This document shows, piece by piece, positions 1-50,750 of a stretch of 50,750 nucleotides of DNA. The stretch is from positions 1-50,750 of the forward strand of contig JAKQNO010000039.1 in the NCBI GenBank assembly GCA_029565735.1. Reading direction: 5' to 3'. Origin of the DNA: a bacterium. GTDB taxonomy: Bacteria > Oederibacteriota > PGYV01. The position numbers were made by a program, and so were the translations under genes. Within the stretch, counting starts at the first letter, position 1, and the number at the start of each line of letters is the position of its first letter. Under the pieces are notes generated by a model. That model was not told the DNA's origin. It was given only the letters and a program-made list of their open reading frames with translations, and ran no database searches.

Positions 1-973
1 TAACCTCGGTTTTTTTATTTTTCCTAAGGCAGTCAGATATCATCACGGAATAGTTTTTCACGGACGAGCCGCTTAAATGCACAACGCTTTTAAAATCCTT
101 TATCTCCCCCACCGCGTTCGCGGCCACATTCGCGCCTAAGGAAAGGTATTCCCTTAATTTCATTGACGCCCTGTGAAGGTTTACCGGTTCATTCCTGTAA
201 TACACAAGGCACAAATCCGACGCCAGAATATACGGCACTATTTCTTCCTGCTTAAGCTGGCCGGTAAAAATAACTTTATCAGATAATCCCATCTTTGCCG
301 CGCTTTTTTTATAATAATCAAGCATGGGGCCGCCGCCGCCCACTATCAGCACATAATCCTCTTTAACAGCGCTTACAGCCGCCAGAATGTCGTCAAGGTA
401 CGACGCTATATTCAGATGCGCGGTATAAAACATAATTTTTTTGCCTTTGTAAACACTTTTAATTTCACGGGAAATTTTTAAAGATGACGGCGTTTTTTTG
501 TACAGCGACAGGTCAACACACTGCTTAAGCATATAGATTTTTCCCTTAAAACGCGGGTGGTTTTCTTCAATAAGCTTGATAAGGGTTTGATTATGGCTGG
601 TAAGATAATCAGCTTTTTCTGTCATATTGTCCTGAAGCGTTTTTATAACCTGCGACAAAAATCCCGCCCGGTAGCCGTAATCCATATCGTCTATGTCTAT
701 TATAAGCTTCGCGCCGCCGGCTTTTAATACAAGCGCGGGCAGAACAGTGTTGGGGTAAGGCTTGACGATTATGACCGCGTCGTATTTTCTGTTTAACACC
801 ATAAAAAAATAGTAAAAAAGAGAGAAAAGAAAATCCAGCATAAAAGGCATGCTTTTAAAAGGCGGCGCTATATAATCCGCGTCAGCATATTTTTTAAGGT
901 GCTTATAAATATAAAAAGCCCTTAACGTTGAACCCGTGTTTGACGCCTGGGATGATAATACAAGAACCTTCAA
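1..973 (-). CDS. Glycosyltransferase family 4-like protein (3' end outside window)
   Basis: About 324 codons are visible and the frame is still open at base 1, so the C-terminus lies outside the window. The start is a TTG at 971-973, directly after the TAA of the upstream gene, with AGGAAG six bases before it. The N-terminus MKVLVLSSQASNTGSTLRAF is the usual opening of a GT-B glycosyltransferase. Further in are an IIDIDDMDYGYR stretch, a VGGGGPMLDYY donor-domain segment, and LVYYRNEP followed by SMKLREYLSLGANV, which matches the nucleotide-sugar site of GT4 enzymes. It probably transfers a sugar to a surface glycan or lipid. It is translationally linked to a GT2 gene, so both may work on one product. 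The sugar and acceptor cannot be read from sequence. Confidence 0.8.
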   Translation of the reverse strand, partial: MKVLVLSSQASNTGSTLRAFYIYKHLKKYADADYIAPPFKSMPFMLDFLFSLFYYFFMVLNRKYDAVIIVKPYPNTVLPALVLKAGGAKLIIDIDDMDYGYRAGFLSQVIKTLQDNMTEKADYLTSHNQTLIKLIEENHPRFKGKIYMLKQCVDLSLYKKTPSSLKISREIKSVYKGKKIMFYTAHLNIASYLDDILAAVSAVKEDYVLIVGGGGPMLDYYKKSAAKMGLSDKVIFTGQLKQEEIVPYILASDLCLVYYRNEPVNLHRASMKLREYLSLGANVAANAVGEIKDFKSVVHLSGSSVKNYSVMISDCLRKNKKTEV

Positions 974-1912
974 TTATATCTTCCTAATCGTTTTAAGTTT
1001 TACTTCTGTGTCAATTTCCGGCTTATTGCCTGTTATCGCCCTTACAAGGCCGAATATGGTCCCCGCGCCGTAACACAGATGCAGGGTGAAAAAAGACAAA
1101 AATATAAAAGGGATAAAGGCAATGTCATTAAGTTTGGCGGCGGTTTCGTAAGAGAAGGCTAACGTAAGCGCCAGATATAAAAAGAAAGGGATGGATATTA
1201 AAATACCGCCGCCGGTAACAGCGGCAAAAAGCAGATAAAGGACAAATAAAGCAGGGATAAAGTTCATTATGGCGGAATTGTCAAAGGAAATCACCGCCTG
1301 TTCCCCCCTGCCCCTTCCATAATTAAAGCACTGCCTGACAAAAGCCGAATAATCAGCCCTTGCGCTTCTGTGCACGGCGGCTTTGGGCTCGTAAACAATT
1401 TTCGCGCCCGAAGCTGACACGCGGGACAGGAATTCATTTTCCTCGTTGGGATATAAGTCTTCCCTGAAACCGTTCATACCGGTAAATACGTCTTTTTTGA
1501 CAGCCATATTGCACAGTATCATTTCATGCTCTCCCGTGTACCTCTTAACGCCCGCTTTTTTATAACGCGCGCTGCTTTTCGCCGAAGCCCAGGAGCTTGC
1601 CAGAACCGCGCCGAAAGATTTTTGTATTCTTGTATCGGTGTCAGGCGTTAACGCAGGCCCTCCGCATACAGCCGCGGAACTGTCGGTGTTGAACACTTCC
1701 AGGACAGATTCAACCCCGCCAGGTATTAATGCAGAATCATCGTCAAAAAAATAAATAATATCGCCCTGCGCCTCATTTACCGCCATATTTCTCTGAAGCG
1801 AAGGGTTTTTTCCCTCTGCCAGTATTATTTCTTGAAACGGGTAAGCCTTTAAATTATTAATCACCCTTTCTTCCTCTTCAAGCGAACGGACAGCCACAAC
1901 AGCGGATATCAC
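974..1912 (-). CDS. Membrane-associated glycosyltransferase family 2
   Basis: 312 residues. The N-terminal GT-A domain has a DDDS motif at residues 57-60 (the metal and nucleotide-sugar DxD site), preceded by the NPSLQRNMAVNEA segment typical of GT2 enzymes. An NEENEF motif near residues 156-161 probably holds the catalytic acidic residues. Residues about 217-291 contain two to three hydrophobic segments, so the enzyme is anchored in the inner membrane with its catalytic domain in the cytoplasm. The start is GTG, overlapping the stop of the upstream HAD gene as GTGA, and the stop is followed at once by the next glycosyltransferase. The product is likely a polysaccharide or glycolipid; donor and acceptor are unknown. 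Confidence 0.82.
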   Translation of the reverse strand: MISAVVAVRSLEEEERVINNLKAYPFQEIILAEGKNPSLQRNMAVNEAQGDIIYFFDDDSALIPGGVESVLEVFNTDSSAAVCGGPALTPDTDTRIQKSFGAVLASSWASAKSSARYKKAGVKRYTGEHEMILCNMAVKKDVFTGMNGFREDLYPNEENEFLSRVSASGAKIVYEPKAAVHRSARADYSAFVRQCFNYGRGRGEQAVISFDNSAIMNFIPALFVLYLLFAAVTGGGILISIPFFLYLALTLAFSYETAAKLNDIAFIPFIFLSFFTLHLCYGAGTIFGLVRAITGNKPEIDTEVKLKTIRKI

Positions 1913-2628
1913 TTTAACCCTCCATATTGCCTGATGACACGGTTGATTTCGCGCAGCGACTTTATTACAGCCACGCCGTCAGGAACTTTTCCTGTTTTAT
2001 AGGTAAACTGGGCGTCCTTTGTTTCGCGCAGCAGCCAGACGGGCCTTATACCCGATTTAAGCGCGCCCATTATATCCGCAAGGTAATTATCGCCCACATA
2101 TATTATATTTTCCCTTTCAATGCCGCATTTTTTTAAGGCAAGTTCATAAATTTTTTTATCCGGTTTTTCCGCGCCGGCGTCTTCCGACACCACTATCCAG
2201 TCAAACTGCTTTGTAAGGCCCAGCCGGTCAAAGACTTTTTTTAAATCCTTTGGCGCATTTGATATGATGCCGGTTTTTATGCCCGCTTTTTTTAAACCTT
2301 TTAACACTCCCCATACTTCATCATACACCCTGAAACTTGTGCCGCGCTTAAGCCTTGATATCACCCGGTTCTTTAATTCATTATCCTTTATGCCAAGCCG
2401 CTTAAGAACCGAATCCATATATACGTGCCATTTTTCCGTATCGTTTAATTCCGCCTTTTGGACTATTTCTTTCATATCAAGCGCGGAATGCGAAAGCACC
2501 TGATTCAGCTTTGCGCGGTTTACTTTTTTCCCGGCTTTTAACAGGTACCTGTGCGTAATTGTAGCCAGGGACGGATTACGGTGTATAAGGGTTTCTCCCG
2601 CGTCAAAAAAAACGGCTTTTACCGTCAT
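1909..2628 (-). CDS. HAD-superfamily hydrolase (HAD-IA, phosphatase-like)
   Basis: 239 residues. Motif I is FFDAGETL with the nucleophile Asp9. The residue two positions later is Gly instead of the usual Asp, as in REG-2-like and dehalogenase-like HAD branches. Motif II is ISNAP, motif III lies in GAEKPDKKIYELAL, and motif IV is VGDNYLADIMGA. The helical segment after motif I fits a C1-type cap, so a small phosphorylated metabolite is the likely substrate. The ATG overlaps the stop of the LOG gene upstream (ATGA), and the stop overlaps the GTG of the GT2 gene. The substrate cannot be told from sequence. Confidence 0.8.
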   Translation of the reverse strand: MTVKAVFFDAGETLIHRNPSLATITHRYLLKAGKKVNRAKLNQVLSHSALDMKEIVQKAELNDTEKWHVYMDSVLKRLGIKDNELKNRVISRLKRGTSFRVYDEVWGVLKGLKKAGIKTGIISNAPKDLKKVFDRLGLTKQFDWIVVSEDAGAEKPDKKIYELALKKCGIERENIIYVGDNYLADIMGALKSGIRPVWLLRETKDAQFTYKTGKVPDGVAVIKSLREINRVIRQYGGLK

Positions 2629-3278
2629 TTTTTCTTTTTCCCCAGAATATGCTTTACCGCGTCTTCAGGAGTGTCAACAATTTTAAACAGGTTTAAATCG
2701 CCCGTCGATATTGCGCCGTGTTCCAGAAGCGAATCTTTTATCCATTCAACCATGCCTGCCCAGTATTTTTTACCGTATAGCGCCACGGGAAAAGGTTTGA
2801 CCTTATGTGTCTGAATCATCGTCATTGCTTCAAATAATTCGTCAAGCGTGCCGAACCCGCCGGGAAACACCACAAAACCGTTAGCGTACTTTAAAAACAT
2901 CACCTTCCTGGCGAAGAAGTACCGAAAACCAATCTGCGTCTGCGCATACTTATTTGGTTTCTGCTCAAACGGAAGTTCTATGTTAAGCCCCACGCTTCTT
3001 TTTCCCGCATCAAACGCGCCGCGGTTGCCGGCTTCCATTATTCCGCCGCCGCCGCCTGTAATAATTGTATACCCTTTTTTGGCAAGAATATTCGCCGTTT
3101 TTCTTGCCGCGTCATAATACTTGGAACCCGCGGCTTCCCTTGCGGAACCGAATATAGTCACCCCTTTTGTAATATCGCCAAGGTCTTCAAAACCGTCCAC
3201 AAATTCCGAAATAATACGGAACATCCTCCAGCTGTCATCTGCTATATCTTCCAAAACATACCTGTTTCTTACGCTCAT
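2625..3278 (-). CDS. LOG-family (TIGR00730-type) nucleotide phosphoribohydrolase
   Basis: 217 residues. The Rossmann-like fold carries ITGGGGGIMEAGNRGA near residues 74-89 and the family signature PGGFGTLDELFE near 137-148. Characterised members release the base from nucleoside 5'-monophosphates and in plants make active cytokinins; the bacterial role is usually nucleotide salvage or unknown. A GGGGAGG ribosome site precedes the ATG. The stop overlaps the ATG of the HAD gene, so the two are translationally coupled. The C-terminus ends in a run of four lysines. Confidence 0.85.
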   Translation of the reverse strand: MSVRNRYVLEDIADDSWRMFRIISEFVDGFEDLGDITKGVTIFGSAREAAGSKYYDAARKTANILAKKGYTIITGGGGGIMEAGNRGAFDAGKRSVGLNIELPFEQKPNKYAQTQIGFRYFFARKVMFLKYANGFVVFPGGFGTLDELFEAMTMIQTHKVKPFPVALYGKKYWAGMVEWIKDSLLEHGAISTGDLNLFKIVDTPEDAVKHILGKKKK

Positions 3279-3304
3279 TTATGCCTCCCCTGAATTTTAC
3301 GGCT

Positions 3305-4351
3305 TTATTTAACTTCCGGATAAATACTTTTTACATCCGCGTCACTGCCCGCGTTTCCGATTCCTGTTATTGCCCATATAATACCGTGAATCTGCCTGAT
3401 AGGCGCCGTGGCAATGCCAAGAGCTATTCTGCCTGACAGCGCTTCCGCGAATTTAGAAGCATATATCTTTGGAAAACTGCCAAACTCCGCTTCGGGCGTG
3501 TCAAAGGCAAAATTTACGTCAAAAACGCCGTCAGCGTCCTTTAAAAAATCCGCCATCTGGGAATAAGAAACTCCCAGCACGGCCTTTATGTCCATGTCTG
3601 ATTTCTCTTTTATTTTAACATTTTTAAAACGCATGATGTTATTAAAACTTACTTTGCGCATCTCGTTTTTAAACTGCAATATAAAATCAATTTTTCCGCC
3701 TTCAATTGCCACATTGGCGCGCGCCAAAAGCGGTTCCAGTTCCGGCGCGCTTATTCCCCTGCCAAAAAGCGAAACAGACAGCCGGTTCTGATAATACGGG
3801 TAAAATTCAAACCTTATTCCGGTTTTCTGCGAATAATCGCCCTGAAAGAAACCTTTGCCGTCAAAAATAACTTTATGCCCGCTCTGCGCGCCGTTTTTTA
3901 CAAACCTGCTCTGCCCGGATATTCCCGACACTTTTACTTCGGTAAAAACCGCCGGGTCCATGTACACTATTTCCGAATTTTTTACCTTAAGGTAATTAAA
4001 GTAAGGCACCACAAAAGGGGCTATTTTTGGCCTGTCTTTTTTTGCCATTTCTTCCGCGGTGTACATAACGCTTAACCCGTTTATAACCGCGCCGTCAAGC
4101 CCTCTGAAAATATCTTTTTTGATTATGTTGCGGACACGCACGTCCACGGTAAGTTTTTTTATCCTTATATTTTCCCCCATCCTTACGTCAAAAAAAGTTA
4201 TCCTGTCCGGTATTATGCTTAAACAAAAACCATAGCGCGAGTTTTTATCGATTGTTTTAAGGGCGTCTTTGATGTAGACGTTTAATATCAGGTTGTAGCC
4301 AAGAAATAAAACCGCCGCAAGCGCGGCTATGCCGTATAAATTTCTTTTCAT
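3305..4351 (-). CDS. Membrane-anchored protein, AsmA/DUF748-like
   Basis: 348 residues. A single hydrophobic helix at about residues 6-24 with a short basic N-terminus anchors the protein in the inner membrane, leaving the rest outside the cytoplasm. The remainder alternates short beta-strand-like stretches, such as ITFFDVRMGENIRIKKLTVDV and INGLSVMY, a pattern seen in AsmA and DUF748 proteins. A hydrophobic segment (IALGIATAPIRQIHGIIWAI) lies near the C-terminus. The ribosome site GGAGTA precedes the ATG. No catalytic motif is visible. If the AsmA assignment is right it could help carry lipids or assemble the envelope, but that is inference from the general pattern. Confidence 0.5.
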   Translation of the reverse strand: MKRNLYGIAALAAVLFLGYNLILNVYIKDALKTIDKNSRYGFCLSIIPDRITFFDVRMGENIRIKKLTVDVRVRNIIKKDIFRGLDGAVINGLSVMYTAEEMAKKDRPKIAPFVVPYFNYLKVKNSEIVYMDPAVFTEVKVSGISGQSRFVKNGAQSGHKVIFDGKGFFQGDYSQKTGIRFEFYPYYQNRLSVSLFGRGISAPELEPLLARANVAIEGGKIDFILQFKNEMRKVSFNNIMRFKNVKIKEKSDMDIKAVLGVSYSQMADFLKDADGVFDVNFAFDTPEAEFGSFPKIYASKFAEALSGRIALGIATAPIRQIHGIIWAITGIGNAGSDADVKSIYPEVK

Positions 4352-4363
4352 CTGCCGTACTCC

Positions 4364-5623
4364 TTATTCAAAAAGGTCCATCTGTAATTTGCCCGGCCTT
4401 GGAACCGCATTGTCAAGTTTTCTGAAAATTGATATTTTGCCGAATTCGCCGTCAAAACCCGGGACAAGGTTTACTTTTTCTTCCCTTACAAGCATAATTG
4501 CCTGCGCGGTCTTTTCATCGCATATGTTTTTTAACTCTTCCGGCGTCCTGTCCAGAAGAATTTCAAACTCCGGCCCGCCTTTTACAATCATCTTTTCGTA
4601 CGCCTCCGCCACTTTCTTGCTTGAAGCGGATACCTCTTTTACGTCCGCTATGATTTCTTCCAGCGGTATTATGTGCTTCTGCGGTATGGCATTTTTGGGG
4701 ATGTAGTCCCAAGGCCTGTCAGCAAGTTCTTCCACCCTGTGCAGCACACCAAGCACAAGCGGCTTAAAACAGACCGGACAGCGGTTTTTCTTTGCAAGCG
4801 ACTCGCGCGGGTGATAATTAATCCCGCAGAGCCTGTGGCCGTCATTGTGGTATTTGCCTTCTTCCGGAAAAAATTCTATCGTGTAAAGGAACTTTTTTCT
4901 GTCTTTTTTTTCTACCGCCTGTTTTATGGATTTATAACTAAGGTCACAGTCAAGCACATTGGCTTCCCTGCCGATTTTGCGCGGCGAATGCGCGTCGGAA
5001 TTTGAAATAAGGGCGACTTTGTCAAGTTCAGACACCCGCCAGTTCATGGCGGCATCCGATGAAAGCCCTGTTTCAACCGCGTGAATGTATTTTACCTGTT
5101 CTTCAAAACACTCTTCAAGGGAATTAAAGCCCGACTTGGAACCGAATACCGAAAACCACGGGGTCCATATATGGGCCGGTATTACCATGGCATCAGGCGC
5201 TATATCAAGAGAGATTTTTACAAGGTCTTTGGCGGAAAACCCGAAAATTGGCCTTCCGTCAGAACCGGTGTTACCCAGAGTCGCAAGCTTTTTTGAAAAT
5301 TTTTCCGCCGCTGACATGTCCGGCATCACTACAAGCATATGAACCTTGCGGACTTTTCCGCCCTGCTTGTAAATGTGCGACGTCTCTGTTGAAAGGATCA
5401 TCCTTGATTTATAACTGCTTTTTTTGACCTTATAAAGCCCGGGTTCGGCTTCAACAAGTTTGTTTTTTAGCACGCCAAAATAAGCAGGGTGCTGGAAGTC
5501 GCCCGTGGCAATCACGGAAATGCCCTTTTTATCCGCCCATCCGCATATTTCCACCGGATTCATGGAAGGGCTTGTAGCGCGTGAATATGCCGAATGAACG
5601 TGAAAATCCGCTATTATACGCAA
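4364..5623 (-). CDS. Endonuclease Q-like PHP-family DNA repair nuclease
   Basis: 419 residues. The PHP domain has DFHVHS at residues 6-11, TGDFQHP at 40-46, PAHIWTPWF at 149-157 and SNSDAH at 207-212, supplying the metal-binding His and Asp residues. A zinc-knuckle-like segment follows with Cys266, Cys282 and Cys285 in CGINYHP and RCPVCFKP. This order and length match endonuclease Q, which in archaea and some bacteria nicks DNA on the 5' side of deaminated bases and abasic sites. The start is TTG at 5621-5623 with GAGGTG upstream. It follows a non-coding repeat element and precedes the AsmA-like gene. Activity on hypoxanthine, uracil or AP sites is inferred from the family. Confidence 0.82.
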   Translation of the reverse strand: MRIIADFHVHSAYSRATSPSMNPVEICGWADKKGISVIATGDFQHPAYFGVLKNKLVEAEPGLYKVKKSSYKSRMILSTETSHIYKQGGKVRKVHMLVVMPDMSAAEKFSKKLATLGNTGSDGRPIFGFSAKDLVKISLDIAPDAMVIPAHIWTPWFSVFGSKSGFNSLEECFEEQVKYIHAVETGLSSDAAMNWRVSELDKVALISNSDAHSPRKIGREANVLDCDLSYKSIKQAVEKKDRKKFLYTIEFFPEEGKYHNDGHRLCGINYHPRESLAKKNRCPVCFKPLVLGVLHRVEELADRPWDYIPKNAIPQKHIIPLEEIIADVKEVSASSKKVAEAYEKMIVKGGPEFEILLDRTPEELKNICDEKTAQAIMLVREEKVNLVPGFDGEFGKISIFRKLDNAVPRPGKLQMDLFE

Positions 5624-5648
5624 AGAAACACCTCAATAAAATTATTAA

Positions 5649-5940
5649 AATCCGAGGGACAGATGCACGGATGGCCGGAGGGCCAGTATAAACCTTCAAA
5701 CCGTCACATAACATCTATCCTGCAGCCAAGCCTGCAAAATCTTTTTTCGCCTTGGTAGCCGCACCCTTTAATACCGAGCCTCTAATAAAACTGCTTGGTA
5801 TTATGTGCGTGGTTTGGATTTATGTTTTTCAAAAACAAGATCAAATGCCGCACCCTAAAGGGTGCGCCTACCAGTTCAAAACCGAACTTATGTCCTTTTA
5901 ACCTTCCGTCCTTCTGTCCCTCTGTGCATCCGTCCCTCTG
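5649..5940. mobile_element. MITE-like element, copy 1
   Basis: The left end at 5649-5684 (AATCCGAGGGACAGATGCAC and on) is imperfectly inverted at 5901-5940 (CCGTCCTTCTGTCCCTCTG and on). Copies 2 (9739) and 3 (28557) have the same layout. The interior holds a half hairpin copy at 5748-5770 and a full GCACC/GGTGC hairpin with CTACCA tail at 5847-5874. It fills the whole gap between the Nudix gene and endonuclease Q and supplies the last codons of the Nudix gene. No coding capacity is seen. Confidence 0.6.
5847..5874. repeat. Short hairpin repeat (GCACC-TAAAG-GGTGC, CTACCA tail)
   Basis: TGCCGCACCCTAAAGGGTGC followed by GCCTACCAG. The arms GCACCC and GGGTGC pair around a TAAA-type loop. Related copies are at 7833-7859, 7889-7917 and, inverted, 28654-28682. 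Confidence 0.65.
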
Positions 5941-6431
5941 CCTTTTATCAGTTCCCGCACCGCCTTCCTGTGGGTGGAAAAAACCAAAAGGGGCAGTTTG
6001 TCCATATCAAAAAATTTTGCTTCAAGCTCGTCTTTGCCTGGTTTTAACTTTCCTGTTAAACCCGAAGCTTTTATTACAGGAACAATAACCGTGCCGTACA
6101 TGAAAGAATTTTCCGTAAGCACAGCGTCAATAACGGCTTTTTTTGCCTTTAAGCCCGTCTCTTCATACAATTCCCTTTTTGCCGCGGCTTCCACGGTTTC
6201 GCCCTGTTCCGCGAAACCGCCGGGCAGGGCCCACATTCCGCGTCCGGGGTGAATATTTCTTTTTATCAACAGCAGCTGCCCCGCCTTTACGGCAACAACC
6301 GCAGTCCCTACAAGCGGATTATCATAAAAAAAATCCCGGCACTTTGGGCAGTAATGCCGTTTAAATCCGTGTTCTTTTTTATCTTCAAACCGCGCGGAGC
6401 AATATGGGCAGTAAATTAATTTTTTTCTCAT
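5898..6431 (-). CDS. Nudix hydrolase with N-terminal zinc ribbon
   Basis: 177 residues. A zinc ribbon (Cys8, Cys11, Cys28, Cys31 in CPYC and CPKC) precedes the Nudix box GGFAEQGETVEAAAKREL and YEETGL, which fits GX5EX7REUXEEXGU exactly. The zinc ribbon plus Nudix layout resembles NADH pyrophosphatase-like and ADP-ribose-type enzymes, so a nucleoside diphosphate derivative is the likely substrate. The last dozen residues (about GTDAQRDRRTEG) are encoded by the inverted end of a repeat element, so the original stop was probably replaced when the element arrived. A GGAG site lies before the ATG. The gene sits 12 bases downstream of tyrS and is probably cotranscribed with it. Confidence 0.82.
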   Translation of the reverse strand: MRKKLIYCPYCSARFEDKKEHGFKRHYCPKCRDFFYDNPLVGTAVVAVKAGQLLLIKRNIHPGRGMWALPGGFAEQGETVEAAAKRELYEETGLKAKKAVIDAVLTENSFMYGTVIVPVIKASGLTGKLKPGKDELEAKFFDMDKLPLLVFSTHRKAVRELIKGRGTDAQRDRRTEG

Positions 6432-6443
6432 TTGCAGCTCCGG

Positions 6444-7685
6444 CTATTTAATATATATGACACCGTAAACCGGTTTTGCTTTTCCAAACTTGAATTTAAG
6501 TTTCTTTGCGGTAAAATCACTTTTTGTTATCATTGGTTTATCGTATTTTTTTTCATCAATTAACAGCCCCGGCAGCATCCCTTTCGCGTCCGCCCCTGAC
6601 AGTTCAATTGACAGTAATTTCTTTGCCGTTTTCTTCATAAACGTCACGGCAGAAACCCCGGCTTCATTTTCAAAAATATCATTCCAATCCATTACATTAT
6701 CTTCATACGGAATCTCTTTTTTTGAAAAAAGGCTGTCAAAAAAAAACCTTGCTTTGGCTGCCGCCTCTTCATTGTGGTATTTTCTTACAATTGCTTCGCC
6801 AAGTTTCACCTTAAAATCGCGCGGATTTTCGCCTTTTGCCATTGCTTCTTTCATCGCTTCAATAATTTCATAAGACTCATCCGTCAAAAGTTCAAAATAC
6901 TGCGTGATAAGCGTATCCGGAATTGACATAACTTTTCCGAACATATCTTCCGGCGTAAAGTTTAAACCTATATAATTCCCCAGCGACTTGCTCATTTTAT
7001 TTTTTCCGTCAAGGCCAAGAAGAATGGGATTAAACAGCCCCACCTGAGGTTCTTTTCCGCTTTCCTTCTGAAGGTACCTTCCGGCGATGACATTAAAACG
7101 CTGGTCAGTTCCGCCAAGTTCTATATCCGCTTCAACCATCACAGAGTCATAACCCTGCATGATTGGATAAAAAAGTTCGTGTATTGAAAGAGGGACGCCT
7201 TCCTTAAAACGTTTGTCAAAATAGTCGTGTTCCATCATCTGCGCCAAAGTAAACTTTGACACCATTTTTATGACATCCATAAAATTCATCTTTCCGAACC
7301 AGTCCCCGTTAAAAACAACCTTTACTTTATCCTTATCAAGAATCCTGAACGCCTGTTCTTTATAAGTGGCTACATTTTTCATGATTGTTTCGCGGTCAAG
7401 CTGAGGGCGTTCGGACATTCTGCCCGAAGGGTCGCCTATCATCGCGGTATAATCGCCGATTATAAGTATTGCCGTGTGCCCAAGGTCCTGAAACTGCCTT
7501 AATTTATTTAATCCGACGGTATGGCCCACGTGTATATCGGTTGCCGTGGGGTCAATTCCGTATTTGATATTAAGCGGTTTGCCTGTTTTTACGGATTTTT
7601 GAAACTTCTTTAACAGGTCTTCTTCGGTCACAATATCAACTATACCGCGTTTTACTATCTTAAGCTGTTCTTCCGCGCTTTTCAC
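6444..7685 (-). CDS. tyrS: Tyrosyl-tRNA synthetase
   Basis: 413 residues, the usual length for the bacterial enzyme, which charges tRNA-Tyr using ATP. The class I signature is present as HVGH at residues 52-55 within YGIDPTATDIHVGH, and the KMSKS loop follows GLDGKNKMSKSLGNYIGL near residue 232. GGTDQRFNVIAGR is part of the tyrosine and ATP site. The C-terminal 60 residues form an S4-like RNA-binding tail. The start is GTG at 7683-7685 with a strong AGGAGG nine bases upstream. A clear promoter precedes it. Confidence 0.95.
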   Translation of the reverse strand: MKSAEEQLKIVKRGIVDIVTEEDLLKKFQKSVKTGKPLNIKYGIDPTATDIHVGHTVGLNKLRQFQDLGHTAILIIGDYTAMIGDPSGRMSERPQLDRETIMKNVATYKEQAFRILDKDKVKVVFNGDWFGKMNFMDVIKMVSKFTLAQMMEHDYFDKRFKEGVPLSIHELFYPIMQGYDSVMVEADIELGGTDQRFNVIAGRYLQKESGKEPQVGLFNPILLGLDGKNKMSKSLGNYIGLNFTPEDMFGKVMSIPDTLITQYFELLTDESYEIIEAMKEAMAKGENPRDFKVKLGEAIVRKYHNEEAAAKARFFFDSLFSKKEIPYEDNVMDWNDIFENEAGVSAVTFMKKTAKKLLSIELSGADAKGMLPGLLIDEKKYDKPMITKSDFTAKKLKFKFGKAKPVYGVIYIK

Positions 7686-7717
7686 TTTTTCCTCCTGAAT
7701 TAAAATTAATGTTTCTT

Positions 7718-7726
7718 ATTATAGCA
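7718..7726 (-). promoter_or_regulatory. Extended -10 promoter of tyrS
   Basis: Reading the minus strand, TGCTATAAT gives a perfect -10 hexamer (7718-7723) with a TGn extension. No good -35 is seen at 17 bases, as expected for an extended -10 promoter. Transcription should start near 7711, about 25 bases before the GTG. Confidence 0.6.
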
Positions 7727-7730
7727 TATA

Positions 7731-7957
7731 TCAACTGACAGGTTACAGCTGACAGCTACTTCAACTGTCCCGCCTGCTTTGCTAATACATTCGCTTCATT
7801 TCCGGGATTTCCGCTTCGCATGCTCGCTACAACCGCACCTTAAAAGGTGCGCCTACCAGAGCCAAAACATGAACAAAATCAAATCAACTGCCGCGGGCTA
7901 AAGACCCGCGTCTACCAAACCAGACCTCTGAGCTGCATAGCCGCCGAGCTGCCGCTT
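7731..7957. repeat. Intergenic mosaic of dispersed repeats
   Basis: No gene is seen between tyrS and the M23 peptidase. The gap holds an imperfect CTGACAG repeat (7735-7757), a copy of the TTCATT...CGCATGCTCGC module (7794-7836), a GCACC/GGTGC hairpin with CTACCA tail (7833-7859) and a CGCGGG/CCCGCG hairpin with the same tail (7889-7917). Similar modules occur inside the MITE-like elements. Confidence 0.6.
7889..7917 (-). terminator. Hairpin repeat, possible terminator of the pyr operon
   Basis: On the minus strand TGGTAGACGCGGGTCTTTAG then CCCGCG forms a 6 bp GC stem about 40 bases after the M23 peptidase stop, followed by TTGATTTGATTTTG. The U-rich stretch is imperfect, so termination is possible but unproven. 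Confidence 0.35.
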
Positions 7958-8809
7958 CTACATCATCGTCGTAAAATCCATCGGGCTTACGGGTATTCCA
8001 AAAAGGTTCATCTGCCAGTGAAGGTGGGGCCCGGTGGAAACACCTGTGCTTCCCATTGTGGCAATAATATCGCCTTTTTTTACTTCAACGCCTTTTTTAA
8101 CATAAACGCCCTTAAGATGAAAATACAAAGAGTATAAACCGCCGCCGTGGTCAATTATAACGGTGACTCCGTGGCCTTTCATTGTAGCGGCTTCAACCAC
8201 CACGCCGTGATTTGCGGCAGCCACTTTTGTCCCCTGCTTATTCGCAATATCAACGCCTTTGTGTGTTGATCCATAACTTCCGCCGTCATAAGTCCTTTTC
8301 TTTCCAAACGCGCTTGTTATTTCGCCTTCAGCAGGTTTAATAAACGGAAGGTCAAATTTTATAGGAGTTCTCTTTTCCTGCCGTTTTTTTATTATCTTGT
8401 TTTCAGGGCCAAAATTCACGCCTAATTCCGCCCGTTTTCCGCCGGTCTGAACATCAGACCTGCCCGCGCTTATTTTTTTAACTTCTATTTTTTCAGTATG
8501 TTCATATTCCCTGCCGTTCATCAAGTACCTTATATGAAGTTTTTTGACTCCGGATGTTTCAAGCGGCACCGGCACAAGAGCCAGAAAAGTGAACTCTTTA
8601 GCGGCTTTGTCATAGTTCCTGAAAAACACAGGGTATTTTTCACCCATAAATTTCACTTCAGACCCCGAAAAAGGCTTATCAGAATAGAGTAACGCTTTTA
8701 CAACACCGCCTTCTTTAACAATATTGCTGTTTAACATTATCTTCGCTTCAGCCCTGCATATTCCTGCAATCAGCAATGTAAAGGCCGCTGTGATAATTAT
8801 TCTCTTCAA
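7958..8809 (-). CDS. M23-family metallopeptidase (LytM-like), exported
   Basis: 283 residues from the chosen start. The C-terminal LytM domain shows STHKGVDIANKQG (first zinc His and Asp), VIIDHGGGLYSLYFHL and GVSTGPHLHWQMNLFG (HLH zinc ligands). Such enzymes cut peptidoglycan cross-links or act as amidase activators. The longer reading frame starts inside pyrD, but the best start is TTG at 8807-8809: GGAG lies seven bases before it at 8817-8820, and translation then opens with a clean signal peptide, KRIIITAAFTLLIAG then CRAEA. It begins one base after the pyrD stop and is probably the last gene of the pyr transcript, although its job is in the cell wall. Confidence 0.85.
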   Translation of the reverse strand: MKRIIITAAFTLLIAGICRAEAKIMLNSNIVKEGGVVKALLYSDKPFSGSEVKFMGEKYPVFFRNYDKAAKEFTFLALVPVPLETSGVKKLHIRYLMNGREYEHTEKIEVKKISAGRSDVQTGGKRAELGVNFGPENKIIKKRQEKRTPIKFDLPFIKPAEGEITSAFGKKRTYDGGSYGSTHKGVDIANKQGTKVAAANHGVVVEAATMKGHGVTVIIDHGGGLYSLYFHLKGVYVKKGVEVKKGDIIATMGSTGVSTGPHLHWQMNLFGIPVSPMDFTTMM

Positions 8810-8810
8810 A

Positions 8811-9722
8811 TCAATACTCCAGGGTTCCTGTAAGTTCTGTAATGGAATTAATACCGTTATCATCCAGATAGCTTTTAATTCCGTCTGCTATTATCCCGGT
8901 TATTGAAGGGTCAACAAAATTGGCTGTCCCTATCTGCACGGCTGACGCGCCCGCCACAATAAATTCCAGCGCGTCCGTTGTATTCATAATTCCGCCAATG
9001 CCTATTATTGGTATTTTAATTTTTTTTGACACTTTATGAACCATGGCAAGCGCCACGGGTTTGATGGCAGGGCCGGACAACCCTCCGAAAACATTGGCTA
9101 TATTGGGGCGTCTTGTTTTCAGGTTTATGGACAGCCCCACAAGCGTGTTGATAAGCGATACCGCGTCAGCGCCGTTATCTTCACACACCTGCGCCATCTC
9201 TTCTATGTTGCCGGTATTGGGTGAAAGTTTCACGATAACGGGCCTTGTAAAGACCTTTTTAATACCGTTCATCATTGTTGCTATCGCGTCTTTATCTGAT
9301 GCAAACTGAAGCCCGCCCTTTTTTACGTTTGGGCAGGAAATATTTATTTCAACCGCCGCTGTCGCGGAATCGTTAAGCCTTTGCGCGACTTTAATATAGC
9401 CGTCGACATCAGTGCCGTATATGTTTGCAATGACCGGAGTTGAATATTTTTTTAAAAGCGGAAGTTTTTCTGATATGAAAGCTTCAACACCCACGTTCTG
9501 AAGGCCTATGGCGTTCATAATTCCTGCCGGAGTTTCCACCAGCCTCTGGGGCTTATTGCCTTTTACCGGATTTAAGGCGATGCCTTTTACCACTATGGCG
9601 CCAAGTTTATTAAGGTTTACATACTCTTCAAACTCCAGCCCGTAGCCAAAAGTACCGGAAGCCGTCATTACCGGATTTTTTAAAACCAGCCCGCCTATGT
9701 TTACTGTTGTGTTTACTCTCAT
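8811..9722 (-). CDS. pyrD: Dihydroorotate dehydrogenase B, catalytic subunit
   Basis: 303 residues. It oxidises dihydroorotate to orotate with FMN and passes electrons through PyrK to NAD+. The start MRVNTTVNIGGLVLKNP is chosen because AAGGAG lies just upstream; the open frame 25 codons longer runs into a repeat element. NISCPNVKKGG holds the Cys that serves as base in class 1B enzymes, and ASGTFGYG and GIGGIMNTTDALEF are FMN contacts. The neighbouring pyrK confirms the B type. A 300 bp repeat element separates pyrK from pyrD, which is unusual because the two subunits are normally coupled. Confidence 0.93.
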   Translation of the reverse strand: MRVNTTVNIGGLVLKNPVMTASGTFGYGLEFEEYVNLNKLGAIVVKGIALNPVKGNKPQRLVETPAGIMNAIGLQNVGVEAFISEKLPLLKKYSTPVIANIYGTDVDGYIKVAQRLNDSATAAVEINISCPNVKKGGLQFASDKDAIATMMNGIKKVFTRPVIVKLSPNTGNIEEMAQVCEDNGADAVSLINTLVGLSINLKTRRPNIANVFGGLSGPAIKPVALAMVHKVSKKIKIPIIGIGGIMNTTDALEFIVAGASAVQIGTANFVDPSITGIIADGIKSYLDDNGINSITELTGTLEY

Positions 9723-9738
9723 AAAAACTCCTTGTAAG

Positions 9739-10039
9739 AATCCAAGGGACAGATGCACGGAGGGACGGATGGTCGGAAAAACCTTCCTGCCTTCCAATCC
9801 TTCGCGCTGATAATTCCGTCCGTAAACTCGCTTTTACCAAACCTATAACAATCCTTTTAACTACCTCGGGCTGCCTCCTCCGCCATAGCAGCTTATTTGC
9901 TGCGGCGGCTGGGAAAGACCATCCCCGCTTCTTCGCTCGTAAACTCACTTCATTGCGGCGATTTCCGCTCGCATGCTAGCTCCAACCGGTTCCAAACCAA
10001 CCTTCCGTCCCTCTGTCACTCCGTGCATCCGTCCCTCTA
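9739..10039. mobile_element. MITE-like element, copy 2
   Basis: The left end at 9739-9775 (AATCCAAGGGACAGATGCAC and on) is inverted at 10000-10039 (CCGTCCCTCTGTCACTCCG and on). Its first bases are almost identical to copy 1. The interior has two GTAAACTC words, a CGGGCTGCC word shared with copy 3, and at 9945-9991 the TTCATT...CGCATGCTAGC module. It lies exactly between the pyrK stop and the pyrD ribosome site. No open reading frame of interest is seen. Confidence 0.65.
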
Positions 10040-10042
10040 TCT

Positions 10043-10810
10043 TTAAATCACTACCTCGCTTACGTCAAAAACCGTGCCTTCCTTGCATACCCTTTTATAC
10101 ACAAAGTTATCAGCGACGCCTACGGGAATTACACAGCTTATGCACGCGCCTATGCCGCATCCCATATACGCCTCAAATGAAGCGTAAAATTTTACATCAT
10201 CCATTTTTTCGGTTATTCTTTTTACCGCTTTAATCATGGGTTCCGGGCCGCACGCGTAAATAACGGCGTTTGGCTCCAGTACTTTTTTCAGTACATCAGT
10301 CACATATCCCCTTGTGCCAAGCGAACCGTCTTCCGTGGCAAAAAGGCATCCAAGTTTTTTAAATTCTTTTTCGGCCACGATAAGCCGCTTATTGCGCGCG
10401 CCCTGAATAAGCGTAAACTTTCTCTTTGATTTTTTAAGTTCATTTGCCAGAAAATGAACCGAAGCCGCGCCTGTGCCGCCGCCGATAATTATCAGCTTTG
10501 ATTTTTTATCCTTTAAATCAACCGGATAAGTGTTGCCCTGCGGCCCGATAAAATCAACCGCGTCGCCTTTTTTCTTTTCTGACAGAAGCCTTGTCCCTTC
10601 GCCTATAACTTTATAAACCAGATCCAGTTCCTTTTTCTCGGCCGAAAAAATGGAAAACGGCCTGCGCAGCAGCGGCACAACAGTGTCTGACACTTTCACA
10701 TTTATAAACTGCGCCGGCTTAGCTTTAAAGCGCTTTTTAACCGCAAGCCTTAAATGGTACAGCCCTTCTCCGGTTTTCTTATTAAAAACCACTTTCCCTG
10801 AATTCTTCAT
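10043..10810 (-). CDS. pyrK: Dihydroorotate dehydrogenase B, electron transfer subunit
   Basis: 255 residues. The protein carries FAD and a [2Fe-2S] cluster and links PyrD to NAD+. RRPFSIFSAE is the FAD-binding RxxS-type motif, GGGTGAASVHFL the NAD site, and the cluster ligands are Cys218, Cys223, Cys226 and Cys242 in CGIGACISC and RVCKEG. Length is normal for the family. It follows carB2 by 24 bases in the pyr operon. Confidence 0.93.
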   Translation of the reverse strand: MKNSGKVVFNKKTGEGLYHLRLAVKKRFKAKPAQFINVKVSDTVVPLLRRPFSIFSAEKKELDLVYKVIGEGTRLLSEKKKGDAVDFIGPQGNTYPVDLKDKKSKLIIIGGGTGAASVHFLANELKKSKRKFTLIQGARNKRLIVAEKEFKKLGCLFATEDGSLGTRGYVTDVLKKVLEPNAVIYACGPEPMIKAVKRITEKMDDVKFYASFEAYMGCGIGACISCVIPVGVADNFVYKRVCKEGTVFDVSEVVI

Positions 10811-10834
10811 TTTGCCTCTTTTTAATAATTTGCT

Positions 10835-13800
10835 TTATTTTTTATAATACTCCTGCAGCGGCATCACTTCCACCTCTTTTTTGCTTACCGATTCTATGGC
10901 GTAAACAAGCGCCTGCGCCCCCGACATTGTCGTGGTATAAGGCACGCCCAGGCTTATGGCGTGAAGCCTAATCTGGTAATCATCGCTTCTTGGCCCTTTG
11001 CCCGCCGGAGTATTGATGATAAGGTTTATCTTTCCCGCCTTTATCATATCAATTACGTTTCCGCCCTTTTCATGGACCTTTTTCACTTTTATTGTCTCTA
11101 TGCCAAACTGCTCCAGAGCGTTTGCCGTTCCAAGCGTGGCCGCGATTTTAAATCCAAGGTCAACAAGTTTCTTCGCGACAAAGACAATATCGCGCTTGTC
11201 TTTATTCTTCACAGAAATAAAGACCGTTCCTTTTGAAGGAATCTTCTGTCCGGCGGCAACCTGCGATTTATAATAAGCATGCCCAAAATCCTTATCCAGC
11301 CCCATAACCTCGCCTGTTGATTTCATTTCCGGCCCAAGAACAGTATCAGCACCGATAAACTTGGAGAACGGAAACACGGATTCTTTTACGGATACGTGCT
11401 GCAGGTCAAGTTTTTCCTTTACCTTAAGCTGCTTTAACGTCTTTCCTGTCATAATTTTAGTCGCAAGTTTTGCCCATGCCACGCCGGTTGCCTTGCTTAC
11501 AAAAGGCACCGTCCTTGACGCGCGCGGATTTGCTTCAAGGATATAGACAATGTCATTTCTTATCGCGTACTGCACGTTCATAAGACCTTTTACGTTAAGT
11601 TTTAAAGCCAGCGCTTTTGTGTACTGCTTAATCTTCTCCAGCATATCTCCCCTGATAGTGATGGGCGGCAGAACGCAGGCGGAATCGCCGGAGTGTATTC
11701 CGGCCTCTTCTATGTGCTCCATAATGCCCGCGATTAAGGCCTCTTTTCCATCGCAGATGCAGTCAACGTCAACTTCCACCGCGTCTTCAAGGAATTTGTC
11801 GATTAATATCGGATATTTCTCGGAAACAATAAAGGCCTCTTTGGCGTATTTATCAAAGGACTCTTCATCATAAACAATTTCCATAGCGCGGCCGCCAAGC
11901 ACATAAGAAGGCCTTACAAGCACGGGATAACCCATTTCCCTTACTATCTTTTTTGCCTCCGCAAGGTTAAACGCCGTGCCGTTTTCCGGCCTTGGGATGT
12001 CAAGTTCTGTCAGCACCGCGTCAAACTTTTTTCTGTCTTCAGCCCTGTCTATGGATTCAGGCGAAGTGCCCATTATTTTAACGTCAGCTTCTTTAAGCGG
12101 AACCGCAAGTTTTAAAGGGGTCTGCCCGCCAAACTGCACGATAAACCCGGTTTTCTTCCCTTCATCTTCGGATATCGCAAGAATGTCTTCAACCGTCAGC
12201 GGTTCAAAATACAGTTTGTCAGCCGTGTCATAGTCGGTTGATACGGTTTCGGGGTTGCAGTTGACCATTGAAACTTCGTAGCCTTCCTCTTTAAGGGCGA
12301 ATACCCCGTGCACACAGCAGTAGTCAAACTCTATTCCCTGGCCTATCCTGTTTGGGCCGCCGCCAAGAATAACCGCTTTTTTCTTTTTTGTGTTTATCGG
12401 ATTTTCATTCTGGCTGCCGTATGTGGAATACAGGTATGACGACTTTGCGTCATATTCGCCGGCGCACGTATCCGCGTGTTTATAAACCGGTTTTATGTCA
12501 AATTTTTTCCTTAACGCCCTTACCTTATCCTGCGTTGTGCCAAGCATCTGAGCCAGCTGGACATCGGAAAATCCTGATTCTTTGGCGCTTCTTAATTCAT
12601 CCGGGAACGCCGCGCTTTTAATTATGGATTTTTTGCTCATTTTATTTTCCTGCGCGATTAATTCATCCAGCTGCGCGATGAACCACGGGTCAATACCCGT
12701 CATTTCATTAATCTTCTTTATACCCATGCCTTTCTGCAGCGCGTACCTTATGTACCAGAGCCGCTGCGAATTCGGCAGTTTAAGTTTTTCCGCTATCTGT
12801 TTTTCGGAAAGCGAAGATAATAAAGGATCCTTGCCGTCGCCGCCAAAACCAAACCTTCCTGTTTCCAGCGAGCGCATTGCCTTCTGAAGCGATTCTTTGA
12901 ATGTCCTTCCCATTGCCATTACTTCGCCTATGGCCTTCATCTGAGGGCCAAGTATGTCGGGCGTATCCTTGAATTTTTCAAAGGTGAACCTTGCCACTTT
13001 GGTCACAACGTAATCCACGTCAGGTTCCGAAGAAGCGGGCGTCCTTTTGGTCATTGTGTTTAAAACTTCATCAAGCGTGTAGCCCACCGCAAGTTTTGTC
13101 GCCACCCTTGCTATCGGGAAACCCGTTGCCTTTGAAGCCAGCGCGGAAGAACGCGACACGCGCGGGTTAAGTTCAATTACCTTTAACTTTCCGTTTTTTG
13201 GATTCACGGCAAACTGAATGTTTACACCGCCGTTTACGCCAATTTCCCTCATGATATCTATACCCGCGTCCTTGATAAGCGCGCATTCCGCCGCGGTAAA
13301 TGTCTGCGCCGGCGCGGAGCATATTGAATCGCCGGTATGGACTCCCATGGGGTCAAAATTTTCTATGTTGCATATCTGAATGACGTTGTCTTCGTGGTCG
13401 CGCATAAGCTCCAGTTCGTACTCTTTCCATCCAAGTACGGACTCTTCAAGAAGCACCCTTGAAATGGGCGAAGCCTTAAGCCCGTAATACGCCTTCTGTT
13501 TAAAATCCGACATACCATACGCTATGGAACCGCCTGCGCCGCCAAGGGTAAACGCCGGCCTGACTATTATCGGGAATTTTATTACTTTCGCCGCGGCCAG
13601 GGCTTCTTCCATTGTGCCCACGTACGCGCTTTCCGGAACTTCCAGCCCTATCTTCTGTATCGCGTTCTTAAACAAAAGCCTGTCTTCGGCTTTTTCTATG
13701 GCGTTATAATCCGCGCCTATAAGCTCCACGCCGTATTTTTTAAGGATGCCGCTTTTTGAAAGCTCCGAACCAAGGTTAAGCCCGCTTTGCCCGCCCATTG

Positions 13801-14065
13801 TGGGTATTAAAGCGTCCGGCCTTTCTTTTTTAATTATTTTTTCAACGAATTCCGCGTTCACCGGCTCTATGTATGTGCGGTCCGCGTATTCCGGGTCCGT
13901 CATAATTGTGGCGGGATTGGAATTCACAAGGACCGTCTTATACCCTTCTTCCCTTAAAGCCTTGCACGCCTGTGTACCTGAATAGTCAAATTCGCAGCCC
14001 TGCCCGATCGTTATGGGGCCGGAACCTATTATCATTATTTTTTTGATGTCTGTGCGTTTTGGCAT
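10835..14065 (-). CDS. carB: Carbamoyl-phosphate synthase large subunit, second copy
   Basis: 1076 residues, full length. It has two ATP-grasp halves: the first with [28 protein letters not shown] and [18 protein letters not shown], the second with [28 protein letters not shown] and [18 protein letters not shown]. The C-terminal MGS-like allosteric domain has [12 protein letters not shown]. The ATP-site motifs look intact, so bicarbonate phosphorylation and carbamate phosphorylation should work. It differs from carB1 in places (VNGGVNIQ for [18 protein letters not shown] for SITVAPAQT). It starts one base after the stop of carA2, whose glutaminase looks dead, so free ammonia is the likely nitrogen source. 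Assigned to the pyr operon by position. Confidence 0.93.
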
Positions 14066-14066
14066 C

Positions 14067-15251
14067 TTATTTCACCCCTTTTGCAGATTTCATATAATCA
14101 ATGAACTTGTTGAACACAAAAGGCGCGTCGTGTTTGCCCGGCCTTGCCTGCGGATAGTACTGGACGCCGAATGCCTTAAGTTTTTTTGAGTCAATACCTT
14201 CAATATCGCCGTCATTTAAATTAATAAGAAGGGGTTCAAAACCGCTATTTGATTTCTTGATTGATTCCGCGTTTATGGAAAAACCGTGGTACTGGGAAGC
14301 CACTTCCACGCCCTTTGTCCGCGTGTTTATTATTGAATGGTTGCCTCCCCTGTGGCCTGCTTTCATTCTGTCAATTTTTATCCCTGCCGCGGCGGCCATA
14401 AGCTGGCATCCAAGGCCCGTGCCTAAAACAGGCACTTTTCCCAGAAGCTGTTTTATTTCCGCCTGAATTTCTTTCATCTCACGCGGATCGCCGGGTCCGC
14501 CTGAAAGAAAAACGCCGTCAGCTTTTATTTCTTCCACGCGCCGCGCCTTTGTTGAAGCCGGCAGAACAATTACTTCGCATCCGGCTGACGCGAACATTTT
14601 AAGCGCGCTTTGCCTTATTCCAAAATCAAAAGCCGCGACCTTAAATTTGCGTTTATTGTCCGACACTTTAAGATAAACTGTTTCTTTGTCAAAAAGGTCA
14701 AGCCCTGTTATTTTTTTTCTGCTGTCCCATTTATATTCTTTATCTGTTGAAACCGGAGCTATTTTTATACCCGCGGCGGCGCGCGCTTTTTTAAGAAGCG
14801 ATGTTTTGTCAAAATCAACAGCGGAAATAACAGCGCCCATTTCGCCTTTTTTTATTATGTGCCTTACAATCGCGCGGACATCAAGCCCGTCAATTGACGT
14901 GATTTTATTTTTTATAAGCCAGCTTCTGAAATCGCCTTCCGCGCGCCAGTTGCTTGTATACCTGCTTATCTGCGCCGCGACAAAGCCCGCCGCGTGGACG
15001 GCTGATGATTCATAATCGCCCGAATTAATCCCTGTGTTGCCCTGTTCCGGCCACGTCATACAGATTATGTGGCCTTTTACCGCAGGATCCGTCAGCAGTT
15101 CCTGATATCCGCCGACAGATGTGTCAAAAGTAATAAATCCCGCGGCTTCCCCCGCGTATCCCGCGGATTTTCCCTTAAAAAAAGTCCCGTCTTCAAGCAT
15201 CAGTACAGCAGCGGCATCTGCGCCGCTTTTTTTACCGGCTTTCTTTTTCAT
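14067..15251 (-). CDS. carA: Carbamoyl-phosphate synthase small-subunit paralog lacking the glutaminase triad
   Basis: 394 residues, full length, with both the CPS small-subunit N-terminal domain ([15 protein letters not shown]) and a class I amidotransferase domain ([16 protein letters not shown]). The catalytic residues are gone. The nucleophile motif GICxGHQ reads GTGLGCQ at 277-283, putting Gly279 where Cys belongs. The His and Glu of QHHPEA read QYYPQA (Tyr366, Gln368). The glutamine-binding Asn of QNHGF is Tyr321. The frame is intact and the start has AAGGAG. It probably holds and gates carB2 without hydrolysing glutamine. The N-terminus adds a lysine-rich stretch. A pseudogene in decay is less likely given full length and tight spacing to carB2. 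Confidence 0.9.
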
Positions 15252-15261
15252 ATTGCTCTCC

Positions 15262-15536
15262 TTTAAGTATAGCGATTAAGTTTCTTAAGCATTTAAGCTA
15301 TAACGAAACCTTCAAACATAGCACTTTAGCAGTTTAAGCATTTAAGCTATAACGAAACATTAAGCATAAACAGCTTAAGCATTTAAGCTATAGCGAAACC
15401 TATCTTTAATCTATCGCTTATGCTTAATTGCCTATAGCTTAAATCTCTATGTTTTAACCTTTCGCTTCTGCTTAATTGCCTATAGCTTAATCCTCTATTT
15501 TTCCCGCTTATGCTTAACTGCCTATAGCTTAAATTG
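15262..15536. repeat. Array of TTAAGC-type repeats in two orientations
   Basis: Three copies containing TTAAGCATTTAAGC with a following CGAAAC in the left half (about 15286-15400) face three copies of CTTATGCTTAA or CTTCTGCTTAA with CCTATAGCTTAA in the right half (about 15412-15536). The region separates carB1 from carA2 and could fold into a large hairpin. Related single copies are at 28703-28730, 29756-29791 and 48680-48720. No gene or clear promoter is seen. Confidence 0.75.
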
Positions 15537-18500
15537 CTATTTTTTCCTGGCCTCTTTATAATATTCCTGAATTGATTTAACGGACATCCCTGTTTCGCCC
15601 GCCGCCTCTATCGCGGTCACAACCGCCTGCGCGCCCGCCATTGTGGTGGTGTAAGGTATTCCAAGCGCTATCGCCTGTGTCCTTATCATGTAATCATCGC
15701 TCCTTGGACCTTTGCCCACCGGAGTGTTGATGATAAGCTGAACTTTTCCGGCTTTCATGGTGTCCAGTATATTCGGCGAAGCTTCCGACACTTTTTTGAC
15801 GGTTTTCGCCGTTATTCCGTATTTTCTTAACACGTTAGCCGTGCCTTCGGTAGCAATAATATCAAAACCCATATCGCGCAGTTTCTTTACCACAAACACA
15901 ATATCGCGCTTGTTTTTGTTTTTTACGCTGACGAATACGGCGCCGCCTGACGGCAGTTTCTGCCCCGCCGCTATCTGCGCCTTGTAATACGCGTGGCCAA
16001 AATCACTGTCTATACCCATAACCTCGCCCGTTGATTTCATTTCGGGGCCAAGCACTATATCCGCCCCCTGGAATTTATTAAACGGAAGCACCGCTTCTTT
16101 TACCGCTATGTGCAGAAGGTCAAGGTTTTCTTTTACCTTAAGCTGCTTTATGGTCATACCTGCCATAATTTTTGTGGCTATCTTTGCCCAGGATATTCCC
16201 GTTGCCTTGCTTACAAACGGCACTGTCCTTGAAGCGCGCGGATTTACTTCCAGCACGTAAACATGGTCGTTGCGCAGCGCGTACTGGACGTTCATAAGCC
16301 CTTTTACGTTAAGTTCAAGCGCCATTTTATGCGTGTAATCCCTTATCACGGCAATGGCATCCTGCCTTATGCTTAAGGGCGGAAGCACGCACGCGGAATC
16401 GCCTGAGTGTATTCCGGCCTCTTCTATGTGCTCCATGATGCCGCAGATAACGGCTTCTTTTCCGTCGCACACGCAGTCCACGTCCACTTCAATAGCGTCT
16501 TCCAGAAACTTGTCAATTAAAACCGGATGCTTTTCGGAGACTATAAACGCCTCTTTAGCGTATTTTTCAAAACTGACATCGTCATACACAATTTCCATGC
16601 CGCGCCCGCCAAGCACGTAAGACGGCCTTACAAGCACGGGATATCCTATGCGTTTTACAATCTTCCACGCCTCTTCAAGCGAAAAAGCGGTGCCGTTTTC
16701 CGGCCTGCTTATGTTTAATTTTGTCAGGATTTTATCAAATTTTTCCCTGTCTTCCGCGACGTCAATTGACAGGGGTGATGTCCCCATTATTTTCACTTTC
16801 TGATTATAAAGCGGCATGGCAAGTTTTAAAGGCGTCTGTCCGCCAAACTGCGCTATAAAACCGGCTTTATCCCCTTCTTCATCCGCTATTGCCATCACGT
16901 CTTCCATTGTAAGCGGTTCAAAATAAAGTTTGTCTGACGTGTCGTAATCGGTGGAGACAGTTTCAGGATTGCAGTTGACCATTGATACTTCGTAGCCAAG
17001 TTCCTTAAGCGCGAACACCCCGTGGACGCAGCAGTAGTCAAACTCTATTCCCTGGCCTATCCTGTTGGGGCCGCCGCCAAGAATAATGCCTTTCTTTTTT
17101 TGCGACACAGGATTTTCATTTTCACTGTCATATGTGGAATAAAGGTATGGCGTATACGCCTTAAATTCAGACGCGCATGTATCCACCATTTTGTATACCG
17201 GCTTTATTCCAAGTTCCCTTCTCATTCCCCTGAATTCATCCTCTGTAACGCCGAAAATGTACGCAAGCTGGACGTCGGAAAAACCGTCCTTCTTTGCCTG
17301 AATCAGTTCGGCTTTTATCACTTCCGCTTTTTCCGGGGTAAGCCTTCCGGTTTTTACGCTAAGCGCGGTTAATGCTTTTTCTTCGTCGTAAATTTCCCTC
17401 ATGTAATGCAGAAACCACGGGTCTATCTTTGTTATTTCATTTATCTCTTTGTCTGTCATGCCTTTTTGCATTGCGTATTTCAGATAAAAAATCCTGAAAG
17501 AGCTTGGCACCACAATTTTTTCCCTTAACTCTTCCATTGATATTTTTGAAACGTCAATGTCTTTCCCGTCAGATCCAAAGCCATGCCTGCCGATTTCCAT
17601 TGAACGCAGCGCTTTCTGGAAAGATTCCTTAAAGGTTCTGCCTATGGCCATTGCTTCGCCCACGGATTTCATCTGCACGCCAAGTTCATCCTTTGATTCC
17701 TTGAATTTCTCAAATGTGAACCGTGGAATTTTTGTCACAACGTAATCAAGCGCCGGTTCAAAAGATGCCGGAGTATACCTGGTAATATCATTCGGGATTT
17801 CATCAAGTGTGTAGCCAACCGCAAGCTTTGCGGCTATTTTTGCTATGGGAAAACCTGTCGCTTTTGACGCAAGCGCGGAAGACCGCGAAACGCGCGGGTT
17901 CATTTCTATGACTATCATGCGGCCGTTTTCGGGATTTACCGCGAACTGAATATTGCTGCCGCCGGTATCCACGCCTATTTCCCTTATTATTTTAACCGCG
18001 GCGTCCCTCATAAACTGGTATTCACGGTCGGTTAAGGTCTGCGCAGGGGCCACGGTTATTGAATCGCCGGTGTGAACGCCCATGGGGTCAAGGTTTTCTA
18101 TGGAGCAGATAATTACCACATTATCTTTTAAGTCCCTCATCACTTCAAGTTCGTATTCTTTCCAGCCCAAAACAGATTCTTCCAGAAGCACGCCGTGCAC
18201 GGGCGAATCTTTCATTCCTTTGTCCGCTTTCACCTTAAACTCCGCGGCATTGTACGCTATACCGCCGCCTGTTCCGCCAAGGGTAAAAGCCGGCCTTATA
18301 ATTATGGGAAACTTTATTTCTTTGGCCGCCTTCATTGCCGCGGCCATTGTGGTGACGTAGCTGCTTTTAGGCACGTCCATGCCTATCTTTTTCATTGCCT
18401 GTTTGAACTCTTCCCTGTCTTCGGCTTTCTTAATTGACTTGGCGTTGGCGCCTATAAGCTCCACTTTATATTTTTTATCCAACCCCTTTTTTACAAACTC

Positions 18501-18800
18501 CATCGCCAGGTTCAGCGCGGTCTGGCCGCCGACCGTGGGCAGAATGGCATCGAGCTTTTCCTTAATGACTATCTTTTCCAGAATATCGACCGTCAATGGT
18601 TCGATATATGTGGCATCCGCGAATTCCGGGTCTGTCATAATTGTGGCCGGATTTGAATTTACGAGTACAACCCTGTACCCTTCTTCCTTTAAAGCCTTGC
18701 ACGCCTGTGTGCCGGAATAATCAAATTCGCAGCCCTGCCCTATTACAATAGGGCCCGATCCTATAAGAAGGACCGTCTTTAAATCTCTGCGTTTGGGCAT
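15537..18800 (-). CDS. carB: Carbamoyl-phosphate synthase large subunit, canonical copy
   Basis: 1087 residues. It makes carbamoyl phosphate from bicarbonate, ammonia and two ATP. Both ATP-grasp halves have the expected motifs ([46 protein letters not shown]; then [46 protein letters not shown]), and the C-terminal allosteric domain is complete. AGGAGT precedes the ATG, 30 bases after carA1. Its partner CarA1 has an intact glutaminase, so this pair should use glutamine as usual. It is followed by a long repeat array, then by the second carAB pair. Confidence 0.95.
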
Positions 18801-18830
18801 ACGTTTACTCCTGTCTGGTATATGTGACTT

Positions 18831-19997
18831 TTACTTTTTATTTGTTTTCTTTTTTGCCTGTATCATAAGGTCAATAAAATGGTTAAAAATATACCGCGCG
18901 TCGTGCGGTCCGGCTGACGCTTCCGGATGATGCTGAATGGAAAACGCCTTTAATTTTTTTACTTCAATGCCTTCAATTGTTTTGTCATTAAGGTTGATGT
19001 GCGTTACTTCAACTTTATGCTTTAATTTTTTAAGGGATTTTAAATCAACGGCAAAACCGTGGTTCTGGACCGTTATGTCTATCTTTTTTGTGCGCGTGTC
19101 CATTACCGGATGGTTGGCGCCCCTGTGGCCGAATTTAAGTTTATAGGTCTTTCCGCCCAATGCCTGCGCCAGAAGCTGGTGCCCGAAACATATTCCAAAA
19201 ATTGGTTTTTTACCCAGCAGTTTTTTTAGTTCTTCAACAATGTAAGGGACAGCCGAAGGGTCTCCGGGCCCGTTGGAAATAAAGATTCCGTCAGGATTTG
19301 TTTTTAATACATCTTCCGCTTTTGTGTCAATGGGGACAACGGTAACTTCACAGTTTAAATCCGTAAGTATCCTTAAGATATTATTTTTCATCCCGCAGTC
19401 AAAAGCCGTGACTTTAAGTTTTGTTTTGTTATTTCCCACCCTTACGTACCTGTCTTCATTTATCATCATGCCCACGGGTTTTAATTTCCCGCTCCATTTA
19501 TACGGCTTTTCAACAGTCACCTGTTTTGCAAGGTCAATCCCCACTATCGAAGGCGACTCTTTTACCTTTTTACGCAGAGAATCTTTGTTAAAATCAACCG
19601 TTGACAGCACGCTTTTCATAGCCCCAAAATCCCTTATGTGCCTTGTAAGCGCCCTTGTATCAATGCCCTCTATTGCCTGCTTGCCGTGTGCTTTTAAATA
19701 AGCGCCCAGCGTCATTCCGGCGCGCCAGTTGCTTTTTATTTTGCTCATCTCTTTAACCACAAACCCTTCGGCCTGCAGGCAGCGCGATTCCGCGTCGTCA
19801 TCCACAATGCCGTAATTGCCTATTTCCGGATAAGTCATTGTGACTATCTGCCCTTTATATGAAGGGTCTGTAAGAATTTCCTGGTAACCCGTCATTGAAG
19901 TGTTAAAAACTATCTCTCCGTATGCTTCGCCGTCGGCGCCGCACGACGAACCTTCAAAACATGTACCGTCTTCAAGCATCAAAACAGCTTTTTTCAT
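18831..19997 (-). CDS. carA: Carbamoyl-phosphate synthase small subunit, canonical glutaminase
   Basis: 388 residues from the chosen ATG at 19995-19997; a TTG two codons upstream is closer to the GGGAGA ribosome site than is usual. It releases ammonia from glutamine and channels it to CarB. The nucleophile Cys270 sits in FGICFGHQLL, and His357 and Glu359 in SIQHHPEASAGPHDA complete the triad. QNHGFAV supplies the glutamine-binding Asn. This intact copy is the direct in-window control for the degenerate copy at 14067-15251. It follows pyrC by 27 bases in the pyr operon. Confidence 0.95.
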   Translation of the reverse strand: MKKAVLMLEDGTCFEGSSCGADGEAYGEIVFNTSMTGYQEILTDPSYKGQIVTMTYPEIGNYGIVDDDAESRCLQAEGFVVKEMSKIKSNWRAGMTLGAYLKAHGKQAIEGIDTRALTRHIRDFGAMKSVLSTVDFNKDSLRKKVKESPSIVGIDLAKQVTVEKPYKWSGKLKPVGMMINEDRYVRVGNNKTKLKVTAFDCGMKNNILRILTDLNCEVTVVPIDTKAEDVLKTNPDGIFISNGPGDPSAVPYIVEELKKLLGKKPIFGICFGHQLLAQALGGKTYKLKFGHRGANHPVMDTRTKKIDITVQNHGFAVDLKSLKKLKHKVEVTHINLNDKTIEGIEVKKLKAFSIQHHPEASAGPHDARYIFNHFIDLMIQAKKKTNKK

Positions 19998-20024
19998 CTG
20001 CAATTCTCCCGGTTAAAAATCAGT

Positions 20025-21308
20025 TCATGCCTGCGCGTTCTGATATATTATTTTTCCTTTTTTTATCACATACTCCACGCTGCCGTGAAGGGTCTTTCCT
20101 ATAAACGGCGAATTGGTGGAACGGGACGCGAAAAAGTCCCTTGTAATTTTTACTTCTTTGTCAACATTTGCCACCACTATATCCGCGTTCTGGTCCACCG
20201 CAAGGCTGCCCTTTTTAAGGTTCAGTATCTGCGCGGGATTAACTGTTATTTTCGCGATTGCCTGCGACAGCGATAAGACGCCCGGCCTTATCAGGTATTC
20301 GCATATCAAAGGAAAAGCCGTTTCCAGACCCACAATTCCATACGCAGCGTTGTTAAATTCCACCCTTTTGTCCACTTCCGCGTGAGGCGCGTGGTCTGTG
20401 GCAATGACTTCTATCACATTGTCCTTAAGCGCTTTTCTGATTAATTTCACGTCTTCTTTTGTGCGCAAAGGCGGATTCATTTTAAAATTGGTGTCGTAGT
20501 CTTTCAGCGTGGATTCATCAAGAGAGAAGTGATGAGGAGCCGCTTCCGCGGTCACGTTTAATCCCTGCTTTTTTGCCCATTTAATTAACTCTATGGAACC
20601 TTCGGTGGATACATGCGCTATGTGAAGCCTGCCGCCTGTTTCGCGCGCCAGCAGAATGTCGCGCGCCACAATCACTTCTTCCGCGGCTTTGGGAATTCCC
20701 TTTAAACCAAGCAGCGTTGAATAGTACCCTTCGTTCATCACGCCTTCACCGGCCAGATCAGGATCTTCGCAGTGCTCTATGACGGGTATGTTGAACATTT
20801 TGGCGTATTCAAGTGCGCGCCTTAAAATTTCCGAATTCATCACCGAACTGCCGTCGTCCGATATGGCCACAGCGCCGGCTTTTACAAGTTCGCCTATCGG
20901 CGACAATTCTTTTCCTTCCCTGCCCTTGGTTATGGAGCCAATGGCATGGACGTCAACAAGCCCGACCTGCTTTGATTTAAGATTAATAAATTCAACCAGC
21001 GCCTGGTTGTCAATGGCGGGCGAAGTATTGGGCATGCAGGCAACGGTTGTGTAGCCGCCTTTCGCCGCCGCGCGCGAACCCGATTCAATTGTTTCTTTGT
21101 ATTCATATCCCGGCTCGCGGAAATGCGAGTGCATATCAATAAAACCGGGCGACACTATGCAGTTTTTGGCGTCAATTATCATCGCGTCGCGGTCGGAAAT
21201 GCTGCGCCCTATCTTGAATATCTTTCCGTTGGCCACAAATACGTCAAGTTTTTCCTCTGTCTTATTTGCAGGGTCAACCACTATCCCGTTTTTAATTAAA
21301 AGCTTCAT
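20025..21308 (-). CDS. pyrC: Dihydroorotase
   Basis: 427 residues, type I length. It closes carbamoyl aspartate to dihydroorotate. DMHSHFREPGYEYKET holds the HxH zinc pair and the substrate Arg; GYTTVACMPNTSP is the next family signature. Further metal and catalytic residues lie in IEHCEDPDL, LHIAHVST and ATDHAPH. GGAGG lies nine bases before the ATG, inside the end of pyrB, and the two genes overlap by 17 bases, which suggests coupled translation. PyrB and type I PyrC often form a complex. Confidence 0.95.
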   Translation of the reverse strand: MKLLIKNGIVVDPANKTEEKLDVFVANGKIFKIGRSISDRDAMIIDAKNCIVSPGFIDMHSHFREPGYEYKETIESGSRAAAKGGYTTVACMPNTSPAIDNQALVEFINLKSKQVGLVDVHAIGSITKGREGKELSPIGELVKAGAVAISDDGSSVMNSEILRRALEYAKMFNIPVIEHCEDPDLAGEGVMNEGYYSTLLGLKGIPKAAEEVIVARDILLARETGGRLHIAHVSTEGSIELIKWAKKQGLNVTAEAAPHHFSLDESTLKDYDTNFKMNPPLRTKEDVKLIRKALKDNVIEVIATDHAPHAEVDKRVEFNNAAYGIVGLETAFPLICEYLIRPGVLSLSQAIAKITVNPAQILNLKKGSLAVDQNADIVVANVDKEVKITRDFFASRSTNSPFIGKTLHGSVEYVIKKGKIIYQNAQA

Positions 21309-22224
21309 CTTTTTTACCTCCGCCCATCAGGTATAAAACCGCCATTCTTACGGCAACGCCGTTTGTAACCTGTTCGTTTATCACCGAATTTATTCCGTCA
21401 GCCACGTTCGGCGATATTTCAATTCCCCTGTTCATGGGGCCCGGATGCATTACCACGCAGTCCGGCTTCGCGTATTTAAGTTTTTCGGAATTAACGCCGA
21501 ACAGCGTGGCGTATTCCCTTAAAGTCGGGAACAGGTTCTTTTTCTGGCGTTCAAGCTGAACGCGCAGTATGTTTACCACATCCGCGTCCTTAAGCCCTTC
21601 TTTAAGATCATTACATACTGTTACGCCAAGCTTTTCTATTTCTTTGGGCATTAACGTGGTGGGCCCGACAACCTTTACTTTGGCGCCCATCTTTGTAAGC
21701 CCCCAGATGTTGCTGCGCGCCACGCGTGAATGCGCTATGTCGCCCACTATGGACACGTTTAAACCTTCTATCTTTTTCTTTTTTTCAATTATGGAAAACA
21801 TGTCAAGCAGCCCCTGCGTGGGGTGTTCGTGCATTCCGTCGCCCGCGTTAATGACCGATGACTTTATGTTCTTTGTAAGGAACAAAGGCACGCCCGATGC
21901 GCTGTGCCTTATTACCACCATGTCTATCTGCATGGCTTCAATTGTCGCAAGGGTGTCCAGAAGCGTTTCCCCCTTGACTACGGAGCTGGTGCTCATCTGG
22001 ATGTTTAAAACGTCCGCGCTTAGGCGTTTTGCCGCAAGTTCAAACGATGTCCTTGTGCGCGTGGAAGGTTCAAAAAACATGTTTACTATTGTCTTGCCTT
22101 TTAATGTGGGAACTTTTTTTATCGGCCTTAAAATTACCTGTTTAAAAGACTGTGCCAGGTTCAGGATTTCCTGTATGTCTTCCTTGGGAAGTTCCTGAAG
22201 CGTGATTAAATGCCTGAATGACAT
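21292..22224 (-). CDS. pyrB: Aspartate carbamoyltransferase, catalytic subunit
   Basis: 310 residues. It joins carbamoyl phosphate and aspartate in the first committed pyrimidine step. FFEPSTRTRTSFE is the carbamoyl-phosphate loop, NAGDGMHEHPTQGLLD and HPGPMNRG are the other active-site motifs. No regulatory subunit gene (pyrI) is visible, as expected where PyrR controls the operon. GGGGGC precedes the ATG; pyrR ends three bases upstream and pyrC overlaps the 3' end. Confidence 0.95.
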   Translation of the reverse strand: MSFRHLITLQELPKEDIQEILNLAQSFKQVILRPIKKVPTLKGKTIVNMFFEPSTRTRTSFELAAKRLSADVLNIQMSTSSVVKGETLLDTLATIEAMQIDMVVIRHSASGVPLFLTKNIKSSVINAGDGMHEHPTQGLLDMFSIIEKKKKIEGLNVSIVGDIAHSRVARSNIWGLTKMGAKVKVVGPTTLMPKEIEKLGVTVCNDLKEGLKDADVVNILRVQLERQKKNLFPTLREYATLFGVNSEKLKYAKPDCVVMHPGPMNRGIEISPNVADGINSVINEQVTNGVAVRMAVLYLMGGGKKDEAFN

Positions 22225-22227
22225 ATA

Positions 22228-22785
22228 TTACGCCCCCTTTTCCGGTTTTTCGGCCACGTAAACCTTGTCTTCGCCGTTTGATTCTATGTCAAGGATGATT
22301 GTCTCTTTTTCGGATGTGGGGACATTTTTACCCACGTAGTTTGCCTGAATGGGAAGTTCGCGGTGGCCGCGGTCAACCAGGACAGCAAGCTGAATGGATT
22401 TGGGCCTGCCGTTATCTATTATTACATCCATAGCGGCCCTTGTGGAACGGCCCGTGAAAAGCACGTCGTCAACAATTACAATATCCAGCCCGTCCACGCT
22501 GAAATTTAAATCCGTGGCGTTAATGTCCACGTTTGCTTTTATGTCATAGTCATCGCGGTAGAAAGTGATGTCAACAGCGCCTACCGGCACTTTGACTTTT
22601 TCAATGGATTCTATTTTTTCGGCAATGCGCTCGGCAAGGATATCGCCGCGTTTTCTGATGCCGACCAAAGCAAGATGTTTTGCGCCTTTGTTTTTTTCAA
22701 GGATTTCGTGGGCTATCCTTGTAAGCGCGCGGTCAATCCCCTCGCGGTCAAGGACTTCTGATTTAACCTTAAAGTTCTTTTGCAT
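22228..22785 (-). CDS. pyrR: Pyrimidine operon attenuation regulator and uracil phosphoribosyltransferase
   Basis: 185 residues from the second of two adjacent ATG codons. GGAGG at 22791-22795 is only two bases from the first ATG (22786-22788) but five from the second, so the second is preferred. DIVIVDDVLFTGRSTRAAMD is the PRPP-binding loop, and the fold matches PyrR, an RNA-binding protein that senses UMP and ends transcription of the pyr operon. Its first-gene position and the PyrR-type stem-loop in the leader support this role. The ribosome site itself is inside a 7 bp hairpin. Confidence 0.95.
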   Translation of the reverse strand: MQKNFKVKSEVLDREGIDRALTRIAHEILEKNKGAKHLALVGIRKRGDILAERIAEKIESIEKVKVPVGAVDITFYRDDYDIKANVDINATDLNFSVDGLDIVIVDDVLFTGRSTRAAMDVIIDNGRPKSIQLAVLVDRGHRELPIQANYVGKNVPTSEKETIILDIESNGEDKVYVAEKPEKGA

Positions 22786-22789
22786 CATT

Positions 22790-22815
22790 GCCTCCTTATC
22801 CCTAAATCAGGAGGC
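22790..22815 (-). promoter_or_regulatory. Hairpin sequestering the pyrR ribosome site
   Basis: On the minus strand GCCTCCT and AGGAGGC form a perfect 7 bp stem with a 12-base loop. The 3' arm contains the pyrR Shine-Dalgarno GGAGG. It lies after the attenuator terminator and could lower pyrR translation. Confidence 0.5.
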
Positions 22816-22830
22816 CGCTTACCCCATAAA

Positions 22831-22872
22831 TAAAAACGGCCTTCTACCCTGCAAGTCACGCAGAAAGAAGGC
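22831..22872 (-). terminator. pyr leader attenuator terminator
   Basis: On the minus strand GCCTTCT (22866-22872) pairs with AGAAGGC (22839-22845), with a CTGC/GCAG inner stem, followed by CGTTTTTATTT. It lies between the PyrR-binding loop and pyrR, as in other PyrR-controlled leaders. Confidence 0.85.
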
Positions 22873-22915
22873 TTATCGGCCTGCACGGAAGTAAACGCGT
22901 GCCAGCCTAAAAACT

Positions 22916-22953
22916 TCCCCTTACCGGTCTCGCAGGACCGATTTAAAGGATTG
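22916..22953 (-). promoter_or_regulatory. PyrR-binding stem-loop of the pyr leader
   Basis: On the minus strand the leader reads ATCCTTTAAATCGGTCCTG then CGAGACCGGTAAGGGG. GGTCC and GAGACC flank the conserved loop, and CCTT and AAGG close the stem, matching the PyrR anti-antiterminator consensus. The 3' part (GGGGAAGT) can instead pair with ACTTCC further along, which would give an antiterminator. Confidence 0.85.
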
Positions 22954-22976
22954 CATTTCGTTTTTAAATCTTAATT

Positions 22977-23005
22977 ACTATATATCACCTTTTAAGGAGT
23001 GTCAA
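22977..23005 (-). promoter_or_regulatory. Promoter of the pyr operon
   Basis: A perfect -35 TTGACA at 23000-23005 and a -10 TATAGT at 22977-22982 are separated by 17 bases on the minus strand. Transcription should start near 22970, just ahead of the PyrR-binding loop. Confidence 0.85.
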
Positions 23006-23058
23006 GGGTGATTTTTATTTATTATACATAACTATATATACGGATCAATACGCGCCGT

Positions 23059-23407
23059 TTATTCCTTCGCGCCTTTAATTATTTCTTCAATAACCGGAAG
23101 AATCTTTCCCAACTCTTCATCCCTGACCTTCCAGACTATCTTAAGATTAACCCCAAAATATTCATGTATAAGTTTATCCCTTGTCCCTCCCATTTCTTTC
23201 CAATGCAGCTGCGAATATTTATGTTTAATATCATCAGGTATTTTTTTTTACCGCCTCGCCGATCACTTCAAGCGATCTGACAACAGCATACTGAGTTTTT
23301 ATGTCCCGTAAAAAGCCTTCAAAATTCATATCTTTGGTGAATGACATTATATTATTAATTTCAGTTTTAATGTCATTGGCATAGTCAATATATTCCCGTT
23401 TGCTCAA
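23059..23407 (-). pseudogene. HepT-like toxin (DUF86), frameshifted at an A9 run
   Basis: The TTG start at 23405-23407 overlaps the stop of the MNT gene as TTGA. Translation opens with MSKREYIDYANDIKTEI and runs to VVRSLEVIGEAVKK, then stops after a run of nine A (plus strand 23241-23249). With one A fewer the frame continues as IPDDIKHKYSQLHW and through RDKLIHEYFG, which carries the RX4HxY motif of HepT RNases, to a stop at 23059. The second half is therefore intact in the next frame. This is either an assembly error, slippage control, or a recent inactivation. HepT and MNT normally form a toxin-antitoxin pair in which MNT adenylylates HepT. Confidence 0.75.
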
Positions 23408-23694
23408 ATGTACTGAACCTCCGAAAGAATATGCCTGCCAATAGCAGGTTTTAAAGCGGATTTTTCAACAAGGTCAACTTTTGCCTCAAGCAATTCAGAC
23501 AGTTTATTTTCCAGCTCAATAAAACCATAAAGGCTTGGTTCTTCGTTAAAACTTATCAGCACATCAACATCGCTTCCGGAGCGTTCTTCACCCCTGATAT
23601 AAGAACCAAAAACGCCTATCTCGGAGATACTATACGCATCCGAAAGTTCCTTTTTTTTGTCTTTTAACTTCTGTTTTATTTCGTTAATCTTCAT
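23404..23694 (-). CDS. MNT-type nucleotidyltransferase (antitoxin of a HepT/MNT pair)
   Basis: 96 residues. FGSYIRGEERSGSDVDVLISF is split by the family pattern GSxRxxxxxxSDxD, with the Asp pair binding metal. Minimal nucleotidyltransferases of this kind transfer AMP to the HepT tyrosine and silence it. The gene comes first, overlaps the hepT start by four bases and has its own promoter and GAGGTG site. It is intact although hepT is frameshifted. Confidence 0.85.
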   Translation of the reverse strand: MKINEIKQKLKDKKKELSDAYSISEIGVFGSYIRGEERSGSDVDVLISFNEEPSLYGFIELENKLSELLEAKVDLVEKSALKPAIGRHILSEVQYI

Positions 23695-23715
23695 ATTTAT
23701 TTCACCTCTGCTGTA

Positions 23716-23745
23716 ATTTTACCTTAAGATAACGCCAAAGGTCAA
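23716..23745 (-). promoter_or_regulatory. Promoter of the MNT/HepT module
   Basis: On the minus strand TTGACC (23740-23745) and TAAAAT (23716-23721) are 18 bases apart, about 22 bases ahead of the MNT start. Confidence 0.6.
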
Positions 23746-23933
23746 CTTCAATACATACTATTTTTAGGCGGGAATAATGGCGATTCTTTTATTATTCCAG
23801 CTGCGGCAGTTGCCTTTTAAACAAAAACACGCGCCTTACCTTCTACGCCATGGCAGCTGTATTACCCGGCGGCCGGGAAAAGGAGCGGTTGGAGCGTGCG
23901 TGCGAGCAAAAATCCCGGCAATGAAGCAATATA
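23746..23933. repeat. Gap with dispersed repeat module
   Basis: No gene is supported here. At 23885-23938 on the minus strand, TTCATTGCCGGGATTTTTGC and a following CTCCAACCG match the module at 7794-7836 and 9945-9991. The rest is GC-rich with a CGGCGGCCGGG stretch, unlike the flanking genes. Confidence 0.5.
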
Positions 23934-24338
23934 TTAATCATCCCTGCCCGGGCGCCAGGACCGGTTCTTTTTTACGCCGCTCTTTCTGCGTTTCTCTTCC
24001 AGTATCCTGCGCTTTACGGCTTTGGGCCTGCCGGCTTTCTGCTTGCGGATTTTTTCCGCCTGGGCGCGCGCTGACAGCCTTGCGTCTTCGCGCTTTTTTT
24101 CAACGCGCTCCGCAAGAATCTCCCTTGCCCGCACGCGGTTTAAAAGCTGGGAGCGTTCTTCCATGCATTTTATATCCATGCTTTCACGCTTATAAACAAG
24201 CCGCACGGCGGTTTCCACCTTATTTATATTCTGCCCGCCATGGCCGCCGGAGCGGATAAACTGCTCTGTAAAATCCGATTCTTTTATGCCAAGTCTGGCA
24301 AGCCTTTGCGTCACCGCTTCAAGACGTGTTAAGTTCAT
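23934..24338 (-). CDS. Class I release factor-like protein (GGQ domain)
   Basis: 134 residues. [20 protein letters not shown] carries the GGQ that triggers peptidyl-tRNA hydrolysis, followed by a basic, helical C-terminus rich in Lys and Arg. There is no codon-recognition domain, so it resembles small rescue factors (ArfB or C12orf65-like) that free stalled ribosomes, with the basic tail entering the mRNA channel. It is followed downstream by a repeat-filled gap. Whether it works on stalled ribosomes or another complex is inference from the family. Confidence 0.8.
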
Positions 24339-24370
24339 CTTTTTAATTTCCCTTTAGAGTTATATATTTA

Positions 24371-24637
24371 TTACTCGTAATGCGTCCACATACGCAGGAC
24401 TTTTACAGTCTTGCTGTTTTTTATTACCTGATATACCAGCCTGTGTTGTATGTTAATCCTTCGGGAATAAGCACCATCAAGATCCCCTTTAAGTTTTTCA
24501 AAAGGAGGAGGGTTCTGAAAAGGATTAAGCGTGATAATATCAATCAATTTTAATATTTTTTCTTTTAAACCTGCGGCCGAGGCTTTCTTTGCGTCTGCCT
24601 GTGCCTGTTTTGTATAAACAACAATCCAATTTACCAC
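24371..24637 (-). CDS. yoeB: Txe/YoeB-family toxin
   Basis: 88 residues. The C-terminus SRRINIQHRLVY followed by KVLRMWTHYE is the YoeB signature, including the His and Tyr of the RNase site. YoeB cuts mRNA at the ribosome. The start overlaps the 3' end of the antitoxin gene by seven bases, the usual order. Apart from this module and the HepT pair next door, no other defence genes are seen. Confidence 0.9.
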   Translation of the reverse strand: MVNWIVVYTKQAQADAKKASAAGLKEKILKLIDIITLNPFQNPPPFEKLKGDLDGAYSRRINIQHRLVYQVIKNSKTVKVLRMWTHYE

Positions 24638-24873
24638 TTAATTCTCTTTGCACATTTAGCAACAGGCGTTTTCATCCCCTTAATAATCGACTCCCTCATT
24701 CCCGGAATCGAAAGCAAAAACATAGTCTCCTGAATAGCTGACCAGTCATCTTCCGAAATAAGTACAGCCGTGCCCCTTTTGCCTGTTATCTGAACAGGTT
24801 CATGCGACAGCGCCGCTTCGTCGAGAAGTTTAAAGAGATTCGCCCTTGCCTTGCTTGCTGTAATAGTTGTCAT
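24631..24873 (-). CDS. yefM: Phd/YefM-family antitoxin
   Basis: 80 residues from MTTITASKARANLFKLLDEA, the classic Phd/YefM DNA-binding start; the open frame runs 31 codons further upstream but through the promoter. GAGGTGA precedes this ATG. GKRGTAVLISEDDW continues the fold, and the basic C-terminus wraps the toxin. It probably represses its own promoter through the tandem repeat at 24889-24912. Confidence 0.88.
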   Translation of the reverse strand: MTTITASKARANLFKLLDEAALSHEPVQITGKRGTAVLISEDDWSAIQETMFLLSIPGMRESIIKGMKTPVAKCAKRIKW

Positions 24874-24888
24874 TTTTATCACCTCAAG

Positions 24889-24920
24889 TAAAGCGTACCA
24901 TAAAGCGTACCATATGTCAA
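24889..24920 (-). promoter_or_regulatory. Promoter and tandem 12 bp operator of the yefM-yoeB pair
   Basis: Two perfect tandem copies of TAAAGCGTACCA (plus strand, 24889-24912) sit just downstream of TTGACA (24915-24920 on the minus strand). A weak -10 TACGCT, 17 bases from the -35, falls inside the repeats, so a bound repressor would block transcription. Confidence 0.6.
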
Positions 24921-24933
24921 ATCCATTGATTAT

Positions 24934-24968
24934 AAAATAAAAAAGGATGCCACAATTTTTCGGCATCC
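24934..24968 (-). terminator. Terminator after the Kelch-like lipoprotein gene
   Basis: On the minus strand GGATGCC pairs with GGCATCC (arms 24962-24968 and 24945-24951), followed by TTTTTTATTTT. This is a clean intrinsic terminator. Confidence 0.85.
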
Positions 24969-25011
24969 ATATTTTTTTATTTACGGGCTATAACTTATAC
25001 TCTATGGCTTA

Positions 25012-25977
25012 CTAATACCCGCCCACCAGCACCAGTTTATCCCCAAAAGAAACCGGATGAAAACCGCATTTGATTCCGGTATTATCTATCTTCATTTTTT
25101 CCCATTTCAAACCGTCTTCACTTTCATATACATCGCCTTTTTGCGCTGTCGCATCCGCGGAAGCCGCGCATACATCACCCAGCACATAAATTTTATTATT
25201 CATAATCACCGATCCCGCGATATGGGAAAATCCAAAATTAAGGTCTTTATCCGCCTGTGTCCAGGTTATACCGTCATCACTTACCCATAATGGGTTGTCA
25301 TATTTTTTGTTTTTTGGCACAACAGAAATAATATACATTTTCCCGTTAAACACAAAACTTGTATGCCCTAATCCCGTTCCCTCCGGCGCGTTTGCCGCTT
25401 TAACCCAGACAGCCCCGTTTAAAGACCAGTAAATATCGCCTGATTCTCCTTTTGAATCCGTGCCGCCTATAAGCCACATATTGCCTTTAAATGACTGCAG
25501 CGTCATTCCATGACGCGGAGAAAAAGCCGCGCCTGCCGCAGCTTCAATCCAATTTATCCCGTCGGCTGAATACCATACATCATTTTTATAGGTTCCGTCA
25601 TAACCGCCCACAATCCATAACACGTTATTAAAAGTTATCATTGCGTGTCCTGTCCTTGCGGAAAATTCCGGGGAACCGGCAATAAGATTATAGTTTTCTC
25701 CGTCGGCAGATGAATAAACAGATGATTTTCTTGAAATACCATTAGTTCCTCCGGAGGCATACAGTACACCGTTCATTACCGCCGCTTCCTGAAAGTAACC
25801 ATCAATAACGGAAATCGTGATAAAAGACTTTGGAAAAACAGAAACTTCCGCCGGTACCGGTATAATAACGCTATTTTCATTTACAGTAGGAGTTACGGTA
25901 TTTAAGTTATCGGCACAGCCCGTGGATAGCAGCGCCAAAACCAATATAGATGCTGTAAACGCTATTAATCTGCTCAT
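25012..25977 (-). CDS. Kelch-like repeat lipoprotein
   Basis: 321 residues from the third-codon ATG, which lies six bases after AAGGAAG. A signal peptide ends at a lipobox (LALLSTGC), so the protein is lipid-anchored. The mature part has about six short repeats with a hydrophobic strand and Gly-Gly (VLYASGGTN, VLWIVGGYDG, MWLIGGTDS, IYVLGDVC, LVLVGGY), alternating with five SxDGxxW-type motifs (SADGINW, SDDGITW, SEDGLKW). This predicts a beta-propeller of Kelch or sialidase type. No catalytic residues are obvious, so binding is more likely than hydrolysis. It has its own terminator. Confidence 0.7.
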   Translation of the reverse strand: MSRLIAFTASILVLALLSTGCADNLNTVTPTVNENSVIIPVPAEVSVFPKSFITISVIDGYFQEAAVMNGVLYASGGTNGISRKSSVYSSADGENYNLIAGSPEFSARTGHAMITFNNVLWIVGGYDGTYKNDVWYSADGINWIEAAAGAAFSPRHGMTLQSFKGNMWLIGGTDSKGESGDIYWSLNGAVWVKAANAPEGTGLGHTSFVFNGKMYIISVVPKNKKYDNPLWVSDDGITWTQADKDLNFGFSHIAGSVIMNNKIYVLGDVCAASADATAQKGDVYESEDGLKWEKMKIDNTGIKCGFHPVSFGDKLVLVGGY

Positions 25978-26109
25978 TATCATCTTCCTTGTTATATTTT
26001 TTATAGCAGTTTACATATAAATTATATCATAAAATATAATGTATTATAGTATTTATATGAATTTTATACAAAAAAATTACGACTTAGACTTGGGCTTATT
26101 ATTAAAATT

Positions 26110-28470
26110 CTATTTTCTGATTAGGGTTACTTTTTCTTCTCTTGAAAGGGCTTTTATTGCCTTTTCCCTTGCCATAGCACTGCCCACATCGTACCCTGTC
26201 TCCAGATGCACAAGTTTTACAGGACGGTGAACCTTTGTATATTGCGCGCCTTTGCCGCTGTTATGCGCCTTTAACCTGTGTTTTATATCCTTTGTGATTC
26301 CAGTATAAAGCGTGCCGTCCGCGCACTTAAGAATATATACGGACCATACAGCCGGCCTGCCTGAAACAGGCGGATTGATTCTTATTTTTTTTCTTAACAC
26401 CTGCGTGCACGGATTCATCTTTTCATACCCCGGCTGCGTACCGCCCGCCCAAAATACAAAATCACCATAAACCGCTTCTCTTTCCCCTTTTTGATTTATT
26501 GCCTGCAGCTGTCCCGGAGAAACCGTAAACTTAACGTTCTTTTTTTCCCCCGGCGCAAGCTGAATCTTTTCAAAACCTGCCAGCTGTCTTATTGGGGAAG
26601 TTTTACCCGCGCCGGGCAATGCTATATAAAGTTGTACAACTTCCGCCGCTTTTACCCTGCCGGTATTTTTCACCTTAACATTAATTATATGATTACCTGC
26701 TTTACGCTTCATTTTTAAATCAGAGTATTTGAACTTAGAATATGACAGCCCGTGGCCAAATGGATATAACGGCGTGCCTTTAAAATACCTGTAAGTCCTG
26801 CCTTTCATTTCATAACTTTCAAACGCGGGAAGCTGTTTTACATTTTTATAAACAGTGACAGGCAGTTTTCCCGAAGGGCTTACCGCCCCGAATACTATAT
26901 CCGCTATTGCAGTGCCGCCCGCCTGCCCGGGATACCACGCCTGCAAAACAGCATCCGCGGAGTCCGGTTTTAAAGAAAGCGCGCCGCCCGACAGCAATAT
27001 CACGATAACCGGTTTCCCGGTCTTTCTTAACCTCTTAATCAGCTCTTCCTGAACGCCTGGCAATCCCAAAGAAGCCCTTTCATATCCGTTTGTATCGCAC
27101 TCCTCGCCTTCTATTTTCGGGGACAATCCAAGGCACAGTATTATTACATCGGATTTTTCCGCGCATTTAACCGCTTGCGCAAAACCTTTTGTATCATTAC
27201 CTGTCAGCTCACACCCTTTTGCATAATTTACATTAATGCCTTTTATCTCTGAAAATCCTTTAAGCACAGTTTTAGGGGACGCCGGCGTGCCGCTGTAATT
27301 GCCAAGCAGCACAGATACATCATCAGCATTGGGGCCGATGACAGCCGCGGACTTTATCTTATTTTTATTAAGCGGAAGAACGCCGTCGTTTGACAGCAGC
27401 ACCACGGAATCCTGCGCGGCTTTTAATGCCAGAGCACGGTGTTTTTTGCAGTCAACTATATCCCCGGGAATGCCTGTAAACGGCGTGTGCTGCGTGCTGT
27501 CAAACATTCCCAGCTTAAACCTTGTAATCAAAAGCCGCTTTAAATTGCGGTTTATCCACTCTTCTTTTATCATTCCTTCGGCGTCAGCTTTTAATACGCC
27601 CTGCTTTGCATTTGTACATATTTCATTGCAGCAGTTTAAGTCGCACCCGTTTTCTATCGCCATTGAAACAGCCTGTTCAAGCGTGTCTGCCAGTTTATGA
27701 TATTTGTAGATATCATCAATAGCTTCGCAGTCAGACACCACGTACCCTTTAAACCCCCACTGCCCTCGCAGTATCCCGGACAGCAGAGTTTTACCGGCAC
27801 TGCAGGCCTCACCGTTTATCCGGTTGTAGGCAGACATTACCCCTTCCACGCGCGCCTCCTTTACAAGCGCTTCAAATGCGGGAAAATAGGTTTCATTTAA
27901 ATCTTTTAAAGACACAACGGCATTAAAACCATGCCTCATATTTTCCGGGCCGCTGTGCGCTGCAAAATGTTTGGCGCAGGCGGCTGTTTTAAGATATTTT
28001 TTATCATCACCCTGAAGCCCGCGGACAAACTGTATCCCCAGCTGCGCGGTTAAATAAGGGCATTCGCCGTAAGTTTCCTGCCCGCGCCCCCATCTTGGAT
28101 CGCGGAAAATATTTATGTTCGGCGACCAGAATGTAAGCCCAAAATACTGCCCGGTTCCATCTTCTGATAATGCTTCGTGATATTTCGCGCGCGCTTCTTC
28201 AGAGATAACACAAGCGGCCTCATGCATCTTTTTTTTATCAAACATGGCAGCCAGACCTATTGCCTGCGGAAATACAGTGGCAGTGCCGGCGCGCGCCACG
28301 CCGTGAAGGCATTCGTTCCACCAGTTGTATTTTTTTATCCCCAGCCTTGGCACAGCCGGAGATTCATGCAGAAGCTGTGACAGTTTTTCCGCGCGCGTCA
28401 TGCGCGATATTAAATCATCCGCGCGTTCTTCAAAAGAATAAGTATTATCAAGATATTTTTCAGCAGACAT
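26110..28470 (-). CDS. GH3 beta-glycosidase fused to a C-terminal GIY-YIG domain
   Basis: 786 residues. Residues 1-694 are a glycoside hydrolase family 3 enzyme of beta-xylosidase or beta-glucosidase type: FWSPNINIFRDPRWGRGQE, ACAKHFAAHSG, nucleophile Asp247 in YVVSDCEAID, a probable acid/base Glu in KIEGEECD, and a fibronectin III-like end near 590-690. No signal peptide is seen, so it acts in the cytoplasm. Residues about 706-786 form a GIY-YIG domain (WSVYILKCADGTLYTGITK) like the YhbQ/UPF0213 family. The junction falls at a run of eight A (plus strand 26385-26392). With one A fewer the GH3 part would end at once with TAA, so the fusion could be an assembly error. The GIY-YIG part has no start of its own. 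Confidence 0.82.
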   Translation of the reverse strand: MSAEKYLDNTYSFEERADDLISRMTRAEKLSQLLHESPAVPRLGIKKYNWWNECLHGVARAGTATVFPQAIGLAAMFDKKKMHEAACVISEEARAKYHEALSEDGTGQYFGLTFWSPNINIFRDPRWGRGQETYGECPYLTAQLGIQFVRGLQGDDKKYLKTAACAKHFAAHSGPENMRHGFNAVVSLKDLNETYFPAFEALVKEARVEGVMSAYNRINGEACSAGKTLLSGILRGQWGFKGYVVSDCEAIDDIYKYHKLADTLEQAVSMAIENGCDLNCCNEICTNAKQGVLKADAEGMIKEEWINRNLKRLLITRFKLGMFDSTQHTPFTGIPGDIVDCKKHRALALKAAQDSVVLLSNDGVLPLNKNKIKSAAVIGPNADDVSVLLGNYSGTPASPKTVLKGFSEIKGINVNYAKGCELTGNDTKGFAQAVKCAEKSDVIILCLGLSPKIEGEECDTNGYERASLGLPGVQEELIKRLRKTGKPVIVILLSGGALSLKPDSADAVLQAWYPGQAGGTAIADIVFGAVSPSGKLPVTVYKNVKQLPAFESYEMKGRTYRYFKGTPLYPFGHGLSYSKFKYSDLKMKRKAGNHIINVKVKNTGRVKAAEVVQLYIALPGAGKTSPIRQLAGFEKIQLAPGEKKNVKFTVSPGQLQAINQKGEREAVYGDFVFWAGGTQPGYEKMNPCTQVLRKKIRINPPVSGRPAVWSVYILKCADGTLYTGITKDIKHRLKAHNSGKGAQYTKVHRPVKLVHLETGYDVGSAMAREKAIKALSREEKVTLIRK
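26385..26392 (-). other. A8 tract at the GH3 / GIY-YIG junction
   Basis: On the minus strand AGA AAA AAA ATA continues the fusion frame; removing one A gives AGA AAA AAA TAA. A GCCTG/CAGGC mini-hairpin begins about 12 bases downstream. The tract could allow slippage or be a sequencing error. Confidence 0.6.
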
Positions 28471-28509
28471 TTTACCGCCTTTGGGCTTTTATTTTGGATT
28501 AATGATAAT

Positions 28510-28515
28510 ATTATA
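28510..28515 (-). promoter_or_regulatory. Possible -10 of the GH3 gene
   Basis: A perfect TATAAT on the minus strand, about 40 bases before the ATG. No convincing -35 is present. Confidence 0.3.
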
Positions 28516-28556
28516 CAGGGGAATATTCAAGAGAAAAGACGGAGCGCATAGAAACT

Positions 28557-28812
28557 GATGGTCAGATGGTCGGATGTACGGATGGTCGGCTAAACCTTAC
28601 AAACTTCCAATCCACTGCTATATCCAACCGCCCCGGGCTGCCGGGTTTGATATTGGCAGGCGCACCTTTTAAGGTGCGGCAGTTACTCCGAAAAGAAACG
28701 TATTAAGCTGTAAGCAGATAAGAATAAGCTTGTGAAATACGTTAAATACTTATCCGTTTTCATTGGCTTTTGCTGCCGACCTTCTGATCTTCTGACCTTC
28801 CGTCCATCCGGT
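28557..28812. mobile_element. MITE-like element, copy 3 (more diverged)
   Basis: The left end at 28557-28590 (GATGGTCAGATGGTCGGATG and on) is inverted, imperfectly, at 28774-28812 (CCGACCTTCTGATCTTCTG and on). The interior shares AAACCTTa, CTTCCAATCC and CGGGCTGCC words with copies 1 and 2. It also contains an inverted GCACC/GGTGC hairpin (28654-28682) and a TTAAGC repeat (28703-28730). Its right end abuts the stop codon of the LacI-type gene. Confidence 0.55.
28654..28682. repeat. Short hairpin repeat, inverted copy
   Basis: TTGGCAGGCGCACC then TTTTAAGGTGCGGCA is the reverse of the CTACCA-tailed hairpins at 5847-5874 and 7833-7859; the tail is partly changed. Confidence 0.5.
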
Positions 28813-28814
28813 CT

Positions 28815-29675
28815 TTATGTCGTTTTTCTTTCCACCAATTCGGTCTGATACACTATATTAACGGGTTCGGTATTTCTTCCGGAAATGTTTTCAAACAGTA
28901 TTTCCATTGCTTTTTCGCCTATGCTTGAAGAAGGCTGCCTCATTGTTGTTATCTTCATCGTTTCTGCCAGATCAGTATCATCATGCCCTATTATGGCAAG
29001 TTTTTCCGGTACTTCAAATCCGTTTTCCATAGCCTGTTCCAGAAGGCCGGACGCAAAATAATCGCCGTTAGCGCAGAATACCGCGTCTGGCCTGAAATTC
29101 ATAACATCGGTAAAAGCGGACAGGCCGTCTTCCCTTGAATACAAAAACAAATCAAGAATCTCAAACCTGGATTCCGGGACATTGTAATCAAAAAACGCTT
29201 TTCTGCACCCTTTTATCCTTTCATCCTGCGTGTATCCATAACGGGGGTCCCCGGCAGTCACCACAATCCTGCGCCTTCCTTTTTTAATAAGGTATTCGGC
29301 CGCGGTGTATCCGCTTTGAAAATCATCCACATTTATGCAGTTAACTCCGCCCATTATTCCGCCGTCTATCATAACAAGCGGCAAAGCATGCCTGTTAAAC
29401 GCGTCTATCAGCCCGGCATCCGGTTTAACGTTAATTGAAATTACGCCGTCAGCCCTTTTCTCCTCCACAATTTCCATCATCAGGGATTTGGCAACTTCAT
29501 TAAGGTTCTTGGCCGTATAGACCACAAGATTTTTTTCAGTGTCAATAAGGTATGACTCAATACTGCGAAGTATGTTCATCTCATATACCGAATATATGGC
29601 CGGTTTTACAACAACTATCCTGTTTGTTCCCAGACCCTGTAAATCAAGCCCGTTGCGCTTTGATTCATAATCCAT
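28815..29675 (-). CDS. LacI-type ligand-binding protein without a DNA-binding domain
   Basis: 286 residues. The protein matches the sugar-binding core of LacI/GalR regulators (RIVVVKPAIYS, ADGVISINVKPDAGLI, CINVDDFQSGYTAAEYLIKKG, PDAVFCANGDYFASGLLEQAM, IGHDDTDLAETMKITTMRQP). The N-terminal helix-turn-helix and hinge are missing: the ATG has CAGGGGG directly upstream, and the bases before it hold a promoter, not lost coding sequence. No signal peptide is seen, so it stays in the cytoplasm. It lies upstream of the GH3 glycosidase and may sense a sugar released by it, either through a partner or as a remnant. DNA binding by itself is not expected. Confidence 0.75.
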   Translation of the reverse strand: MDYESKRNGLDLQGLGTNRIVVVKPAIYSVYEMNILRSIESYLIDTEKNLVVYTAKNLNEVAKSLMMEIVEEKRADGVISINVKPDAGLIDAFNRHALPLVMIDGGIMGGVNCINVDDFQSGYTAAEYLIKKGRRRIVVTAGDPRYGYTQDERIKGCRKAFFDYNVPESRFEILDLFLYSREDGLSAFTDVMNFRPDAVFCANGDYFASGLLEQAMENGFEVPEKLAIIGHDDTDLAETMKITTMRQPSSSIGEKAMEILFENISGRNTEPVNIVYQTELVERKTT

Positions 29676-29706
29676 GTTTCCCCCTGATAATTCACCCGTT
29701 TGTATA

Positions 29707-29735
29707 AATATAGCAGATTAAAGGCAATATATCAA
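29707..29735 (-). promoter_or_regulatory. Promoter of the LacI-type gene
   Basis: On the minus strand TTGATA (29730-29735) and TATATT (29707-29712) are 17 bases apart. Confidence 0.7.
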
Positions 29736-29755
29736 ATCAGGATAAACTTAGCAAA

Positions 29756-29791
29756 TTAAGCTATATGCAGTTAAGCAGAAGCGATAGAAAC
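29756..29791. repeat. TTAAGC-type dispersed repeat
   Basis: TTAAGCTATATGCAGTTAAG followed by CAGAAGCGATAG matches the inverse copies at 15412-15536 and at 48680-48720. Confidence 0.65.
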
Positions 29792-29818
29792 GCATTAAAC
29801 TAAAACTTAAAAACAACT

Positions 29819-30745
29819 CTAAACACTCAACTTTTCCAGCGCGGTTTTAAAATCTTCCGGTAACGGCGCTGTAATTGACATAAGCTGTTTATTCAGTTTA
29901 AACTCCATAAGCCCGGCGTGCAATAACTGCCTTTTGGGCGTATTATCCCCAAGCAGTTTTTCATCAAGCTGCGGGTCCCCGTATGTTTTATCCCCGATTA
30001 TAGGATGTTTAATAAACTTCATGTGCGCCCTTATCTGGTGGGTGCGCCCTGTTTTTATTATCACTTTAAGCAGCGTTGCCCCCTTAAAATACTCTTTTGG
30101 TTCATATACAGTGGCCGCGCTTTTGCCGCCGCTTTCCACCGCCTGCCTGCATTTTGCGCCGCTGCCGCCGTTTGAAATTTCCATTTCTATATTGCCCTTC
30201 CCCGCAACCCTGCCGTGGACAAGGCACGCGTATTCTTTATATACGTTCCTGCCTTTGATAAGTTCCGCAAGCTGCGCGGCCTTTTTTTTGTCAAACGCCA
30301 GAAGCACTATTCCCGTTGTATCCCTGTCAAGGCGGTTAATGGCGTGGACTGTTTCTCCCCTTTTCAGATTTGCCGCCGCGTTTACCAGCGTGTCCTGTTC
30401 ACCGTATCCGGTCGGGTGAACAATCATTCCCGCGGGTTTGTTGACAGCTATATAATCATTACCTTCATATACAATTTCCAGTTCTTTGTCAAAAGGGTTA
30501 ATCTCTATCCCTGTTTTAACCTGAAAATCAAACCGCACATCATCGCCGCACCGGACAAGCCTGTGGTACTTGGACTGCTTTTCGCCGTTAACAAATACGG
30601 TTCCGGAATCAATCATGGCGCGCGCCCTGTTTCGCGCAACCGGCACCGCTTCCTTTAAATAAATATCCAGCCTTTTTTCGCCGCCTGACGAAACTTTAAT
30701 AAGCCTTGTTTCTGTCCTTGTATTGTTTTTTCTCTCGTTTTTCAA
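29819..30745 (-). CDS. RluA-family pseudouridine synthase
   Basis: 308 residues. An N-terminal S4 RNA-binding domain (KRLDIYLKEAVPVARNRARAM) precedes the catalytic domain, in which HAINRLDRDTTGIVLLAF holds the essential Asp of the RLD motif. GRTHQIRAHMKFIKHPIIGD is the second family motif. It isomerises uridines in rRNA or tRNA; the S4 layout resembles RluD, but the exact target is unknown. It ends 73 bases from the LacI-type promoter and follows the radical SAM gene by three bases, so the two are probably cotranscribed. Confidence 0.88.
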   Translation of the reverse strand: MKNERKNNTRTETRLIKVSSGGEKRLDIYLKEAVPVARNRARAMIDSGTVFVNGEKQSKYHRLVRCGDDVRFDFQVKTGIEINPFDKELEIVYEGNDYIAVNKPAGMIVHPTGYGEQDTLVNAAANLKRGETVHAINRLDRDTTGIVLLAFDKKKAAQLAELIKGRNVYKEYACLVHGRVAGKGNIEMEISNGGSGAKCRQAVESGGKSAATVYEPKEYFKGATLLKVIIKTGRTHQIRAHMKFIKHPIIGDKTYGDPQLDEKLLGDNTPKRQLLHAGLMEFKLNKQLMSITAPLPEDFKTALEKLSV

Positions 30746-30748
30746 CTT

Positions 30749-32374
30749 TTAGCCGCCGGTTAAAATCCGTTTCTGCCATTCTTTTGCCCCGATATTTTTT
30801 TCCACAAATACCGTCTCCCCTGTAATGGGATTTTTGCCCGTATAATACATCGCGGTCGCAAGGGTGGAAGGCGTGGGGGTAAATATCTGCACCTGTTCCG
30901 CCTTTGTTTTAAGAACATCCTTCACAAATAACGCCGCCTTTTTCATTTCAGATTCACCGCATCCCGGATAAGCCGCGATAAAATAGTAAGTTAAATACTG
31001 TTCAAGGCCTTTTTTGCTTCCGGCTTTTTCAAATTCAGTTTTGAATTTTAACAGGTCACGCGTGCCGGGCTTGTTCATCAGTTTTAAAACCTTTTCTTCC
31101 GAATGTTCCGGCGCGACTTTTAACTGGCCGGAAACGTGATTCTGCGCCACCTCTTTCAGATACTCAATCCCATACTCTTCATCCTTAAATATCAGGTCGT
31201 ACCGTATGCCCGACGCCACAAAGACCTTTTTTACACCCTTTATGGCGCGGATTTTTCTTAAAAGGTTAATCTGCCTTTTATGCGAAATTTTAAACTTGCC
31301 GCCTTCGTTCATCCCGTACATATTAGCCGTGGGGCCGCCAAGGTCGGTAATATACCCTTTAAAATCCGGCAGGGCGGCTATCTCTTCGGCTTCCCTGATT
31401 ATAGAATCCTCTGTCCTGTCTATTATTCGCGTTCCCTGAACTGATGATATCGCACAGAAAGCGCAGTTGCCAAAACATCCCCTGTGTGTGGTGATGGAGA
31501 ATCTTATGGTATCAAGGGCGCGTATTACGCCCTGTTTTTTATAAGACGGATGCGCGTCCCTTTCATAATCAAGGCCGTAAATTTCATCCAGGTCGTATGT
31601 GTCATAAACCTGCGGCGGATTCTGCACAAGATATCTTGTGTCCTGTTTCTGCGCCAGGCCCTTTGGATTCGCAAGCAGGCCGTTATTATAAAACACCATA
31701 AACATTTCAAGGAATTTTTCCCTGTCAGCTTTGGCCTCTTCAAACGAAGGTATTTCCGTATAACCATCCGGCACCGCGCCGGAAATATAACATAAGCCCC
31801 TTAATTCAGAAGGATTCTCATTATTCTGAATCGCCTGCGCTATTTTAAGGGCTGTCTTTTCCCCCATCCCATACACAATGTAATCAGCTTTGGCATCAAA
31901 CAGAATTGACCGCTTTACGGCATCTTTTACGTAATCATAGTGGGCAATGCGCCTTAAGCTTGCCTCTATGCCGCCCATTACTATCGGCCTGGTGTTTTTA
32001 AAATGTTTGCGTATAAGGTTGCAGTATACTATAGAGGCGTTGTCAGGCCTTTTATTATTTATTCCGCCCGGCGTAAAATCATCCTGTTTTCTTCTTTTTA
32101 AGGAAGCGGTAAAATTTGAAACCATTGAATCAACACAGCCGCCGGTTACCCCCCAGAACAGCGCCGGCTCTCCCAGCGCGGTAATATCAGTACCTGTTGT
32201 GTAATCCGGCTGGGCAATTATCCCCACTTTGTAACCGTGAGCCGCAAGGTATTTTCCTATAACAGCCGTACCGATATAAGGGCTGTCTATATAGGCGTCG
32301 CCGGTCACAAGAATTACATCACACCTGTCCCAGCCAAGTTTATTCATTTCTTCGCGCGTTACCGGAAGGAACAT
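30749..32374 (-). CDS. YgiQ-type radical SAM protein (UPF0313)
   Basis: 541 residues from the ATG at 32372-32374, with AAGGAG upstream; a TTG codon just before gives the longer frame. HRGCFGNCAFCAISSVQGTRI contains the CxxxCxxC [4Fe-4S] ligands of radical SAM enzymes. The N-terminal DVILVTGDAYIDSPYIG and GGIEASLRRIAHYDY are typical of the YgiQ family, whose reaction is unknown. LKVAPEHSEEKVLKLMNKPG and a long C-terminal segment are also family features. It is cotranscribed with the RluA-type gene. Confidence 0.88.
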   Translation of the reverse strand: MFLPVTREEMNKLGWDRCDVILVTGDAYIDSPYIGTAVIGKYLAAHGYKVGIIAQPDYTTGTDITALGEPALFWGVTGGCVDSMVSNFTASLKRRKQDDFTPGGINNKRPDNASIVYCNLIRKHFKNTRPIVMGGIEASLRRIAHYDYVKDAVKRSILFDAKADYIVYGMGEKTALKIAQAIQNNENPSELRGLCYISGAVPDGYTEIPSFEEAKADREKFLEMFMVFYNNGLLANPKGLAQKQDTRYLVQNPPQVYDTYDLDEIYGLDYERDAHPSYKKQGVIRALDTIRFSITTHRGCFGNCAFCAISSVQGTRIIDRTEDSIIREAEEIAALPDFKGYITDLGGPTANMYGMNEGGKFKISHKRQINLLRKIRAIKGVKKVFVASGIRYDLIFKDEEYGIEYLKEVAQNHVSGQLKVAPEHSEEKVLKLMNKPGTRDLLKFKTEFEKAGSKKGLEQYLTYYFIAAYPGCGESEMKKAALFVKDVLKTKAEQVQIFTPTPSTLATAMYYTGKNPITGETVFVEKNIGAKEWQKRILTGG

Positions 32375-32416
32375 CAATACTCCTTATATAAACATTTTTT
32401 AGTTATGACAAAGCTG

Positions 32417-33160
32417 TTATTTTGACCTGTACCAGTACTTATACGCCGGCCTGAATCCAAGCGAATCATAAAGGGATAAAGCGGCGGTATTGGTTTCCAG
32501 CACCTGAAGATAAGCATTTTCAGCGCCGTTTCTTTTTCCAAATTCAAGAAGGTTAAGCATCATCTGCCTTCCGTACCCTTTACGCCTGAATTTTTCCGCG
32601 GCAACAAGGTCAAAAATTCCGCAAAAACCGTCTTCCACGGCGGCATAACCCACTGCCGCGGTTTCCCCCTTGATTATTATTCTCATAAAAACTTTTTCCG
32701 GTATGGTCTCTGCCGCCAAAGTTTCAACAATTTTTGTGAATTTAACATCATACCCGACAGCTTTAAGATACTCCGCCACCCACTTATCGTCCGGGACTGT
32801 CATTTCTTCGGCTTTAATATCCGGGCCTTTTACCGCGGCAGGCGCGGTCATGACAAGCGCGTTTTCCGATTTTTTATAACCCTGCCCTTCAAGAACAGAA
32901 TTCAGTTCCGCAGGCTTGGCGGTTTCAGTCAGTTTAAATACAACCGGTATATTTTCCCTTTGATACGCCTGTTCGCAGTACTTTATTTTGCTTAAAGCGT
33001 CTATGTTTGAATGATAAAGCGGATTTACGGAATTGGCGCGCCGCGTGTAACCGCCGGCAAAACGCAAAAGCCAGCCGTCGTACATTATCTGCTTTAACGC
33101 CGGCATGGCATTGAATGACAGTTCCTCTATTTTCTGTATAAAGTCCTGATTGTTTGGCAT
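32417..33160 (-). CDS. GNAT-family N-acetyltransferase
   Basis: 247 residues. The C-terminal half has the acetyl-CoA site AAEKFRRKGYGRQMMLNLL (RxxGxG) and the final NTAALSLYDSLGFRPAYKYWYR typical of the fold. The N-terminal half (about residues 1-120, LRFAGGYTRRANSVNPLY) is a degenerate second GNAT-like domain, as seen in a subgroup of amino-acid or peptide acetyltransferases. The substrate is unknown. The gene lies alone upstream of the radical SAM gene. Confidence 0.8.
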   Translation of the reverse strand: MPNNQDFIQKIEELSFNAMPALKQIMYDGWLLRFAGGYTRRANSVNPLYHSNIDALSKIKYCEQAYQRENIPVVFKLTETAKPAELNSVLEGQGYKKSENALVMTAPAAVKGPDIKAEEMTVPDDKWVAEYLKAVGYDVKFTKIVETLAAETIPEKVFMRIIIKGETAAVGYAAVEDGFCGIFDLVAAEKFRRKGYGRQMMLNLLEFGKRNGAENAYLQVLETNTAALSLYDSLGFRPAYKYWYRSK

Positions 33161-33239
33161 ATAATAAATTTTACCATATATTCAGCGGCAATTATGAAAA
33201 GATCCTGTAAAGAAATCTTTTCAAATCGCTATAAAAGAC

Positions 33240-33261
33240 GAGGCGCAATATGTTGCGCCTC
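33240..33261 (-). terminator. Terminator after the TPR-like lipoprotein gene
   Basis: On the minus strand GAGGCGCAA pairs with TTGCGCCTC around a four-base loop, followed by GTCTTTTAT. The T-run is short. Confidence 0.7.
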
Positions 33262-33283
33262 AACATTAGAAAACAAAAATTAA

Positions 33284-34543
33284 TTAAAACGCGTAGACGG
33301 GATAGACCTTTTTCCGGCCTTTTGAAAGCTCTGTTGTTATTATTTCTTCCCTGTCTGTATGCAATTTATCGCCTTCTGCGGCTTTTAATAAAACCTTTAT
33401 TTCATGAGTGCCTGGGGCAAGTTTGATTCTTACAAGGTGGAACCTGGAAGGAATTGTCCTCCAGCACCTTGTGTCAGCCCTTTCTTCGCCTACAAACAAC
33501 GCACCCATGGGCAGAGCCTTCATAATTTCTTTCGCCACTCCCCTGCCGACGCCTTTTAACATCATAATGCCGTTTTTAGTTTCAAGGTTTTTGTACGCAA
33601 TAGCACCCTGATCCTGCACAAGCTCCACAGGGCAGGCTTTTTCAGAGCATGTAACCTGAACATCTTCCAGCCAGCCCTGCCTTTTTTGGTACTTTGGAAG
33701 CGCGATGCCGGTTAGAAAGTTTTTGTCTTCCACTTTATACGCCGGCAGCCCGTCATATATCACAAGCAGCACTTCAGAGTTATCTGCAAGCGCCTCCCTT
33801 TTTGTGTAATCAACAGCGCCCCATTTGCCCGTATATTCCGCCACGTCATCAGCAAACCTGTTGGCTTCAGCCATTGAAAGCACGCTTGACTTCATAATAT
33901 CAGGAACGCTTACGCCGTATACATTTTCATACCTTTCACATGCCGCGGCTGCAAGCTTATAATCAATATACGCGTCGTTATAATCGCCTGAAGCCTCGTA
34001 ACAGAACCCTGCCAGATAGCGGGCAAGCGGGTCTTCGGTATATATCGCCTTGTCCCCGTATTCCGCTTCAAAATATTTCAGTTTATTATTTACCTTTCTT
34101 GATTCCACGGCGCATTTTTCGTAGTCGCCCTGATACATATAATTCAGCATTGATATGATGCTAAGCATAACACTTTCAAAATCCTCGCCCCTGTATTTTA
34201 TGCTTAAGTCATTTGAAAGAAACGCAGCGGTTTCGTCCAGCGCGCTTTTTGTGTAAAGTTTGTCCACAAGTTCATCAGCTTTTGTCATAAGCCCGCAGCT
34301 TTCTTCGTATTGTTTTAATACCTGCAGCACAGCGCCTTTATCCATGTAATACAACATCTCGTTCTTTTCGGAATAAATGTTTTCTTTGGGTTTTGTCTTT
34401 TCCGAATCAATAATATCCGCGGCGGCCTGATAATTGCCCGCGGTCAGCGCTTCATCCAGCTGTTTGTGAAAAGGCTTCCCGCACCCCGCCAGAAACATCA
34501 AAACGACCAATACAGCACTTAATACAACAGTTTTTCTCTTCAT
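33284..34543 (-). CDS. TPR-like lipoprotein of unknown function
   Basis: 419 residues from the ATG at 34541-34543, seven codons inside the longer open frame, because GGAGGGAG lies just before it. A signal peptide ends in a lipobox (LMFLAGC). The next 200 residues are helical and TPR-like (GNYQAAADIIDSE, GDYEKCAVESRKVNNKL, GDYNDAYIDYKLAAAACE). The last third is beta-rich (QVTCSEKACPVELVQDQG). The layout resembles the COG3014-type lipoproteins, whose role is unknown; a cell-envelope function is likely. It has its own terminator. Confidence 0.65.
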   Translation of the reverse strand: MKRKTVVLSAVLVVLMFLAGCGKPFHKQLDEALTAGNYQAAADIIDSEKTKPKENIYSEKNEMLYYMDKGAVLQVLKQYEESCGLMTKADELVDKLYTKSALDETAAFLSNDLSIKYRGEDFESVMLSIISMLNYMYQGDYEKCAVESRKVNNKLKYFEAEYGDKAIYTEDPLARYLAGFCYEASGDYNDAYIDYKLAAAACERYENVYGVSVPDIMKSSVLSMAEANRFADDVAEYTGKWGAVDYTKREALADNSEVLLVIYDGLPAYKVEDKNFLTGIALPKYQKRQGWLEDVQVTCSEKACPVELVQDQGAIAYKNLETKNGIMMLKGVGRGVAKEIMKALPMGALFVGEERADTRCWRTIPSRFHLVRIKLAPGTHEIKVLLKAAEGDKLHTDREEIITTELSKGRKKVYPVYAF

Positions 34544-34612
34544 ACTCCCTCCATTTTTCGGCATTAATCATTTTTTATCTAAAACCGTCCAGGCATACTC
34601 CTGCTGCTATCA

Positions 34613-34644
34613 TAAAAAAAGAACCGCCGTCAGCAGGACGGCGG
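34613..34644 (-). terminator. Terminator after apt
   Basis: On the minus strand CCGCCGTC pairs with GACGGCGG (arms 34637-34644 and 34624-34631, loop of five), followed by TTCTTTTTTT. It ends the block of outer-membrane protein, acyP, sigma factor and apt genes. Confidence 0.92.
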
Positions 34645-34668
34645 CTAATTTTTTAATTATGTCCGCAA

Positions 34669-35187
34669 TTAATAATGCGCTATTGAAAATACTTTATAGC
34701 CTTTCAGTTTATCCCTGCCCTTTAAAAAATCAAGTTCCACCACAAAAGTAATTTCCGACACTTTTGCTCCGCAGCGCTGCGCCAGTTTAGCAGATGCCTC
34801 CGCCGTCCCGCCGGTAGCCAGCAGGTCATCCACGATAATAACCTTATCCCCTTTTTTCAGCGCGTCTTTATGAATTTCAAGGGTGTTAGTGCCGTATTCA
34901 AGCGCGTACTCTTCCTTAAATGTTTCGCGCGGAAGTTTTCCGGGTTTTCTTACAGGCACAAACGGAATCCCAAGTTTATATGCAAGCGGCGCGCCTATTA
35001 TAAATCCCCTTGATTCCACGCCGACTATCGCGCTGATTTTCTTTCCATCGTACCTTTTGGCAAGGCTGTTTATCATTTTCTTAAATATCGCCGGATTGCC
35101 AAAAACCGGGGTAACATCTTTAAACACAATGCCTTTCTTTGGGAAATCAATAACATCTTTAATTACAGCTTTAATCTGCTTTTCCAT
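34669..35187 (-). CDS. apt: Adenine phosphoribosyltransferase
   Basis: 172 residues, the normal length. It makes AMP from adenine and PRPP. The PRPP loop is KVIIVDDLLATGGTAEA; the adenine-binding N-terminus (VIDFPKKGIVFKDVTPVFGNP) is typical. AAAGGAG precedes the ATG. It follows the sigma factor gene by 39 bases and is followed by a strong terminator. Confidence 0.95.
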   Translation of the reverse strand: MEKQIKAVIKDVIDFPKKGIVFKDVTPVFGNPAIFKKMINSLAKRYDGKKISAIVGVESRGFIIGAPLAYKLGIPFVPVRKPGKLPRETFKEEYALEYGTNTLEIHKDALKKGDKVIIVDDLLATGGTAEASAKLAQRCGAKVSEITFVVELDFLKGRDKLKGYKVFSIAHY

Positions 35188-35225
35188 ACAATTGCTCCTT
35201 TATGGTTTATTTATGCGCCGCAGTT

Positions 35226-36338
35226 TCAGCTTTTATCCGCGGTTTTTATAAAATATTTCAGCTTTTTAATGGCAATAGCTTCTATCTGCCTTATGCGTTC
35301 CCTTGTAAGCTTAAGCTTTTTTCCTATATCTTCCAAAGTCAGTATTTGTTTCCCTTCAAGTCCAAACCTGTATATTATCACCTTCTGCTCATTCGGATTT
35401 AATTTGTGAATAAGCTCCATCATGCTCTCTTTTTTCTCGCTGTCAAACAGCTCCTGATCCGGCTTCGCCTGCACCAGGTCTTCCACCGTGTCTTTTAAGG
35501 ACCTTCCGCCTTCCCCATCTTCGCTTTCATATTCAAGGTCAAGCGACTTGGGAGATTTTATAATGTTTAAAATTTCATTCAATTTTATGGGATCTATTCT
35601 TAACTTTTTCGCAAGTTCATACCTTTCCGGTATTTTCCCCTTATCTTTCACCTCTTTTTCAAGAAGTTTAAGGTATTTATGATAGACATCAAGAATGTGC
35701 ACGGGAATTCTTATTGTGTTTTTCTGGTTTGCTATGGCGCGGTTAATTGACTGCTTTATCCACCAAGTGGCGTAGGTGCTGAACCTGAAACCCCTTTCAA
35801 CTTCAAACTTTTCAACGGCTTTTAAAAGCCCTATGTTGCCTTCCTCTATAAGATCAATCAGCGGAACGCCAAAATATTCATATTTCTTTGCTATTTTTAC
35901 GACAAGTTTAAGATTGGCCTTGGCAAGCTTTGCCTTTGCTGCTTCATCGCCTTTTTGTGTTCTGATAATAAGGTCGCGTTCTTCTTCGGCGCTTAAAACT
36001 TTTTCCGCCCTTATCTCGTCAAAATAAAGGGCAAGCGCATCCTTGCCGCTTACCGCTTTTATTATCCCTTTTTCGTCTTCCTGCTCGTCTTCAATTCCTT
36101 TAAGGATAAGGTCCCGTTTTATATTTATTTTTTCATCAGATTCGTCTTCTGCTTCCTTTTCGTTGTCAGTATCTTCCCCTAAACCTTCTTCGGTGACAGT
36201 TTCTTCGCTGCCCGCCTTCGAATCCTTTTCAGCCCCTTTTTTTTGCAGTGCGTCCAAAACCCTTTTGCTTACCGGATTCTTTTTAACTTTCTTCTTTTCC
36301 GGTTTTTTCGCTCCTGACGCTTTCTTCTTTTTCTTCAT
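35226..36338 (-). CDS. rpoD: Sigma-70 family RNA polymerase sigma factor, primary type
   Basis: 370 residues from the ATG at 36336-36338, chosen because GGAGGGG lies just upstream; a TTG seven codons earlier overlaps the acyP stop. Region 1.2 (KDALALYFDEIRAEKVLSAEEE), region 2 (LIEEGNIGLLKAVEKFEVERGFRFSTYATWWIKQSI), region 3 and region 4.2 (LEDIGKKLKLTRERIRQIEAIA) are complete. The N-terminus is short: a lysine-rich stretch then a run rich in Glu and Asp, not a full region 1.1. Primary sigma is the best guess; an RpoS-like or alternative housekeeping sigma cannot be excluded. Confidence 0.85.
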   Translation of the reverse strand: MKKKKKASGAKKPEKKKVKKNPVSKRVLDALQKKGAEKDSKAGSEETVTEEGLGEDTDNEKEAEDESDEKINIKRDLILKGIEDEQEDEKGIIKAVSGKDALALYFDEIRAEKVLSAEEERDLIIRTQKGDEAAKAKLAKANLKLVVKIAKKYEYFGVPLIDLIEEGNIGLLKAVEKFEVERGFRFSTYATWWIKQSINRAIANQKNTIRIPVHILDVYHKYLKLLEKEVKDKGKIPERYELAKKLRIDPIKLNEILNIIKSPKSLDLEYESEDGEGGRSLKDTVEDLVQAKPDQELFDSEKKESMMELIHKLNPNEQKVIIYRFGLEGKQILTLEDIGKKLKLTRERIRQIEAIAIKKLKYFIKTADKS

Positions 36339-36355
36339 AGCCCCTCCGGCTTTTT

Positions 36356-36637
36356 TCAAAAGCGTATAACAAAATCATTATAACTTTTATCGAAAGGGAT
36401 GTCATCAATTTTTATTTCAGCCACGGAAAAAGACATATCGCTTCTTGTGATTTCCGAAATCAGTTCATTAATTGCGGGCCTGTCCCCGAACACTTTCAGC
36501 TCCACATCTCCGTTTTCCAGATTCATCACATACCCCGTAAGCCCCAGTTTTTGCGCATTTTCCCTGCAATGCCAGCGGTAGCCCACTCCCTGAACCAGGC
36601 CGCCGGCAGTGATTAAAACCCCGGTTTTTTCCGGCAT
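36356..36637 (-). CDS. acyP: Acylphosphatase
   Basis: 93 residues. GGLVQGVGYRW holds the phosphate-binding loop and catalytic Arg, and GYVMNLENGDVEL carries the catalytic Asn. The enzyme hydrolyses acyl phosphates such as carbamoyl or acetyl phosphate. The ATG overlaps the stop of the outer-membrane protein gene, and the stop overlaps a TTG upstream of the sigma factor start. A link to carbamoyl phosphate made by the distant pyr operon is not implied by position. Confidence 0.9.
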   Translation of the reverse strand: MPEKTGVLITAGGLVQGVGYRWHCRENAQKLGLTGYVMNLENGDVELKVFGDRPAINELISEITRSDMSFSVAEIKIDDIPFDKSYNDFVIRF

Positions 36638-37356
36638 TAATACGCCTTTTGAATAAATGTTATCCCAAAAACAAAATGTTCCTGCAGAAACTCCCCAAAG
36701 TTTTTTATTCCGCCGGTCTGATTAAGCCTTTCAACGTAGGCTTCAACATTAAGGTTGTAGCTTATGCTTACTTTTACCCCCGCGTTAAAATTGCCGTCTT
36801 CGTACTCGGTTATAACAAGTATGGTGTCATTAATCACCTTTGCCGCGTCCGCAAAAAAATTCCAGTCAAGCGGCTTTAATTCGTTGCCGTGAATGTTATT
36901 TTTAAGGCCGGCGGAAAGGTTAAGCCCCCAGTCAAACATCTTTCTGGAAACAACCGCGTAAATACTCATCCTGTCGCCGAATCCCTCTATAAGGTTAACC
37001 GGCATATTTTCAATCCCGGCGGCGGCCTTTACAAAATATTCGCCTTCATCCAGAAATGACACTTTAAGGTTTACATCTATATTTTTCAGCGCCTGCACAA
37101 AATCACTGGTTTCGCCGTAATCAAACGTAAAACCCGCTTCAAGAATATCCAGAAATCCGTAGTTAAGTTTAAACATAAATTTATGTATGCCGGCGCTTAA
37201 ATTTCCGTACCCAAGGGAGTAAGCTGAAGGGTTGTAAATGAACCCGCTTTCGCCTGAAACTGACGGGCATTCCAGGAAATGGTTTACATCAACGCTTTCG
37301 GCATGCAGGCATGCCGCCCATAATAAAAACACAAGCATTGCCAGGATTTTCTTCAC
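36637..37356 (-). CDS. Exported protein, probable outer-membrane beta-barrel
   Basis: 239 residues from the GTG at 37354-37356; the 27 codons before it in the open frame lie over the tRNA-Pro gene and are not coding. A signal peptide (KKILAMLVFLLWAACLHAES) precedes alternating strands (FMFKLNYGFLDILEAGFTFDYG, VNLKVSFLDEG, FFADAAKVINDT, AGVKVSISYNLNVEAYVERL) ending in an aromatic-rich FVFGITFIQKAY. This fits an outer-membrane barrel of about eight to ten strands, YjbH- or OmpA-like. No function is known. It is coupled to acyP by a one-base overlap. Confidence 0.6.
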   Translation of the reverse strand: MKKILAMLVFLLWAACLHAESVDVNHFLECPSVSGESGFIYNPSAYSLGYGNLSAGIHKFMFKLNYGFLDILEAGFTFDYGETSDFVQALKNIDVNLKVSFLDEGEYFVKAAAGIENMPVNLIEGFGDRMSIYAVVSRKMFDWGLNLSAGLKNNIHGNELKPLDWNFFADAAKVINDTILVITEYEDGNFNAGVKVSISYNLNVEAYVERLNQTGGIKNFGEFLQEHFVFGITFIQKAY

Positions 37357-37397
37357 ATTTTCACCGGATATTATATTTAAGTTCCTGTTTAAATTAA

Positions 37398-37474
37398 TGG
37401 TCGGGGCGACTGGATTTGAACCAGCGACCTCTCGCACCCCAAGCGAACGCGCTAGCCAACTGCGCTACGCCCCG
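37398..37474 (-). tRNA. tRNA-Pro (anticodon GGG)
   Basis: On the minus strand the cloverleaf starts CGGGGCGTAGCGCAGTTGGC. The anticodon arm reads TTCGC-TTGGGGT-GCGAG, giving GGG for Pro codon CCC and CCU by wobble. The T arm is GCTGGTTCAAATCCAGTC. The acceptor ends CGCCCCG-A with CCA encoded at 37398-37400. Length 77. Confidence 0.95.
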
Positions 37475-37494
37475 ACCTTACAAGCATAAAAACT

Positions 37495-37523
37495 ATCATA
37501 TCAGGCGGAAGTGTACCTGCCAT
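37495..37523 (-). promoter_or_regulatory. Promoter of tRNA-Pro(GGG)
   Basis: On the minus strand ATGGCA (37518-37523) and TATGAT (37495-37500) are 17 bases apart. The surrounding 30 bases are nearly the same as those before the second tRNA-Pro. Confidence 0.6.
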
Positions 37524-37612
37524 TTGCAACCAGTTAAATTTCCGCAATGACTGCCGGGTGGAGTATTCCCGGATTTTTATTTATTCTAAATACTTCTTAA
37601 TACTACATTTCA

Positions 37613-37687
37613 TGGTCGGGGCGAGAGGGATCGAACCTCCGGCCTCTTGGTCCCGAACCAAGCGCGCTACCACTGCGCTACGCCCCG
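37613..37687 (-). tRNA. tRNA-Pro (anticodon CGG)
   Basis: On the minus strand it starts CGGGGCGTAGCGCAGTGGTA. The anticodon arm is CTTGG-TTCGGGA-CCAAG, reading CGG for codon CCG. The T arm is GGAGGTTCGATCCCTC, and CCA is encoded at 37613-37615. Length 75. Confidence 0.95.
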
Positions 37688-37707
37688 ACTTTTCAAACAT
37701 AAAATCT

Positions 37708-37736
37708 ATCATATCAGGAGAAAGTGTACCTGACGA
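37708..37736 (-). promoter_or_regulatory. Promoter of tRNA-Pro(CGG)
   Basis: On the minus strand TCGTCA (37731-37736) and TATGAT (37708-37713) are 17 bases apart. The -35 overlaps one arm of an ACCTGACGA/TCGTCAGGT inverted repeat (37728-37736 and 37761-37769). Confidence 0.55.
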
Positions 37737-37769
37737 CTATCAAAAACTTTTCCTCATCAATCGTCAGGT

Positions 37770-37782
37770 GCTACGCCCCGAC
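37770..37782 (-). other. 13-base tRNA-Pro 5' fragment
   Basis: GCTACGCCCCGAC (plus strand) is identical to the 5' ends of both tRNA-Pro genes. It may be the scar of a third copy lost by recombination. Confidence 0.45.
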
Positions 37783-37817
37783 TATATTAACAAGTTATTT
37801 AGCAACTAAGATTTTAT

Positions 37818-37846
37818 AATATACCATTGTGAACTATTTGTTTCAA
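37818..37846 (-). promoter_or_regulatory. Promoter upstream of the tRNA-Pro fragment
   Basis: On the minus strand TTGAAA (37841-37846) and TATATT (37818-37823) are 17 bases apart. It would read through the tRNA fragment toward the two tRNA genes. Confidence 0.55.
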
Positions 37847-37878
37847 GGACATTTTTGCCCTTGTTTAAAAGGTTTTTC

Positions 37879-38235
37879 TTAATTCTTCAATATTTCAAGG
37901 CACTCCATAAGCCCTTTTTTCACGTCTTCTATCTTCTGCCTGCCAAGCTTTTCTTCCATTTCAAACAGCTCCAGCTGCATGCCGTCCTGTTCTGCCAGTA
38001 TTTCTTTAACCTTTTTCTGAGCGCCGCTTATTTTAAATTCATCATCATAAAGCAGCCTTTTTATTATAAAAATCACATCAATATCTTTTTTTGTGTATTT
38101 CCTCTGCCCAACCCTGTTTTTAATGGGTTTTAATTCATCAAAGTTCTGTTCCCAGAACCTTATAACAGATTCCTTGACATCTGTTATCTGAGCCACTTCC
38201 CTTATGGGATAGTACTTTTTGTCCTTTATTTCCAC
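37879..38235 (-). CDS. MerR-family transcriptional regulator
   Basis: 118 residues. The N-terminal helix-turn-helix and wing (YPIREVAQITDVKESVIRFWEQ then RKYTKKDIDVIFIIKRLLYD) are typical of MerR-type regulators. The C-terminus is a short coiled coil (LELFEMEEKLGRQKIEDVKKGL) with no metal or drug ligands. MerR-like genes behind gpsA or near IHF genes are common in several phyla, and their targets are mostly unknown. It is the last gene of the der-plsY-gpsA-merR block. Confidence 0.85.
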   Translation of the reverse strand: MEIKDKKYYPIREVAQITDVKESVIRFWEQNFDELKPIKNRVGQRKYTKKDIDVIFIIKRLLYDDEFKISGAQKKVKEILAEQDGMQLELFEMEEKLGRQKIEDVKKGLMECLEILKN

Positions 38236-38247
38236 AGCCGCACCCCC

Positions 38248-39255
38248 TTATTCCTTATTTAATAATTCGCGTTCTGACCTTAATTTTCTTGTCATCAGGT
38301 CATTAACCGACTGCTTTGGATCCTTGCCGGAATAAATCACTTCATATATTTCCCTTGTTATGGGCATTTCAACCTTATATTTTTTTGAAAGGTCATAAGC
38401 GGATTTGGCTGTCTTTACCCCTTCCGCCACCATTTCCATATTTTTTAATATTTCATCTATTTTTCTGCCTTGTCCAAGCTGGTCGCCGACAAATCTGTTG
38501 CGGCTGTGTTTGCTCTCACACGTAACAACCAGGTCGCCTATTCCGGACAAACCAAAAAAGGTATCCTCTTTTGCCCCCATTTTTACTCCAAGCCTTTTCA
38601 TTTCGGCAAGGCCCCTTGTAATAAGGGCCGCTTTCGTATTATCGCCAAGCCCAAGGCCGTCCAAAACGCCGGCCGCTATTGCTATGACATTTTTCAGGCT
38701 GCCGCCAAGCTCCACTCCCTTAACATCATTACTGCTGTAGACCCTGAAAGTATTGTTAGAAAAAAGCTGCTGTATTTTTTTTGCCACGCCTGCTTTTTTG
38801 GACGCAACCACCACGGTGGTAGGCACCTGCCTGCCCACTTCTTCGGCATGCGACGGCCCGGAAAGCGCCGCAAACTGCACGGGTCCTAAAACCTGCCTTA
38901 AAACAGCTGACATTGTTTTTAAGGTGTCCTGCTCTATCCCTTTTGCCACGCTTACAAATATTTTCTTTTTATAATTAAGTTTTTTTATGCTTCCCGCCAG
39001 CGAACGCATTACATGCGAAGGCACAGCCAGCACTATAACTTCCGCAAAATCAACCGCGCGTTTTAAATCATTTGTTATTTCAATATCTTCAGGTATCTTT
39101 ACACCCTTTAAGAATTTTACATTTTCCCTTTTCTGTTTCAGTTCTTCGGCGTAAGCCTGCACAAATTCCCATATAAGCACTTCATTTTTGTTGGAATGCA
39201 GTATAAGCGCAAGCGCAGTTCCCCAGCCGCCCGCTCCGATTACGGCTACCTTCAT
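38248..39255 (-). CDS. gpsA: Glycerol-3-phosphate dehydrogenase [NAD(P)+]
   Basis: 335 residues. It makes sn-glycerol 3-phosphate from dihydroxyacetone phosphate for phospholipids. VIGAGGWGTALALIL is the nucleotide-binding loop; LSGPSHAEEVGRQVPTT and GVELGGSLKNVIAIAAG hold the catalytic Lys region. The start overlaps the plsY stop (ATGA), so its product is passed directly to PlsY. Confidence 0.95.
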   Translation of the reverse strand: MKVAVIGAGGWGTALALILHSNKNEVLIWEFVQAYAEELKQKRENVKFLKGVKIPEDIEITNDLKRAVDFAEVIVLAVPSHVMRSLAGSIKKLNYKKKIFVSVAKGIEQDTLKTMSAVLRQVLGPVQFAALSGPSHAEEVGRQVPTTVVVASKKAGVAKKIQQLFSNNTFRVYSSNDVKGVELGGSLKNVIAIAAGVLDGLGLGDNTKAALITRGLAEMKRLGVKMGAKEDTFFGLSGIGDLVVTCESKHSRNRFVGDQLGQGRKIDEILKNMEMVAEGVKTAKSAYDLSKKYKVEMPITREIYEVIYSGKDPKQSVNDLMTRKLRSERELLNKE

Positions 39256-39917
39256 TTTTTTACCGCCTTCTTTTTATTTTCAGGCTGCGCGGCATCTTCT
39301 TTTTTTTCTGATTTTACAGTAAATTTATTTTCGGTGCCTTCACGAAGCCTGCTGATATTTTCCTTGTGTTTGTAGACGACAAAAACAGCCGTGAAAACCG
39401 AAAACAGAAGTACAAGGTTTAAAAAACCGTTCTCCCCGAATATAAAAACAAACGCCGGAAGAAGCACGGCGGCCACAATTGAACCAAGCGATATATACTT
39501 AAACATGAACAATATTATGACAAAAGATGCAAGCGAGCATATTACCGACAAAGGCGCAAGCGCCAGAAAAACGCCAAGCCCTGTGGCAACCCCTTTACCG
39601 CCCTTGAAATTTAAAAATATGGTGAAAGTATGGCCCAGAACAGCGCATAAAGCCGCAAGCACCGGAAGGAACTGATACTGAGGGAAAAGAAGTTTTACCG
39701 CCAGAACAGGCAGAAAACCTTTTAAAGCGTCAAGAAACAGCACGCCAAAAAACCATTTTAAACCAAGCACCCTTTTAACATTGGTGGCGCCTATATTTCC
39801 GCTTCCAACGCTTCTTATATCAAGGCCTTTAAGCCATTTTACAATCAGATACCCTGTCGGTATGGAACCCATAAGGTACGCCGCAGCCGCGCCGGCGATT
39901 ATAACAAGTATAGCCAC
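39252..39917 (-). CDS. plsY: Glycerol-3-phosphate acyltransferase
   Basis: 221 residues, an integral membrane enzyme with about five helices. It moves acyl groups from acyl phosphate to glycerol 3-phosphate. Conserved motifs are GSIPTGYLI, DIRSVGSGNIGATNVKRVLG, and GHTFTIFLNFKGGKGVATGLG. The C-terminal tail is charged and lysine-rich, longer than usual. The GTG start follows the der stop by one base. Confidence 0.92.
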   Translation of the reverse strand: MAILVIIAGAAAAYLMGSIPTGYLIVKWLKGLDIRSVGSGNIGATNVKRVLGLKWFFGVLFLDALKGFLPVLAVKLLFPQYQFLPVLAALCAVLGHTFTIFLNFKGGKGVATGLGVFLALAPLSVICSLASFVIILFMFKYISLGSIVAAVLLPAFVFIFGENGFLNLVLLFSVFTAVFVVYKHKENISRLREGTENKFTVKSEKKEDAAQPENKKKAVKK

Positions 39918-39918
39918 T

Positions 39919-41250
39919 TTAAGCCTCCTTTTTTTCTTTCTGTTTTACTTTAAGTTTTATAGGGCAGCCTTCATATCCAAAAGCTTCGCGTATTTTATTT
40001 TCAATATATCTCATATAACTTTCATGAATCTTATCCGCCGAATTGACAAAAAGGGTAAACGTAGGCGGAGCGGCCGAGACCTGCGTAGCGTAATAAATCT
40101 TAAGGCTTCCTTTTTTGGTCACAGGGGCTTTTTTAAACACCGCTTCCCTGATCATCCTGTTTAAAATTGACGTCTTTACCCTGAAATTATACTTATTTTC
40201 AACGTGAATTACAATATCAATAACCTTTTCCAGCCCTGTCGCGTTTTTGGCGGAAGTAAAAACAACCGGCGCGTAGTCCATGAATTTCATTTCATCCCTT
40301 AAATACGCGATGTATTCCGCCCTTTTCGCGTCGCGTTCGGAAGGCTTTATCAGGTCCCATTTGTTGACGCATATGACAACCGCCTTTAAATGCTCCGCGG
40401 CGTAACCAAGCAGCTTCTTGTCCACTTCCGTTATGCCTGTCATTATGTCCATCACATGCAGCATCACGTCGCTTCTTTTTACATTGGCAAAAGACCTTCC
40501 AATTCCAAAAGCTTCGGGTTTGCCCTTCATATTCCTGCGCTTCTTTACCCCGGCAGTGTCCACTATTATGAATTTTTTGCCCTTCATCTCTATCACGGAA
40601 TCTACCGCGTCGCGTGTGGTTCCGGGGATTTCGGTCACTATGGAGCGTTCTTCTTTTAACAAAGCGTTAAAGAGCGATGATTTACCCGCGTTTTCCCTTC
40701 CCGTAATGGCAATCTTGGGAAGTTTCTCCCCGCCCTTTCCCGGTTTTTCCGCGGGAATTTTTTCCGCGATATAATCAAGCAGGTCGTCCAGCCCCAGGGA
40801 ATGCGCCGAAGATACCGGAAAAAGAGTGTCTATTCCAAGGTTATAGAATTCATAAGATTTATCAACGGCTGCCTGGGAGTCTATCTTATTTACAGCCACA
40901 ACGTAATTCGGATTATTTTCTTTGATGAATGTAAGTATTTTTTTGTCATCAGGAAGCAGCCCGCTTCTTCCGTCGGCCACCATTAGCACAAGGTCAGCAC
41001 TTTTGATGACGTCTTTAATGGTGTCAACGACTTTTGTTTTAATAAGGTCTTCGCCGTCAAACAGAATGCCTCCGGTATCCACAAGCGTGAATTTCTTGCC
41101 GAACCATTCCGCTTCTCCGTACAGCCTGTCGCGCGTAACGCCGGGAAAATCATCAACTATAGCTTTCTGCTGGTTGATTAACTTATTGAAAATGGAGGAT
41201 TTACCGACATTTTCCCTTCCTACAATCAAAACCGTAAAATCGCTTTTCAT
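39919..41250 (-). CDS. der: Ribosome-assembly GTPase Der (EngA)
   Basis: 443 residues. Two tandem GTPase domains: GRENVGKSS, DTGG and NKID in the first, GRENAGKSS, DTAG and NKWD in the second, followed by a KH-like domain (SAAPPTFTLFVNS). Der is essential for 50S assembly. AAGGAG precedes the ATG. It heads the der-plsY-gpsA-merR block, and a terminator stands just upstream of its start. Confidence 0.95.
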   Translation of the reverse strand: MKSDFTVLIVGRENVGKSSIFNKLINQQKAIVDDFPGVTRDRLYGEAEWFGKKFTLVDTGGILFDGEDLIKTKVVDTIKDVIKSADLVLMVADGRSGLLPDDKKILTFIKENNPNYVVAVNKIDSQAAVDKSYEFYNLGIDTLFPVSSAHSLGLDDLLDYIAEKIPAEKPGKGGEKLPKIAITGRENAGKSSLFNALLKEERSIVTEIPGTTRDAVDSVIEMKGKKFIIVDTAGVKKRRNMKGKPEAFGIGRSFANVKRSDVMLHVMDIMTGITEVDKKLLGYAAEHLKAVVICVNKWDLIKPSERDAKRAEYIAYLRDEMKFMDYAPVVFTSAKNATGLEKVIDIVIHVENKYNFRVKTSILNRMIREAVFKKAPVTKKGSLKIYYATQVSAAPPTFTLFVNSADKIHESYMRYIENKIREAFGYEGCPIKLKVKQKEKKEA

Positions 41251-41276
41251 TTTTCTCCTTAACTCCGATAAACATC

Positions 41277-41307
41277 AAAAAATAAGGAGGCCTTATTACG
41301 GCCTCCT
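41277..41307 (-). terminator. Terminator after the trehalose cluster
   Basis: On the minus strand AGGAGGCC pairs with GGCCTCCT (arms 41300-41307 and 41285-41292, loop of seven), followed by TATTTTTT. It stands between treT and der. Confidence 0.9.
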
Positions 41308-41346
41308 GACTGATATTATATTTTTAAACCCGGAATAATGCAAGGA

Positions 41347-42558
41347 TTAAAAGAAGACAATATCTTCCTTATGATACAGGGAAAGAAACAGCAGCATATA
41401 CTCTTTTATGTGCCTTGTAAGCAGAAAATTATTCCTTACGTGTTCCCTTCCGTTTTTGCCAAGTTTGGCGGCATAATCGGGATTATTTAAAATCATTTTT
41501 AGGGCAAACGCGGCGCCGTCTATTGAATGGCACAGCATACCGGAATATTTATGCGTAATCTGAAGCGGAATGCCGCCCACGTTTGAAGCAACAACAGGCT
41601 TTGATTTCCACAGGGCTTCGCTTACGGTAAGACCGAACCCTTCTTTTAAGGATTTCTGCATTATAACGGTTGAAGCTCTCTGAATGGCATTAACCGCGCT
41701 GTCGTCCTGAGGCATATTAAGAATAATTATGTCTTTATCTTTTCCCGCGGCTTCCAGAACTTCGTTATAAACAATGTTTCCTTCCGGGTCATCAACCGCC
41801 GTCCCTCCTGCCAGCAGAAGCCTGCAGTCAACATAAGGTTTTACTTTTTTGTATGCCTGAATCACACCCACCGGATCTTTTAACCTGTCAAATCTTGAAA
41901 TCTGGGTGATCAGAGGCTTATCCACAGGTATGTTATATTTTTCAAGGTGCTTTTTTATTTCTTCAGGTTCCATGTCCCTGTTTTTTTCACTTAAAGGGTC
42001 AATGGACGGAGAAATTAAAAACTGCCTTATAGGGAGTTCGCGCGAAAAAAACGGCGAAGAAAAAACGGCGGCATCATATTTATCAATATAACCTCTTAAA
42101 AACTGCCATGTGAAAAAAACAGGATTACTGGCGTCAACATGACACCGCCATATCCACTTATTTTCTTTTTTTTTGTTAATAAGGGTAATCGGCTGCGGGT
42201 CATGAATAAACATTATATCCGAATCGCAGGCCATGTTCTGCTCATTATATAGCCCGTTTTCCAGAAAAATATCCATTTCTTTTTTATTAAGAGGCTCTCC
42301 GCTTCCGTGAATATTATTGTGTATTTTCTTTGTCACGTCAAAAAACGAATTATTGCCTTTTATTACCTGCCAGTCTGAAACCACCCCAAGTTCGTTAAGA
42401 AGCGGCACCATCCTTGTAAGTATCTCCGCCACGCCTCCGCCTACAGGAGTTGAATTAACATGGGTAATCTTTTTCCCTTTCAGTTTCTCTGCGGCTATTT
42501 TAAGGTCATCCAAAACAGCCTGCCCCACTATCCCTGCGTAATCATTTATATTTTTCAT
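41347..42558 (-). CDS. treT: Trehalose synthase TreT-like glycosyltransferase (GT4)
   Basis: 403 residues. HVNSTPVGGGVAEILTRMVP, DPQPI, RCHVDASNP, QISRFDRLKDP, RLLLAGGTAVDDPEG and KEGFGLTVSEALWKSKP match TreT, which joins a nucleoside-diphosphate glucose to glucose to give trehalose. The last Glu pattern (EGFGLxxxE) is the GT4 donor site. The start overlaps the stop of the DUF5752-like gene (ATGA). In the same operon OtsA and OtsB give a second route to trehalose. In some organisms TreT runs in the degrading direction, so the flow here is uncertain. Confidence 0.85.
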   Translation of the reverse strand: MKNINDYAGIVGQAVLDDLKIAAEKLKGKKITHVNSTPVGGGVAEILTRMVPLLNELGVVSDWQVIKGNNSFFDVTKKIHNNIHGSGEPLNKKEMDIFLENGLYNEQNMACDSDIMFIHDPQPITLINKKKENKWIWRCHVDASNPVFFTWQFLRGYIDKYDAAVFSSPFFSRELPIRQFLISPSIDPLSEKNRDMEPEEIKKHLEKYNIPVDKPLITQISRFDRLKDPVGVIQAYKKVKPYVDCRLLLAGGTAVDDPEGNIVYNEVLEAAGKDKDIIILNMPQDDSAVNAIQRASTVIMQKSLKEGFGLTVSEALWKSKPVVASNVGGIPLQITHKYSGMLCHSIDGAAFALKMILNNPDYAAKLGKNGREHVRNNFLLTRHIKEYMLLFLSLYHKEDIVFF

Positions 42559-43223
42559 AAAACACCGCCTTTTTTCAGGATATCAAAGATTGCCTTTCTT
42601 AACTGCCCTATTGTGTGCGTGTACGGGTCAAGCCGGTTTATCGCGTCGGCCGGCTTATCAAGCCCCATGGAATTTCTGAACCACAGCGAAAAATCATTTT
42701 CCTGTTTATCAAGCCTTAACCGCGCTTCAAACATATGAAAATAAAGGGAGTCTGATGTTATTTTCTGAAGGCAATCCGCGAATTCAGATGGAGTATATGC
42801 CACATAACCGGTCGGGAAAATGAAACTTACTGTTTTCACAAAATTAAACTCCATGCCGGGCATGGCAGCCCTTATATTCCTGTTTTTAGAGGATTCTATA
42901 TACTTACTGATAACATTTGAAAGTTCTTCCCTTAACGCCCTTATGCTTTTAAAACTTACGGTATCAATGCTTGCAAGGGCTTCTGCAAGGCGATTCTCTC
43001 CAAGTGCATCGCCGACCCAATATGCAAAGTCATTTGCCGGTTCCGGATTTAAATATTCATGTTGTTGAAGAAACCTGTGCGTATGATGATATATTGAAGA
43101 ACCGTCAATACTTTTAATACATTTCAACAGTTCTTCAACATTTCCGGCTGATACTCCGGTCAGCTCTGAAAGATGCATTCTTGTGTAAAATCTGAAAGAT
43201 TTATCCGTGTAATTTTCTTCCAT
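42555..43223 (-). CDS. DUF5752-family protein (function unknown)
   Basis: 222 residues. SFRFYTRMHLSELTGVSAGNVEELLKC, SIYHHTHRFLQQHEYL, NDFAYWVGDALGENRLAEALASID and FHMFEARLRLDKQENDFSLWF resemble the DUF5752 family, which I recall as a helical family often next to trehalose synthase genes. The protein has many His, Phe and Trp residues but no recognised catalytic motif. It lies between otsB and treT and overlaps the treT start, so it is probably coupled to trehalose metabolism as an accessory or regulatory protein. The family call is from memory only. Confidence 0.55.
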   Translation of the reverse strand: MEENYTDKSFRFYTRMHLSELTGVSAGNVEELLKCIKSIDGSSIYHHTHRFLQQHEYLNPEPANDFAYWVGDALGENRLAEALASIDTVSFKSIRALREELSNVISKYIESSKNRNIRAAMPGMEFNFVKTVSFIFPTGYVAYTPSEFADCLQKITSDSLYFHMFEARLRLDKQENDFSLWFRNSMGLDKPADAINRLDPYTHTIGQLRKAIFDILKKGGVL

Positions 43224-43224
43224 T

Positions 43225-44010
43225 TCAGCCCTCCTTCATCAAGTCCATCATAATTTCTAACAATAGCACAAGTTCCTGCGGGCTTTTTAAAAGCATATCG
43301 GCGGCTGTGACCGTTTTTCTGCCGATAAACACCTTAACCGTTTTTTTCCCAAGTTCTTTAAACGCTTCTATATCGGTTGTGTCATCGCCGGCAAAAAAAA
43401 CACCCTGTTCAGGAATCTGTTCTTTTTCAGCTATCAGGCGTATTGCCTGCGCTTTTCCTGTGAATATTGCGGGCAATATCTCAAATACTTTATTGCCTTT
43501 TCTGATCCTTATCATGGAATTTCCCGCATCCGCAAAATTCCTGAACCACCTTTCAACTTTTAACCTGTCCGGGGCAGATACATTCCTGTAATGAAAAGCC
43601 GTCACATATCCTTTATTTTCCTTAATGAACCCCGGTATTTTTTTCAGCGCTCCCCATACAAGAAACGAAGCGCATTTAACGCTTTTCTTATATGCTTCAT
43701 CAAGTCTAAATCTGTAACTTATGCCTCTCCCCTGAATTTCCGCGCCATGATTTCCGCAATAAATTATATTTTTAACTTTAAAACGTTTCTTTAAATCATA
43801 TATTCTTCTTCCGCTGATAACACAAACCATACAGCCTTTTAACGCAGCAAGCCGCTCCACGCTTTTTTCCGCGTTTTTAACAGGCTGCGCTTTATCCGGA
43901 TTTTTTACAATATCTGACAGGGTCCCGTCAAAATCAAAACAAAACAACATTCTGCCGCAGCGCATCCTTTTTAAAATTCTTTGCGCGCGCGGAATTAGTG
44001 AATTATTCAC
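43225..44010 (-). CDS. otsB: Trehalose-6-phosphate phosphatase
   Basis: 261 residues, HAD type. FDFDGTLSDIVKNPDKA holds the nucleophile Asp and the second Asp, ISGRRIYDL motif II, NHGAEIQGRG the cap segment and FAGDDTTDIEAF the metal-binding motif. It removes the phosphate made by the upstream OtsA. The GTG start overlaps the otsA stop (GTGA). A lysine-rich central region is present. Confidence 0.9.
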   Translation of the reverse strand: MNNSLIPRAQRILKRMRCGRMLFCFDFDGTLSDIVKNPDKAQPVKNAEKSVERLAALKGCMVCVISGRRIYDLKKRFKVKNIIYCGNHGAEIQGRGISYRFRLDEAYKKSVKCASFLVWGALKKIPGFIKENKGYVTAFHYRNVSAPDRLKVERWFRNFADAGNSMIRIRKGNKVFEILPAIFTGKAQAIRLIAEKEQIPEQGVFFAGDDTTDIEAFKELGKKTVKVFIGRKTVTAADMLLKSPQELVLLLEIMMDLMKEG

Positions 44011-46289
44011 TGATTTTTACCTGTTATTAAGGCAATTTCATCAATGATGGAACCTGCCCATTTATATACATTCCCCTCACCGACCACTTCCCTCATCGAT
44101 TCCATGCGCCTCTTTCTTTCATCTATATCCATTTCAAGGCCGCTGTAAATGGCATCCGCAAACTCCTCTGCAGAATACGGATTTATTATAAGCGCCTCTT
44201 CAAGTTCCCTTGACGCGCCGGCAAAACTGCTTAATATAAGAACTCCGTCATTATCTTTCTTTGCGGACACAAATTCTTTGGCTACAAGGTTCATTCCGTC
44301 GTGAAGAGAACTGACAATACATAAATCCGCCATTGTATAAAAAGGCAGTATCTCACTGTACGACAGGTGTTTTTTGATATAGATAAAAGGTTTCCAGTTT
44401 TCCGTACCGTAAGCAAGATTGATTTTATCCACCTCAGCGTCTATTTCATTTATAAGTTCGTTATACTTTTTTATATTTGTCCTGCTTGGCGCGCCTATCT
44501 GTATAAATGTAAACCTGCCTTTCTGCTCCGGATACTTCTCAAAAAACCTGTTTAATGCGGTTATTCTTTCCACAATGCCCTTTGTATAATCAATCCTGTC
44601 GACTCCCACGCCTGTTTTAATGCCTTCAAGCCCGTATGCCGGACAAAGCTTTTCTTTGGCATAAACGGCCGCTGCTTCAACTTCCGTGTGTGTGTACCCT
44701 CCAACGCTTATAGGGAAAGGCCTTATAAATGTCTCATGGCCATTCATGACAACGCTGAATTTCTCCGTGTCAATGCGGTTTTCAAGCAGCCTGTTTGCAG
44801 TATCAAGAAAATTGTTGCAGTGAAACTGCGTGTGAAATCCCACAATATCACAGGCAAGCATTCCCTTCAGTATTTCTTTATAATACGGGCAGATGGAAAA
44901 TATTTCGGGGTTCGGCCATGGAATATGCCAAAAAAGCACCACTACAGCGTCAGGCCTTTGCTCCTTAATCATATGCGGCAACAGCGTAAAATGATAATCC
45001 TGGATAAACACAACAGGGCTTCCACCGGGCAGTTCTTCAAGCACGGCATCTGCGAACTTCCGGTTTGCTTTAATATACATCTCCCAGTCTTCGCGCCTGA
45101 AAACCGGCCTTGTATGGGTTACATGGCAGAGAGGCCACAGCCCTTCATTTGAAAAACCGTAATAATAACCGTCCTCTTCTTCCTTTGTAAGCCATACTCT
45201 TTTTAGAATGTACCTCTCATTATCAGGAGGCACTCCAAGTTTGTCCCTTGAATTTACAAATTCCCGGTCCTTATCGCCGGAACCATGCGCTATCCATGTT
45301 CCGCCGCTTGCCCGCATCACAGGATCAAGCGCGGTAACAACACCGCCTACCGGAACAATACATTTTACTTTACCGGTTATGTTATCAGTAACATGCATAT
45401 AAGGTTCCCTGTTAGAAACGACAAAAAAAGCGTTATCCCCTATTTTCGCTTTGACAAGATCTTTTAACCGCCTGTCATTCCACGCCTCGGTCTTTTTTGT
45501 CCTTATGGATGCTTCTTCATTTGCGGCTTTTTTTGCTATCCTCAGGCTTAAAGCCACCTGTTCAACTTCATTGATAAGTTTTTCAAATTCATCCCCTGAT
45601 TTGACCTGCGTGCTGTAATTTATTTCGCCTGACTGGAATTTTTTAAACCATTCCGTAAGCTTAATAAGCGGCATAATAAACAAAGTACGCGAAAGAAGAA
45701 GAATAACTATAATCAGAAGAAGCGCAAGAAGGCTCATATAAAGAGCCATTAAACGCCACATTTCACCGGATAACTTATCAATATATGAAGCGTCGTGGGC
45801 AATTACAACGGCTCCCAGAACATACTTATTATTATCAATCACGGGAACCGCATAAGAATAAATACCGCCTGCGGCGGTCTCTAAAACAGAATCGGAAGAT
45901 TTTTTCACCTTTGCAGCTTTTACCGCTTCCTGTTTTAGAACAGCTTCAAGTTCTTTAATACTTGAAGATATTATTACCTTTTTCCCTGCGGTTTCATAAA
46001 TAAGAGCGCCCTGTATACGTTCCCTCTTCTCGAAAGAACCTGCAAATTTTTTCAGTTGAGTATAATTTTTGGTTTTGAGGGATGTCAATACCATGCTTTC
46101 AGAAGATTCAGCCAAAGCCTTTACTTTTCTGGCTAGTTCATCCATCATTCTTAAGCGTTCAGCCCTGTCCCTGAAATATGTAATGCCGGCAAAACCGGCC
46201 AGAATTATTATTAATACAGGCAAAATTAGCAGAAAGAATCTTTTCATTTTTACCGCCGTTTCCGCGGGAAATACACTCTGATTTTCCAC
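44007..46289 (-). CDS. otsA: Trehalose-6-phosphate synthase fused to a membrane sensor-like region with HAMP
   Basis: 760 residues. TM1 at about 18-39, an external Cache-like segment at 40-178, TM2 at 180-205, a HAMP domain at about 200-252 and a GT20 domain from 285. GT20 motifs are complete: VSNREPYMHV, GGVVTALDPVM, FIQDYHFTLLPHMI, FWHIPWPNPEIF, DIVGFHT, GVDRIDYTKGIVERI and SLHDGMNLVAKEF. It makes trehalose 6-phosphate from a nucleotide glucose and glucose 6-phosphate. The GTG first codon lacks a good ribosome site; the ATG at 46245-46247 (MKRFFLLILP) is equally possible. The sensor end suggests direct control by an outside signal, possibly osmotic. A related glucosyl product cannot be excluded. 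Confidence 0.85.
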   Translation of the reverse strand: MENQSVFPAETAVKMKRFFLLILPVLIIILAGFAGITYFRDRAERLRMMDELARKVKALAESSESMVLTSLKTKNYTQLKKFAGSFEKRERIQGALIYETAGKKVIISSSIKELEAVLKQEAVKAAKVKKSSDSVLETAAGGIYSYAVPVIDNNKYVLGAVVIAHDASYIDKLSGEMWRLMALYMSLLALLLIIVILLLSRTLFIMPLIKLTEWFKKFQSGEINYSTQVKSGDEFEKLINEVEQVALSLRIAKKAANEEASIRTKKTEAWNDRRLKDLVKAKIGDNAFFVVSNREPYMHVTDNITGKVKCIVPVGGVVTALDPVMRASGGTWIAHGSGDKDREFVNSRDKLGVPPDNERYILKRVWLTKEEEDGYYYGFSNEGLWPLCHVTHTRPVFRREDWEMYIKANRKFADAVLEELPGGSPVVFIQDYHFTLLPHMIKEQRPDAVVVLFWHIPWPNPEIFSICPYYKEILKGMLACDIVGFHTQFHCNNFLDTANRLLENRIDTEKFSVVMNGHETFIRPFPISVGGYTHTEVEAAAVYAKEKLCPAYGLEGIKTGVGVDRIDYTKGIVERITALNRFFEKYPEQKGRFTFIQIGAPSRTNIKKYNELINEIDAEVDKINLAYGTENWKPFIYIKKHLSYSEILPFYTMADLCIVSSLHDGMNLVAKEFVSAKKDNDGVLILSSFAGASRELEEALIINPYSAEEFADAIYSGLEMDIDERKRRMESMREVVGEGNVYKWAGSIIDEIALITGKNQ

Positions 46290-46332
46290 GCTTTAATTTC
46301 AAAAGACAGCGGCCCGACTGCCCTATAATCCC

Positions 46333-46356
46333 TCCGGTATAATAAATTATTCCGGA
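46333..46356. promoter_or_regulatory. Dyad just downstream of the otsA promoter
   Basis: TCCGGTATAAT and ATTATTCCGGA pair (10 of 11) around AA. It covers roughly +3 to +26 of the transcript, so it may be an operator or a 5' hairpin. Confidence 0.6.
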
Positions 46357-46365
46357 CCCTAATCA

Positions 46366-46394
46366 ATTATATATAAGTTTACCTTCACATTCAA
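46366..46394 (-). promoter_or_regulatory. Promoter of the trehalose operon
   Basis: On the minus strand TTGAAT (46389-46394) and TATAAT (46366-46371) are 17 bases apart. Confidence 0.75.
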
Positions 46395-46405
46395 ACAAAA
46401 AAGTT

Positions 46406-47665
46406 TTATTCAATATTTTTATCCCCCGGCGGTTCCGGCGGCGCGCCGGAGAAACGCCGGAAAAAAGCCGATACAAATTTATAAAAAGCCTTTTTCCGCT
46501 CAACCGAGTATGACAAAAAAGAATTAACCAGTATGGAAAAGAGTATAACAGCAAAAACCGTATCCCTTATAATTTCGCCCCCTTCCATCCCCGCCTGCGC
46601 CGGCATTCCTGCAAGAACAGCGGATGCAAGCCCCCTTGAAACCATAACTCCGGCGGCTGTTATATCAAACCGGCTCTCTTCTTTATTAAATGACATATTT
46701 GCGGATATAACCCTTGCCGCCAGTATAACCGCCGTAAGGACCGCAGAAAAGATAACGGTGTCAAAACCTGCCGGTTTCATTGATATCCCTATATAAAGGA
46801 AAAAAAACGTACGCATAAGAAACACAACTTCCGCCATAAAACTTTTTTCCGTGCCATTCAGAGTCACATTAAGATGTTTGACAGGCCCTATATTTATATC
46901 CTTTACGTTTCCAAGCACTATTCCAAAACAAAGCGCGGCAATTGCCCCTGAAAAACCGGCAAGTTCCGCTCCGCCAAACACTATAAAAACAAAAGCAGGC
47001 GTCGTAAAAGCGCTGTTTTCCAGAAGCCTCACCTTATTTAACATCATTGACCAGAAAAGCGCGGCGGCAGAACCCGCAGCTGCAGCCGCAGCAATAGCCA
47101 GTAAAGTCCTTCCGGTAATATACGCGGGATTAAAACCGGCGCCTTCGGAAGCCGGTATTATCTGAAGCACAAAAATTATTGAAAGGACTTCGCTTATTGT
47201 GGTTTCAAATACAACGGCGGATATTATGTTGCGGCTAACGCTCATTTTTCTAAGCATCGGTATTACAATTGAAGGCGCCGCCCCGGCAAGGATGCCGCCG
47301 AACACAGCCGCCTGCAGCAGGCCCAGCCCCAAAAAGACATGTGACAGCGCAGCCACAAAAACAAGCGTAAAAATAAACGTCAACAGCGCAAAAACAGCGC
47401 CCCTTCCGGCGGAGGATTTAACCGCGGATATATCAAGGCATAATCCCGCCTCAAAAAGAATTACAACAAGGGTAAGCGTGCTGAAAATTTCACCGAACCT
47501 GCCGAATATTTCGGGATTTATAAAGTTTAATACAGGGCCTGCAATTATGCCGGTTAATACAAGAGGAAGCACATCAGGAATCTTTGTCCGGTTAAAAGTC
47601 GCGGCAAAAAAGTGAGCAAAAAAAACTATTAGGCCTATAAACAGAACAGCGGCTGAAAATTCCAT
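46406..47665 (-). CDS. Na+/H+ (cation:proton) antiporter, CPA family
   Basis: 419 residues with about 11-12 membrane helices. VVILFEAGLCLDI is the GLxLD-type motif of CPA1/NhaP-like exchangers, and GGILAGAAPSIVIPML matches the ion-binding helices. A GGREIIRDTVFAVILFSILVNSF-type end closes the transport core. It should exchange Na+ or K+ for H+. The gene has its own start upstream of the trehalose promoter, and the short gap allows partial read-through. The pairing with trehalose genes suggests salt adaptation. Confidence 0.85.
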   Translation of the reverse strand: MEFSAAVLFIGLIVFFAHFFAATFNRTKIPDVLPLVLTGIIAGPVLNFINPEIFGRFGEIFSTLTLVVILFEAGLCLDISAVKSSAGRGAVFALLTFIFTLVFVAALSHVFLGLGLLQAAVFGGILAGAAPSIVIPMLRKMSVSRNIISAVVFETTISEVLSIIFVLQIIPASEGAGFNPAYITGRTLLAIAAAAAAGSAAALFWSMMLNKVRLLENSAFTTPAFVFIVFGGAELAGFSGAIAALCFGIVLGNVKDINIGPVKHLNVTLNGTEKSFMAEVVFLMRTFFFLYIGISMKPAGFDTVIFSAVLTAVILAARVISANMSFNKEESRFDITAAGVMVSRGLASAVLAGMPAQAGMEGGEIIRDTVFAVILFSILVNSFLSYSVERKKAFYKFVSAFFRRFSGAPPEPPGDKNIE

Positions 47666-47761
47666 TCACCCTCCTTTCAGGCATACTTAATATAAGCCAT
47701 AAAAACAAAAGTATCAATACTTTATATAAAAGAAGTAAAAGGTTTTAAACCGGAGAGGGCT

Positions 47762-48127
47762 TCAGTTTACAGGAAATTTTTTATTGTTTTCAAGGGATTC
47801 TATATGACGCTGATTCTTTTCATCGGTATTTATGAAAGAAAGGCCCGCTTCATAACTTTCGCCTGACTTGCAGCACCACATTACTTCACATATGGCGTTT
47901 ATTGCGGATGAAGAACCTTCGGGAATTACATCAAGCAGAAGGACGTCCCCTTTTTCAACAGGCGCCGGCAAAAGCATGCAGATTCCGCCCCTGCTTATAT
48001 TTTTTGCCTTCGCGCACCTGTATCCGATATCAATGGAACTTATATATTCCCCAAGTTTTTTATACGAGGCAGTGGCATTACATTCATATCTTTCGTGTGA
48101 CCTGACTTCCCTGCGCTGCAAAGACAT
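47762..48127 (-). CDS. PilZ domain protein 1
   Basis: 121 residues. The c-di-GMP binding pattern RxxxR is RSHER near the N-terminus, and NxSxxG is KNISRGGICM. The rest (PVEKGDVLLLDVIPEG, AICEVMWCCKSGESYEAGLSF) is the PilZ beta-barrel. AGGAGG precedes the ATG. It is a paralog of the next gene upstream and lies 21 bases from it. Its target process is unknown. Confidence 0.85.
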   Translation of the reverse strand: MSLQRREVRSHERYECNATASYKKLGEYISSIDIGYRCAKAKNISRGGICMLLPAPVEKGDVLLLDVIPEGSSSAINAICEVMWCCKSGESYEAGLSFINTDEKNQRHIESLENNKKFPVN

Positions 48128-48148
48128 TAAAGCCTCCTGAATTGGATG

Positions 48149-48517
48149 CTAATGAATATTTGTATTTCCGGCTATGTATTCCCTTATATTTTCCATATCT
48201 TTCTCTTCAAGGCTTAAAAATTTCAGTCCCGCTTCAAATTCAGATCCGGTTTTTGCGCACCATTTAACTTCGCAAAACGCGTTTATTGGCTTTTCCGCAG
48301 TGTCAAGTTCCAGCCCGACTTTTACTATATATCCTTTTGCTATTTTTCGCGGCGCGCTGATGCATAAGCCGCCTTTTGATATGTTCTTGGTTGTGGTTTT
48401 TAAATATCCTGTCCCTGACAGGTCAATGGGATCGCCCAGCACTTTATATATGGCATGCGCTTCGGCGTTTATTCTTGTGAACTCTCTTTTATTCTGGGGC
48501 ATATCAACCATTTGCAT
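48149..48517 (-). CDS. PilZ domain protein 2
   Basis: 122 residues from the ATG at 48515-48517; GGAGG is very close to it, so the ATG at 48509-48511 is nearly as likely. The longer frame has a hydrophobic N-terminus that is probably not translated. RxxxR is REFTR and NxSxxG is KNISKGGLCI. FCEVKWCAKTGSEFEAGLKFL is shared with PilZ protein 1, so the pair arose by duplication. Confidence 0.8.
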   Translation of the reverse strand: MQMVDMPQNKREFTRINAEAHAIYKVLGDPIDLSGTGYLKTTTKNISKGGLCISAPRKIAKGYIVKVGLELDTAEKPINAFCEVKWCAKTGSEFEAGLKFLSLEEKDMENIREYIAGNTNIH

Positions 48518-48570
48518 TACCCTCCTGAGAAGTTTTACTAATAATAGCAGAATATTATTAAAAGTCAATA

Positions 48571-48720
48571 CTTAAGCGTTTAAATTAACAAAGGCAGATA
48601 TGTGAAAAAACATACAATTAAGCATAAGCAAAGAAAAAACAGTTAAATTAAGATTTCCCCGTATTTTTGCTATATTTTTCAATCGCTTTTGCTTATCTGC
48701 ATATAGCTTAAACCGCTATT
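48571..48720. repeat. TTAAGC-type repeats upstream of fau
   Basis: Words AATTAAGCATAAGC and AGTTAAATTAAG on the left face an inverted CAATCGCTTTTGCTTATC and TATAGCTTAAACCGC on the right. Related to the array at 15262-15536. The 200 bases between PilZ 2 and fau have no gene. Confidence 0.6.
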
Positions 48721-48737
48721 CTCCACAATTCGCCGTC

Positions 48738-48766
48738 TTGAAACGGACGGTAATTTATTGTAGTAT
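48738..48766 (+). promoter_or_regulatory. Promoter of fau
   Basis: TTGAAA (48738-48743) and TAGTAT (48761-48766) are 17 bases apart. The predicted start of transcription falls at or within a base or two of the ATG at 48773, and no Shine-Dalgarno is seen, so the mRNA may be leaderless. Confidence 0.6.
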
Positions 48767-48772
48767 GTTGTT

Positions 48773-49348
48773 ATGGATAAACATCTGCTTAGAAAAAAGC
48801 TCCGCCTGAAGCGAAACTGCATCCCGGACAAAGAAGTTTCCGCCTTCAGCAGAATCATCACCAACAAACTCTTATCAGCTATTCCCTTTCATAAGGGCAT
48901 GACAGTTATGGCCTATATCAGCACACAAAGCGAGGTAAAAACAACCGTTCTTATCAATTACCTTCACAAAACCGGCGCGGTTGTATGCGTCCCCTGGGTG
49001 CGCGGAAACGACATAGTACCCGTGATTCTAAAAAAAGGCCATCCTGTTAAAAAAGACGCATATGGAATCAAAGTTCCCGCAACAAAGACAAAGCTGCCAA
49101 ATATAAGAAAAATAGACGCGGTTATCGCGCCTGGCATAGGTTTTGACAGGCATGGAAACAGGATAGGTTTTGGCAAGGGATACTTTGACAGATTTTTAAA
49201 AAAACTGCCAAAAAAAACCGTTAAAGCAGCGCTTGCTTTTTCATGCCAGATTGTAAAAAAAATACCCGCGGAAGCGCACGACATTAAGATGGATATAATT
49301 GCCACCGAAAAAGGAATAATAGACTGCAGAAAAAAAGGCAAAATATGA
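48773..49348 (+). CDS. fau: 5-formyltetrahydrofolate cyclo-ligase
   Basis: 191 residues. RKKLRLKRNCIPDKEV opens the ATP-binding fold and PGIGFDRHGNRIGFGKGYFDRFL is the family signature. It turns 5-formyl-THF into 5,10-methenyl-THF with ATP. It is the first plus-strand gene of the window and overlaps the next by four bases (ATGA). No ribosome site precedes the ATG. Confidence 0.92.
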   Translation: MDKHLLRKKLRLKRNCIPDKEVSAFSRIITNKLLSAIPFHKGMTVMAYISTQSEVKTTVLINYLHKTGAVVCVPWVRGNDIVPVILKKGHPVKKDAYGIKVPATKTKLPNIRKIDAVIAPGIGFDRHGNRIGFGKGYFDRFLKKLPKKTVKAALAFSCQIVKKIPAEAHDIKMDIIATEKGIIDCRKKGKI

Positions 49349-49905
49349 AAACACCCGAAAAACTTCTGTCCAGACGCCTTGGATATAAAGGAAAAAATAT
49401 AACCGTATTCAGCGATATCATAAGCCTTAAAGGGCGTAAGCTGAAGCGCGACCTTATCACGCACCCCGGTTCCGCGGTAATACTTCCCATTCTTGACCTA
49501 AAAAATAAAACAATAATCCTTATACGCCAGTACAGGTACGCGGCCAAAATGTATATGATTGAAGCGCCCGCAGGCACAAGGGATAAGGGCGAATCCACGC
49601 TTGCCTGCGCAAAGCGTGAAATTATGGAAGAGACCGGCTATAAGGCAAAAAGGTTCAAAAAAATTGTGAATTTCTACCCCACCCCCGGCGTTATGAATGA
49701 AAATATGGATGTATATATTGCCACAGGTTTAACTCCCGCCGTTAAAAAACCTGACTGGGATGAGGATATTGAAGTGATTGAAATTACACTTGATAAGGCG
49801 CTTAACCTTATTGAAAAAGGAAAAATCCGCGACGCAAAGACAATCACCAGCCTGCTGATGCTGGAAAGGCTGTTAAACTCTAAAGGAAAAAAACCTCACC
49901 TTTAA
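49345..49905 (+). CDS. Nudix hydrolase, ADP-ribose pyrophosphatase-like
   Basis: 186 residues. The Nudix box AGTRDKGESTLACAKRE and IMEETGYKAKRF fits GX5EX7REUXEEXGU; the N-terminus (GRKLKRDLITHPGSAVILPILD, LIRQYRYAAKMYMIEAPAG) is typical of ADP-ribose pyrophosphatases (NudF-like). AKKIVNFYPTPGVMNENMDVYIATGL supports the same subgroup. Its 3' end overlaps the opposing birA by 26 bases. Confidence 0.88.
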   Translation: MKTPEKLLSRRLGYKGKNITVFSDIISLKGRKLKRDLITHPGSAVILPILDLKNKTIILIRQYRYAAKMYMIEAPAGTRDKGESTLACAKREIMEETGYKAKRFKKIVNFYPTPGVMNENMDVYIATGLTPAVKKPDWDEDIEVIEITLDKALNLIEKGKIRDAKTITSLLMLERLLNSKGKKPHL

Positions 49906-50602
49906 GTTCTCTTCCTTCCGTTGTGATTACAGTACCCTTTTTTGTCGCTTTTAAAGCGGTATATGTTTTCTGCCTGCCGCCTGACATTAATTTAATCTTT
50001 CTTCCTGAAATATCGCTCTGATATCTAATCCATGAAGCTATAAGGCCTGCGCGGTGATCTTTTAAACCCGCAATATTTTTGTCAATCCTTCTGATTAAAG
50101 AGATAAAAAATTTATCAATATCAATTTTACCGCCAAGAAGCCGGCTTAATGATACCGCGTTAATGCCGCCTTCTGACGGCACATCGTTATTAATATTAAT
50201 ACCTATGCCCGTGACTATTTTGCTTTCGTAGTGATTATTTTCTATAAGTATGCCGCATATTTTTTTGCCGGAAACAAGGACATCATTGGGCCATTTTATC
50301 AAAGGTTTAACGCCGTAAGATTTAAGCGTATCGGCAACAGCAACCGATGACAATACGACATACATATACGGCATTTTGATTTTTTTACGGATAATAAAAG
50401 AAAACCACAGCCCGCCTTCTGCCGAAATCCATCTTGCGCCGTGCTTTCCCTTCCCCTCTTTCTGCACGCGGGCGGCCGCCACCGTGCCTGACGGGAGCTG
50501 GTTTTTCATCAGATATGAATTAGTGGATCCTATACAGTCAAACAATATGATATTTTTCAGAATTCTATTTTTTATGGCACTCTTTAAAGTCCGCTTAAAC
50601 AT
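49880..50602 (-). CDS. birA: Biotin--[acetyl-CoA-carboxylase] ligase
   Basis: 240 residues. The catalytic core has FDCIGSTNSYLM, KEGKGKHGARWIS (the GRGxxGR-type biotinyl-AMP loop, here GKGKHGAR), and IKWPNDVLVSGKKICGILIE. A small C-terminal domain closes it. The enzyme attaches biotin to carboxyl-carrier proteins. There is no N-terminal DNA-binding domain, so it does not act as a repressor. It follows nadC by eight bases and overlaps the Nudix gene convergently. Confidence 0.92.
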   Translation of the reverse strand: MFKRTLKSAIKNRILKNIILFDCIGSTNSYLMKNQLPSGTVAAARVQKEGKGKHGARWISAEGGLWFSFIIRKKIKMPYMYVVLSSVAVADTLKSYGVKPLIKWPNDVLVSGKKICGILIENNHYESKIVTGIGININNDVPSEGGINAVSLSRLLGGKIDIDKFFISLIRRIDKNIAGLKDHRAGLIASWIRYQSDISGRKIKLMSGGRQKTYTALKATKKGTVITTEGRELKGEVFFL

Positions 50603-50610
50603 AGATTTGA

Positions 50611-50750
50611 TCAGCTTATCATCCTTAAGCTTATATCCATTGAAGGAGGCGAATGCGTTATGGAGCCTATGGACACAAAATCAGGCCTTGTTTTTACGAC
50701 ATCCCGGATATTGCTCATATTAATTCCGCCCGAAACCTCTATTTTTGAAG
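50611..50750 (-). CDS. nadC: Nicotinate-nucleotide pyrophosphorylase, 3' end only
   Basis: The last 46 codons are seen before the window ends. They read IEVSGGINMSNIRDVVK, DFVSIGSITHSPPSMDISL and end RMIS. The SGGIN and GxxTHSxxxxDxSL motifs are the phosphate-binding and dimer parts of quinolinate phosphoribosyltransferase, which makes nicotinate mononucleotide in NAD synthesis. The 5' part lies beyond base 50750. Confidence 0.85.
   Translation of the reverse strand, partial: SKIEVSGGINMSNIRDVVKTRPDFVSIGSITHSPPSMDISLRMIS

Follow-up and report, generated by a model that had tools for sequence, protein, structure and literature searches.

A GT20 synthase joined to a predicted Cache-HAMP membrane sensor: a candidate receptor-enzyme for the control of trehalose synthesis

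HAMP receptors usually act on kinases, cyclases, phosphatases or the chemotaxis machinery, and in class III adenylate cyclases, diguanylate cyclases and PP2C phosphatases the HAMP domain is placed between a membrane sensor and the catalytic output. The OtsA proteins with solved structures are soluble. In the window analysed here, a stretch of bacterial DNA of 50,750 nucleotides, one gene encodes a protein with the same GT20 fold as OtsA (E. coli; Mycobacterium thermoresistibile, 5jij), with a TM-score of ~0.9 by target and with the same catalytic residues. It differs from OtsA in having ~270 extra N-terminal residues, which are predicted to form a TM-Cache-TM-HAMP module.

The open reading frame occupies positions 44007-46289 of the minus strand and encodes 760 aa from the GTG at 46289. 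The translation, however, probably starts not there but at the ATG at 46247 (Table 1), which is preferred because the N-termini of the homologs begin with MKRxLLL at the equivalent position of the alignment. The hydropathy profile contains two strong hydrophobic segments (residues 18-36 and 180-198 in the 760-aa frame) separated by ~130 residues, and the domains follow each other in the order TM1, periplasmic single Cache (PDC), TM2, HAMP, helical linker and full GT20, the linker carrying Trp256 and Leu261 that are invariant across the family alignment. This is essentially the order proposed in the initial annotation (a membrane segment, an external Cache-like part, a second membrane segment, HAMP and a complete GT20 domain), and it is borne out by Pfam, by the family profiles and by the AF2 model together with Foldseek.

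Table 1. Features of the fusion gene, its operon and the adjacent sequences in the window
Feature	Position	Strand	Basis and remarks
HAMP-GT20 fusion gene	44007..46247	-	746 aa, preferred ATG; homolog alignment
TM1 region, residues 1-28	46164..46247	-	hydropathy peak; start of AF2 helix 2-58
Periplasmic single-Cache/PDC sensor, residues 29-160	45768..46163	-	WalK Cache profile match; AF2 fold; Foldseek WalK, CitA, KinD; sCache_3_2 and dCache in family members
TM2, residues 161-186	45690..45767	-	hydropathy peak; AF2 helix 154-205
HAMP, residues 187-238	45534..45689	-	Pro193 ... Gly207-Glu ... Asp-Glu-Phe motif; Pfam; Tsr profile match; subclade identity
Helical linker, residues 239-272	45432..45533	-	family alignment; AF2 helices 221-254 and 258-269
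GT20 catalytic domain, residues 273-738	44034..45431	-	Pfam; OtsA catalytic residues conserved; Foldseek to trehalose-6-phosphate synthases
OtsB trehalose-6-phosphate phosphatase	43225..44010	-	overlaps fusion gene by 4 bases; TIGR00685 127.8 bits vs cut-off 68; Pfam E 2e-29
DUF5752 protein	42555..43223	-	PF19027 E 1e-64; operon position conserved
TreT-like trehalose synthase (GT4)	41347..42558	-	PF21269 E 3e-50; NF041139 below its cut-off
Terminator-like hairpin and T-run closing the operon ahead of der	41285..41307	-	consensus match only
Promoter-like site TTGAAT-17-TATAAT upstream of fusion gene	46366..46394	-	consensus match only
Cation:proton antiporter	46406..47665	-	Na_H_Exchanger E 9.8e-32; 158 bases upstream of ATG, same strand

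In the single window sequence the Pfam HAMP model reaches 14.7 bits (E 0.04) with the full protein and 17.0 bits (E 0.0075) with its N-terminal fragment, in both cases below the cut-off of 25, and sCache_3_2 (E 0.046) is also below the Pfam cut-off, so the earlier claim of a Cache-like sensor with HAMP needed a stronger test. A family profile built from 17 homologous N-termini and run against a PDB set matched Tsr (methyl-accepting chemotaxis protein I) in its TM2-HAMP stretch (E 0.0012) and WalK in its extracellular Cache (E 0.0014), and individual family members taken alone reach E-values of 1.4e-5 for HAMP, 2.8e-6 for sCache_3_2 and 2.8e-8 for dCache_3 in Pfam. The AF2 model (pLDDT 80.6) contains a long first helix, a PDC-like mixed sheet and a TM2 helix that runs into AS1, followed by the connector and AS2. 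The long N-terminal helix and then the mixed sheet, situated between two TMs, are the features of a single Cache/PDC domain. The initial annotation would have been contradicted by a predicted structure having no HAMP fold; the model instead shows a helix-connector-helix arrangement beside TM2 (helices 154-205 and 221-254), with P193 in AS1 and the Asp-Glu of the DEF motif opening AS2, the confidence being low across the connector and the linker and lowest in the connector. The best Foldseek match of the model is a WalK model (261 columns, TM 0.71, E 1.3e-9), and the Cache domains of WalK, KinD and CitA come next. The predicted Cache and HAMP identities are confirmed by these family profiles, by the AF2 model with Foldseek and by the selection acting on the N-terminal part (see below). 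A search of the same genome for other such sensors yielded three further matches, which cover only approximately the TM2-HAMP half of the module.

The search of GT20 sequences for linked HAMP domains that the initial annotation had suggested revealed a family of such proteins. A broad survey of 384 genomes gave a GT20 match in 121 and the fused form in 17, belonging to 16 families; many other long GT20 proteins (710-805 aa) were TPS-TPP-like with long C-terminal extensions, and these were excluded from the fused class. Two further phyla also have the fused form, the one in 7 of 10 genomes and the other in at least 24 of 297, and one relative is a MAG labelled Candidatus Omnitrophota. In the tree of 69 GT20 domains all 19 fused proteins that it included, originating from several phyla, were placed in one GT20 clade with support of 100/99, the Aminobacter plasmid protein included. 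Since these 19 members come from many genomes and make up one clade, a chance fusion or an assembly artefact is excluded. The protein encoded by the Aminobacter aminovorans plasmid pAA02 (L064, 3791-5608) has a GT20 domain of the fused clade and one TM, with no sensor or HAMP; it may be considered a natural sensor-loss variant, of use as a control. The tblastn search of plasmids detected no full-length fused homolog. The nearest relatives outside the fused clade are soluble GT20 proteins, some of which retain a helix ahead of the catalytic domain. GT20 was absent from the two other genomes of the window's own genus that were examined, and the fusion gene is therefore accessory at the genus level.

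Among the eight nearest relatives, the identity to the window protein is 62-66% in GT20, which is the most conserved part, 52-65% in HAMP, 25-34% in the sensor and 15-38% in TM2. A HAMP domain nearly as conserved as the enzyme, next to a diverged sensor, is what a coupling between the two would predict for HAMP and GT20, and it fits a receptor with a changing input and a retained HAMP-enzyme coupling. In two closely related pairs the dN/dS ratio of the N-terminal part is ~0.12 and ~0.08, indicating purifying selection. The main rival explanation is that the N-terminal part serves only to hold the synthase at the membrane and to dimerise it, for instance near transporters or OtsB, while Cache and HAMP no longer signal. 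It owes this position to the Aminobacter homolog, in which the TM anchor is present without the sensor, and to a second subclade of distant members (L046, L049, L055), in which HAMP is eroded to 10-19% identity with the loss of the proline. A plain anchor, however, would need neither the strongly conserved HAMP of the window's own subclade nor a Cache fold maintained by purifying selection, and we consider simple anchoring a serious but less probable alternative. One may also suppose that the N-terminal part is untranslated and that a start further downstream yields a plain soluble synthase, as soluble relatives beginning near the linker do exist. The full frame and its start are nevertheless kept in many species with an N-terminal dN/dS of ~0.1; this excludes, for practical purposes, a downstream start, including one beyond residue 250 which the initial annotation had recognised as fatal to its reading.

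The GT20 half matches nearly the whole PF00982 model (E 8e-120, 401 bits vs the cut-off of 32.5), and Foldseek groups it with trehalose-6-phosphate synthases. Since the NCBIfam OtsA equivalog TIGR02400 does not reach its cut-off (421.9 bits vs 564.85), we infer the formation of trehalose-6-phosphate from the family relationships rather than from an equivalog assignment. This score, along with the window motif FWHIPWPNPE found where OtsA has FLHIPFPTPE, would also agree with a receptor of the proposed kind whose product is another glucoside phosphate, such as glucosylglycerol-phosphate. We find this improbable, given that the OtsA model scores well above that of glucosylglycerol-phosphate synthase (307.5), that the OtsA catalytic residues are conserved, and that the adjoining OtsB exceeds the trehalose-phosphatase cut-off, with an OtsB homolog adjoining most of the fused loci. 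Some plant class II TPS proteins are pure sensors or regulators with a dead GT20. A similar fate of the enzyme in our family is very improbable, because the donor and acceptor positions of OtsA that were checked by alignment to the E. coli protein are intact in the window protein and in 19/19 fused proteins, no part of the protein is better conserved than GT20, and none of our observations speaks for a dead enzyme.

The fusion gene is the first of a four-gene operon, HAMP-GT20, OtsB, DUF5752 and TreT. The same arrangement is found again within the taxonomic order of the window as well as in other phyla, with the genes of one phylum following each other as GT20-DUF5752-TreT-OtsB. The initial annotation had pointed to the cation:proton antiporter next to the gene. 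The antiporter is real, but it is only one of several recurring neighbours, which also include MscS channels and other ion transporters, and the true operon partners of the fusion gene are OtsB, DUF5752 and TreT. An MscS gene near the fused one is confirmed by Pfam at three loci (L031, L070, L073) and detected by phmmer at five more (L130, L132, L134, L135, L138). A Na+/H+ exchanger adjoins the fused gene or lies close to it in the window, L082 and L075; a Na+/Ca2+ exchanger does so in L068, L075 and L139, and L082 also has a TrkA gene. In a rough count over 12 genomes, which are related and were treated as independent, these adjacencies exceeded chance, MscS being found near the operon 3 times vs 0.06 expected, and Na/H exchangers 3 times vs 0.09 expected.

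The pair of DUF5752 and TreT-like genes (41347-43223 in the window, minus strand) is conserved in its own right (L066-L070, L072, L074, L075, L082, L083, L129, L139, L140), and in L083 it adjoins a soluble GT20. DUF5752 may be a partner of TreT; no relevant paper on this domain was found in the open-access literature. L077 and L133-L137 share a homologous gene of ~580 aa that resembles GH15 by eye; it lies upstream of the fused synthase, either directly or two to three genes away. Upstream of the antiporter in the window two neighbouring single-domain PilZ proteins are encoded (47762-48568, minus strand), possibly a c-di-GMP binding pair. Further away on the same strand, one ORF (26110-28470) combines a complete GH3 beta-glucosidase, an Fn3-like part and a C-terminal GIY-YIG nuclease domain (E 6e-16), possibly a gene fusion, and two complete carbamoyl-phosphate synthase small/large subunit pairs adjoin each other next to pyrimidine genes (10835-20003).

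We propose, with a probability of about 0.6, that the fusion protein is a one-protein receptor-enzyme, i.e. a membrane-anchored trehalose-6-phosphate synthase under Cache-HAMP control. The periplasmic Cache would sense a cue, most likely one linked with osmotic or ionic stress. The change would then travel through TM2, HAMP and the helical linker to GT20 within a dimer and so set the synthase activity, and the product would be dephosphorylated to trehalose by the OtsB encoded in the neighbouring gene. The sequence analysis shows the domain order, the predicted fold, the conservation with its selection on the N-terminal part, the intact catalytic residues and the gene context, whereas we infer the dimeric signalling with its geometry, the allosteric control and the kind of ligand. 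The view that the protein is a sensor whose output is an enzyme, put forward in the initial annotation, is supported by the structure prediction, the family profiles, the HAMP conservation, the single fused clade and the osmotic or ionic neighbours. The occurrence of the same fusion in distantly related bacteria beside osmotic-stress genes suggests that the cells may switch trehalose production by an outside signal. More tentatively, such proteins could represent widespread direct-output osmoreceptors, in which a Cache-HAMP receptor has a compatible-solute synthase as its output and outside conditions set the trehalose level with no two-component relay or transcription. If this regulation is true, the family would offer a simple and testable case of transmembrane allostery acting on a glycosyltransferase, and a means of fast osmotic control of trehalose.

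All the constituent domain families are known, but in the open-access papers searched we found no account of the fusion as a class of its own with a wide distribution; a search of these papers for HAMP joined to OtsA, trehalose synthase or GT20 returned nothing relevant. The closest GT20 relatives of the fused proteins are the soluble sisters L020, L021, L023, L025, L026 and L028, several of which have a helical segment before the domain, yet they are devoid of TM, Cache and HAMP; the soluble GT20 of L083 even has DUF5752, TreT and OtsB as neighbours, as in the fusion operon. With the Cache-HAMP sensor histidine kinases such as WalK/YycG the fusion protein shares the TM-Cache-TM-HAMP front half, but its output is a glycosyltransferase, with no kinase domain and no phosphorelay. 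The HAMP-linked cyclases and phosphatases deliver second messengers or act on phosphorylation, whereas the output here would be an enzyme of stress metabolism that synthesises a compatible solute; the fusion occurs in many bacterial families, and mechanosensitive channels and ion antiporters are repeatedly encoded beside it.
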